Source of the DNA: Acidimicrobiales bacterium | GTDB lineage: Bacteria; Actinomycetota; Acidimicrobiia; Acidimicrobiales; Aldehydirespiratoraceae | DNA: 41,994 nt | Direction: 5' to 3' | Assembly: GCA_022425325.1 (NCBI GenBank) | Contig: JAKMFW010000008.1 | Span: forward strand, 1 to 41,994 | In this document: piece by piece, positions 1-41,994 of the stretch | Position numbering within the stretch: position 1 is the first letter of the stretch | Layout: each line of letters opens with the position of its first letter | Made by a program: the position numbers and the translations under genes | The notes under the pieces: model-generated | What the model saw: only the letters and a program-made list of their open reading frames with translations | Told to the model about the DNA's origin: nothing | Database searches by the model: none

Positions 1-970
1 CCGCATGGCGTGTGTGCAGCGCCGGGAGCACGGCTCGGCACATGCGGTCGCGATCAACGGCTTCCAGCGCGATGCCCATCGCGCTCGAGATCTGCAACAG
101 GTTGCCCATGCGCTTGATGCCGTGCTCGCCGGCGGTGTGGTTCGTGCCGGCACCGTGCAGCACGGCGGGATTGAAGAACACAGCGTCCCCGGCGCGGAGC
201 TCGGTCTGCACGTGCCGCTCCGCGAACAGTTCGATCACTTCGGGCCGTCGCCAGGCCAGGTAGCCCGGCCCGTACTTGTGCGAATGGGGGAGCAGCATCG
301 TCGGCCCCGACTCGATCGGCATATCGACGTGGGCCACAGCGCCTTGCAGGGTGAGCATGGGTGACAGCACATGGACGTGCGCCGGGTAACGCTCTGCCTG
401 CTCATCGGTCATGAAGCCGAGGTGGTAGTCGCGGTGCGGCGACTGTGACACCCCGCCGGGGTTGACCACGTTGAGCTGGGAAGTCACCTGGTACGCCGGC
501 CCGAGCCAGGCGGTCGAGACGAGTTCGAGCGCCTCGAACGCGTAGTAGTCGACGAAGGTCTCGGGATCGGCGATGGCCAGTTTCTCCATCGCATTCCACA
601 CCCGATCGTTCGCCCCAGGGGTTGCGAAGTGATCGCCGCGAGCGAGGCCGTCGGCTTTCTCCTGTGCGATCAAGGACTCGAAGGCGGCAGTCGCTCGTGC
701 GATGACGTCGGGGGCGACCGCGTTGCGCATCACGACCACACCCGGGCCGGCGCCGAACACATCGCTCAGCTCCTCGATCACCGCGCGACATTGCTCGGGG
801 CTTCGCTCAGTCGCCGCGTCGTAGACCACGACTTCGCGGTCGATCGCCTCAGCGTTCGGGTATCGCTCGGCCGGGGTGACGGTGTCGACCAACGCCCGCA
901 AATCGTCGACGTCGACATCGTCGACGGTGAAGAACGCTCGGTGACGCTGGAGATCCGGTGCCGAAGCCAT
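1..970 (-). CDS. Phytanoyl-CoA dioxygenase (PhyH) family protein, 3' end outside window
   Basis: The reverse strand reads without a stop from ATG 970-968 to the window edge, giving 323 codons. The product looks like a non-haem Fe(II)/2-oxoglutarate oxygenase of the PhyH family. The iron triad is visible as His179-x-Asp181 in SPHRDYH and His272 in VLHGAGTNH, about 90 residues later as expected for a double-stranded beta-helix. PhyH enzymes hydroxylate acyl-CoAs and many small metabolites; the substrate cannot be told from sequence. The C-terminus is missing only because the window ends. The start is supported by a TAGCGT element 7 nt upstream and the lack of a Shine-Dalgarno sequence. The downstream neighbour is not visible; upstream lies the small Cys-rich gene on the same strand. 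Confidence 0.88.
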   Translation of the reverse strand, partial: MASAPDLQRHRAFFTVDDVDVDDLRALVDTVTPAERYPNAEAIDREVVVYDAATERSPEQCRAVIEELSDVFGAGPGVVVMRNAVAPDVIARATAAFESLIAQEKADGLARGDHFATPGANDRVWNAMEKLAIADPETFVDYYAFEALELVSTAWLGPAYQVTSQLNVVNPGGVSQSPHRDYHLGFMTDEQAERYPAHVHVLSPMLTLQGAVAHVDMPIESGPTMLLPHSHKYGPGYLAWRRPEVIELFAERHVQTELRAGDAVFFNPAVLHGAGTNHTAGEHGIKRMGNLLQISSAMGIALEAVDRDRMCRAVLPALHTRHA

Positions 971-977
971 ACCCCCG

Positions 978-983
978 ACGCTA
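978..983 (-). promoter_or_regulatory. -10 element (TAGCGT) of the PhyH gene
   Basis: TAGCGT on the minus strand ends 7 nt before ATG 970. There is no purine-rich ribosome binding site between, so a leaderless transcript starting at or near the A of ATG is inferred. Confidence 0.5.
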
Positions 984-1000
984 CGACGTCGGTCTGATGT

Positions 1001-1022
1001 TGACCAGCATCGATGCCGGTCA
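1001..1022. repeat. 22-bp near-perfect palindrome upstream of the PhyH promoter
   Basis: Outer arms TGACC and GGTCA flank the self-complementary core GCATCGATGC. One pair only (position 6 with 17) is mismatched. It lies 17 bp upstream of the PhyH -10 element and overlaps the stop codon of the small Cys-rich gene. It could be an operator over the -35 region or an intergenic RNA hairpin; no T-run follows, which argues against a classical terminator. Confidence 0.5.
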
Positions 1023-1187
1023 GTCGCAGATGTCCTCGGCGGTGAGTTCGACATCCCAACGATCGAGACAGTCCCGGCACCGGAAGGCGACGATGTCACC
1101 CGGCTCCCAGCCCTCGTCGGGCTCGTAGCTGATCAACGAGCAGACACCGCCGCAGTCGACACAGGTGATGGTCGTCGGAATCGCCAC
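1020..1187 (-). CDS. Small Cys-rich (zinc-ribbon-like) protein, 55 aa
   Basis: GTG 1187-1185 opens a 55-residue frame ending in TGA at 1022-1020. Two CxxC pairs, Cys9/Cys12 and Cys37/Cys40, with additional Cys16 and Cys54, suggest a small zinc ribbon. The C-terminal half is acidic. The start is chosen because a TACGGT element sits exactly 6 nt upstream and because the longer frame would run through the coding start of the divergent rsmD. I do not recognise a named family; metal binding is inferred from the cysteine spacing alone. It is transcribed divergently from rsmD and may share a message with the PhyH gene, although that gene has its own -10-like sequence. Confidence 0.65.
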   Translation of the reverse strand: MAIPTTITCVDCGGVCSLISYEPDEGWEPGDIVAFRCRDCLDRWDVELTAEDICD

Positions 1188-1193
1188 ACCCCG

Positions 1194-1199
1194 ACCGTA
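1194..1199 (-). promoter_or_regulatory. -10 element (TACGGT) of the small Cys-rich gene
   Basis: TACGGT on the minus strand ends 6 nt before GTG 1187; no Shine-Dalgarno sequence intervenes. A leaderless start is inferred. Confidence 0.5.
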
Positions 1200-1233
1200 C
1201 GCCGAACCGGCGCGGAAAGGGCACACTGTCGAC

Positions 1234-1782
1234 ATGCGTGTGGTCTCAGGAGATCTCGGTGGACGAAAGCTCGTCACCCCTGACGGGAGCGACACGCGCC
1301 CGACCTCCGATCGGGTGCGGGAGGCGATGTTCAACTCCTTGTTCTCACTCGACGCCATCGAGGGCGCCCGCGTCCTCGATGCCTTCGCCGGCTCCGGCGC
1401 ACTCGGGATCGAGGCGCTGTCCCGCGGCGCGCTGCACGCCACGTTCGTCGAGACCGGACGCAACGCACTGGCGGCACTGCGAGAGAACATCGAGACGCTG
1501 CAGCTCGGTGCCCAGGGTCGCGTCGTGCCTGGTGACGCACTTGCGCACCTCGAGCGGACCGCAGCCGCGGGCGAGGTCTATGACCTGGTCCTGCTCGACC
1601 CGCCGTACGGCTTCGATCAATGGGACGAACTCCTGGCCGCAGTCCCGGTCGGTGCACGGGTCGTGATCGAGTCCGATCGCGAGGTCATCGTGCCTGATTC
1701 GTGGGAGGTACACCGCCGGAAGCGCTACGGGGGTACCGTAGTCACGCTCGCGACGGCGAGCGCTCAGGGAGAGACACCGTGA
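1234..1782 (+). CDS. rsmD: 16S rRNA m2G966 methyltransferase RsmD
   Basis: A 182-residue class I SAM-dependent methyltransferase that in known family members methylates G966 of 16S rRNA. It begins with the family-typical MRVVSGDLGGRKL at ATG 1234. The SAM-binding glycine loop VLDAFAGSGALGIEAL follows at about residues 45-60, then the catalytic motif IV DPPYGF at about residues 128-133. Length matches the family. A longer frame opens upstream but has no homology-like sequence. The stop overlaps the coaD start by 4 nt (GTGA), so the two are probably translationally coupled. The pair rsmD-coaD is common in bacteria. Confidence 0.93.
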   Translation: MRVVSGDLGGRKLVTPDGSDTRPTSDRVREAMFNSLFSLDAIEGARVLDAFAGSGALGIEALSRGALHATFVETGRNALAALRENIETLQLGAQGRVVPGDALAHLERTAAAGEVYDLVLLDPPYGFDQWDELLAAVPVGARVVIESDREVIVPDSWEVHRRKRYGGTVVTLATASAQGETP

Positions 1783-2255
1783 CTCGTGTTCTGTATCCGG
1801 GCTCGTTCGACCCGGTCCACAACGGCCATATCGAGATCATCACGACAGCGTCGGAACTGTTCGACGAGGTGGTCGTGGCTGCGATGCGCAACCCGCAGAA
1901 GGGGGGCGGTTCGTTCAGCCTCGACGAACGTGAGGAAATGATCCAGGAGTCCGTCGGCCATCTCGGCAACGTGAGCATCACGATGTTCTCGTCGCTGGTG
2001 GTCGACCTCGCCAAGGAGATCGACGCCGACTTCATCATCAAGGGCCTTCGCGCCGTGTCGGACTTCGAGAACGAACTCCAGATGGCGCAGATGAACAACG
2101 CCGTCTCCGGAGTGCACACCCTCTTCATCCCGTCGGCGTCGAAATCGTCGTTCCTCGCATCGAAGTTCATTCGAGAGATCGCCAAGTTCGGTGGCGATGT
2201 GTCGTCGATGGTGCCGGAGGCGGTCAACCGTCGGATCAAGGAACGTTTCGGGTGA
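1779..2255 (+). CDS. coaD: Phosphopantetheine adenylyltransferase CoaD (PPAT)
   Basis: A 158-residue cytoplasmic enzyme that transfers AMP from ATP to 4'-phosphopantetheine, the penultimate step of coenzyme A synthesis. The N-terminal YPGSFDPVHNGH carries the nucleotidyltransferase HxGH signature, and the C-terminal SSFLASKFIREIAKFGGDV region corresponds to the ISSTxVR ATP-binding motif. Length is typical. It starts with GTG overlapping the rsmD stop and its own stop overlaps the next GTG, so it sits inside a tight operon. CoA made here supplies the phosphopantetheine arm of the acyl carrier protein encoded 2.5 kb downstream. Confidence 0.96.
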   Translation: MTRVLYPGSFDPVHNGHIEIITTASELFDEVVVAAMRNPQKGGGSFSLDEREEMIQESVGHLGNVSITMFSSLVVDLAKEIDADFIIKGLRAVSDFENELQMAQMNNAVSGVHTLFIPSASKSSFLASKFIREIAKFGGDVSSMVPEAVNRRIKERFG

Positions 2256-2812
2256 GCGGGGAGCAGGGCGCACTGCCGCCGGATTACCGCTCGCCGCAGG
2301 CTGAGGCGCTGCTCCGTCAGGCAATCGAACTGATCGAGCAGGCGCGGCCGATGCCGCTGTCGGCATCGTCCATGATCAGCAAGGACGAGGTGCTCGCCGT
2401 GTTGCAGGCGGCGGCACAGGCACTCCCCGAGGAGTTACGTGCCGCTCGTTGGCTGCTGAAGGAACGGCAAGACTTCCTCGCCAGGGTCCAGGCCGAGGGC
2501 GATCAGATCATCGCCACCTCGCGTTCGCAGGCTGAGCAGATGGTGCAGCGCACGGAGCTGGTGAAGATGGCCGAGGAGCGGGCTCGTTCGATCGTCGCTG
2601 ACGCCGAGGAACAGGCCCGACACCTCAAACTCGAGACCGAGGACTGGTGCGACCAGAAACTCGGTGCCATGCAGGTCGTGCTCGAACGCACGATGACGAC
2701 GGTCGCCTCGGGTCGAGCCCGACTGCAGGGGGCGGAACGCCGCGAGGCCGAGCCGGCTCCTGCGCCGGTCGAGCCGGAAACCCCCGAGGGCTTTTTCGAT
2801 CAGGACGAGTGA
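2252..2812 (+). CDS. SepIVA/DivIVA-like coiled-coil protein
   Basis: A 186-residue soluble protein. Residues 10-75 contain a RPMPLSAS...KDEVL segment resembling the N-terminal part of mycobacterial SepIVA, a DivIVA-related septation factor. Residues about 70-145 are a charged Ala/Glu/Gln-rich coiled coil, and the last 35 residues are an acidic Pro/Ala tail. The position immediately before DUF177 and upstream of rnc-fpg-smc matches the mycobacterial SepIVA neighbourhood as I know it. It could be mistaken for an ATP synthase b-subunit because of the coiled coil, but it has no membrane segment. A role in cell-wall or septum assembly is inferred. The GTG start overlaps the coaD stop; its stop overlaps the next ATG. 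Confidence 0.7.
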   Translation: MSGEQGALPPDYRSPQAEALLRQAIELIEQARPMPLSASSMISKDEVLAVLQAAAQALPEELRAARWLLKERQDFLARVQAEGDQIIATSRSQAEQMVQRTELVKMAEERARSIVADAEEQARHLKLETEDWCDQKLGAMQVVLERTMTTVASGRARLQGAERREAEPAPAPVEPETPEGFFDQDE

Positions 2813-3339
2813 TGGTGGGGTCGTCCACCAGCGGTGCCGATCGTCTCGTCATCGACGTCGTCGAACTGCAACGTCGGACCGGTACACGACGGGACGTCCG
2901 CGCCTCGCTCGTCCTGCCCGACCTCGAGGTGGGGGAGCGCTGTGTTCTCGAAGGCCGACTCGACGTCGACCTCGTCGTCGAGGCGGCGACCGAAGGAATC
3001 GTGGCCGTCGGCGCAGTGCGTGGCGAGTCCCGCGTGCCGTGTCGCCGCTGCCTGGACGACGTGATCGAGCCGCTCGAAGTCGAGATGCGCGAGATCTTCG
3101 AGCGGCACCCGACCGAGGGCGAGACCTGGCCGATCGAAGACGAGCGCATCGATCTCACCCCGGCCGTACGCGAGCTCGCGTTGCTCGGTTTGCCGCTCGC
3201 GCCGGTGTGCCGTGAGGACTGCGCCGGCCCCGAGCCCGACCGCTTTCCAGCGATGGCACACGTCGAACCAGTCGACGACGCCCCACCGCCGCGTGACGAG
3301 CGATGGGCAGCGCTCGACGACCTGACCTTCGACGACTGA
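2812..3339 (+). CDS. DUF177 / YceD family protein
   Basis: A 175-residue protein of the DUF177 (YceD) family, which in bacteria nearly always precedes rpmF and is thought to act in ribosome or 23S rRNA maturation. Visible family hallmarks are the central CRRCLDD segment at about residues 82-88 and a distal pair in LAPVCREDCAGP at about residues 132-143, which could form a metal-binding cluster. The C-terminus is acidic and ends in ALDDL, typical of the family. ATG 2812 overlaps the preceding stop (TGATG), which decides against the much longer upstream frame. rpmF follows after 118 nt. Confidence 0.88.
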   Translation: MVGSSTSGADRLVIDVVELQRRTGTRRDVRASLVLPDLEVGERCVLEGRLDVDLVVEAATEGIVAVGAVRGESRVPCRRCLDDVIEPLEVEMREIFERHPTEGETWPIEDERIDLTPAVRELALLGLPLAPVCREDCAGPEPDRFPAMAHVEPVDDAPPPRDERWAALDDLTFDD

Positions 3340-3394
3340 CCACCGACTTCGACGACTCCACCGAAGAGGGTGGGGAACCGGCCCCGGAGGTCGC

Positions 3395-3400
3395 TAACCT
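3395..3400 (+). promoter_or_regulatory. -10 element (TAACCT) before rpmF
   Basis: TAACCT lies 57 nt upstream of the rpmF ATG, in the 118-nt gap after the DUF177 gene. It would give a leader of about 50 nt containing the AGGA ribosome binding site at about 3447-3450. It suggests that rpmF-plsX also has its own promoter. Confidence 0.35.
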
Positions 3401-3457
3401 TTGACGGTCGTGCCGACGAGTCGCGTCGGCGTTCAGAACGCACAGCAGGAACGCATC

Positions 3458-3637
3458 ATGGCTGTCCCGAAGCGGAAGATGTCCAAGTCGAAGAGCCGGA
3501 GCCGCAAGGCCTCGGCATGGCGCGTCGGTCGCACCGCTCGCAGCGCCTGCCCGAACTGCGGCGCCTCGAAGCGCCCGCACCGGGCCTGCGGCAACTGCGG
3601 CTGGTACGCCGGCCGTCAGGCGATCGAGGTCGACTGA
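3458..3637 (+). CDS. rpmF: 50S ribosomal protein L32, zinc-binding form
   Basis: A 59-residue basic ribosomal protein. It starts MAVPKRKMSKSKSRSRKA, the standard L32 N-terminus, and carries CPNCG and CGNCG separated by ten residues, the four-cysteine zinc ribbon of the C+ form. Retention of all four cysteines means it is the zinc-dependent rather than the zinc-independent paralogue. ATG 3458 is preceded by AGGA at good spacing; a TTG-started longer frame at 3401 is ignored because it adds nothing L32-like. plsX begins 4 nt after the stop, as in many bacteria. Confidence 0.96.
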   Translation: MAVPKRKMSKSKSRSRKASAWRVGRTARSACPNCGASKRPHRACGNCGWYAGRQAIEVD

Positions 3638-3641
3638 TCAC

Positions 3642-4637
3642 ATGCTGCCCATCGCTGTCGATGCCATGGGCGGCGACAACGCCCCCGACGCCATTGTCGA
3701 GGGAGCCAGGCGCGCAGTCGACGAACTCGGCGTGTCCGTCGTGCTCGTTGGCAAGCCCGGCGAGATGGGTGATACCGGCGACCTGCCGGTGATCGAGGCC
3801 TCCGAAGTCATCGCCATGGACGCCGAGCCCGGCTCGAGCGTCCGCAAGATGAAGGACTCCTCGCTCGTTCGGGCCGCCGAGGCGGTCCGAGACGGCAATG
3901 CTTCCGCAATGGTCTCTGCGGGCAACACCGGCGCCACGATGGCGTCCGCGCTGCTTCGGATGGGCCGCATCAAGGGCATTCAGCGTCCGGCGATCGCCAC
4001 GCCGATCCCGGTCCCCGGCTCCACTCCGACCACCCTCCTCGACGCCGGCGCCAACGCCGAGTGCAAGCCCGAGTGGCTCGTCGAGTTCGCCCAGATGGGC
4101 GGTGTCTACGCCCGCGACCGCTTCGGTATCGAGCGCCCCAAGGTCGGTCTGTTGTCGATCGGCGAAGAAGCAGGGAAGGGCAGCCCCTTTGTCAAGGAGT
4201 GCTTCGAGCTCCTGAGCGATCCGGCCTGGGCCGCCGCCACCGACTGTGAGTGGATCGGCAACGTCGAGGGCCGCGACGTCATGACCAACGAAGCCGATGT
4301 CATCGTCACCGACGGGTTCACCGGCAACGTCACGCTCAAGACGCTCGAGGGCGCGATGCGGGCGATCATGGGTCGCCTCCTGATGGCGCTCGACACCGAC
4401 GACGACACGCGTGCTGCCGGCGCTGCGCTTGGTCCCGCACTCGACACGATGGTCAGCGAACTGCACCCCGATTCCGTCGGTGGAGCGCTGCTGCTCGGCG
4501 TGAAGGGCGTATGTGTGATCTCCCACGGCTCGTCGAGTCCCGACGCCATGGTGAACGCCATCCGGGTCGCCTCGGAGATGGTCGAGGTCGAGATGGTCGA
4601 TCACCTGACCACAGCGGCCGCTTCCGCCGCCGACTGA
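3642..4637 (+). CDS. plsX: Phosphate acyltransferase PlsX
   Basis: A 331-residue peripheral membrane enzyme converting acyl-ACP and phosphate to acyl-phosphate, the donor for PlsY in phosphatidic acid synthesis. Family signatures are the N-terminal IAVDAMGGDNAP, the internal SAGNTGA at about residues 92-98, the LLDAGANAEC segment, GEEAGKGS and the C-terminal GVKGVCVISHGSS. Length and order match the family. It lies between rpmF and acpP, the conserved location, and acts directly on the acyl carrier protein encoded next. The 143 nt before acpP contain a possible separate promoter. Confidence 0.95.
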   Translation: MLPIAVDAMGGDNAPDAIVEGARRAVDELGVSVVLVGKPGEMGDTGDLPVIEASEVIAMDAEPGSSVRKMKDSSLVRAAEAVRDGNASAMVSAGNTGATMASALLRMGRIKGIQRPAIATPIPVPGSTPTTLLDAGANAECKPEWLVEFAQMGGVYARDRFGIERPKVGLLSIGEEAGKGSPFVKECFELLSDPAWAAATDCEWIGNVEGRDVMTNEADVIVTDGFTGNVTLKTLEGAMRAIMGRLLMALDTDDDTRAAGAALGPALDTMVSELHPDSVGGALLLGVKGVCVISHGSSSPDAMVNAIRVASEMVEVEMVDHLTTAAASAAD

Positions 4638-4706
4638 CCTCGGTCCAACGCCCCACACTCACGGGATTCCTGCGCTCGTTCACAAGCGCGCAAGGCGCGA
4701 AACCGG

Positions 4707-4712
4707 TAGGGT
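4707..4712 (+). promoter_or_regulatory. Possible -10 element (TAGGGT) before acpP
   Basis: TAGGGT lies in the plsX-acpP gap. It would give a leader of about 60 nt with a GGGGGAG ribosome binding site at 4768-4774. No good -35 hexamer is seen at 17 bp. Confidence 0.3.
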
Positions 4713-4780
4713 GCGCCTGCCTCGGATCGCATGCGTTGCGAAATGGGGCCTGTGAAGCCGATTCGCCGGGGGAGAACACC

Positions 4781-5071
4781 GTGCCCGCCGAAACCCACGT
4801 CGAGGGGGAGCCGATGGAACGCAACGACGTCGTGACACTCGTGAAGGACCGCTTGGCCGAGATCCTGGAGATCGAGCCGTCCGAGATCAACGAAGGCGAT
4901 GCCTTCGCCGAGGATCTCGATGCCGACTCGCTCGCCCTGATCGAGCTGGTCGAGGCGATCGAAGAGGAGCTCGCCGAGCGCACCACGGGCTTCCGGATCG
5001 AAGACGAGGACCTCGAGGACCTCCGCACCGTTCGCGATGCGGTCGACTACGTGGTCGCCAAGTTGGGCTGA
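4781..5071 (+). CDS. acpP: Acyl carrier protein
   Basis: An acidic carrier protein of 96 residues from GTG 4781, or 85 from ATG 4814. The phosphopantetheine attachment site is the Ser in DADSLAL (residue 39 counted from the ATG), followed by the acidic helix II (ELVEAIEEE) and the typical helical C-terminus. It shuttles acyl chains for fatty acid synthesis and PlsX. The start is uncertain: the GTG has GGGGGAG 6 nt upstream, whereas the ATG has a similar sequence only 3 nt upstream but better fits the usual N-terminus. The next gene, rnc, lies in the same reading frame with only CCC between this TGA and its first possible start codon. Confidence 0.93.
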   Translation: MPAETHVEGEPMERNDVVTLVKDRLAEILEIEPSEINEGDAFAEDLDADSLALIELVEAIEEELAERTTGFRIEDEDLEDLRTVRDAVDYVVAKLG

Positions 5072-5074
5072 CCC

Positions 5075-5788
5075 CTGTTCTCTGCGGCGCTGTCCACCAC
5101 CCTCGAGGAGCGACTCGGTTATCACTTTGTTGAGCCGGGCCTGCTGATTCATGCCCTCACGCACCGGTCGTGGTGCGCTGAGCATCCCGGCGATGAGTCG
5201 AACGAACGGCTCGAGTTCCTGGGCGATGCCGTGCTCGGTGTCGTGGTGACCGACCACCTGTTCTCGGCCTTCCCTGATCTGCCCGAGGGGCAACTGGCCA
5301 AGGCACGGGCTGCGGTCGTCTCGTCGACCACGCTCGCCGAGGTCGGTCTCGAACTCGGAGTCGGGCTCGATCTGCGCCTCGGCAAAGGCGAGGATGCCTC
5401 CGGCGGTCGAGAGAAGGCATCGATCCTGGCTGATGCGGTCGAGGCCGTGCTCGGTGCGATGTACCTCGACGGCGGCGTTGAGCCGGTCCGTCGCCTCGTC
5501 CTCGAGCAGCTCAGCGAACGCATCGACCAGGCCGCCGAGCGCCCTGGCGACAAGGACTACAAGACTCGCCTCCAGGAGGTCGCAGCACACGACGGGTTCA
5601 CGCCCCCCGTGTACGCGTTGACGGAGAGCGGGCCCGACCACCACAAGCGATTCCACGCAACGGTGGCGGTCGGTGGAGAACGCTTGGGGGCCGGTACCGG
5701 CACCTCGAAGAAAGAAGCCGAGCAGAAGGCGGCTCGTGCCGCTTACGAGCGGCGTTCGGCACAGGATGGAGTCCGTGATGATGTTTGA
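5075..5788 (+). CDS. rnc: Ribonuclease III, apparent non-canonical start
   Basis: Double-strand-specific endoribonuclease for rRNA and mRNA processing, 237 residues if begun at CTG 5075. The N-terminal TTLEERLGYHF helix, the THRSW segment and the signature NERLEFLGDAVLG at about residues 45-57 with its metal-binding acidic residues are present. The double-stranded RNA-binding domain spans about residues 160-232, ending GTSKKEAEQKAA. Between the acpP stop at 5069-5071 and the conserved fold there is no ATG, GTG or TTG; only CTG 5075 and CTG 5090 are usable. The first GTG in frame, 5231, would delete the catalytic signature and is rejected. The 3' end overlaps the fpg-like gene by 11 nt. The fold is certain, the start is not. 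Confidence 0.9.
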   Translation: MFSAALSTTLEERLGYHFVEPGLLIHALTHRSWCAEHPGDESNERLEFLGDAVLGVVVTDHLFSAFPDLPEGQLAKARAAVVSSTTLAEVGLELGVGLDLRLGKGEDASGGREKASILADAVEAVLGAMYLDGGVEPVRRLVLEQLSERIDQAAERPGDKDYKTRLQEVAAHDGFTPPVYALTESGPDHHKRFHATVAVGGERLGAGTGTSKKEAEQKAARAAYERRSAQDGVRDDV

Positions 5789-6614
5789 GCTACCCGAGGT
5801 CGAGACGGTTCGCCGCGAACTCGATCGCGACCTGGTGGGCAAGAAGGTGAAGACGGTCGAGGCGTCGAGCATGGCCGTGCTCAAGCGCTACAAGAATCGC
5901 AAGGCGTTCACCGGCCAGCTCGACGACATGAAGATCACCGGCGTCCGTCGGCGTGGGCTGTACCTCCTCATCGTGCTCGACGGTGACTCGACCCTGGTGG
6001 TCAACCTCGGCTCGTCCGGTTCGCTGCGACGAAACGCCAACAAGAACAAGGTCGAGGACTCCACCGAGGTGGTCATCACCTTCACCCAGCACGGTCAGCT
6101 CCGCCTGGTGGATCCCGACGGCACGGCCGAGATGTTCGTCGTCGACACCGCCGCGCTTGCCGACGAGATCCCCGAGCTCGAGGATCACGGCCTTGATCCG
6201 GTCGACGAACCAGTGTCGTGGACCGAGTTCGGCCGGGCGCTCCTGCAGCGCAACGTCAAACTCAAGACCTTGCTGCTCGACGACACCTTCGTCGTCGGTA
6301 TCGGCAATCTCTACGCCGATGAGATCCTCTACGAAGCCGGTCTGCGTTACGACCGTCTGAGCAACTCGCTGTTGAGCCAGGAGATCCGTCGTCTCCATCG
6401 CGCCTTGGTCGGCACGCTCCACGACGCCATCAAGTACCGCGGGACATCGTTGTCCGATCGTCCGTTCGTCGACCCGTTCGGCGTGCCTGGTGACTATGCC
6501 GAGCACTTGGCGGTCTTCGGAAAGCACGGCGATCTGAGCAGCCGGAGTCGCCTCCCGATCCAGCGGGTGAAGTTCGGCGGCGTCTGGACCTACTTCTGCG
6601 ATACCCAGGTCTGA
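5778..6614 (+). CDS. Fpg/Nei-family DNA glycosylase homologue, probably catalytically degenerate
   Basis: A 278-residue protein in the rnc-smc interval normally held by fpg (mutM). The fold is clear: ELPEVETVRREL at the N-terminus, the NLGSSGSLRR strand and VVGIGNLYADEIL, the helix-two-turn-helix DNA-binding segment. Key residues are missing. Active Fpg begins Met-Pro-Glu and uses the processed Pro as nucleophile; here Phe stands in that place (MFELPEV). The hairpin Lys of the usual RRxxKYL is Leu (RRRGLYLL). DPRRFG of the lesion-recognition loop is DPDGTAEMF. The zinc finger has lost three of four Cys (GDLSSRS, YFCDTQV). ATG 5778 and 5781 are both possible, with GGAG 5768-5771 upstream. Base-excision activity is doubtful; non-catalytic DNA binding is inferred. 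Confidence 0.8.
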   Translation: MMFELPEVETVRRELDRDLVGKKVKTVEASSMAVLKRYKNRKAFTGQLDDMKITGVRRRGLYLLIVLDGDSTLVVNLGSSGSLRRNANKNKVEDSTEVVITFTQHGQLRLVDPDGTAEMFVVDTAALADEIPELEDHGLDPVDEPVSWTEFGRALLQRNVKLKTLLLDDTFVVGIGNLYADEILYEAGLRYDRLSNSLLSQEIRRLHRALVGTLHDAIKYRGTSLSDRPFVDPFGVPGDYAEHLAVFGKHGDLSSRSRLPIQRVKFGGVWTYFCDTQV

Positions 6615-6658
6615 CCCCCGCTCATCAGGCCGCCTCAGCATGATCGGCCTTGCGGATT

Positions 6659-6678
6659 TCCACAGGGAATCCACAGGG
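6659..6678 (+). promoter_or_regulatory. Tandem TCCACAGGG repeats upstream of smc (DnaA-box core)
   Basis: TCCACAGGG occurs at 6659-6667 and again at 6670-6678, an 11-bp period or one helical turn. TCCACA is the conserved core of the actinobacterial DnaA box, but the flanking bases fit the full 9-mer poorly. They end about 50 bp upstream of the smc -10 element. The same 9-mer occurs before ftsK. Confidence 0.4.
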
Positions 6679-6729
6679 GAGAGCGAATTTCCCCAGGGCC
6701 GAGGACTACACGGATGTAATTTGGGTTGT

Positions 6730-6735
6730 TAAGTT
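6730..6735 (+). promoter_or_regulatory. -10 element (TAAGTT) of smc
   Basis: TAAGTT ends exactly 7 nt before the smc ATG 6743 and no Shine-Dalgarno sequence precedes that ATG. A leaderless message is inferred. A second -10-like sequence, TGTAAT, lies at 6715-6720. Confidence 0.5.
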
Positions 6736-6742
6736 CGTCTCG

Positions 6743-9700
6743 ATGCATCTGAAGAACCTCACGCTGAAGGGCTTCAAGTCGTTCGCCGACTCCGCCTCGA
6801 TCGATCTTGAACCAGGGGTCACGGTTGTGGTCGGTCCGAACGGCTCGGGCAAGTCGAATGTCGTCGATGCCATTGCGTGGGTTCTCGGTGCACAGGCGCC
6901 GTCTGCCGTGCGGTCCGGGAAGATGGACGACGTCATCTTCGCCGGCAGCCAGAACAAGTCCGCCCTCGGCCGCGCCGAGGTGTCGCTCACCATCGACAAC
7001 CACAGTCGCACGCTCCCCGTGGAGTTCAGCGAGGTGAAGATCACCCGCACGCTCTTCCGCAACGGTGACTCCGAGTACGCCCTCAACGGCGTGCCGTGCC
7101 GCCTGCTCGACATCACCGAATTGCTGTCCGACGGTGGCGTCGGCCGTCAGCAGCACGTGATCGTCAGCCAGGGCCAGATCGACGCCGTGCTCAACGCCCG
7201 CCCCGAGGACCGCCGGGCGATCATCGAGGAGGCCGCCGGCGTCCTGAAGTTCCGGAAGCGGAAGGACCGAGCCGAACGCCGTCTCACCGCCACCGACGGC
7301 GACCTCACCCGGGTCAAGGACCTCATGCGCGAGGTGCGCCGCGGTCTGCGCCCCCTGGAGAAGCAGGCCGAGGCAGCGCGTCGTCATGGCGATCTCATCG
7401 AGGAACTCACGGCGCTCCGAGTCCATCTCGCCGGGCGCGATGTCGCCGATCTGCGCACACGACTCGCCGCCAACAGCGAACTCCGCACTGCGAAGATTGA
7501 GCAGGAGCGGGCCACCCGAGCCGAACTCGACGACCTCCACGCCTCGGTGTCAGCCGACGAACGAGCGCTCGCCGACCACGGTGGCGACGATCTCGGCGAC
7601 ACGCTCGTGCGCCTGGAATCGATGAACCAGCGCGGGCGAGGGTTCTCGGCGGTGCTCACCGAACGGCGCCGCGGCGTCGAGCGTGACCGTTCGGCCTTTG
7701 CCGATCGGGCGGTCATCGCCAACATGGAGGCCGAAGCGGCCCGATGCCGTGCCGATCTCGAAGCGGTCACGAATGAGCTCGACGAACTCGGCCCCGATGT
7801 CGAACGGCTCGCCGAGGAGGAAGCCACGCTTGCCCGTGACCGTGAGGCGTTCCAGACGGAATGGGGAGACGGCGTTCCGGTGCCGACCGGCCAGGCATCC
7901 GAGGTCCGTGGCGAGCTGGGCGCCCGTCGCGCCGCGATCGAGCGTGGCGAGAGCGAATCAGCCCACCTTCAGACCAAGCTCACCGAGCTCGATCAGAAGC
8001 GTCAGGATCTCGAAGCGGACGCAGCCCGGCGACGAGCCGACCTCGGCGCCCTCCACGACGAAGAGGAGCCGCTTGTCGCGTCCCACGAGGCGGCCGCCTC
8101 CGCCCGTCAGGTCGCGGAGGAGCACGTCGCCGCCCGCCAGGCCGAACAAATCGACGCCGAGGCCGATCATCATCGTTGGGTCGCCCGCGCCGAGGCGCTG
8201 ACCCTTGCGCTCGACGAGGCCCGCGCTCGCAGTGGGGCTCAGCGCCTCGCCGCTGTCGAGGGTGTCCTTGGCACGCTTCTCGACCTCGTCGCGGTCGAGG
8301 CGGGCTGGGAAGCCGCCTTCGAGGCCGCTGCCGGCGAAGCCCTCACGGCCGTGATCGTCGACGGCACCGACACCGCCCGACTCGCACTCACCGAACTCGC
8401 CTCGGGTGACGCAACCGGTGCCGTTCTCACCCTCGGCAGCCGAACTGGCACTCGGGCTGAAGGCGCCGAGTTCGTGAGGAGCCACGTCTCGGGCACGACC
8501 CCTGCGGTCGATGATCTGCTCGACGTGCTGCTCGCAGATGCGATCGCCGTCGACGGCGACTGGCAGGCTGCGCTCGATCAGGCGCTCGCTCGCCCCGGTC
8601 AGGTCGTCGTGACCCGCACCGGCGACCGGTTCGGTGCCCGCGGTTGGCGCATCGGTTCGGCCGGCCCTGGTGCCACGGGTGCAGCGCTCGCCGAAGCCGA
8701 AGCGGAGGTCGAGCGCACTCGAGCTGTCTGTGCCGCTGCCGCCGATGCCACCACCGAGGCTCGACGCGAGCTTGCCGAGCGTTCGGTCCGGGCCGATGAA
8801 CTCACCCAGCGGCTCGCCGGCATCGAGGAGGGGTTGAGTGCGGCGGCCGACACCTTGCAGCGCACCGATGCCGATCGACGTGAGGTAACCACCGAGGCCG
8901 ACGCGCTGCAGGCTCGCTTCGACGAACTCGCCGCGCGGCTCGAACGCGAGACGGTTCGGGTCGACGAACTCGAGACACAGTTGCCCGAGCTCGTGACGGC
9001 CGAGGAAGCCTCGCTCGAAGCCGGTCGCCGACTCGCCGTCGCCCGCGCCGAGATCGAGGAGCGGGCTGCGATGGTTGGTTCGCTGCGCACCGAGGTCGGG
9101 GTCCGGGCCGCCAGTCTCGACGAACGACGCACGTCGCTCACCACCCGTCTCGCCGAACTCGACGAACGCCTCGAGCGCGACGCCGAGCAGCGTGCCGCTG
9201 CGGAGGGGCAGCGAATCGCACTCGACCGACGAGCGGCTGTGCTCGAACGCCTGATGGCTGCGGTCGAGCGGCGGGCTGGCGTCGTCGATCTCCGTCTCGC
9301 CGACGTGCGCGAGCGCCGTCACCGCCAGTCACAGGCCGCGCAGGAGATCACACAGCGTCTCGACGGCCTGCGTCGACGTCGAGGCGAGGCCGAGAAGCAG
9401 TTGGAGGGGTTGCGATCGGTGATGGCGAAGGCCGAGGTCGAGGAGGCCGAGCTCAGGACCCGCCTGCAGGCAACCGTCGACCGTCTTCGTTCCGACCATG
9501 ATCTCGCTCCCGACGTTGCCGTGTCGGCGCCGTGCCCGGAGCTGCCGGACGGCATCGATCCGGGTCGTCGGGTCGACATGCTCGAGAGCGAGCTCGACAT
9601 CATGGGTCCGGTCAATCCGCTCGCCCTTGAGGAGTATCAGGCGTTGCAGGAGCGGCACTCGTTCCTGCAGGGCCAGCTCGACGACATCCGGTCGACCCGC

Positions 9701-10228
9701 CGGGAGCTGTCGAAGGTGATCGCCTCGATCGACGAGGAGATCGTCACGGTCTTTGCCTCGGCGTTCGCCGACGTGTCGGTCAACTTCACCCAGCTGTTCG
9801 AGACACTCTTTCCCGGTGGTCAGGGCTCGATCTCGCTCACCACGCCGGACGACTTGCTCAACACCGGCATCGAGATCTCGGCGAAGCCGTCCGGCAAGAA
9901 CGTCAAGAAGCTCTCGCTGTTGTCCGGTGGTGAGCGCACCCTCGTCGCCCTGGCGTTCCTGTTCGCCGTGTTCCGAAGCCGCCCGTCGCCGTTCTATGTC
10001 ATGGACGAGGTCGAGGCCGCGCTCGACGACGTCAACCTTCACCGCTTCCTCTCGCTCGTCGAGGAGTTCCGGGCCGATGCCCAGCTGCTGCTCGTGAGCC
10101 ACCAGAAGCGCACGATGGAGGCCGCAGACTGTCTCTACGGTGTCTCGATGAAGCCCGGTGGTTCGAGCCGGGTCGTCAGCGAGAAGGTCGCAGAGACCCT
10201 CGAAGCGACGCCGGCACCGGCGGCCTAG
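6743..10228 (+). CDS. smc: Chromosome segregation protein SMC
   Basis: A 1161-residue condensin ATPase that compacts and segregates the chromosome with ScpA/ScpB. Walker A GPNGSGKSN is at residues 31-39 and the hinge domain is at about 500-640 (begins near AVEGVLGTLLDLVAV). Two long Glu/Arg/Ala-rich coiled coils occupy about 165-490 and 650-990. The ABC signature LSGGERT is at about 1058 and Walker B YVMDEVEAALDD at about 1083-1094. Length is normal for bacterial SMC. The start MHLKNLTLKGFKSF is family-typical and sits 7 nt after TAAGTT. The LLM oxidoreductase begins 3 nt after the stop. scpA and scpB are not in the window. Confidence 0.97.
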   Translation: MHLKNLTLKGFKSFADSASIDLEPGVTVVVGPNGSGKSNVVDAIAWVLGAQAPSAVRSGKMDDVIFAGSQNKSALGRAEVSLTIDNHSRTLPVEFSEVKITRTLFRNGDSEYALNGVPCRLLDITELLSDGGVGRQQHVIVSQGQIDAVLNARPEDRRAIIEEAAGVLKFRKRKDRAERRLTATDGDLTRVKDLMREVRRGLRPLEKQAEAARRHGDLIEELTALRVHLAGRDVADLRTRLAANSELRTAKIEQERATRAELDDLHASVSADERALADHGGDDLGDTLVRLESMNQRGRGFSAVLTERRRGVERDRSAFADRAVIANMEAEAARCRADLEAVTNELDELGPDVERLAEEEATLARDREAFQTEWGDGVPVPTGQASEVRGELGARRAAIERGESESAHLQTKLTELDQKRQDLEADAARRRADLGALHDEEEPLVASHEAAASARQVAEEHVAARQAEQIDAEADHHRWVARAEALTLALDEARARSGAQRLAAVEGVLGTLLDLVAVEAGWEAAFEAAAGEALTAVIVDGTDTARLALTELASGDATGAVLTLGSRTGTRAEGAEFVRSHVSGTTPAVDDLLDVLLADAIAVDGDWQAALDQALARPGQVVVTRTGDRFGARGWRIGSAGPGATGAALAEAEAEVERTRAVCAAAADATTEARRELAERSVRADELTQRLAGIEEGLSAAADTLQRTDADRREVTTEADALQARFDELAARLERETVRVDELETQLPELVTAEEASLEAGRRLAVARAEIEERAAMVGSLRTEVGVRAASLDERRTSLTTRLAELDERLERDAEQRAAAEGQRIALDRRAAVLERLMAAVERRAGVVDLRLADVRERRHRQSQAAQEITQRLDGLRRRRGEAEKQLEGLRSVMAKAEVEEAELRTRLQATVDRLRSDHDLAPDVAVSAPCPELPDGIDPGRRVDMLESELDIMGPVNPLALEEYQALQERHSFLQGQLDDIRSTRRELSKVIASIDEEIVTVFASAFADVSVNFTQLFETLFPGGQGSISLTTPDDLLNTGIEISAKPSGKNVKKLSLLSGGERTLVALAFLFAVFRSRPSPFYVMDEVEAALDDVNLHRFLSLVEEFRADAQLLLVSHQKRTMEAADCLYGVSMKPGGSSRVVSEKVAETLEATPAPAA

Positions 10229-10231
10229 GTC

Positions 10232-11080
10232 GTGGACTTCGGCGTCTGCATTTTCCCAACGGCTGATGCGATGCATCCGGCCGAACTCGCTCGGGCGCTG
10301 GAGGAGCGTGGCTTCGAGTCGTACTGGGTCGCCGAGCACACCCACATCCCGGCCAGCCGACGGAGTCCGTGGCCCGGGGGTGCCGACCTGCCGCAGATGT
10401 ACTACGAGACGATGGATCCGTTCGTGGCGCTCACCGCGGCGGCCACCGCCACCGAGAACCTCAAAGTCGGCACCGGGATCTGTCTTGTCGTAGAGCGCGA
10501 TCCGATCACCACGGCGAAAGAGGTCGCCTCGATCGATCATGTTTCGAACGGTCGGTTCCTCTTCGGTGTCGGCGGTGGCTGGAACGCCGAGGAGATGGAA
10601 AACCACGGCACCGCGTTCGACACGCGCTGGAAGTTGATGCGCGAGCGCATCGAGGCGATGAAGACGATCTGGGCCGACGACCCGGCCGAGTACCACGGTG
10701 AGTTTGTCGACTTCGACCCGATCTTCTCCAAGCCTAAGCCCGTCCAAGCGCCCCACCCGCCGATCCATGTCGGTGGCGCCTCACCCTGGGGCCCGCGACG
10801 GGCCGCCCGCTACGGCGACGGCTGGATGCCGATCAATGGCCGGGGCGGCACGATCATGGACGATCTTCCCGTGCTGGCCGAGGAGTGCGAGAAGAACGGC
10901 CGTGACATCGCCGAGATCGAACTTTCGCTCTACATGGCGCCGGTGAACGCCGACGTGGCCAAGGAGCACGAGGAGGGCGGCGTCTCCCGCTTCATCTTCG
11001 GGTTGCCGCCGGCCGATGCCGAAACCCTGCTGCCGATGCTCGACAAGCAGGCCGAGGTCATCGCCGCCGTCAACGGCTGA
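10232..11080 (+). CDS. LLM-class F420-dependent oxidoreductase
   Basis: A 282-residue luciferase-like TIM-barrel protein. It starts MDFGVCIFPTADAM with GTG. Family features are the WVAEHTHIP segment, the VGTGICLVVERDP strand, the VSNGRFLFGVGGGWNAEEM motif (SxGRxxxGxGxGW) at about residues 104-124, and HVGGASPWGPRRAARYGDGW at about 178-197. Members use reduced F420 or FMN with substrates that cannot be predicted. Only 3 nt separate it from smc, so it is cotranscribed at least in part, which is unlikely to reflect shared function. A second member of the superfamily lies at 40189. Confidence 0.88.
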   Translation: MDFGVCIFPTADAMHPAELARALEERGFESYWVAEHTHIPASRRSPWPGGADLPQMYYETMDPFVALTAAATATENLKVGTGICLVVERDPITTAKEVASIDHVSNGRFLFGVGGGWNAEEMENHGTAFDTRWKLMRERIEAMKTIWADDPAEYHGEFVDFDPIFSKPKPVQAPHPPIHVGGASPWGPRRAARYGDGWMPINGRGGTIMDDLPVLAEECEKNGRDIAEIELSLYMAPVNADVAKEHEEGGVSRFIFGLPPADAETLLPMLDKQAEVIAAVNG

Positions 11081-11157
11081 CCCACTGGAGGCGCTCGACC
11101 GACGGTCCGGAGACGCCGCGGGTCCATCCGGGCCCGTCGGGATCGGGAGGCCCTGTT

Positions 11158-11172
11158 CGGCGGTATCCGCCG
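11158..11172. repeat. 15-bp palindrome CGGCGG-TAT-CCGCCG, candidate operator
   Basis: Perfect 6-bp arms around a 3-nt centre. It ends 14 bp upstream of the TAGTCT -10 element of the flavoprotein gene, where a -35-region operator would sit. Confidence 0.4.
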
Positions 11173-11186
11173 CCCAGACGAGGGAC

Positions 11187-11192
11187 TAGTCT
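11187..11192 (+). promoter_or_regulatory. -10 element (TAGTCT) of the DMGDH-like gene
   Basis: TAGTCT ends 8 nt before ATG 11201. There is no ribosome binding site between, consistent with a leaderless start. Confidence 0.5.
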
Positions 11193-11200
11193 GCGCCGCC

Positions 11201-13666
11201 ATGCCCAGCGTTCCCGCCCGCGCCCAGGTTGTCATCGTCGGCGGCGGCATCGTCGGTGCCAGCATCGCCTATCACCTCACCCGCCGCGAGATCACCGATG
11301 TTGTGGTGCTCGAGCAGAACACCCTCACCGCCGGTACCACGTGGCACGCGGCGGGCCTGGTGAGCCAACTCAAGTCGACACAGTCACTCACCACGTTGGC
11401 GGCCTACTCGGCCCGCCTGTTCGAAGAGCTCGAGGACGAAACCGGCCAGGCCACCGGCTACCGCACGCCCGGTTCGATCCAGGTTGCCGACAATGAGCAG
11501 CGCTGGGAAGAGATTCGTCGTGGCGCGACGATGGCCGATGGGGTCGGCGTCGAATGCCGAGAGATCTCGATCGACGAGGCCGCCGAACGGTTCCCGCACA
11601 TGCGCACCGACGATCTCGTCGGCGCCCTGTACATCCCGCGCGACGGCCAGACCTCGCCGGTCGACACCACGATGGCGCTCGCACGGGGCGCCAAGGCCCG
11701 AGGCGCAACGGTCATCGAGAACGTCGCCGTCACCCGACTGAAGACCAAGGACGGCAAGATCGCCGGTGTCGTCACCGAGCAGGGTGAGATCGAGGCGGAG
11801 ATCGTTGTGCTCGCCACCGGCATGTGGACCCGCCACCTCGCAGCCCAGATCGGTGTGAACGTCCCGCTTCAGGCGTGCGAGCACTTCTACATCGTCACCG
11901 AACCGATCGAGGGAATGGAGATCGGCACGCCGACCCTGCGCGACCCGGGCAACTACACGTACTTCAAGGAGGAGACCGGGAAGATCATGGCCGGCTTCTT
12001 CGAACCTCGGGGCAAGGTCTGGCGCATGGACGAGATCGCCCGTGATTTCAGCTTCGGCACGTTGCCCGAGGACTGGGATCATGTCGGGCCGATCTTCGAG
12101 CGAGCGATCCACCGAGTGCCGGTCTTGGGTGAGGTCGGCCTCCAGTTGTTCTTCAACGGCCCCGAGGCGTTCACTCCCGATGGCGTCTTCTACATGGGCG
12201 AGGCTCCCGAGGTCGACAACTGCTATGTCGCCGCCGGTTTCAACTCGGTCGGGATCCAGTCCGCAGGCGGTGTCGGTTGGGCGCTCGCCGACTGGATCGC
12301 CGACAAGCACCCGCCGATGGATCTCAACTCTGTCGACATCCGCCGAGCGCAGCCCTTCCAGGCCGACGAGGCGTACCTGCAGGACCGGATCTCCGAGAGT
12401 CTCGGGCTTCTGTATGCGATGCACTGGCCGTTCCGGCAATACGAGTCGGCTCGAGGCATTCGCCTGTCGCCGTTGCACGATCGGATCGACGCTGCCGGCG
12501 CGGTGTGGGGTGAGACTGCCGGTTGGGAACGCCCCAACTGGTATGCCGACGAGGGCCAGGCCCGCGAGTACGAGTACTCCTACGGCAAGCAGAACTGGCA
12601 CGACAACATGGTCCGCGAGTGCCGGGGGGTCCGTGAAGCCGTCGGCCTGTTCGACCAGACATCGTTCGCCAAAGCCCGTGTCGAAGGCCCCGACGCGCTT
12701 GCCGTGCTCAACCACCTCTCGGTTGCCAATATCGACGCCCAGATCAACAAGGCCGTCTACACACAGTGGTGCAATCACAAGGGCGGAATTGAGGCCGACC
12801 TCACCGTCACCCGCACGGGCCACGACACCTTCTTCGTCGTCACGGCGGCAGCCGCCGAGAACCGGGACTTCACATGGTTGCGGCGAGCGGCGAGCGGCAA
12901 GGACGCCACGATCACCAACGTCACCCACGACATCGCGATGCTCGGGCTGATGGGCCCCAACAGTCGCTCACTCCTCTCAGAGATTACCGACGCCGACCTC
13001 TCGAACGCCGGCATCGAGGATGGCGGGTTCCCGTTCGGTTGGAGCAGACAGATCGAGATCGCCGGTCGACCCGTGCTCGCGCTGCGCATGAGCTATGTCG
13101 GCGAACTCGGCTGGGAGCTGTACATCGCCAACGACGATGCCGGTGCTGTCTACGACGCGATCGTCGAGGCCGGTGCAGAACACGGTCTCGTGCATGCCGG
13201 CTTCCACGCCATGAATTCGCTTCGCCTTGAGGCGGGCATGCGTCACTGGGGTCACGACATCACCGACGAGGACACCCCAATCGAAGCCGGACTCGGTTTC
13301 GCCATCGACTGGGACAAGGGCGAGTTCCTGGGCCGTGATGCCCTGCTCGCCCAGAAGGATGCGCCCCGCTCGAAGCGACTGATCCAGTTCCGGATCGAAG
13401 ACCCCGACCTGCTCACGTATCACGACGAGCCGATCTATCGCGACGGCATCGTCGTCGGGAGCACGTCATCGTCGATGTGGTCCGCGACCCAGGACCGCTG
13501 CTGCGCGATGGGATATGTCAGGCATCCCGACGGCGAGAGCATCGCCGCAGCCTGGCTCGACGAGGCAACGTGGGAGGTCAACATCGGTGGCCGGCTGGTT
13601 CCGTTGTCGACATCGATCCGTTCCTGGTACGACCCACAGAATCAGCGCCCCCATCTCGCCGTGTAG
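11201..13666 (+). CDS. Dimethylglycine/sarcosine dehydrogenase-family flavoprotein (DAO + GCV_T)
   Basis: An 821-residue, two-part enzyme. Residues about 8-380 are a D-amino-acid-oxidase-type FAD domain with the dinucleotide motif [14 protein letters not shown] at 10-23. TTWHAAGL follows; His49 corresponds to the histidine that covalently holds FAD in dimethylglycine and sarcosine dehydrogenases. Residues about 420-815 form a glycine-cleavage T-like folate-binding module ([37 protein letters not shown]). Such enzymes demethylate N-methylglycines and pass the one-carbon unit to tetrahydrofolate. Substrate choice between sarcosine, dimethylglycine and relatives is not decided by sequence. It stands alone, preceded by a palindrome and a leaderless-type promoter. 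Confidence 0.92.
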
Positions 13667-13742
13667 GTATGCAGATCCTCGGTGGCGAGCGGCGCCGACT
13701 GCAGATCGTCCGCTCGGCTCCGGGTAGCGAAGGAGGCAGCGG

Positions 13743-13748
13743 TACCGT
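13743..13748 (+). promoter_or_regulatory. -10 element (TACCGT) of the lipoprotein gene
   Basis: TACCGT ends 7 nt before GTG 13756, the same spacing seen at other leaderless starts in this window. It supports GTG 13756 over ATG 13669 or GTG 13753. Confidence 0.42.
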
Positions 13749-13755
13749 CGGCGTG

Positions 13756-15093
13756 GTGCGCCGCCCCCTCCGCCTTCCCCTGATAGCGATCGGACTGATC
13801 GCGGGGTTCGTTGCGGCCGCCTGTACCTCCGTTCCACCCGAGGAACTCTCCGTGCCGTTGCCGACCACCACGGTCGATTCGGAGCCGGCGCCTGTGGCCG
13901 AGAAGGAATCAGAATCGACGGCCGAGTCCGACTCACCGCCCGACACGCCGGCGGTCGCCGGGGAATTGGCGATCGGGGGACTCGAGGGGATGGTCGTCGC
14001 CGATGCGTCGGGCGCCGTCGTCCGATCGGTCTTCCCGAGCGGTGTCGCAACCCAGCCCACCTGGTCGCGCGCCGGTGACCGGGCGATCTCGTTCGTGTCG
14101 TCGGCGACCGGAGGGTCGGTCGTCGTCTCCGCCGGCGACGACGCGTTCGCAGTCGGCGCTCGGCGGCCATACTTCTTTTTCTCGTGGAGCGGAGATGGGG
14201 CCTATGTCGCCGCGTTGGGGCCGGGCCCACGAGGTACGAGCCTCGACATCCTCACCCCCGAGGGGGAACTCGCGACCGACGCGACCATCGATACCGGGAG
14301 CTTCTATCTCGCCTGGGAGCCAGGTGGCGACGATCTCGTCGTCCATCTCGACGACGAGCTCTTCCTCCTTCGGGATCCGCAGGATCTGGAGATCCGTGAA
14401 TCGCTGGGCGCGCCCGGCCAGTCCTTCCTTGCGCCGGTGTGGATTCCGGGAACCCGTCACGTCGTCATCGTCGACGATGACGACGACTCGGACGAGGGTC
14501 GTCTGACCCGACTCGACGTCGACGATCGCAGTGCGCAGGATCTTGGTCCGGTCCGGGGTGGTGTCGGGATGACGGTGTCGCCCGACGCGACTCGCCTCTT
14601 CGTGACCCACGGCGGTCCCGATTCCGACCGTGGCAACGAGATCGAGATCTCCAGTGGCAGCGCGAGCCGTCCGGTGCAGGAGACGCTCGCTGCGAGCGAG
14701 GTGATCGTGCTCGAGACCGGCGAACGCGCTGCCGTCAGCGACGAACCCTCGATCTGGGCGGAGTGGGCCCCTGACGGTTCGGCGCTCGCCGTGCTGCAGC
14801 CCGTGAGTCAGGGCGCACGCTGGCTGATCGCCGACGAGTTCGGGCTTCGCGAGCTCGGCACGATGCAGGCAACCGCGACCTTTCTTCGCAACTACCTCTT
14901 CTTCTCCTGGCAGTACGTCGAGTCACCGCGGATCTGGGCACCCGACGCCGACGCGATCGTCTACGCAGCGGTGGAAGCCGGAATTCCCGGGATTTACGTC
15001 CACCCGCTCACTGGCGAGCGGGTGCGTGTCAGTGACGGGGACGTTGCCTTCTTCGCCCCTCAACCCGACGGTGCCACCGTCCCGCCCGCTTGA
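13756..15093 (+). CDS. Predicted lipoprotein with seven-bladed beta-propeller
   Basis: From GTG 13756 the 445-residue product begins with Arg-Arg, a hydrophobic stretch (LPLIAIGLIAGF) and Cys at about residue 23 (VAAAC), which looks like a lipoprotein signal though the lipobox is not ideal. A Pro/Glu/Ser linker follows. About seven TolB/WD40-like repeats are visible, each with a W-x-P/G-D core: WSRAGDRAISF, WSGDGAYVAAL, WEPGGDDLVVHL, WIPGTRHVVIV, VSPDATRLFVT, WAPDGSALAVL, WAPDADAIVYA. This suggests an extracytoplasmic seven-bladed propeller, perhaps for binding. No catalytic residues are recognised. An upstream ATG at 13669 would bury the signal sequence 51 residues from the N-terminus, so it is disfavoured. 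It converges with the alcohol dehydrogenase gene. Confidence 0.75.
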   Translation: MRRPLRLPLIAIGLIAGFVAAACTSVPPEELSVPLPTTTVDSEPAPVAEKESESTAESDSPPDTPAVAGELAIGGLEGMVVADASGAVVRSVFPSGVATQPTWSRAGDRAISFVSSATGGSVVVSAGDDAFAVGARRPYFFFSWSGDGAYVAALGPGPRGTSLDILTPEGELATDATIDTGSFYLAWEPGGDDLVVHLDDELFLLRDPQDLEIRESLGAPGQSFLAPVWIPGTRHVVIVDDDDDSDEGRLTRLDVDDRSAQDLGPVRGGVGMTVSPDATRLFVTHGGPDSDRGNEIEISSGSASRPVQETLAASEVIVLETGERAAVSDEPSIWAEWAPDGSALAVLQPVSQGARWLIADEFGLRELGTMQATATFLRNYLFFSWQYVESPRIWAPDADAIVYAAVEAGIPGIYVHPLTGERVRVSDGDVAFFAPQPDGATVPPA

Positions 15094-15105
15094 GGCGACG
15101 GTCGT

Positions 15106-16188
15106 TCAGTCGAAGACGATCACCGAGCGGGCAACCTCGCCGGCCGACATCACCGCAAACGCCTCGTTGATGTCGTCGAGACCGACACGGGCGGTGACCA
15201 TGTCGTCGAGATGGAGCTTGCCGCTGAGGTAGAACTCCACGAGTTGGGGCATGTCCTCGCGAAAGCGATTCGATCCCATGTTCGACCCGGTGAGCGTCTT
15301 CTCCATCAGCAGCGCTTCGGCATCGATCTCGAGCTTCTGGCCCTGCGGCACCATGCCGATCACGACTGCGGTGCCTCCGTAGCGGATCATCTCGTACGCC
15401 TGTTCGGCGGTCTCTTTGCGGCCGACGGCCTCGAAGGCGAAGTCGGCGCCCTGGTTCGTGAGCGCACGCACCGCTGCGACGGGATCCTCGACCGAGGCGT
15501 CGACGACATGGGTGGCACCGAAGTTGCGAGCAGCGGCGAGTTTCTCACTGCTGACATCGACGGCAATGATCGTTCCCGCACCGGCGATCGCTGCACCGTT
15601 CAGTGCGGATAAGCCGATGCCGCCGCACCCGATGACGACGACCGATGCGCCCACGGGAATCCGTGCGGTGTTGACGACTGCGCCGAAGCCGGTCATCACG
15701 GCGCAGCCGATCAGGGCGCCGCGGTCGAGCGGCATGTCGTGCCGGACCTTCACGCAGGCGCGTTCGTGCACGAGCATCGCTTCGGCGTAGGAAGCAAGGT
15801 TGTAGAGCTGCGTGATCGGCTCGCCTTTTTGTGAGAGGCGGGGAGGTTGCCCGGGGGAGCGCCAGGTCTCGGTGCTCTCACACAGCACTGGTCGTCCGGC
15901 CGTGCAGTTGCGGCAGACCCCGCAGAAGGCCGACATGCAGGTGATGACGTGGTCGCCGGGCTCGACATAGGTGACGTCGGGACCGACTGCCTCGACGACG
16001 CCGGCCGACTCATGGCCGGGCACGCATGGCATCGGGGTGTGATAGAGCCCCTCGATGAAGTGGAGATCGGAGTGGCAGACCCCGGCGGCCGTCGTGCGGA
16101 TCCGGACCTCGCCGGGACCCGGGTCGTCGATGTCGATCTCTTCGATCGTGAGCGGTGCACCCGCCTGTCGGAGGACAACGGCTCGCAT
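15106..16188 (-). CDS. Zinc-dependent alcohol dehydrogenase (MDR family)
   Basis: A 360-residue medium-chain dehydrogenase/reductase of the class III-like ADH type. Catalytic zinc ligands include Cys38 (AGVCHSD) and His59-Glu60 (PGHE). The structural zinc lobe has Cys89, Cys92, Cys95 and Cys103. The nucleotide-binding loop is VVIGCGGIGLSALNGA, and NAD is the likely cofactor (AVDVSSEK). The enzyme would oxidise an alcohol or a thiol adduct; the substrate is unknown. ATG 16188 has AGGA 6 nt upstream and is chosen over TTG 16194. It is divergent from the ferredoxin pair, and a short open frame ends 2 nt before its ATG. Confidence 0.92.
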   Translation of the reverse strand: MRAVVLRQAGAPLTIEEIDIDDPGPGEVRIRTTAAGVCHSDLHFIEGLYHTPMPCVPGHESAGVVEAVGPDVTYVEPGDHVITCMSAFCGVCRNCTAGRPVLCESTETWRSPGQPPRLSQKGEPITQLYNLASYAEAMLVHERACVKVRHDMPLDRGALIGCAVMTGFGAVVNTARIPVGASVVVIGCGGIGLSALNGAAIAGAGTIIAVDVSSEKLAAARNFGATHVVDASVEDPVAAVRALTNQGADFAFEAVGRKETAEQAYEMIRYGGTAVVIGMVPQGQKLEIDAEALLMEKTLTGSNMGSNRFREDMPQLVEFYLSGKLHLDDMVTARVGLDDINEAFAVMSAGEVARSVIVFD

Positions 16189-16190
16189 GA

Positions 16191-16307
16191 TCAATCCTTC
16201 CTCACCAGGGGTGGGGTCTCGTTGCCGCCGGTCAGCGTGTTCCAGAACATGGCTTCGACGGAGGATCGATCGCCGGAGTCGACGAATGGATCGGTGGGCG
16301 CGGCCAT
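16191..16307 (-). CDS. Possible 38-aa small protein upstream of the alcohol dehydrogenase
   Basis: ATG 16307 opens 38 codons with GC-rich third positions like the neighbouring genes, ending in TGA at 16193-16191, 2 nt before the dehydrogenase ATG. The dehydrogenase ribosome binding site lies inside its 3' end, so translational coupling is possible. The product is acidic/polar without a recognised domain. The frame extends upstream to ATG 16445, but codon use there looks less coding-like. It may be spurious. Confidence 0.3.
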   Translation of the reverse strand: MAAPTDPFVDSGDRSSVEAMFWNTLTGGNETPPLVRKD

Positions 16308-16397
16308 CGCTGGATCACAGCAGTCCAGCGCAGCCGACGCAACCGCCGGGTATCCCCGAACCTGCGTACGACCCGACCAACGAGGCGATCCGCGCCT

Positions 16398-16411
16398 GAC
16401 CGGAACCGGTC
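16398..16411. repeat. 14-bp palindrome GACCGG-AA-CCGGTC, candidate operator
   Basis: Perfect 6-bp arms with an AA centre, followed by a further ACCGGT at 16429-16434. It lies between the divergent alcohol dehydrogenase and ferredoxin genes, a normal place for a repressor site. Confidence 0.45.
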
Positions 16412-16470
16412 GTCCATCAATCTTCAGTACCGGTGAGACGTTCACATTCAGCAGTGAGGCGTCGATGTTC

Positions 16471-16476
16471 TAGAGT
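16471..16476 (+). promoter_or_regulatory. -10 element (TAGAGT) of the ferredoxin operon
   Basis: TAGAGT lies 48 nt before ATG 16525, giving a leader of about 40 nt that contains the GGGAGG ribosome binding site. No clear -35 hexamer is seen. Confidence 0.35.
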
Positions 16477-16524
16477 CACGATTGCACATCGGCGCCGAGC
16501 GCCCGACCGTCCGGGAGGACACCC

Positions 16525-16716
16525 ATGAAGATCGTGGTCGATTTCGATCTCTGCGAGAGCAACGCAGTCTGCATGCAGATCGCACCCGACGTGTTCGAGG
16601 TCCGCGACGACGACTTCCTCTACCTGCTCAACGAGAACCCCGACGAGAGCGATCGTGAGCGGATGGAGGAGTGCGCCCAGCGCTGCCCGAAGCAGGCGAT
16701 CTTGATCGAAGACTGA
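16525..16716 (+). CDS. 3Fe-4S ferredoxin, CYP-associated type
   Basis: A 63-residue acidic ferredoxin. The cluster ligands are Cys10 and Cys16 in CESNAVC (C-x5-C) and the Cys of CP in CAQRCPKQ. The middle position of the motif, which is often Cys or His, is occupied by Asn, as in the ferredoxin next to mycobacterial CYP51. Proteins of this type pass single electrons to cytochrome P450 monooxygenases. The reductase that would reduce it follows after 9 nt. No P450 gene is present in this window, so the partner must be elsewhere. A strong GGGAGG precedes the ATG. Confidence 0.9.
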   Translation: MKIVVDFDLCESNAVCMQIAPDVFEVRDDDFLYLLNENPDESDRERMEECAQRCPKQAILIED

Positions 16717-16725
16717 TCGAGCCGG

Positions 16726-17928
16726 ATGGCTGCACAATCGATCCACATCGTCGGCGCGTCGCTCGCCGGCGTCCGCGCGGCCGAGGCGCTGCGGCGCCGC
16801 GAGTTCGACGGCCGCATCGTGTTGATCGGCGATGAGCCCCACCGGCCCTACGACCGTCCACCCCTGTCGAAGCAGGTGCTCGCCGGCGATTGGGACGCCG
16901 ACCGCATCGAGCTGACGAAACCCGAGAAGTTCGCCGCGCTCGATCTCGAGCTGCGGCTCGGTGTTCGAGCCACGGGATTCGATCTCGCCACCCGAACCCT
17001 CTCGACGTCTGACGGTGACGACATCGTCGACGCGATGGTGATCGCCACCGGCGCCCGCTGCCGCACCCTGCCCGGTACCGACGACATGGCGGGCGTGCAT
17101 GTCCTTCGAACCCTCGATCACACGCTCGCACTGCGGGCAGAGCTCGACGCCGGTCCGTCGCGAGTCGCGGTTGTCGGTGCAGGCTTCATCGGCGCAGAGG
17201 TCGCCGCCACCTGTCGGGGGCGTGGTCTCGACGTCACCATGATCGATCCCATGCCTACGCCGCTCGGTCGAGTCCTGGGGGAGGAGATCGGTTCGCTGAT
17301 GGCCGATGTCCATCTCGAGCATGGCGTCGACCTTCGCACCGGCGTCGGTGTCGATCGGCTCGAGGCCGAGGGTGGCCATGTCACTCGTGTTGTGCTCTCC
17401 GACGGCGCGGTCGTCGAGGCCGACGTCGTCGTGATCGGCATCGGAGTCATCCCCAACACCGAGTGGCTCGAGGGATCGGGCCTCACCATCGACAACGGTG
17501 TCGTCTGCGATGCGACGATGCTGGCGGCTCCCGGCATCACAGCCGCAGGCGATGTGGCCCGTTGGCCCAATGGCCGCTTCGACGAGGTGATGCGCATCGA
17601 GCACTGGGACAACGCGATCGAACAGGGCGTCCACGCTGCCGAGCGACTGCTGGTCGACGATGCCGACGCGCTGCCGTTCGAACCAGTTCCGTGGTTCTGG
17701 TCCGATCAATACGACCGCAAGTTGCAGATGGCAGGCCGGATCGGCCCGGCGGACGACATCCATCTCGCCACCGGTTCGTTCGAGGAGCGACGTTTTGCCC
17801 AGCTTCACGGTCGCGACGGGCGACTGGTCGGTGTGCTCGGCCTCAACCGGCCCCGTCACGTCATGCAGTACAAGACCATGATCCAGAACGGCGCGTCGTT
17901 CGAGGACGCGGTCGCCGCCGAGATCTAA
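16726..17928 (+). CDS. NAD(P)H-dependent ferredoxin reductase (FAD)
   Basis: A 400-residue member of the putidaredoxin reductase/BphA4 group of FAD-linked reductases. The FAD-binding IVGASLAGVRAAEAL is at about residues 8-22, followed by the RPYDRPPLSKQVLAG segment characteristic of the group. The NAD(P) site VVGAGFIGAEVAA is at about 147-159, the second FAD contact TAAGDVARW at about 272-280, and the dimerisation/reductase C-domain contains PVPWFWSDQYDRKLQMAG. It presumably moves electrons from NADH to the ferredoxin immediately upstream. YhhN begins 3 nt after its stop. Confidence 0.93.
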   Translation: MAAQSIHIVGASLAGVRAAEALRRREFDGRIVLIGDEPHRPYDRPPLSKQVLAGDWDADRIELTKPEKFAALDLELRLGVRATGFDLATRTLSTSDGDDIVDAMVIATGARCRTLPGTDDMAGVHVLRTLDHTLALRAELDAGPSRVAVVGAGFIGAEVAATCRGRGLDVTMIDPMPTPLGRVLGEEIGSLMADVHLEHGVDLRTGVGVDRLEAEGGHVTRVVLSDGAVVEADVVVIGIGVIPNTEWLEGSGLTIDNGVVCDATMLAAPGITAAGDVARWPNGRFDEVMRIEHWDNAIEQGVHAAERLLVDDADALPFEPVPWFWSDQYDRKLQMAGRIGPADDIHLATGSFEERRFAQLHGRDGRLVGVLGLNRPRHVMQYKTMIQNGASFEDAVAAEI

Positions 17929-17931
17929 CCG

Positions 17932-18570
17932 GTGGGCACCACGGCAACGGTGCTCGTCGCCTTGGCCGGTGTCGCTGCGCTCGTCGACTGGTGGGGCGTG
18001 GCCAGGGGACGTCTCGGTGTCGAGTTCATCGCCAAGCCCCTCGTCGTCATCGGCCTGATCGGTGCGGCGCTGGCCGTGGACACCGGCGACGGTGTGGTGC
18101 GAGGGCTCGTCGTCGCCGCGCTCGGTGCGTCACTGGTCGGCGATGTGGTGTTGATGACTCCCGACGCCCGGTTCGAGGCAGGTGTTTTCGCCTTCCTCGT
18201 CGCGCATGTGCTGTACATCACCGCCTTTCTCGAGACCGGCGGACTCGACGTCGGCGCTGGGGTCGCCGCCGCCGTGCTGATCATCGGGATCGGGTTCGGA
18301 GCGGTGCCGCAGATCATTGCCGGGGCCCGGTCACGCGGTCCCGCCATCCAGACGGGGGTGACGGTCTCCCTTGCAGTGATCGCCGTGACGGCGGTGCTGG
18401 CGGCCGCCACGGGGGCGCTGACGGCGATGATCGCCGGGGCACTGCTCCTCACCTCGGATGCCTTGCTGGGATGGAATCGGTTTGTCGAGCGGGCCCCAGG
18501 TGGGAGGGTCCTCGTGCACGTCACCAATCACGCCGCTCAGCTCGGATTTGTTCTCTGGCTCACCGGCTGA
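17932..18570 (+). CDS. YhhN family membrane protein (lysoplasmalogenase-like)
   Basis: A 212-residue integral membrane protein with about seven to eight hydrophobic segments. Family features are the FIAKPLVVIGLIG segment at about residues 32-44, LGASLVGDVVLM at about 67-78 with the conserved Gly-Asp, FLVAHVLYITAF, and the C-terminal LLLTSDALLGWNRF. Animal relatives (TMEM86) hydrolyse the vinyl ether of lysoplasmalogens; the bacterial substrate is uncertain. It starts with GTG 3 nt after the reductase stop, so it belongs to the same transcription unit. Confidence 0.8.
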   Translation: MGTTATVLVALAGVAALVDWWGVARGRLGVEFIAKPLVVIGLIGAALAVDTGDGVVRGLVVAALGASLVGDVVLMTPDARFEAGVFAFLVAHVLYITAFLETGGLDVGAGVAAAVLIIGIGFGAVPQIIAGARSRGPAIQTGVTVSLAVIAVTAVLAAATGALTAMIAGALLLTSDALLGWNRFVERAPGGRVLVHVTNHAAQLGFVLWLTG

Positions 18571-18629
18571 CTGCGTTCGACATCGTCGTTGCGGTCGAGA
18601 CGCACGTCCGCATCGGATTTCCCCGCCGC

Positions 18630-18635
18630 TATCCT
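18630..18635 (+). promoter_or_regulatory. -10 element (TATCCT) of rpsO
   Basis: TATCCT is the best -10 match in the 154-nt gap before rpsO and would place the transcription start at about 18642, giving a leader of about 80 nt. Confidence 0.4.
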
Positions 18636-18642
18636 AAAGATG

Positions 18643-18656
18643 TCCCGAAATCGGGA
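18643..18656. repeat. 14-bp palindrome TCCCGA-AA-TCGGGA in the rpsO leader
   Basis: Perfect 6-bp arms with an AA centre, beginning about where transcription from the TATCCT element would start. It could be an operator over the start site or a hairpin at the very 5' end of the rpsO message. Confidence 0.45.
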
Positions 18657-18724
18657 ACCGCTGCCCCGTACGCACTGCGGCGTGGGCGGCCGGGTACGAC
18701 ACCCAACGAAAGACACGATTTCAC

Positions 18725-19006
18725 ATGGCTACCAATCTGCGCCCGAAGTCTGAGACCATCGCCGATATGGCGAAGGCGTTCGAACTCAGCGAGAACGACA
18801 CCGGATCTCCCGAGATCCAGATCGCGCTTCTCTCTGAGCGCATCAACCACCTCACCGAGCATCTGAAGACCCACAAGAAGGATCATCACAGCCGGCGAGG
18901 CCTGCTGATGCTCGTCGGTCGGCGCCGTCGTCTCCTCGACTATGTCAAGGACAACGACATCGAGCGGTACCGTGCGGTGATCGCACACCTCGGTCTGCGA
19001 CGCTGA
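18725..19006 (+). CDS. rpsO: 30S ribosomal protein S15
   Basis: A 93-residue S15 that binds the 16S rRNA central domain. Family residues include [22 protein letters not shown] at about residues 27-48, [22 protein letters not shown] at about 55-76 and the C-terminal HLGLRR. A strong hairpin terminator follows 10 nt after the stop, before pnp, so read-through into pnp is likely limited. In other bacteria S15 represses its own translation by binding its leader; the 80-nt leader here could serve that purpose, but I see no proof of it. Confidence 0.96.
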
Positions 19007-19015
19007 AATGATGTT

Positions 19016-19042
19016 GGGGCGGTCCTCCTGGGCCGCCCTTTC
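19016..19042 (+). terminator. Intrinsic terminator after rpsO
   Basis: Stem 19017-19025 pairs with 19030-19038 (GGGCGGTCC with GGGCCGCCC, nine pairs including one G-U) around a TCCT loop, followed by TTTC. It lies 10 nt beyond the rpsO stop. Confidence 0.75.
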
Positions 19043-19155
19043 GGTTTCCGCCGGGACGTGCCCGGCGAAAGCCCGACGAATCCCAGTAGCAGGAATGTCC
19101 TGCGAACAAACCGAACACATGGCAGTTGGTGCTAGTCGTGAGTTTCTGATCTCGT

Positions 19156-19196
19156 AACCCCGCTGAGGGTGGGGGTTCCGGGCCAAACGGGTCCGG
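19156..19196 (+). promoter_or_regulatory. Twin hairpins in the pnp leader
   Basis: AACCCC (19156-19161) pairs with GGGGTT (19172-19177). Immediately after, CCGGGCC (19178-19184) pairs with GGTCCGG (19190-19196) with one G-U pair. Together they form two adjacent stems about 65 nt before the pnp ATG. In enterobacteria a leader stem cut by RNase III controls pnp; a similar role here is inference. Confidence 0.4.
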
Positions 19197-19260
19197 TGAA
19201 GGTCAGAGGTTCTCGACTGGGAACTGGCAGTCGTGTGTTCGTCTCAAGGAAAGACAACAC

Positions 19261-21636
19261 ATGACCGAAACTACTTCCGTCACCGGCGCGTTCACGCGCG
19301 GCGAGGGCAAGGACGCCACCTTCGAGGTCGGCAAGTTCGCGCCGCTCGCCGGCGGTTCAATCACCGCTCGGATGGGCGACACCGTCGTCCTCGTCACCGC
19401 CACCGGCGCCAAGTCAGCCCGTCCCGGCGCCGACTTTTTCCCGCTCACTGTCGATATCGAAGAGCGCATGTACGCCGCGGGCAAGATTCCCGGCTCGTTC
19501 TTCCGTCGCGAGGCTCGGGCCGGCGAGCAGGCGATCCTGACCTGTCGTCTCATTGACCGTCCGCTGCGTCCGGCCTTCCCCGACGGGTACCGCAACGAGG
19601 TTCACGTCGTCGGCACCGTGCTCGGCGCGGATCAGGAGAACCCCTACGACGTGCTCGCCCTCAACGCAGCGTCGCTCGCCCTGAGCCTGTCGCCCGTCCC
19701 GTTCGATGGCCCTATCGGCGCGGTTCGTATGAGCTGGTCGCCTGAAGGTGAATGGATCCCCTTCCCGACCTACGAAGAGTCCGACGAGTCGGCCTTCGAG
19801 ATGGTCGTAGCCGGTCGGATGGCCGACGACGATGTCGCCGTGATGATGGTCGAGGCTGGTGGTACCGGAAACTCGTGGAACCTCTACGAGAACGGCACAC
19901 CGAAGGTCGACGAGGACGTCCTCGCCGGTGGCCTGGAGGCCTGCAAGGTCTGGATCCGCGAGATGATTGAGCTGCAGCAGCAGGCGATCGACGCGGCGGG
20001 CCCCATCGAGAAGATGAACCCACCCGTGGTCACCGACTACAGCGACGAGATCCTCGCCGCCGTGCAGTCAGCTGCCACCGACCGCATTGCCGAGACCCAA
20101 AAGATCGCTGACAAGACGACTCGCCAGGACACCGAGTCTGAGCTGAGTGCTGCGGTTGTGGCTGAACTCCAAGGCCAGTTCGCCGACACCGAAGACGCCG
20201 AGAAGCAGATCAAGAACGCGATCCGCTCGGTAACCAAGGCCGTCGTCCGTAAGCGCATTGTTGAAGAGGGCATCCGTATCGACGGTCGCAAGGCCAACGA
20301 GCTGCGTCACGTGTCGAGTGAGGTTGGTGTCATTCCGACCGCGCACGGCTCGGGCCTCTTCCAGCGTGGTGAAACCCAGGTTCTGAACTTCACGACACTC
20401 GGCATGGGCCGCAGCGACATGATGATCGACGACCTGTCGCCGCTCGAGAAGAAGCGCTACTTCCATCACTACAACTTCCCACCGTTCTCAACCGGTGAGA
20501 CCGGCTTTATGCGCGGTCCGAAGCGTCGCGAGATTGGCCACGGTGCCCTCGCCGAGCGTGCGGTGTTCCCGGTTGTCCCGAGCTTCGAAGAGTGGCCCTA
20601 CACCGTCCGTACCGTCTCCGAGGTCATGGCCTCGAACGGTTCCTCGTCGATGGGTTCGGTCTGTGGCTCAACTCTTTCGCTAATGGACGCTGGTGTGCCG
20701 ATCAAGGCGCCCGTTGCAGGTATCGCCATGGGCCTCGTGCACGCCGAAGGCGAGTACGTCACCCTCACCGACATCCTCGGGGCCGAGGATGCGTTCGGCG
20801 ACATGGACTTCAAGGTCGCCGGTACCACCGACTTCGTCACGGCTCTTCAGCTTGATACGAAGATCTCTGGTATCCCAGCCAACGTCCTCGCTAGCGCTCT
20901 GGCGCAGGCCAAGGAAGCCCGCCTTGACATCCTCGACGTGATGGCCGAGGCCATCGCCGAGCCTCGTCCCGAGGTCCGAGACACCGCCCCAAAGATCGAG
21001 AGCTTTGAGATCCCGATCGACAAGATCGGTGAGGTCATCGGCCCGAAGGGCAAGGTCATCAACACCATCCAACAAGAGACCGGAGCGGATATCTCTGTCG
21101 ACGACGACGGCATGGTGGGCATCGTGGCGATTGCGAGCACCGACAACGCGAAGGTCGCTGAGGCCAAGCGTCAGATCGAGCTGATCCTCGATCCGCCGAC
21201 CGCCGAGGTCGGGGCCGAGTACGCCGGCCGTGTCGTGAACATCACCAAGTTCGGCGCGTTCGTGAACATCCTTCCCGGCCGCGACGGCCTGCTGCACATC
21301 TCCAAGATCGGTGGCAGCAAGCGCATCGACAAGGTCGAGGACGTACTCGAGCTCGGTCAGGAAGTCCAGGTCGTGGTCGAAGACGTCGACCCGAACGGCA
21401 AGATCTCGCTCAAGCCGCTCGGTGCCGGTCCGGAGGCCACCGGTGGCGATGCCGCCGAAGCGTCCGACGACGCCCCCGCTGAAGCTTCCGGTGACCGTGA
21501 GTCGGTCTCGTTCGAGTCCGCCTTTGACTCCGACCTCGCTGACGAGTTCGGTGATCTCGGTCCCGAGGCCCAGCGTCGCTCCGGCGGTGATGGTGGTGGC
21601 CGTGGCCGCGGCCGTGGTGGTCGCGGTCGCCGGTGA
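19261..21636 (+). CDS. pnp: Polyribonucleotide nucleotidyltransferase (PNPase)
   Basis: A 791-residue phosphorolytic 3'-5' exoribonuclease of the RNA degradosome. Two RNase PH-like domains occupy about residues 8-230 and 320-560; the second carries FQRGETQVLNF and the active-site region SNGSSSMGSVCG. A KH domain is at about 580-640 (KIGEVIGPKGKVINTI) and an S1 domain at about 650-720 (GAEYAGRVVNITKFGAF). The last 70 residues are an acidic linker and a Gly/Arg-rich RGG-type tail. Length is slightly above the usual 700-760 because of this tail. A long leader with two hairpins precedes ATG 19261. The stop overlaps the M16 peptidase start. Confidence 0.97.
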   Translation: MTETTSVTGAFTRGEGKDATFEVGKFAPLAGGSITARMGDTVVLVTATGAKSARPGADFFPLTVDIEERMYAAGKIPGSFFRREARAGEQAILTCRLIDRPLRPAFPDGYRNEVHVVGTVLGADQENPYDVLALNAASLALSLSPVPFDGPIGAVRMSWSPEGEWIPFPTYEESDESAFEMVVAGRMADDDVAVMMVEAGGTGNSWNLYENGTPKVDEDVLAGGLEACKVWIREMIELQQQAIDAAGPIEKMNPPVVTDYSDEILAAVQSAATDRIAETQKIADKTTRQDTESELSAAVVAELQGQFADTEDAEKQIKNAIRSVTKAVVRKRIVEEGIRIDGRKANELRHVSSEVGVIPTAHGSGLFQRGETQVLNFTTLGMGRSDMMIDDLSPLEKKRYFHHYNFPPFSTGETGFMRGPKRREIGHGALAERAVFPVVPSFEEWPYTVRTVSEVMASNGSSSMGSVCGSTLSLMDAGVPIKAPVAGIAMGLVHAEGEYVTLTDILGAEDAFGDMDFKVAGTTDFVTALQLDTKISGIPANVLASALAQAKEARLDILDVMAEAIAEPRPEVRDTAPKIESFEIPIDKIGEVIGPKGKVINTIQQETGADISVDDDGMVGIVAIASTDNAKVAEAKRQIELILDPPTAEVGAEYAGRVVNITKFGAFVNILPGRDGLLHISKIGGSKRIDKVEDVLELGQEVQVVVEDVDPNGKISLKPLGAGPEATGGDAAEASDDAPAEASGDRESVSFESAFDSDLADEFGDLGPEAQRRSGGDGGGRGRGRGGRGRR

Positions 21637-22901
21637 CGGTCGGCCAAACGGGAGGACTCGCAACGTCGTCTGAGGACGACACTGCGATCCGAATCTCTCG
21701 ACTCGACGGCGGCCTTCGGGTCGTCACCGAGTCCATGCCCCGGTCGCGATCCGTCGCGGTCGGGGCATGGATCGGAGTCGGCAACCGCGACGAACCCGCC
21801 GAGTTGGCGGGCGTCTCGCACTTCCTCGAACACCTGCTGTTCAAGGGGTCGTCGACCCGATCCGCACAGGACATCGCTCAGGGCATCGATGCCGTGGGCG
21901 GTGATCTCAACGCGTTCACGTCGAAGGAGTACACCGCGTTCCACGCCCGGGTTCCTGCCTGGGAACTCGACTTCGGCCTCGACACCCTGCTCGACGTTCT
22001 CGTCGATCCGGGGTTCACCGAGACCGAACTCGACGCCGAACGTCAGGTGATTCTCGAAGAGCTCGCATGGAGCACCGATACGCCCGACGATGTCGTCCAC
22101 GGCGTCCTCGCCGAGAGCTTGTTCCCGGGCCACCCGCTCGGTTGGGAGGTGCTCGGCACCGCCGACACCGTGCAGGCGATCGACGCTGCGCAGGTTCGGG
22201 CGTTCCACGAACGCTGGTACCGGCGGTCGAACATGGTGATCGCCGTGGTCGGCCCGGTCGACCACGACGAGATCGTCGCCCGGGTCGATACCGCACTCGC
22301 CGTCGTCGGCGAGGGTGAGCGCCCGGTTCGGGCAGCACCGCCGCCCGAGATCGTGCCTGAGGTCGTCACGCCGCGTTCGATCGAGCAGATGCACCTCGCC
22401 CAGGGATGGCGCACCGGTGGCCTGCACAGCCCTGATCGGTATGCGCTCGCCGTGGCCACCCAAGTGTTGGGTGGTGGCTGGTCGAGTCGCCTGTTCCAAG
22501 AGGTTCGCGAGAAGCGGGGCCTGAGCTACAGCGTCTTCGCCTCGGTCGGCTCGTTCGCCGACAGCGGCATGATGTCGGTCTACGCCGCCACGGCGCCCGA
22601 ACGTCTCACGGAACTGCGAACCGTGATCGATGCCCAACTCCACGATCTCGCCACCAATGGCCCGGGCCAGCGAGAACTCGACGTGGCACGCGGCGGGTTC
22701 GAGGGCGCCACGGTGCTCGGGCTCGAGGACACCGGCAGCCGGATGGCCCGCCTTGCGACCAATGTCTTGTTCCGCGACCGAGTCGTCGGCGTCGACGAAT
22801 ACCTCGACGCGGTTCGGGAGGTCACGGCTGCGGACGTGCAGCGGGTACTCGCCGAGGTGCTCGATGGGGCACTGGCGGTGAGCATCGTCGGCCCCGGCTG
22901 A
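21633..22901 (+). CDS. M16-family zinc metallopeptidase
   Basis: A 422-residue cytoplasmic peptidase of the M16B (processing-peptidase-like) group. The inverted zinc motif HFLEH gives His63, Glu66 and His67, and the distal glutamate lies in ERQVILEELAWSTDTPDD at about residues 133-150. The C-terminal half has the RxxGxxY-type segment EKRGLSYSVFAS of the family's second domain. No signal peptide is visible. It starts with GTG overlapping the pnp stop by 4 nt. The order rpsO-pnp-M16-dapB is common in Gram-positive bacteria. Its physiological substrate is unknown. Confidence 0.92.
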   Translation: MTVGQTGGLATSSEDDTAIRISRLDGGLRVVTESMPRSRSVAVGAWIGVGNRDEPAELAGVSHFLEHLLFKGSSTRSAQDIAQGIDAVGGDLNAFTSKEYTAFHARVPAWELDFGLDTLLDVLVDPGFTETELDAERQVILEELAWSTDTPDDVVHGVLAESLFPGHPLGWEVLGTADTVQAIDAAQVRAFHERWYRRSNMVIAVVGPVDHDEIVARVDTALAVVGEGERPVRAAPPPEIVPEVVTPRSIEQMHLAQGWRTGGLHSPDRYALAVATQVLGGGWSSRLFQEVREKRGLSYSVFASVGSFADSGMMSVYAATAPERLTELRTVIDAQLHDLATNGPGQRELDVARGGFEGATVLGLEDTGSRMARLATNVLFRDRVVGVDEYLDAVREVTAADVQRVLAEVLDGALAVSIVGPG

Positions 22902-22927
22902 ACTCGGCACAAACAACCCACGGTCGG

Positions 22928-22933
22928 TACCGT
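22928..22933 (+). promoter_or_regulatory. -10 element (TACCGT) before the 119-aa membrane protein
   Basis: TACCGT lies 36 nt upstream of ATG 22970. The implied short leader contains the AGAGGAAG ribosome binding site at about 22956-22963. Confidence 0.35.
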
Positions 22934-22969
22934 CGCGTCACGATCGAACGTCTCGAGAGGAAGTTCTTC

Positions 22970-23329
22970 ATGGCTCGTAACGCCATCCTTGCCGGCGCCA
23001 CCCTGGTGATCGTCGGCATCGTCGTCACCATCGCCTCGGACTCCGAGAGCGTCACCTCACTGATCCCTGCCTTCGTCGGGGCGGTGTTCGTCGGGCTCGG
23101 CCTGCTCGCACGCGCCAAGCCCGATCTCAACCACCACGTGATGCACGCAGCCGCCGGCCTCGCCTTGCTGGGCGTGCTCGGAAGCCTCGGGTCGGCGGTC
23201 GGACGCGGAAGTGTGGGCTGGGCGCTGGTCGCACAGCTCGCCACCGTGGTGATCCTCGGCGGCTTCCTCTACCGAGCGGTGCAGTCGTTCCGGGCGGCTC
23301 GTCTGGCCCGCGAGGCCGGCGCCGCGTGA
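22970..23329 (+). CDS. Hypothetical four-helix membrane protein, 119 aa
   Basis: I do not recognise a family. Four hydrophobic segments can be seen: about residues 5-23 (ILAGATLVIVGIVVTIA), 30-47, 58-78 and 83-103. A short, positively charged C-terminal tail (RAARLAREAG) follows, which would place the C-terminus in the cytoplasm. A good AGAGGAAG ribosome binding site precedes the ATG. It is convergent with the next minus-strand membrane protein gene. Confidence 0.75.
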   Translation: MARNAILAGATLVIVGIVVTIASDSESVTSLIPAFVGAVFVGLGLLARAKPDLNHHVMHAAAGLALLGVLGSLGSAVGRGSVGWALVAQLATVVILGGFLYRAVQSFRAARLAREAGAA

Positions 23330-23333
23330 TGCT

Positions 23334-23351
23334 CCGGGCTCAGATGCCCGG
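23334..23351. terminator. Hairpin between convergent genes
   Basis: CCGGGC (23334-23339) pairs with GCCCGG (23346-23351) around a 6-nt loop, between the convergent stops at 23329 and 23340. The stem is short and no T-run follows, so termination is only possible. Confidence 0.35.
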
Positions 23352-23792
23352 CTTCCAGATCATGATGACGAGCTGCACGACGAACAGCAGCGTCAGCACG
23401 TTGCCGCCCACCTGCAGCTTGCGCTCCGCCGAGGCATCGCCGGCGGCCACACCCTTCTCGCCCGGGCGCACCAGGGCGTGAAGCACGCCGTTCATCGCGA
23501 TCCAGACGATGACGGCAGCAACCAGCCAGCCCTGCCGCACCTTGTAGACCTCGTCGCTCATGCCGGCGACGCCGAACCCGAGCAGGCCCGAGATGATCAG
23601 GGAACTGCCATAGATCCGCATCGTGTTCTCGGCGATGTACCCGAAGACTGCAGGCCGCTCGGTGCCGCCGGCGTTGCGTATCGAGGTCGACAGGACGGGA
23701 TGCGCGATCGCTGGGGCGAACGCCACGAAGCCCGTCAGGACGTGCAGGAGAAGCATGATGTTGTACGGCGTGTCGCCGATCGCTGCGAACAT
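23340..23792 (-). CDS. DUF2269-like integral membrane protein
   Basis: A 150-residue protein with four predicted membrane helices. They begin at about residues 12 (MLLLHVLTGFVAFAPAIAH), 60 (GSSLIISGLLGFGVAG), 85 (GWLVAAVIVWIAMNGVLHALV) and 128 (VLTLLFVVQLVIMIW). The histidines in LLHVLTGF and NGVLHAL resemble those of DUF2269-type proteins; function is unknown. The ATG at 23792 is fixed by TACGGT exactly 7 nt upstream. A much longer open frame in this register continues over dapB and SURF1 but is antisense to them. It is divergent from dapB. Confidence 0.65.
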   Translation of the reverse strand: MFAAIGDTPYNIMLLLHVLTGFVAFAPAIAHPVLSTSIRNAGGTERPAVFGYIAENTMRIYGSSLIISGLLGFGVAGMSDEVYKVRQGWLVAAVIVWIAMNGVLHALVRPGEKGVAAGDASAERKLQVGGNVLTLLFVVQLVIMIWKPGI

Positions 23793-23799
23793 GCCGGGG

Positions 23800-23805
23800 A
23801 CCGTA
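23800..23805 (-). promoter_or_regulatory. -10 element (TACGGT) of the DUF2269-like gene
   Basis: TACGGT on the minus strand ends 7 nt before ATG 23792, with no Shine-Dalgarno sequence. Confidence 0.5.
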
Positions 23806-23813
23806 CTGGATCT

Positions 23814-23830
23814 CGCCACCGACGGTGGCG
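23814..23830. repeat. 17-bp palindrome CGCCACC-GAC-GGTGGCG between divergent promoters
   Basis: Perfect 7-bp arms around GAC. It lies 8 bp upstream of the minus-strand TACGGT and 10 bp upstream of the plus-strand TAACCT, so one bound protein could affect both dapB and the divergent membrane protein gene. Confidence 0.5.
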
Positions 23831-23840
23831 GTCTCGGGCC

Positions 23841-23846
23841 TAACCT
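23841..23846 (+). promoter_or_regulatory. -10 element (TAACCT) of dapB
   Basis: TAACCT ends 6 nt before ATG 23853 with no ribosome binding site, consistent with a leaderless dapB message. Confidence 0.5.
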
Positions 23847-23852
23847 GCAGAC

Positions 23853-24581
23853 ATGATCCGTGTAGGAGTTGTCGGAGCCGCAGGGAAGATGGGCGAGGAG
23901 GTTTGTCGCGCCATCAACGCCGATCCGGGCACCGAACTGGTGGCCCGTATCGACCTCGACGACTCCCTCGATCAGTTGACCGAGCAGCGAGCCGACGTTG
24001 TCGTCGACTTCACCGTGCTCGATGCTGCACGGGAGACGCTGCACTTCGCGGCCGCCAACGGCATCCACGCCGTCGTCGGCACGACCGGGTTCAGCGACGA
24101 GGATCTCGAGTCGTTTCGGGCTGCGTTCACGGCGTCGAACGCCCTGATCGCGCCGAACTTCGCGATCGGTGCGGTGCTCATGATCCGCATGGCCGAGCTT
24201 GCCGCTCCGCACTTCGAGACGGCCGAGATCATCGAGTTCCACCACAACGCCAAAGTCGACGCCCCGTCCGGTACCGCCACCCACACCGCTGAACGGATGG
24301 CGGCCGCCTCCGGTGAGTGGGCCGATGACCCGACGACGCACGAGGTGTATCCCGGTGCTCGGGGCGGGATCGGGCCGGCCGGCATCCGGGTGCACGGGGT
24401 GCGCATGGTGGGCGCAGTCGCCAACCAGGAGGTCATCCTCGGCACCACCGGGCAGACCCTGACGATCCGTCATGACACCGTCGATCGCACCTCCTTCATG
24501 CCTGGAGTTCTCGTCGGCGTGAAGCGGATTGCAGAGTTTCCTGGTGTCACCATCGGCCTCGACACCTATCTCGGCCTCTGA
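23853..24581 (+). CDS. dapB: 4-hydroxy-tetrahydrodipicolinate reductase
   Basis: A 242-residue NAD(P)H-dependent reductase, the second dedicated step of the DAP/lysine pathway feeding peptidoglycan. The Rossmann motif VGVVGAAGKMGEEV is at residues 4-17, followed by the VDFT segment, VVGTTGF, APNFAIGAVLM and the catalytic HHNAKVDAPSGTA at about 129-141. It uses the product of DapA, encoded 5 kb downstream. It is probably leaderless. SURF1 follows after 9 nt, a pairing with no obvious metabolic logic. Confidence 0.96.
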   Translation: MIRVGVVGAAGKMGEEVCRAINADPGTELVARIDLDDSLDQLTEQRADVVVDFTVLDAARETLHFAAANGIHAVVGTTGFSDEDLESFRAAFTASNALIAPNFAIGAVLMIRMAELAAPHFETAEIIEFHHNAKVDAPSGTATHTAERMAAASGEWADDPTTHEVYPGARGGIGPAGIRVHGVRMVGAVANQEVILGTTGQTLTIRHDTVDRTSFMPGVLVGVKRIAEFPGVTIGLDTYLGL

Positions 24582-24590
24582 CCCGACGGC

Positions 24591-25337
24591 ATGCGGATGT
24601 TCCTGACGCCCAAGTGGCTCGCATCGCATGCCTTCGTGGCCACGATGCTCGTCGTCATGTTGGCGGCCGGGTTCTGGCAGTTGGATCGGCTTGATGCTCG
24701 CAAGGCCTCCAACGAGGAGATCCGCACGGCCTCGGAGTCGCCGGCACTGCCGGTCGAAGACCTCCTTGCGCAGGTCGGTGCCGGTCAGGACGTCCTTGAT
24801 CAGACCGCAGTCACCGCCACCGGTCGGTTCCTCGACGAGCCGGGACTGTTGGTCGCGAACCGCACCTTCGACACCGAGCCGGGCTTTTGGTTCGTGGCAC
24901 CGCTCGAGCTCGATGACGGCCGCATCTTCCTGGTGAGCCGAGGCTGGATCCCGCGCGACGTAGCGGCGGGTCAGAGCCAACAGCAGATCGAAGCCGTCGA
25001 CGGTCGCGTGACCGTCACCGGGCGTCTGTTCGCAAGCGTGGATGGCGGTCGGCTCGGGTCGCCGGTCAACGGTGTGCCTCAGGTGAGTCGGCTCGACCTC
25101 GACACCGCCCAGGATGCAATCGGGCTGGAGGTCGTCGACCGCTGGGTTCAAGCAGAGGACCCGGACTGGCGTCGTGGGGTCATCCCGATCCCGGTGCCAC
25201 GCCCCACGCTCGACGAAGGGCCACACCTTTCCTATGCCTTCCAGTGGTTCTTCTTCTCGGCGTCGACCGTGATCGCCTACGCATTGATCCTGCGGCGCCG
25301 ACGGGCCGACGCGGCAATCCCACGAAACGACCAGTGA
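24591..25337 (+). CDS. SURF1 family protein (cytochrome c oxidase assembly)
   Basis: A 248-residue membrane protein. The N-terminal helix (HAFVATMLVVMLAAGFWQL) contains the family's GxWQLxRL element and the C-terminal helix follows HLSYAFQWFFFSAST, the Y-x-x-QW-F motif of SURF1. Between them is a periplasmic domain with LLVANRTFDTEPGFWFV and VSRGWIPRD. SURF1 proteins help insert haem a into cytochrome c oxidase subunit I. No oxidase genes are in the window. Its stop overlaps the next GTG by 4 nt. Confidence 0.9.
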   Translation: MRMFLTPKWLASHAFVATMLVVMLAAGFWQLDRLDARKASNEEIRTASESPALPVEDLLAQVGAGQDVLDQTAVTATGRFLDEPGLLVANRTFDTEPGFWFVAPLELDDGRIFLVSRGWIPRDVAAGQSQQQIEAVDGRVTVTGRLFASVDGGRLGSPVNGVPQVSRLDLDTAQDAIGLEVVDRWVQAEDPDWRRGVIPIPVPRPTLDEGPHLSYAFQWFFFSASTVIAYALILRRRRADAAIPRNDQ

Positions 25338-25918
25338 GCGACCTCGGCCTCCTCACAATGTTGGCGGTACGGCTCCGCAGCCGAGGCACGGCCGCAGTGA
25401 TCGTCGAGACGGTCGTCGAACTCCACGCCGGAGATGGCACCGACCTTTCGGCGCACGTCGATCGCATCCTGGCAGCCGCCGTCGACGATGGCAGGGTGCG
25501 GCGACGAGGTGAGGAGGGCCGTCACTCGTTGACCCCCGCCGGCGAGGCCGAACTGAACGCCCTGCTCGCCGCCGACCTCGTCGGACCGGATCGGGCGGAT
25601 GCCGCCACGGCCTACGAAGCGTTCCTGCCGATCAACCGCCGGTTCCTGGCGTCCGTAGTGGGGTGGCAGGACGGGCTGGTCGAGCTGGAGACCTTCCTTG
25701 CGTTGATCGACGAGGTGGTACCAATCCTCGACTCGCTCACCGGGCTCCGGGCTCGGTTCGGTGGGTATGCACCTCGGTTGGTGGGCGCGGTCAGTGAGGC
25801 CGTCGACGACCCGGCATGGGTCGACGCCCCCGGGCTCGATTCGATCCACACCGTCTGGTTCGAACTGCACGAGCACCTGCTCGCCAGCCTCGGCCGTGCT
25901 CGCGTCGACGAGCGCTGA
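25334..25918 (+). CDS. Hypothetical protein with probable winged-helix N-terminus
   Basis: A 194-residue soluble protein starting with GTG inside the SURF1 stop. Residues about 8-75 alternate helices and end in a RVRRRGEEGRHSLTPAGEAEL segment that resembles the wing and following helix of winged-helix regulators. The rest is helical, rich in Leu/Val/Ala and acidic residues, without a motif I know. Transcriptional control is only a guess. It is convergent with the DUF1295 gene. Confidence 0.65.
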   Translation: MSDLGLLTMLAVRLRSRGTAAVIVETVVELHAGDGTDLSAHVDRILAAAVDDGRVRRRGEEGRHSLTPAGEAELNALLAADLVGPDRADAATAYEAFLPINRRFLASVVGWQDGLVELETFLALIDEVVPILDSLTGLRARFGGYAPRLVGAVSEAVDDPAWVDAPGLDSIHTVWFELHEHLLASLGRARVDER

Positions 25919-25945
25919 GCGTCGATCTCGCAGTACGCCGAAGGG

Positions 25946-26818
25946 TCAGCGCGGTGGCCGCAGGATCAGAACGGGGGTCTTCGCCTTGTACGCCTCGTAC
26001 GCCTCCTGGCCGCCCCACTCCCGGTCGGATCGACGTTCGAGCATGGGCACGCCGCTCACGAAGTTGAGCAGCACGAACACGAAGACCGGGGAGACGAGGG
26101 TGGCGTACTGCCAACCCTGCAGGACGGGCGCCGCCACGATGGCGACCCCGAGCCAGAGGGTGATCTCGCCGAAGTAGTTGGGGTGGCGACTCCACGCCCA
26201 CAACCCGACGTCGATGAACCGACCTCGATTGGTCGGATCGGCGCGGAAGGCCGATTTCTGTCGGTCGGCGGTGACCTCGATCGCAAAGCCGATGAGCCAT
26301 ACGACGAGACCGATGATCCCGACCAGGCCGAGGTCTGCCTTGGCGCCGGAGGTCATCGCTGCGAGCGCGGCGCCGGCGGTGAGCGTGACCCAGAGGGCCT
26401 GCAGCATCCAGGCCATCGAGAAGCGCAGACCATCGAGTTTGATCTTGTCGAAGCGGCCGTCGCCACCATCTCGGGTGACCCGCCGGAACAAGAAGGAGCC
26501 GAGCCGAGCCGCCCAGAGCACGATCATGGCGGTGAGCAGCACGGTGCGCAGGTCGCGGTCCGTGGTGGTCGCGAGGGCGACGAGCGTGACGGTGAGGTAC
26601 GTCAGCGACCCGGTGAGGTCGTAGTAATGCTCGGTCTTGGCAAGGAACGACGGCACGAAGACGGCGATGTTCACCACGAAGGCGATGATCACCAACCAGG
26701 CGAACGTGGGCAGGCCGCCGAGTTCCTCGCCGCCGTCGCCTCCAAGGGTGGAGATGATCGAACCGAGGACAGCAGCGACGACGATGCCGATCACGGCATT
26801 GCGGCGGGCGTTGGTCAT
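25946..26818 (-). CDS. DUF1295 / steroid 5-alpha-reductase-like membrane protein
   Basis: A 290-residue polytopic protein of the DUF1295 family, related to steroid 5-alpha-reductases and isoprenylcysteine methyltransferases. Several membrane helices precede the diagnostic C-terminal region GLWAWSRHPNYFGEI, in which SRHPNY would bind the cofactor, and RRSDREWGGQEAYEAYK near the end. The substrate is unknown, but a lipid is likely. ATG 26818 is preferred over ATG 26827 because TACGAT lies exactly 7 nt upstream of it and overlaps the earlier ATG. It is divergent from the fused beta-oxidation gene. Confidence 0.85.
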   Translation of the reverse strand: MTNARRNAVIGIVVAAVLGSIISTLGGDGGEELGGLPTFAWLVIIAFVVNIAVFVPSFLAKTEHYYDLTGSLTYLTVTLVALATTTDRDLRTVLLTAMIVLWAARLGSFLFRRVTRDGGDGRFDKIKLDGLRFSMAWMLQALWVTLTAGAALAAMTSGAKADLGLVGIIGLVVWLIGFAIEVTADRQKSAFRADPTNRGRFIDVGLWAWSRHPNYFGEITLWLGVAIVAAPVLQGWQYATLVSPVFVFVLLNFVSGVPMLERRSDREWGGQEAYEAYKAKTPVLILRPPR

Positions 26819-26825
26819 GGCGGGC

Positions 26826-26831
26826 ATCGTA
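26826..26831 (-). promoter_or_regulatory. -10 element (TACGAT) of the DUF1295 gene
   Basis: TACGAT on the minus strand ends 7 nt before ATG 26818 and overlaps the alternative ATG 26827, arguing for the shorter protein. Confidence 0.48.
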
Positions 26832-26925
26832 GGTGGCTACGACGAGGTCGTCCCGCGTGGATGCGTCTGATCATCCGAACGTGACGGAGTGGCCCGGTCG
26901 CGGCCGCGGTGCGAAGATCGCCGTC

Positions 26926-29022
26926 ATGGCCCAGCTTTCCGAATCCGTCAGTCTCGACACCACCGACTCGTCGGTCGCCGTCCTCACCGTCGACAATCCA
27001 CCGGTCAACGCGCTCAGCTGGCATGTCCGTCAAGGGATCTTCGACGGGTTGATCCAGGCGTTGGCCGACGGCGCGTCGGCCATCGTGCTGATCTGCGCAG
27101 GCCGCACCTTCATCGCCGGCGCCGACATCAGCGAGTTCGGGGGAACGGCCCCGAAGGCGGCCAGCCTCGCCGACATGCAGGAGGTCATGGAGAACTCACC
27201 GATTCCGGTCGTGGCGGCGATCCACGGAACGGCCCTCGGCGGTGGTCTCGAGGTTGCCCTGTGCGCCCACTACCGGGTCGGCCTCGCCTCGTCGAAGTAC
27301 GGCCTTCCCGAGGTCAACATCGGTCTCTTGCCCGGTGCCGGCGGGACACAGCGTTTGCCTCGATTGATCGGCGTGCCCAAGGCCCTTGAGACAATGACCT
27401 CCGGTCGTCACCTTCCCGCCTCCGAAGCAGCGGCCGACGGCCTGATCGACGAGGTCGTGGACGGGGACTGGGAGGCGCTGCGAGCGGCGGCGATCTCGTT
27501 CGCCGAGCGGGCCGTCGCGGAATCGCTGCCGCTGGTGAAGGTGCGTGATCGCGATGATCAGGTCACCGATGTCGACCCCCAGATCTTCGCCGACTTCCGC
27601 GCGAAGATCGCCCGCAAGACCCGTGGCTTTCTCGCCCCGGAGTACAACATCCGATGCATCGAGGCCGCGGCCAGCCTGCCGTTCGATGAGGGCATCAGGG
27701 TGGAGGCCACGCTCTTCATGGAGCTCATGACGGGCCCCCAGTCCGCTGCGCAGCGCTACGCCTTCTTCGCCGAACGCCAGGCGAACAAGATCCCCGACAT
27801 CGCCAAGGACACGCCCACGGTCGACGTCCAAAAAGCCGGTGTGCTCGGTGCCGGCACGATGGGCGGTGGCATCGCGATGAACTTCGCCAACGCCGGCATC
27901 CCGGTCACGGTCGTCGAACGCGATGACGCCTCGCTCGAACGGGGCCTCGGTGTCGTGCGCAAGAACTACGAGCGGTCGGCGAGCCGGGGCTCGATCCCGG
28001 CCGAGGCCGTCGAGCAGCGCATGGGCCTGATCACCGGCTCGACCGATAAGAACGACTTCGCCGACTGCGACATCGTCATCGAGGCCGTCTTCGAGGACAT
28101 GGAGCTCAAGAAATCGATCTTCACCGAACTCGACCAGATCTGTAAGCCCGGGGCGATCATGGCGTCGAACACCTCGGCCCTCGATGTCAACGAGATCGCC
28201 TCCGTGACCAGCCGTCCCGAGTCGGTGATCGGTATGCACTTCTTCTCGCCGGCCAATGTGATGAAACTCCTCGAGAATGTGCGTGGGGATGCGTCGTCCG
28301 ACACCGTGGTCGCCTCGGCGATGGCGATCGGCAAGCGGATCGGCAAGGTCGGCGTGATGGTGGGAGTCTGCAACGGCTTCGTCGGCAACCGCATGCTGTT
28401 CATGCGCGGCGCCGAAGCCGACCGCATGTTGATGGAGGGCGCTACCCCCGCCCAGATTGACAATGTGCTCTTCGAGTTCGGCTTCCCGATGGGCCCGTTC
28501 TCGATGAGTGATCTCGCCGGCCTCGATATCGGCTGGAAAGCAGAGAAGAGCACCTCGTCAACGGTGCGCGAACTCATGTGCGAAAGCGGGCGCCGCGGCC
28601 AAAAGAACGGCATGGGCTATTACCGCTACGACCCGGAGACCCGGGCCGCCACACCCGACCCCGAGGTCGAGGAGATGATTCGGCAGTTCGCCATCGACCG
28701 TGGCCATGAACAGCGCGAGGTCACCGATCAGGAGATCCTGGAGCGGCTGCTCTACCCGATGATCAACGAAGGAGCGAAGATCCTCGACGAGGGCATCGCC
28801 ATTCGTGGCAGCGACATCGACGTGGTGTGGGTCAACGGGTACGGCTGGCCGGTCTACCGGGGCGGCCCGATGCACTGGGCCGACTCGGTCGGCCTCGCCG
28901 AGATCGCAGCCAAGATTGCCGACTACGGCGAACGCCTCGGTGGTCGTCATTGGGATCTGTCACCGCTGCTCGAGCGGCTCGCCGCCGAGGGTGGTTCCCT
29001 CGCCGGGCACCAGAACGGCTGA
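26926..29022 (+). CDS. Fused enoyl-CoA hydratase / 3-hydroxyacyl-CoA dehydrogenase (FadB/FadJ type)
   Basis: A 698-residue bifunctional beta-oxidation enzyme. The N-terminal crotonase domain (about residues 10-200) has the oxyanion-hole segment FIAGADISEF, HGTALGGGLEVALCAHYRVG and the catalytic glutamate region PEVNIGLLPGAGG. The dehydrogenase part has the NAD loop VLGAGTMGGGIAMNFA at about 306-321 and the catalytic His in IGMHFFSPANVMKLLE. Two C-terminal HAD domains follow, with GFVGNRM and the FPMGPF motif. It hydrates enoyl-CoA and oxidises the product to 3-ketoacyl-CoA. The thiolase is not adjacent. The start is ATG 26926; the longer upstream frame overlaps the divergent promoter region. 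Confidence 0.94.
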   Translation: MAQLSESVSLDTTDSSVAVLTVDNPPVNALSWHVRQGIFDGLIQALADGASAIVLICAGRTFIAGADISEFGGTAPKAASLADMQEVMENSPIPVVAAIHGTALGGGLEVALCAHYRVGLASSKYGLPEVNIGLLPGAGGTQRLPRLIGVPKALETMTSGRHLPASEAAADGLIDEVVDGDWEALRAAAISFAERAVAESLPLVKVRDRDDQVTDVDPQIFADFRAKIARKTRGFLAPEYNIRCIEAAASLPFDEGIRVEATLFMELMTGPQSAAQRYAFFAERQANKIPDIAKDTPTVDVQKAGVLGAGTMGGGIAMNFANAGIPVTVVERDDASLERGLGVVRKNYERSASRGSIPAEAVEQRMGLITGSTDKNDFADCDIVIEAVFEDMELKKSIFTELDQICKPGAIMASNTSALDVNEIASVTSRPESVIGMHFFSPANVMKLLENVRGDASSDTVVASAMAIGKRIGKVGVMVGVCNGFVGNRMLFMRGAEADRMLMEGATPAQIDNVLFEFGFPMGPFSMSDLAGLDIGWKAEKSTSSTVRELMCESGRRGQKNGMGYYRYDPETRAATPDPEVEEMIRQFAIDRGHEQREVTDQEILERLLYPMINEGAKILDEGIAIRGSDIDVVWVNGYGWPVYRGGPMHWADSVGLAEIAAKIADYGERLGGRHWDLSPLLERLAAEGGSLAGHQNG

Positions 29023-29034
29023 CCCGCTGATCCG

Positions 29035-29655
29035 CTAGGGCCAGGCGAGGCCGCGCCGGATCACCATGTTTCGCCATGGCTTCACGCGCTCCGACACCCA
29101 GTCCTCGGCGCCGTGGCCGAGCATCGACCGCAGCGATTCGTTGAGGGTGTGCATCAACGTCCGAGGATCGTCCGGTTCGTAGGTGGGGTCGAGCATCCGG
29201 GCGATCAGGTGCATCTCGACCGCAACGAAGGTGGCGAGATCCGAGGCGGTGCGGGCGACCGGGTAGATCGCCTCGACGTCGAGGTCGGGATCGGTCCGGA
29301 GTCGAGCAAGCAGGCTCGCCGAGTCGTCGCCGAAGCGTTGCGCCGCAGTGGCCGGTTCGAGTTCGGCGATCTTGGCTTCGATCGCGTCGGCGGCCGGATC
29401 GAGCGCCGTGGAATCCGCGGCCGATACGGCGTCGAGCACGGCGTGGTTGGCCGCGACGAAGGCGGCGGCGAATCGGATCGCGTCGGCTCTCGTGTTGGGC
29501 AGGTTGGCGTTTGCCGGCGCAGCGCGGCGACGGAGCAGTCGGCGCCGCGCAAAGCGGACAACCGGTTCGTCGAGCGTGTCGGCATCGATGACAGCGCTCG
29601 CCCGATCGATCACGGCTTGGCGGCCCTCGGTGAACACGGCTTCCGCAGCGAGCAT
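29035..29655 (-). CDS. Hypothetical protein, 206 aa
   Basis: I do not recognise this family. The product is soluble and largely helical, Ala/Arg/Asp-rich, with a basic patch RRRLLRRRAAP at about residues 37-47. The C-terminal half contains VEMHLIARMLDPTYEPDD and SLRSMLGHGAEDWVSERVKPWR, which look like conserved-type segments. ATG 29655 is chosen because TACGAT sits exactly 7 nt upstream; GTG 29685 would add ten residues. It is divergent from dapA and convergent with the beta-oxidation gene. Confidence 0.65.
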   Translation of the reverse strand: MLAAEAVFTEGRQAVIDRASAVIDADTLDEPVVRFARRRLLRRRAAPANANLPNTRADAIRFAAAFVAANHAVLDAVSAADSTALDPAADAIEAKIAELEPATAAQRFGDDSASLLARLRTDPDLDVEAIYPVARTASDLATFVAVEMHLIARMLDPTYEPDDPRTLMHTLNESLRSMLGHGAEDWVSERVKPWRNMVIRRGLAWP

Positions 29656-29662
29656 GGCGGCG

Positions 29663-29668
29663 ATCGTA
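29663..29668 (-). promoter_or_regulatory. -10 element (TACGAT) of the 206-aa hypothetical gene
   Basis: TACGAT on the minus strand ends 7 nt before ATG 29655, with no Shine-Dalgarno sequence. Confidence 0.45.
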
Positions 29669-29725
29669 CGGGCGATCTTGCGCACTGGGTCGGCTCTCGG
29701 CTGACTCCGTGGCAGCATTGGGGCC

Positions 29726-30625
29726 ATGACGACTGCCATTGCCACCTTCGGACGGGTGCTGACCGCCATGGTCACGCCGTTCGACGCTGACGGATCGCTC
29801 GACCTCGACGGTGCCGTGAAGCTGGCCACCTACCTCACCACGGAAGGTGGGAACGACGGTCTGATCATCGCGGGCACCACCGGCGAGAGCCCCACCCTCA
29901 CCCACGATGAGCAGATCGAGCTGATCGGTGCCGTGGCCGAGGCGATCGACGGGCCGGTCGTCGCCGGTGCCGGCAGCAACGACACCCGGGCCGCCGTCGA
30001 ACTCACCGAACGAGCAACCGCAGCGGGCGCCGCCGGCCTCCTCCACGTGACGCCCTACTACAACCGTCCATCGCAGGCCGGCCTGCTCGATCACTTCAAA
30101 GCCTGTGCCGCTGCGACCGACATGCCGGTGCTGCTGTACGACATCAAGGGTCGCACCGGTCGTCCGATCTCGATGGAGACGATGCTCGAACTGTTCGAGA
30201 CCGTCGACAACATCATCGGGGTGAAGGACGCCAACGGTGACCCGGCCCAGACTGCCACGCTCTTGTCGCTCGCCCCGCCCGACACCGAGGTGTACAGCGG
30301 TGACGACCCACTCACCCTCACCCTGCTCGCCACCGGTGCCGTCGGCACGATCGGCGTGGCCACACACTGGATCGGCAACGAGACCCAGCAGATGATGGAT
30401 GCGTTTTTCGGCGGCGACATGGCCAAGGCGATCGAACTCAACCGCCTCATGATCCCGAGTTACTCGTTCGAGACTGGCGATCTCGCTCCCAACCCGATCC
30501 CGACCAAGGCCATGCTGCGGCTCATGGGGCTGCCGGCTGGCCCGACCCGTCCGCCGATGGGGCCCGAGCCGGAGTTCGTCGAGATCGAAGCCAAGGCCGT
30601 GCTTGCCGGCCTCGGTCGGAGCTGA
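29726..30625 (+). CDS. dapA: 4-hydroxy-tetrahydrodipicolinate synthase
   Basis: A 299-residue TIM-barrel lyase condensing pyruvate with aspartate semialdehyde, the first step of the DAP/lysine branch. Motifs are TAMVTPFDADGSLD at about residues 13-26, GTTGESPTLTHDE at about 51-63, the catalytic tyrosine region HVTPYYNRP, and the Schiff-base Lys167 in IGVKDANGD. Length is typical. RNase J follows after 7 nt, the conserved actinobacterial arrangement. The ATG is preceded by CAGCAT at 7 nt, a weak fit to the -10 pattern seen elsewhere here. Confidence 0.96.
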   Translation: MTTAIATFGRVLTAMVTPFDADGSLDLDGAVKLATYLTTEGGNDGLIIAGTTGESPTLTHDEQIELIGAVAEAIDGPVVAGAGSNDTRAAVELTERATAAGAAGLLHVTPYYNRPSQAGLLDHFKACAAATDMPVLLYDIKGRTGRPISMETMLELFETVDNIIGVKDANGDPAQTATLLSLAPPDTEVYSGDDPLTLTLLATGAVGTIGVATHWIGNETQQMMDAFFGGDMAKAIELNRLMIPSYSFETGDLAPNPIPTKAMLRLMGLPAGPTRPPMGPEPEFVEIEAKAVLAGLGRS

Positions 30626-30632
30626 GCGCCGG

Positions 30633-32294
30633 ATGGCCGCACCGGTCACGATCACGTTCCTGGGCGGGCTCGGCCAGATTGGCCGGAACTGTGCGGCCAT
30701 CGAAACCGAAGGACGCATCGTCGTCCTCGATTGCGGCCAGATGTTCGGTGGCGACGACCTCCCTGGGGTCGACGCTGTCCTGCCCGATCTGTCGTATCTG
30801 ATCGAGAACGCCGACCGGGTCGACGCCGTCATCGCGACACACGCCCATGAGGACCACATCGGGGCGCTGCCATACCTGCTGACCCACATGTCGTTGCCGA
30901 TCTACGGCTCGCCGTTCACCCTCGGCATGATCGACCACAAACTTCGCGAGCGGGGTCTGCAAAAGCACGCCGAACTGCGGCCGGTGCACGACGGTGACCG
31001 GATCGACATCGGTCCGTTCGACTGCGAATTCCTCCCGGTCACCCACTCGATCCCCTCGGGCAACATCACGGCGTTCCACACCTCGCAGGGCGTGATCCTG
31101 CACTCGAGCGACTTCAAGCTCGACCTCACCCCGGTCGATGGGCGCCGCACCGACCTCAGCCGTATCGGCGCCCTCGCCCACGATCCTGGCATCCGACTGT
31201 TGATGGCTGACTCCACCAATGCGGATTCGCCGGGCGCTTCCCGCTCCGAGACGGAGGTCGGTCGCAATCTGGCCTCGTTGATTCGCGGGCAGGAGGGTCG
31301 TCGGGTCATCGTGGCGTCGTTCGCCAGTCATATCCATCGGCTTCAGCAACTCGCTGATGCCGCGGTCGAGAACGATCGGGTGGTGGTCACGCTCGGGCTC
31401 TCGATGCGCCGCAACGTCAAGCTGGCCCGGGACGTCGGCATCCTGCGGATTCCCGACTGGGCGCTGCGCGACATCGAAGACCTCGACGATCTCGATCCCG
31501 AGCAGACCTTGATCGTGTGCACCGGGTCGCAGGGCGAGCCTCGAGCTGCGCTCACCCAGATGGCGATCGGCCAGAGCAAGTGGCTCAAGCTCGACGACAA
31601 CGACACGGTGGTCTTCAGTTCCCACCCGATCCCGGGCAACGAGGCGGCGGTCGCCTCCGTGCGCAACGGGCTCGCTCGGCACGGCGTCCGGGTCTTCCAC
31701 TCGGGGATGGTCGACGTCCACACCTCGGGACACGGCAAGCAACAGGAACTGAAGACGCTCCACTCGGTTGCGGTGCCGGAGTGGTTCGTGCCGGTGCATG
31801 GCGAGTACGCGCATCTTGTCGCTCACCGAGATCTCGCTCGCGACATGGGAATGCCGGCCGATCGAGTGGTGCTCTGCGAAGACGGAGATCAGATCGTGCT
31901 CTCTGATGACGGTGTCGAGCATCAGGGCTCCATTGGCGGCGACCACCTCTATGTCGACGGCATGGTCGGCGACCTCGGCAACACGGTGCTGTCCGAGCGC
32001 CGCACGCTCGGCGACGACGGTTTCGTCACCGTCGTGGTCCACGTCGACATGGAACGCGGCGAGATTGTCGCCGGCCCCGATGTGATCTCACGTGGTTGGG
32101 TCGAGCTACCCGCGCTTGCCGGACACGAGGCTGCGGTTGCCGATGCGGTCGAGTCAGACCTGTTGACGGCCTTGAAAGATCCCGACAACGACATTGAGCG
32201 TCTCGGTCAGATCGCTCGTCGGGCCGCCGGTCGCACGGTCAACGATCGCACCCGTCGCCGCCCGATGATCGTTCCAGTCGTCCGCGAGGACTGA
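30633..32294 (+). CDS. rnj: Ribonuclease J
   Basis: A 553-residue metallo-beta-lactamase/beta-CASP RNase with 5'-3' exonuclease and endonuclease activity in known members. It begins ITFLGGLGQIGRNC, and the zinc ligands are His70, His72, Asp74 and His75 in HAHEDHIGALP. Further motifs are VTHSIPSGN, LLMADSTNAD, the beta-CASP segment ending VCTGSQGEPRAAL at about residues 294-306, and HTSGHGKQQELK and PVHGEYAHL toward the C-terminus. It would act in mRNA decay with PNPase from this window. It follows dapA closely and precedes ftsK. Confidence 0.96.
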   Translation: MAAPVTITFLGGLGQIGRNCAAIETEGRIVVLDCGQMFGGDDLPGVDAVLPDLSYLIENADRVDAVIATHAHEDHIGALPYLLTHMSLPIYGSPFTLGMIDHKLRERGLQKHAELRPVHDGDRIDIGPFDCEFLPVTHSIPSGNITAFHTSQGVILHSSDFKLDLTPVDGRRTDLSRIGALAHDPGIRLLMADSTNADSPGASRSETEVGRNLASLIRGQEGRRVIVASFASHIHRLQQLADAAVENDRVVVTLGLSMRRNVKLARDVGILRIPDWALRDIEDLDDLDPEQTLIVCTGSQGEPRAALTQMAIGQSKWLKLDDNDTVVFSSHPIPGNEAAVASVRNGLARHGVRVFHSGMVDVHTSGHGKQQELKTLHSVAVPEWFVPVHGEYAHLVAHRDLARDMGMPADRVVLCEDGDQIVLSDDGVEHQGSIGGDHLYVDGMVGDLGNTVLSERRTLGDDGFVTVVVHVDMERGEIVAGPDVISRGWVELPALAGHEAAVADAVESDLLTALKDPDNDIERLGQIARRAAGRTVNDRTRRRPMIVPVVRED

Positions 32295-32310
32295 CGTACT
32301 GGTTCCAGCG

Positions 32311-32319
32311 TTGTCCACA
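32311..32319 (+). promoter_or_regulatory. DnaA-box match TTGTCCACA upstream of ftsK
   Basis: TTGTCCACA matches the preferred actinobacterial DnaA box exactly. It lies 17 bp after the rnj stop and 45 bp before the ftsK GTG. With the next bases it reads TCCACAGGG, the same 9-mer repeated before smc. Confidence 0.5.
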
Positions 32320-32348
32320 GGGTGCCTAGTGCTGGCATGAGGGCCTGT

Positions 32349-32354
32349 TAGCGT
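32349..32354 (+). promoter_or_regulatory. -10 element (TAGCGT) of ftsK
   Basis: TAGCGT ends 10 nt before GTG 32365; no ribosome binding site is visible between. A leaderless or very short leader is inferred. Confidence 0.4.
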
Positions 32355-32364
32355 CGGATGCACT

Positions 32365-34794
32365 GTGGCTACTCAACAGCGCAAGAAGCCCGCGTCCAAG
32401 AAGCCGGCGAAGAAAAGGTCGTCGTCGACCGCATCCGCAAAGAAAAAGCCCACTGCACAGCGTCGTGGCACCGCCGCCTCGCGTGATGCCCTCGGGTCGG
32501 TCATGGCCGACCATCGAAACGACGTCTGGGGGGTCGGCGCCTTCCTCGTCGGCGTGCTCGCCGCCTTCGCCGTGTGGCTTGGGAGCGCAGGGTTCATCGG
32601 CGAAGTCCTCGACGACAGCCTTGCCCTCGGGGTGGGCCTCACCCGGGCGATCGTGCCCGTCGCCCTCATCGGGATCGGTATCGGCCTCGTCATGGGCGGC
32701 AAGGACGACGACACCGACAACGATCTCGATCGCCTCGCCCGCGTCGCCGTGGGCAGCCTCGCCACCCTGATCGCCGCAACCGGCCTTCTTCACGTCTTCC
32801 GGGGTCGGCCCGGCCTCGACGATCCGATCGCTGAGGTCGGCGCCGCCGGCGGTGCCCTCGGGATGGCCGTCGGGGGCGTCTTGCACGCCCTCGCCGATTC
32901 TGCCGGCGCGGCGGTGATCCTGCTCGCCGTCGGCGTGATCGGTGTCATCATCGTGACGGGTTCGTCAGCCCGTACGGTCGGGGAGTTCGTCGCCAAGAGT
33001 GCTCGAATGATCCCGGCACTGTTCGGCCGAGCATTCCGGGGTCTCTTCGACGATCCGACCCAGGGCGAACAGGCCGCCGATCGGCGTCCCGAGCCGGTAG
33101 TGCCCGAGCCCGAACCTGAGGTCGAACCCGAGCCCGAGGTCGAGTCCGAACCCGCGCCCAAGAAGCGGGCAAAAAAGGCCGAACCGGTCGCCGAGGCCGA
33201 GCAGCAGTCGTTGCCGGTGCCGAAGGCGGTCGGCAACTGGAAACTGCCGCCGATGAGCCTGCTTTCGCGCTCAGAGAAGCGAGAGGTCGACAAGCAAGAG
33301 GTCGACAAGCGTGGCGAACTCCTGCAATACACGCTCGATCAGTTCGGCGTGCCGACCACCCTGCTCGAACCGATCGTCGGTCCGACCGTCACCCGGTATG
33401 TGCTCGAGCTCGGTGAGGGCGTGAAGGTCTCCAAGCTCGAGAGCCTCCGCAAAGACATCGCCTACGCGATGGCGTCGCCCGATGTTCGCATCCTGGCGCC
33501 GATCCCCGGCCGCCGAGCCATCGGCGTCGAGGTGCCGAACTCCGACCGTCAGGTCATCGCGCTCGGCGACATCCTTTCCTCACGAGAAGCCAGCCAGGCC
33601 ACCCACCCGCTCGAGGTGGCCATCGGTCGCGACATCAACGGCAAGAACGTCATGGTCAACCTGGCCACGATGCCCCACGTGCTGATCGCCGGCGCCACCG
33701 GTGCCGGCAAGTCGTCGTGTCTCAACTCGCTGCTTACCTCGATTCTGATGCGCACCACGCCGGAGCAGGTCCGCATGATCCTGATCGACCCGAAGCGAGT
33801 CGAGATGGGCCAGTACGACAAGGCGCCCCACCTGCTCACCGCGCCCGTCACCGATCCGCGCCAGGCCGCCAATGCGCTCGCCTGGGCGGTGCGAGAGATG
33901 GAGCGCCGCTACGACCTGCTCCACAAGGTCGGCTTCCGCGACATCACGGGCTTCAACAAGGCCGTCGACGAGGGCACCGTGCAGCCGGGACTGGGTGAGG
34001 TCGACGAGCACGGCGAGCCACTCGAGTACAAGCGCCTGCCGTTCATGCTTGTCGTCGTCGACGAGCTCGCCGACCTCATGATGATCGCAGCGCGTGATGT
34101 CGAAGAGTCGATCGCCCGAATCGCCCAGATGGCCCGTGCGGTCGGTATTCACCTGGTGATCGCCACCCAGCGGCCGTCGGTCAATGTCATCACCGGCGTG
34201 ATCAAGGCCAACGTTCCGGCGCGTCTCGCCTTTGCGGTTTCGAGCCTCACCGACTCCCGCGTGATCCTGGATCAACCCGGCGCCGAGCGCTTGGTCGGCA
34301 AGGGCGACCTCCTCATGCTGGGCCCGTCGTCCTCGTCACCACACCGCGTGCAGGGCTGCTGGGTCGAGGAGGCCGAGGTCCGTTCGATCGTGAAGCATTG
34401 GATCGACCAGGCCCCCGACTTCACCGACGATCAATCGGTCGGCGCCGACACTGCCACCGGCGAAGCCACCGCGGCCACGGTCCCCGCCGGCGCCCCCATT
34501 CCGGGCGCTGGAGGGGTCACCAGCACGCCGCCGAGCCTCGACATCACGGCAGCGCCGCCTGCGACCGATGAGGATGGCGACGAGCTGCTCGGACAGGCGA
34601 TGGAGCTTGTCGTCGAGACACAACTCGGTTCCACCTCGATGCTCCAGCGGAAGCTCCGGGTCGGTTTCGCCCGCGCCGGCCGCATCATGGATCTGTTGGA
34701 GGAGGCTGGGGTGGTCGGCCCCTCCACCGGTTCGAAGGCCCGTGAGGTGTTGATCACCCCGGAGGAGCTTGCTGCTCGCCGCGGCCAGGGCTGA
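32365..34794 (+). CDS. ftsK: DNA translocase FtsK
   Basis: An 809-residue septal DNA pump coordinating chromosome segregation with division. A Lys/Ser-rich N-terminus (about 1-40) precedes four membrane helices at about residues 55-200. A short linker with Glu-Pro repeats (about 235-275) follows. The RecA-like motor has Walker A GATGAGKSS at about 443-451, Walker B LVVVDELADLM at about 561-571 and ATQRPSVNVITG. The C-terminal winged-helix gamma domain (about 736-802) includes STSMLQRKLRVGFARAGRIMDLLE and would read orienting sequences. The linker is short compared with E. coli FtsK. GTG start. Confidence 0.96.
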   Translation: MATQQRKKPASKKPAKKRSSSTASAKKKPTAQRRGTAASRDALGSVMADHRNDVWGVGAFLVGVLAAFAVWLGSAGFIGEVLDDSLALGVGLTRAIVPVALIGIGIGLVMGGKDDDTDNDLDRLARVAVGSLATLIAATGLLHVFRGRPGLDDPIAEVGAAGGALGMAVGGVLHALADSAGAAVILLAVGVIGVIIVTGSSARTVGEFVAKSARMIPALFGRAFRGLFDDPTQGEQAADRRPEPVVPEPEPEVEPEPEVESEPAPKKRAKKAEPVAEAEQQSLPVPKAVGNWKLPPMSLLSRSEKREVDKQEVDKRGELLQYTLDQFGVPTTLLEPIVGPTVTRYVLELGEGVKVSKLESLRKDIAYAMASPDVRILAPIPGRRAIGVEVPNSDRQVIALGDILSSREASQATHPLEVAIGRDINGKNVMVNLATMPHVLIAGATGAGKSSCLNSLLTSILMRTTPEQVRMILIDPKRVEMGQYDKAPHLLTAPVTDPRQAANALAWAVREMERRYDLLHKVGFRDITGFNKAVDEGTVQPGLGEVDEHGEPLEYKRLPFMLVVVDELADLMMIAARDVEESIARIAQMARAVGIHLVIATQRPSVNVITGVIKANVPARLAFAVSSLTDSRVILDQPGAERLVGKGDLLMLGPSSSSPHRVQGCWVEEAEVRSIVKHWIDQAPDFTDDQSVGADTATGEATAATVPAGAPIPGAGGVTSTPPSLDITAAPPATDEDGDELLGQAMELVVETQLGSTSMLQRKLRVGFARAGRIMDLLEEAGVVGPSTGSKAREVLITPEELAARRGQG

Positions 34795-34808
34795 GGAGTC
34801 CCACACCC

Positions 34809-35789
34809 TTGATTCTTGGTCTCATCTTCGCCGTCGCTGGGCTGATCGTCCTCGCCTTCGCTGCTGATCATTTTGTGGCGGGCGCCGCCCGTCTTGCGGT
34901 GTTCTACAACGTCTCACCGGTGGTCATCGGCGCGGTGCTCATCGGGTTCGGTACGTCGGCTCCCGAGATGGTGGTGTCCGGAATCGCCGCCGGCCAGGGT
35001 GATCTCGACATCGGTGTCGGCAACATCATCGGTTCGAACGTCGCCAATATCTCGCTCGTACTGGCGGCCGCAGCCGTCGTCCGGACGATTCCGGTCGACT
35101 CGGCAATGCTGCGGCGAGAGGTGCCGATCTCGGTCGCCTCGGTGTTGGTGTTCGCCCTGCTGGTGCAAGGCGAGATCACCCGATTCAAGGGCGGTGTGTT
35201 TGCTGGGTTGATCCTGGCATTCCTCGTCTTCGTGCTGCGCAGTTCGTCATCGACCGATGGGTCGTTCGCTGGTGACGTCGGCGAATTCGTCGGTGACGAG
35301 CCGGTCGTGGTCGGGAAGGCGGCTACCCGCGCCCTGGTGGGCCTTGCGTTCGTCGTCGTGTCGTCGTACTTCATCGTCAACGGGGCCGAACGGGTTGCGA
35401 ACGCGCTCGAGCTCTCCGGCGGGTTCGTCGGCTTCACCCTGGTTGCCCTCGGCACGTCGGCGCCCGAACTCGTCACGAGCGTCCAGGCGGCCCGACAGGG
35501 CGAAACCGAGCTGCTCGTCGGCAACCTCCTCGGTTCCAATGTGTTCAACAGCCTTGCGGTCGGCGGCATCATCGGCCTTGTCGGCCCCGGGCCGGTGCTC
35601 GACACGACACTGGCCGAGACAGGCTCGGTCCTGATGGTGGTGATCGTGATCACCAGCGCCGTGTTCATGCTCATCGGGGGATCGGTCGGTCGGAACAAGG
35701 CCTGCGTCCTGTTCTTCCTCTGGGTGGTCTCGGTCGTGGTGCTGTCCGGCGGCGACACGGCCGAAGCGGCGCTTACGGTTCTTCGCTAG
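34809..35789 (+). CDS. Calcium/sodium antiporter, CaCA family (YrbG-like)
   Basis: A 326-residue transporter with about ten membrane helices in two inverted repeats. The alpha-1 motif GFGTSAPEMVVSG...GNIIGSNVANI is at about residues 47-80 and alpha-2 ALGTSAPELVTS...GNLLGSNVFNS at about 214-246. The Glu of each SAPE and the GSN loops form the ion site. It would exchange Na+ or H+ against Ca2+. The start is TTG 34809, 14 nt after ftsK, with GGAG upstream at long spacing. A functional link with ftsK is not expected. Confidence 0.9.
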   Translation: MILGLIFAVAGLIVLAFAADHFVAGAARLAVFYNVSPVVIGAVLIGFGTSAPEMVVSGIAAGQGDLDIGVGNIIGSNVANISLVLAAAAVVRTIPVDSAMLRREVPISVASVLVFALLVQGEITRFKGGVFAGLILAFLVFVLRSSSSTDGSFAGDVGEFVGDEPVVVGKAATRALVGLAFVVVSSYFIVNGAERVANALELSGGFVGFTLVALGTSAPELVTSVQAARQGETELLVGNLLGSNVFNSLAVGGIIGLVGPGPVLDTTLAETGSVLMVVIVITSAVFMLIGGSVGRNKACVLFFLWVVSVVVLSGGDTAEAALTVLR

Positions 35790-35845
35790 CCATCAGCTGG
35801 CATCCGCTCACAACGGGCGTGCGGGTTCGCCCTCGCGCCGACGGC

Positions 35846-35851
35846 TACGGT
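35846..35851 (+). promoter_or_regulatory. -10 element (TACGGT) of the SnoaL-like gene
   Basis: TACGGT ends 7 nt before ATG 35859; no Shine-Dalgarno sequence. Confidence 0.5.
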
Positions 35852-35858
35852 CCTCGGA

Positions 35859-36377
35859 ATGGATCCCCGCTTCGCTGCCTCGGTTGACCGAGCCGAGATC
35901 ACCGATGTCGTCCATCGGTACTGCCGAGGGATCGATCGACGTGATTTCGACATCGTGCGGGCGTGCTTTCACCCTGACGCCACCGATCGCCACGGGGCCG
36001 AGTCCCGCTCACTCGACGACTTCGTTGCGTGGGTCGACCGGCTGACCGCCCGCTATCGCATGACGCAGCACCTGATCGCCGGTGTCGTGGTCGATCTCGC
36101 CGGCGACGTGGCCGCAGCGGAGTCCAACGGGGTTGCCGTCCATCGCAGCGACGACCCATCGCCACACCGCAACCTCGTCACGGGCTTCCGCTACCTCGAC
36201 CGGTTCGAGCGCCGTGATGGCACGTGGGCGATCGCCGAACGCACGGGTGTCGCATCCTGGTCACTCCCGATCACCGCTGATCGATGGTGGGATGCGCCGG
36301 CCGACCATGTCGCCGGCCGCCGGGACCATGACGACCCGCTGTACGCCCTCCTCGGGAGCCTGGGCGCCTACCTCTAG
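35859..36377 (+). CDS. SnoaL-like / NTF2-fold protein
   Basis: A 172-residue protein of the SnoaL_4 type, a cone-shaped fold found in isomerases, hydratases and ring-hydroxylating beta subunits. The N-terminal helix ITDVVHRYCRGIDRRDFD and the following CFHPDATDRHG segment, with Tyr, Asp and His lining the pocket, are characteristic. A later TQHLIAGVVVDL and the GTWAIAERTGVASW strands complete the fold. Whether it is catalytic and on what substrate cannot be said. The start is supported by TACGGT 7 nt upstream. Its stop codon TAG lies inside the rimO -10-like sequence. Confidence 0.82.
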   Translation: MDPRFAASVDRAEITDVVHRYCRGIDRRDFDIVRACFHPDATDRHGAESRSLDDFVAWVDRLTARYRMTQHLIAGVVVDLAGDVAAAESNGVAVHRSDDPSPHRNLVTGFRYLDRFERRDGTWAIAERTGVASWSLPITADRWWDAPADHVAGRRDHDDPLYALLGSLGAYL

Positions 36378-36380
36378 GCT
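36375..36380 (+). promoter_or_regulatory. -10 element (TAGGCT) of rimO
   Basis: TAGGCT contains the TAG stop of the preceding gene and ends 9 nt before the rimO ATG 36390. Confidence 0.4.
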
Positions 36381-36389
36381 GGGCCGACC

Positions 36390-37652
36390 ATGGGTGAGCC
36401 GCAGACCTACTTCCTCGAGACGCTCGGCTGCCCCAAGAACCAGGTCGATTCCGACAAGCTCGAGGGTCGCTTCGCCGCCGACGGCATGACACCGGTCGAC
36501 TCGCCTGACGAGGCCGACATCGTCGTCGTCAACACGTGTGCCTTCATCGACGAGGCCCGCCAGGAGTCGGTCGACACGATCCTCAGCCTGAGCGACCAGC
36601 GTCGCGAGGGCGCCAAGCTGGTGGTCACCGGCTGCATGGCCGAACGCCACGGCGACGAGATTGCGGCGTCGCTTCCCGAGGTGGATCAGGTTGCACCGTT
36701 CGGCATCGACATCACCGGATCCACGGCGGTGCCGGTCAGCCTGGGCCCGACCCGTCGGGCTCCAGACTTCGATCTGCTCAATCTGCCTCGCCCGGCGTCG
36801 GCCCGGCCATGGTCCTACGTCAAGATCGCCGAGGGGTGTGATCGAGCGTGCGGCTTCTGCGCGATTCCGACCTTCCGGGGTCCGCAGCGCAGCCGCTCGA
36901 TCGATCAGATCCTCACCGAAGTCGACGAACTCCAGGCTCGCGAGATCGTGCTCGTCGCCCAGGACCTGGCGGCCTACGGACGTGATCAGGGAGTGGGGGA
37001 GCGTTCGATCATCCCGCTCGTCCGGCAGGTCGCCGACCGGGTCGATCGGGTTCGCCTGCTGTACCTCTACCCGTCGGACCTCACTGATGCGCTCATCGAC
37101 ACGATCTGCGAGACCGGCGTGCCGTACTTCGATCTCAGCCTCCAGCACGTCTCACCGCCGTTGATGCGCCGTATGCGTCGTTGGGGCGACGGCGAACGGT
37201 TCCTTCGCCGCATCGCCGACATTCGGGCCCGCGAACCCGAGGCGGCGTTCCGATCGAACTTCATCGTCGGCTACCCGGGAGAGACCGAGAACGATCACGA
37301 TGCGCTCCTCGACTTCGTCGAACAGGCCCAACTCGACTGGTGCGGCTTCTTCGCCTACTCGCCCGAGGCCGGCACCTATGCGATGGAACTCGACGGCGAG
37401 GTCGATACCGGCCTCCGCGATGAGCGACTTGCCGAGCTCCGCGAGCTTCAAGACGACATCACCGCCGCAAAACGTGACCTTCTCGTGGGTTCGGAGGTCA
37501 GAGTGCTCGTGGATGAGCCAGGAATCGGTCGGAGTCACCGCGAAGCTCCCGAGATCGACGGCGTGATCGTCGTTCCCGACACCCTCGCGGTCGGGGAGTT
37601 CCACGACCTCACCGTCACCGCCACGATGGGCCCCGACGTGGAGGCATCATGA
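36390..37652 (+). CDS. rimO: Ribosomal protein S12 methylthiotransferase RimO
   Basis: A 420-residue radical-SAM methylthiotransferase modifying an aspartate of ribosomal protein S12. The N-terminal UPF0004 domain has Cys14 (LGCPKNQ), Cys50 (VNTCAF) and Cys82 (TGCMAE) for the auxiliary cluster. The radical-SAM cluster is Cys150-x3-Cys154-x2-Cys157 in CDRACGFC, and a TRAM domain occupies the last 65 residues. LGCPKNQVDS and the LQHVSPPLMRRMRR segment distinguish it from MiaB. Its stop overlaps the pgsA ATG by 4 nt. Confidence 0.94.
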   Translation: MGEPQTYFLETLGCPKNQVDSDKLEGRFAADGMTPVDSPDEADIVVVNTCAFIDEARQESVDTILSLSDQRREGAKLVVTGCMAERHGDEIAASLPEVDQVAPFGIDITGSTAVPVSLGPTRRAPDFDLLNLPRPASARPWSYVKIAEGCDRACGFCAIPTFRGPQRSRSIDQILTEVDELQAREIVLVAQDLAAYGRDQGVGERSIIPLVRQVADRVDRVRLLYLYPSDLTDALIDTICETGVPYFDLSLQHVSPPLMRRMRRWGDGERFLRRIADIRAREPEAAFRSNFIVGYPGETENDHDALLDFVEQAQLDWCGFFAYSPEAGTYAMELDGEVDTGLRDERLAELRELQDDITAAKRDLLVGSEVRVLVDEPGIGRSHREAPEIDGVIVVPDTLAVGEFHDLTVTATMGPDVEAS

Positions 37653-38230
37653 ACGAACCCGCCACCGAGCCCCGCGAGGTCGGCATCACTCACCCGGCCA
37701 ACCTGCTCACGCTCACCCGTCTCGTCTTTGCCCCCTTGCTCTTCTGGTTCGTGCTCGACGCCGATGCCAACCGGGGTGCGTCCTGGGCGGCGTTCGGTCT
37801 CGGCATCGCCTTGGCCGTCACGGACTTCTTCGACGGTCGGGTCGCACGCCGCTCGAACGTCGTGAGCCGAAGCGGCGCCTTCCTCGATCCGCTGGCCGAC
37901 AAGATCGTCGTGATCGGCGGCGCCTACTGCCTGGTCTACGTCGAGCGGTACTGGTGGGTACCGGTCACGATCATCGCGCTACGCGAACTCGGCATCACGG
38001 CCTACCGCAGCCGCTGGGCGCGGGAGGGGCTGGCGCTGCCGGCCCGCACCTCGGCCAAGTACAAGACCTTCGTGCAGGCGCTCGCGCTCATCCTGGCGGT
38101 GATGCCGACGCTCGAGGATCACGACACCGTGATCGCCGTGTCGTTGTGGGTTGCCGTCGGTTGGACGATCTACAGCGGGGTGCAGTATCTCCTCGATGGG
38201 CAAAATGCCCTGAGCACCACCGGCGACTGA
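37649..38230 (+). CDS. pgsA: CDP-alcohol phosphatidyltransferase, PgsA type
   Basis: A 193-residue membrane enzyme, probably CDP-diacylglycerol-glycerol-3-phosphate phosphatidyltransferase, making phosphatidylglycerol phosphate. The full CDP-alcohol signature D-x2-DG-x2-AR-x8-G-x3-D-x3-D is visible from TDFFDGRVAR through GAFLDPLADK at about residues 57-84. NLLTLTRLVFAPLLF is the usual N-terminal membrane segment. Substrate assignment rests on its position between rimO and cinA, the usual pgsA site in actinobacteria. ATGA overlap with rimO indicates coupling. Confidence 0.9.
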   Translation: MNEPATEPREVGITHPANLLTLTRLVFAPLLFWFVLDADANRGASWAAFGLGIALAVTDFFDGRVARRSNVVSRSGAFLDPLADKIVVIGGAYCLVYVERYWWVPVTIIALRELGITAYRSRWAREGLALPARTSAKYKTFVQALALILAVMPTLEDHDTVIAVSLWVAVGWTIYSGVQYLLDGQNALSTTGD

Positions 38231-38239
38231 CGCCGGAAG

Positions 38240-38261
38240 CCTCCGACGATCCGCTCGGAGG
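38240..38261 (+). promoter_or_regulatory. Hairpin covering a ribosome binding site before cinA
   Basis: CCTCCGA (38240-38246) pairs perfectly with TCGGAGG (38255-38261) around an 8-nt loop. The 3' arm contains GGAGG, the ribosome binding site of the 11-codon leader frame that overlaps the cinA start. Confidence 0.45.
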
Positions 38262-38268
38262 AACGCAC

Positions 38269-38304
38269 GTGAACGATCTGGCGGAGGCTGCAAGTGAAAT
38301 GTGA
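38269..38304 (+). CDS. Possible 11-residue leader peptide overlapping the cinA start
   Basis: GTG 38269 has GGAGG 7 nt upstream and encodes MNDLAEAASEM, ending TGA 38302-38304. It overlaps the first 11 nt of cinA in another frame and contains the cinA ribosome binding site GGAGG (38283-38287). A coupled leader is suggested; the peptide itself shows no motif. Confidence 0.35.
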   Translation: MNDLAEAASEM

Positions 38305-39547
38305 AGTCGTGGCGATCGGCACCGAGTTGCTGCTCGGCCAGATCGTCGACACCAACTCGTCCTACATCGGCGAGCAGCTGGCCATGGTGGGCATCGATTC
38401 CCATCATCAGACCAAGGTCGGTGACAATCACGATCGCATGGTCGCGGTGCTGCGGCAGGCGCTGGATCGCAGCGACGCCGTGATCTGCTGTGGCGGGCTC
38501 GGTCCGACCCAGGACGACATCACCCGGGCGGCGATCGCCGAGGTCATGGGAGTCGAGCTGTTGCGCGACGAGGCGATCGTCGAACGGATCAGGACCATGT
38601 TCGGCAGCCGTGGCCGGTCGATGCCGGAGAACAACCTGCTGCAGGCCGATGTCCCCGAGGGTGCCTCGATCAACCCGGCGATGCCCGGTACTGCTCCTGG
38701 GCTCATCTGCCCGCTTCAGGGTGAGTACGACGGGAAGGTCATCTACGCCGTCCCCGGGGTGCCGTGGGAGATGAAGCAGATGCTCGCCGAGGGGATCCTT
38801 CCGGATCTTCAGCGACGGGCCGGCTTCACCGGCGTGATCCAGAGCCGGACCTTGCGGACGTGGGGCCAGAGCGAGTCCGGCCTGGCCGAGCAACTCGACG
38901 AGGAGATTCGTCGGCTCGACGAGGTCGGTGGCGCCACCATCGCCTTTCTTGCCTCGGGCTGGGAGGGTCTGAAGGTCCGGATCACCGCCAAGGCCGACAC
39001 CGAGGAGCAGGTCGCCGAGATCCTTGCCGACGAGGAGCGCATCGTCCGCGAGATCGTCGGCGACGAGATCGTTTTCGGCACCGACGACGACACCATGGAG
39101 TCGGTCGTGCTGCAATTGCTCCGGGATCGGGGCAAGACCCTTGCGGTGGCGGAGTCGCTCACGGGCGGCCTCATCGGGGCTCGCCTCACCGGTATCGCCG
39201 GCTCGAGCGACGTGTTCCGCGGTGGGGTCACACCCTATGACCGTGCGCTCAAGCTCTCGCTCCTCGGGTGCCCCGACGTGCCGGCGGTCAGCGAGGAGAT
39301 GGCGCTGGCGATGGCCGAGCGGGTCTGTGTCGTCCTCGGTGCCGACGTCGGTATCGCGGTCACGGGCGTCGCCGGGCCGGCCCCGCTCGAGGGCAACGAC
39401 CCGGGCGATGTCTGGTTCGCCACCTGCATCGATGGCGTGGCCGAGGCGCACTTTCTGAAGATGCCCTTCGATCGCGAGCGCATCCGGCAGTTCACCTGCA
39501 TCATGACCCTCAACGGCGTGCGAAATCGCCTACTGGCCGAAGGCTGA
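38294..39547 (+). CDS. cinA: CinA-family protein: MoCF-like domain plus NMN deamidase domain
   Basis: A 417-residue protein. The N-terminal COG1058 domain (about 1-170) has VVAIGTELLLGQIVDTNSSY, GGLGPTQDDITR and YAVPGVPWEM. The C-terminal CinA domain (about 260-417) has LAVAESLTGGLIGARLTGIAGSS and AVTGVAGP, the nicotinamide mononucleotide deamidase site. Known members recycle pyridine nucleotides; several actinobacteria and firmicutes carry it beside pgsA and recA. GTG 38294 has GGAGG 6 nt upstream. The 3' end overlaps the convergent acetyltransferase gene by 18 nt. Confidence 0.93.
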   Translation: MKCEVVAIGTELLLGQIVDTNSSYIGEQLAMVGIDSHHQTKVGDNHDRMVAVLRQALDRSDAVICCGGLGPTQDDITRAAIAEVMGVELLRDEAIVERIRTMFGSRGRSMPENNLLQADVPEGASINPAMPGTAPGLICPLQGEYDGKVIYAVPGVPWEMKQMLAEGILPDLQRRAGFTGVIQSRTLRTWGQSESGLAEQLDEEIRRLDEVGGATIAFLASGWEGLKVRITAKADTEEQVAEILADEERIVREIVGDEIVFGTDDDTMESVVLQLLRDRGKTLAVAESLTGGLIGARLTGIAGSSDVFRGGVTPYDRALKLSLLGCPDVPAVSEEMALAMAERVCVVLGADVGIAVTGVAGPAPLEGNDPGDVWFATCIDGVAEAHFLKMPFDRERIRQFTCIMTLNGVRNRLLAEG

Positions 39548-40090
39548 GGGGTCATCGCCCGTCTCCGGCCTCGCCAGCCGCCAGATCCCGTGGGGTTGCT
39601 GGGGGAAGTGCGGCAGGGCCCGCTCCTCGGACAAGACGAAGCCGAGGCGGCGAGCCACGGCCTGGCTCGCCGTGTTCTCGGGCAGGATCACGCTCACGAG
39701 CTCATCGACGTCGTGGTTCGCGAAACACCAGTCGACCGCGGCCCGGCCGGCCTCGGTGGCGTAACCGTGGCCCCAGTGGTCGGGGTGGAGCGTCCAGCCG
39801 ATCTCCAGACCCGGCCAGCCGACTCGTTCGGGAAGGTGTGAGCCTGCTCGTCCGATGAACGCCCCGGTGTCTCGACGCTCGAGTGCCCACTGGCCAGTGC
39901 CGCGCAGCGCCCATTGGCCTCGCCAGAGGGCAAGGTGGGTCCAGGCGTCGTCGCGTGAGAACGAGTCCGGGACGTGGAGCGACCGGCGGACCTCGGGCGT
40001 GTCGTAGAGCATGAAGTACGCCTCGACATCGTCGTCGACGAAGGGCCGCAGGCGGAGCCGTTCGGTTTCAAGCGTGGGGCACTCGGACAT
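39530..40090 (-). CDS. GNAT-family N-acetyltransferase (RimJ/RimL-like)
   Basis: A 186-residue acetyltransferase. It begins with the typical LETERLRLRPF of RimJ/RimL-like enzymes. The acetyl-CoA loop is in HPDHWGHGYATEAGRAAVDW at about residues 102-121 (Q/R-x-x-G-x-G/A pattern as WGHGYA), and NTASQAVARRLGF at about 138-150 is the conserved motif B region. The acceptor is unknown: ribosomal protein N-termini or small molecules are possible. It converges on cinA with coding overlap. Confidence 0.88.
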   Translation of the reverse strand: MSECPTLETERLRLRPFVDDDVEAYFMLYDTPEVRRSLHVPDSFSRDDAWTHLALWRGQWALRGTGQWALERRDTGAFIGRAGSHLPERVGWPGLEIGWTLHPDHWGHGYATEAGRAAVDWCFANHDVDELVSVILPENTASQAVARRLGFVLSEERALPHFPQQPHGIWRLARPETGDDPSAFGQ

Positions 40091-40188
40091 CGTCGTCAGT
40101 CTCGCGCTTGACGGTTGGGTGATGGCCGTTTTCGTGTCCGCCGCCTCCGCAGGCCAACATAAGCGCCCACCCCAGACAAGGAGCCCCC

Positions 40189-41052
40189 ATGAAGTTCGGT
40201 ATCGGATTCGCCAACACCGGACCGTTCGCCGGTGGACCCGGCGCCGCCATGCTCGGCCAGGCTGCCGAGGCAGCTGGCTTCGACTCGGTGTGGACGGTCG
40301 AGCATGTCGTGTACCCGGAGGGCTACGAGTCGACCTACCCGTACGCCCCCGACGGCAAGATGCCCGGGTCGGGCGACAACCCGATCCCCGATCCGCTGGT
40401 TTGGCTGGCCTTTGTCGCCGCCACCACGACCGAACTCGGCCTCGCGACCGGTATCTCCCTGCTTCCCGAACGCCACCCCGTGACGTATGCGAAGGAAGTC
40501 GCCACCCTGGACAACCTCTCGGGTGGTCGCCTGCAACTCGGCATCGGTATCGGCTGGCTCAAGGAGGAGTTCGAGGTGCTCGGCGTGCCGTGGGAGCGGC
40601 GAGCTGCTCGCACCGAGGAGTACGTCGAGGTGATGCGGGCGCTCTGGGCGGCCGACAACGCCAGTTTCGACGGCGAGTTCGTCACTTTCGACGGCATGAG
40701 TTCCAACCCCAAGCCGGCCAACGGCAGCGTGCCGATCACGATCGGCGGCCACAGCCGTGCCGCCGCCGAGCGGGCCGGCCGCATGGGCAACGGCTTCTTC
40801 CCGGCGAAGGGCGACATGGCCGAACTCGCCGAGATCGCCCGCACCGCCGCCGAGGAGCACGGCCGAGATGGCGCCGCCCTCGACATCACCGGTATCCATC
40901 CCGGACTCTTCGGCGAGGACATGGCAGGAGCAGTAGAAGAAGCCGCCGCTTGGGGCCTCGACCGTCTGGTCGTGCCCTCGTTTATGTTCTTCCGGAGCCC
41001 CGAGGAGTCGATCGCTGCGATGGGTGAGAAGATCGCCCCGTTCGTCGACTGA
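40189..41052 (+). CDS. LLM-class F420-dependent oxidoreductase
   Basis: A 287-residue luciferase-like protein. It begins MKFGIGFANTGPFAGG after an AAGGAG ribosome binding site. Family features are VWTVEHVVYPEGYES, LATGISLLPERHPVTYAKEVATLD, LSGGRLQLGIGIGWLKEEFE and ITIGGHSRAAAERAGRMGNGF. It belongs to the same superfamily as the product at 10232 but has a different subfamily layout: it lacks the SPWGPRRA segment and has a longer loop after residue 45. F420H2 use is likely; the substrate is unknown. Confidence 0.88.
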   Translation: MKFGIGFANTGPFAGGPGAAMLGQAAEAAGFDSVWTVEHVVYPEGYESTYPYAPDGKMPGSGDNPIPDPLVWLAFVAATTTELGLATGISLLPERHPVTYAKEVATLDNLSGGRLQLGIGIGWLKEEFEVLGVPWERRAARTEEYVEVMRALWAADNASFDGEFVTFDGMSSNPKPANGSVPITIGGHSRAAAERAGRMGNGFFPAKGDMAELAEIARTAAEEHGRDGAALDITGIHPGLFGEDMAGAVEEAAAWGLDRLVVPSFMFFRSPEESIAAMGEKIAPFVD

Positions 41053-41064
41053 CGCTCCGTCAGT
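41048..41064. terminator. Possible bidirectional hairpin between convergent stops
   Basis: ACTGACG (41048-41054) pairs perfectly with CGTCAGT (41058-41064) around CTC. The two arms contain the TGA of the oxidoreductase and the TGA of the hydrolase on the other strand. Seven pairs and a short T-run make termination possible, not certain. Confidence 0.4.
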
Positions 41065-41950
41065 TCGCCGGACGGCGCAGCGGACGGGAGTGATCCCAGT
41101 CCGCAAGCAAGGAACGCAGCGCTGTGATCAGGATCAGTGGCACGTCGAGCATCGGGTGATGGCCGGCGGTCGGGAGTTCGATCACCGGCGCGACCCGACC
41201 GAGTTGTTCGTACATGTAGTCGCCGATGTCGGGAGTGACGAGCCCGTACTCGCAGCGCAGCAACGCCACCCGGCAGGTGACCTCGGCGAGTAGTTGTGCG
41301 GGTTCGGCTCGACGCGGGATAAAGATCGTCGGGTCGAACTTCCAGCCCCAGCGGCCGTCGTCGAGCAGGGTGAGGGAGTTCCGGGCGACGTGCTCCTTGA
41401 CGAAGGGCAGGTAGTGCCGCTGCTCCGGGATCGTGCGGAAGCGCGCGATCGGGATGTCCGGATCGTCGTAGGTCTTCGCCTTCTTGAACTCGTCGGTGCG
41501 CCGCGCTCGGGCGACCTCGGGGTCCTCGGCCTGCACGGGTGAGTCGATGATCACGGCTCCGCCGATGTGGTCGGTCTGCCAGGCGGCGGTGGCGATGGTG
41601 ACGAAGCCACCCATCGAGTGGCCGACGACCACCGGCGGTGACGCGAAGCCGGCGTCGTCGATGACGGCCGCGACTTCCTCGGTCCAGGCTCGCAGCGTGT
41701 AATCCGTGCGACGGTCGCTGTCGCCGTGCCCGCTCAAATCGAGTGCCACGACGCGATAATCCGGCAGGAAGCTCGGACCGATGTGGTCCCACCAGTGAGC
41801 GTGGGCGGCCCCGCCGTGGACGAGCACGATGCCGGGAAGGTCGCGTTCACCCCACGCGAGGTAGTGGATCGAGGTACCGCCGACGTCGATCCGATGCGAC
41901 TCGGGTGTTGTGTCGATTGCTCGGGTGAACCAGCCGGGTGCGCCACTCAT
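41060..41950 (-). CDS. Alpha/beta hydrolase
   Basis: A 296-residue alpha/beta hydrolase-fold protein. The oxyanion strand VLVHGGAAHAHWWD is at about residues 42-55, followed by VVALDLSGHGDSDRR. The nucleophile elbow GHSMGG puts the catalytic Ser at about residue 112. The acid is probably Asp in the IIDSPVQ or CEYGLVTPDIGD region and the base His is in TAGHHPM. The sequence resembles carboxyl esterases and haloperoxidase-type hydrolases; the substrate is unknown. The ATG at 41950 is close to the window end. Confidence 0.9.
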   Translation of the reverse strand: MSGAPGWFTRAIDTTPESHRIDVGGTSIHYLAWGERDLPGIVLVHGGAAHAHWWDHIGPSFLPDYRVVALDLSGHGDSDRRTDYTLRAWTEEVAAVIDDAGFASPPVVVGHSMGGFVTIATAAWQTDHIGGAVIIDSPVQAEDPEVARARRTDEFKKAKTYDDPDIPIARFRTIPEQRHYLPFVKEHVARNSLTLLDDGRWGWKFDPTIFIPRRAEPAQLLAEVTCRVALLRCEYGLVTPDIGDYMYEQLGRVAPVIELPTAGHHPMLDVPLILITALRSLLADWDHSRPLRRPAN

Positions 41951-41994
41951 GGGGTCAGCGTGCCTCGGACACGACGAAATCCACCCGTTTGTCC

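Follow-up and report, generated by a model that had tools for sequence, protein, structure and literature searches.

A catalytically gutted MutM at the rnc-smc locus of Acidimicrobiales, probably retained for a non-catalytic role

Introduction

The N-terminal proline and Glu2 form a dyad that has a role in the mechanism of the Fpg/MutM DNA glycosylases (PMC5422863). Several members and relatives of this family depart from the canonical plan. Mycobacterium tuberculosis Fpg2 (Rv0944) is an Fpg-family paralogue that lacks the N-terminal catalytic part (PMC2734929), and NEIL1, Arabidopsis MMH/FPG and MvNei1 carry a beta-hairpin without zinc ligands (PMC9266487). The NFACT-N domain of RqcH/Rqc2, which acts in ribosome quality control, is related to Fpg/MutM/Nei (PMC6514570). 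Our literature search, which was non-exhaustive, returned no account of a dead Fpg that is full-length, conserved and still at its native locus, and nothing on Fpg in Acidimicrobiia or on the N-terminal Val of NEIL3.

Here we analyse an Fpg-family gene lying between rnc and smc in a member of the Acidimicrobiales. An earlier sequence-only reading had proposed that this gene encodes a non-catalytic or mechanistically different DNA-binding protein and is not a simple pseudogene.

Results

Gene, reading frame and locus

The window is the whole 41,994-nucleotide stretch of DNA that was analysed; its features are collected in Table 1. The pseudo-MutM frame runs from 5781 to 6614 on the forward strand and encodes 277 amino acids from ATG5781, with ATG5778 (one extra Met) and GTG5775 as alternative starts. 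The product opens MFELPEVET from ATG5781, and all three starts give an N-terminus of the form M..FELPEVET. Because the codon preceding Glu3 is TTT (Phe), Met-Pro-Glu cannot be obtained from any of them, and a proline hidden by a misplaced start is excluded. Among the 36 orthologues recovered from the window's family, position 2 is Phe in 31, Tyr in five and Pro in none, which rules out a sequencing error and settles the caveat, raised in the sequence-only reading, that resequencing of the N-terminus might restore Met-Pro-Glu.

Nearly all orthologues of the window's family with flanking sequence lie between rnc and smc, and smc homologues occupy the same place in most relatives. Judged by this gene order and by homology, the window gene is the ancestral MutM resident of the rnc-smc locus; RNase III and Smc are its neighbours through ancestral gene order only. 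Among named records, marine "Acidimicrobiaceae/Acidimicrobiales" assemblies are the closest (97% identity, NZNH01000038.1); Candidatus Microthrix records, which fall outside the residue scoring, are among the further relatives.

The rnc frame (PLFSAALSTTLEERLGYHF...) contains no ATG, GTG or TTG ahead of the RNase III signature, and its first usual start would remove the N-terminus. Translation may begin at CTG or another rare start codon; the second codon of the open frame encodes Leu. In a close relative (L006) the first usual rnc start also falls within the domain, though further upstream.

Table 1 Features of the rnc-smc locus in the window
Feature	Position	Strand	Basis
Pseudo-MutM/Fpg gene, rnc-smc locus	5778..6614	+	Frame, homology, predicted fold; best structural matches MutM 1r2y/3jr5
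rnc, upstream neighbour	5072..5788	+	Open frame; end overlaps pseudo-MutM start
smc, downstream neighbour	6743..10228	+	Start near 6743; program-made ORF from 6650
Phe2 replacing nucleophile Pro	5784..5786	+	Phe or Tyr in all 36 family orthologues
Leu60 replacing hairpin Lys (MutM K60)	5958..5960	+	K frequency 1.00 in canonical vs 0.04 in gutted orthologues
Asn75, Ser78 replacing MutM H74 and void-filling M77	6003..6014	+	M77 frequency 0.00 in gutted orthologues
D113-G-T115 replacing MutM R112-K-F114 (lesion-strand wedge)	6117..6125	+	Frequency in gutted orthologues: R112 0.03, F114 0.00
Asp168 replacing MutM Q166	6282..6284	+	Residue alignment
Helix 199-218 with Q200, E201, R203, R204, R207, H214, K218; candidate interaction surface	6375..6434	+	DSSP of model, conservation
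Zincless beta-hairpin: S253, S256, Q276 in place of zinc Cys, C273 kept; V268 for R264	6537..6611	+	Alignment, model, no zf-FPG_IleRS match

Residues and domains of the encoded protein

The protein is homologous to Geobacillus (Gst) MutM over its whole length (132 bits, E 1.8e-37), and the Pfam families Fapy_DNA_glyco and H2TH match above cut-off (81.9 and 72.6 bits). Pfam zf-FPG_IleRS has no match in it, and it falls narrowly under the cut-offs of the NCBIfam Fpg equivalogs NF002211 (199.1 vs 212 bits) and TIGR00577 (196.3 vs 203.3 bits). By descent and fold it belongs to the Fpg/Nei (H2TH) superfamily (both domains, Z 34). With 11 bits against a Pfam cut-off of 31 for NFACT_N, it does not belong to NFACT/RqcH.

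Residues were scored at 15 positions important in MutM, in Geobacillus MutM numbering. The window protein scores 4/15, keeping E3, E6, N174 and the zinc cysteine C269. The non-zinc changes are P2 to F, K60 to L, H74 to N, M77 to S, R112 to D, F114 to T, Q166 to D and R264 to V, and three zinc ligands are replaced (C249 to S, C252 to S and C272 to Q). Alignment to Geobacillus MutM confirms the residue calls of the sequence-only reading; every loss it listed is real, although the list missed M77, H74, F114, Q166 and R264. Of the hallmarks of the Fpg/MutM functional family the protein thus has Glu3 and lacks the Pro nucleophile, K60, M77/R112/F114, R264 and the Cys4 zinc site. With its catalytic residues lost and its fold and selection retained, it has the sequence profile of a pseudoenzyme. 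That the protein has become non-catalytic, as had been proposed, is well supported by the alignment: nucleophile, hairpin Lys, void-filling Met and Phe, R112 and R264 are all lost, and the genome holds a complete second Fpg.

Human NEIL3 shows that superfamily members without an N-terminal Pro exist, and the fold, E3 and E6 are retained here. A glycosylase or lyase with a changed mechanism or substrate, in which the Met1 amine or some other group would serve as nucleophile, is nevertheless very unlikely, since the remaining catalytic and recognition residues are also lost with no conserved new set, and position 2 varies across gutted orthologues (F, Y, L, I, A, T or P).

A constrained and folded protein

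None of the listed gutted orthologues of the window's family has an internal stop. Close pairs give dN/dS values of about 0.04-0.13, indicative of purifying selection (the pair L082/L085, unaligned because of an indel, was left out). Mean within-family identity is 70% for the gutted proteins and 62% for rnc; between families, identity is 46% for gutted proteins compared with 60% for intact orthologues. An AlphaFold2 model of the window protein, built with 82 orthologues, has a pLDDT of 95 and a pTM of 0.90, and its best structural matches (VIA) are MutM-DNA complexes (1r2y: Z 34.1, 272 residues, 2.3 Å). The most eroded relative modelled (L336, 1/15) still reaches a pLDDT of 91 and a pTM of 0.86. 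A pseudogene or a sequencing error is rejected by the stop-free frames, the low dN/dS and the invariable Phe or Tyr at position 2 (36/36).

Among the 111 genomes of the order that match the second-Fpg query, 110 have a further, separate match to the window protein, the lone exception being a fragmented assembly (G216). Eighty of these were scored, and all are gutted. The gutted copy persists in about 20 families of the order, and the 1.8-2.0 Mb genomes of f26 and f34 keep it too. Loss would be the expected fate of a dead and redundant repair gene, foremost in genomes of this size. As read from these sequences, a gutted MutM that is almost never deleted and is under strong selection points to a non-repair job.

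The complete second Fpg present in nearly all gutted genomes would also suit a paralogue from a repair-gene duplication that is decaying slowly and awaits deletion. We consider this scarcely credible. Besides the absence of internal stops, the dN/dS range, the pLDDT of 95, a within-family identity exceeding that of rnc and retention in about 20 families with small genomes among them, no frameshifts or deletions appear in the order-wide lists, and only G216 has the second Fpg with no match beside it. The dN/dS values, the retention across many families and the intact predicted fold uphold the earlier view that this is not a simple pseudogene.

Gutted and intact orthologues

Across the order, the scores of rnc-smc Fpg orthologues show a sharp bimodality: nearly all are either 15/15 or 9/15 and below, which rules out chance. 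Every gutted orthologue of the order has lost M77 and F114, and nearly every one K60 and R112; loss of the zinc site and of P2 is confined to some gutted lineages. One truncated fragment of an intact gene (L181) was excluded from the counts.

One orthologue (L041, genome G041, family f6) is intermediate at 11/15. It keeps Pro2, K60, H74, R112 and the zinc site and carries M77 to T, F114 to S, N174 to A and R264 to G. Its genome lacks the second Fpg type, and it is sister to a large gutted clade; it is possible that it represents an early stage of gutting. Combined with the universal loss of M77 and F114 and the partial loss of zinc and P2, L041 suggests an order of loss in which lesion recognition would go first, then the chemistry, then zinc.

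Two single markers were dropped in the course of this comparison. Zinc loss is not used as the main argument, because all four Cys are kept in some gutted members of f3, f24, f34, f42, f65, f73 and f102 and active zincless members exist. The zinc-finger argument of the sequence-only reading is therefore right about the lost cysteines but weak alone, as NEIL1 and plant MMH illustrate (PMC9266487). Loss of P2 is no better a marker, as P2 is kept in gutted f20, f25 and part of f3, f24 and f65, and is absent from intact f71/f105.

These f71 and f105 proteins (L275-L282, L285-L287, L289, L291, L292, L294 and L295) are intact at 13-14/15 and start fMet-Glu-Leu-Pro, with no Pro2. In L275, L278, L291 and L292 a GTG start immediately follows a stop codon, which places Met1 where the mature Pro1 would be. 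Possibly the N-terminal Met acts as nucleophile in these enzymes, or they represent a second route to losing the nucleophile.

Co-occurrence with a second, complete Fpg

The window's genome contains four Fpg/Nei genes. One (L001) is a complete Fpg at 15/15, so that the check for a second complete fpg, proposed in the sequence-only reading, came out positive. Of the others, L003 is an Fpg/Nei-family protein with Pro2, K60, R112 and four Cys, and L004 is Nei-like with an MPEGH start.

The L001-type Fpg was searched for across the same order-wide genome set as the rnc-smc orthologues. A gutted copy occurs with the second Fpg in 80 genomes and without it in six; an intact copy occurs without it in 56 and with it in none. 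For f38, f49 and f54, gutting was predicted from the second Fpg before the residues were read, and the copies were then found to be gutted. The same pattern held outside the order, in other classes of the phylum: 25 genomes of f65, f73, f77, f88, f95, f102 and f119 combine the second Fpg with a gutted copy; f60, f61, f62, f70, f71, f74, f97, f100, f105 and f110 lack the second Fpg and are intact or score 13-15/15. Two genomes (G255 of f14 and G243 of f23) first seemed to break this pattern, the rest of their families being intact. Both proved to have a complete second Fpg and a gutted rnc-smc copy (8/15), and seven newly fetched f14/f23 relatives without the second Fpg score 15/15.

The rule is not absolute. 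At the threshold used, gutted copies occur without the second type in G024, G053, G087, G091, G127 and G152 within the order and in G314 outside it. Shared ancestry also inflates the co-occurrence counts: there are only 4-5 independent pairs, all concordant or not differing (4/4 at best; sign test, p 0.125-0.25), too few for significance.

In one f65 genome (G382; L363, L389) the second-type Fpg match consists of two adjacent pieces in different frames, and the rnc-smc copy is gutted (8/15). This second-type gene looks frameshifted or misassembled, and possibly neither kind of Fpg is intact in this genome.

Repeated loss on the tree

A careful tree of 104 rows, with the diagnostic columns removed, included the G255 and G243 genomes. 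On this tree the gutted state needs five changes, four of them forced by supported branches, and single-change trees make up 0% of 200 bootstrap trees, in a bootstrap that was not fully settled. G243 is nested in f23 (100/99) and G255 in f14 (98/87). Broader quick trees without these two genomes do not reject one gutted clade in AU tests (p 0.29 for the protein, 0.15 for rnc+smc); a single origin of the gutted proteins is contradicted by the careful tree with the f14 and f23 genomes. At the level of sequence, repeated loss of the rnc-smc MutM active site is shown.

A conserved surface and a lost DNA face

Conservation was compared among two gutted sets (107 and 27 sequences), the intact rnc-smc orthologues and the second Fpg type. 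Seventeen residues are kept in the gutted and intact sets and not in the second type: K24, L47, F101, G105, D139, W147, L161, I182, G187, L188, R192, Q200, E201, R203, R207, V245 and R257. T102 and K218 follow a similar pattern, though less well conserved among intact orthologues. Several of these lineage-specific residues belong to the long helix 199-218. This helix is the most constrained surface of the gutted proteins, and its E201, R203 and R204 are invariant in 82 sequences.

Mean net charge is +7.5 in intact orthologues and +7.3 in the second Fpg type, as compared to -1.9 and -7.7 in the gutted sets, a loss of about 9-15 net positive charges. Over 15 DNA-side positions of our choosing, mean charge is 7.7 (intact), 6.7 (second type), and 2.2 and 2.6 (gutted). 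L001 itself has a net charge of -2, while its type averages +7.3.

These data bear on a non-catalytic sensor of damage or structure, one that would bind lesions, AP sites or junctions uncut and mark or shield them for other enzymes. The ancestor was a DNA-binding enzyme, and the fold, H2TH domain, beta-hairpin and E3/E6 are retained. We judge a sensor unlikely all the same: the void-filling M77/F114 and the phosphate-contact residue K60, together with H74, R112 and R264, are lost, with many of the positions now acidic, and both the DNA-side charge (7.7 to 2.2) and the net charge fall. For the same reason, the earlier designation as a DNA-binding protein finds no support; the DNA-side residues and about 9-15 net positive charges are gone. 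Loss of the DNA-lesion side with retention of a lineage-specific surface favours a candidate protein-binding role rather than DNA binding.

A protein partner might be the active Fpg itself, with the gutted copy acting on the second enzyme as a modulator, either within a heteromer or as a decoy, in a prozyme-like manner. The near-perfect co-occurrence of both proteins fits such a regulator. It is a decidedly unlikely one, however, given the seven gutted genomes without the second type and a conserved surface that is older than the second Fpg, the same residues being conserved in intact orthologues. In addition, Fpg is to our knowledge monomeric in all known structures.

Discussion

Taken together, we think it likely that the rnc-smc gene encodes a pseudo-glycosylase kept for a second, non-catalytic and probably protein-binding job. 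In the mechanism we propose, MutM of this lineage would have had a second job besides oxoG excision, requiring the fold and a lineage-specific surface and not the active site. With another complete Fpg in the genome doing repair, the resident copy would be freed from catalysis and then kept for the second job only. The least certain step is that this job would consist of binding a partner protein and not lesion-type DNA. The contact may be formed by the charged face of the H2TH-domain helix 199-218 together with K24, F101, D139, W147, R192 and R257. We are evenly divided on whether MutM of the lineage has a non-enzymatic function more indispensable than repair, surviving as a pure scaffold whenever another Fpg takes over excision.

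The group concerned is a large, mostly uncultured one of actinobacteria. It offers a natural separation-of-function series for MutM, in which the chemistry has been removed several times from a full-length protein at its native locus, usually with a replacement enzyme, and the question of a MutM job beyond oxoG excision becomes directly testable. Automatic annotation will label as "Fpg" many proteins incapable of glycosylase activity. If the proposal is true, a second role of a textbook repair enzyme has gone unnoticed within the rnc-smc gene cluster.

Among known systems, MutM/Fpg of Geobacillus, E. coli and Lactococcus resembles the window protein in whole-length homology, fold and rnc-fpg-smc order. 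Unlike them, the window protein is without Pro, K60, H74, M77, R112, F114, Q166, R264 and three of the four zinc ligands, and is acidic rather than basic. Fpg2 of M. tuberculosis is a truncated second copy that is complete in M. smegmatis, whereas here the resident is full-length and dead and the second copy intact. NFACT-N likewise represents a non-repair use of the Fpg/MutM fold, but it belongs to a multi-domain translation factor and is very distant; the window protein is weakly similar to it in the H2TH region (E 0.17), and RqcH_arch is matched by one of 82 members. NEIL1, MMH/FPG and MvNei1 share the zincless hairpin with the window protein and differ from it in being active, with the finger Arg and the N-terminal Pro present.
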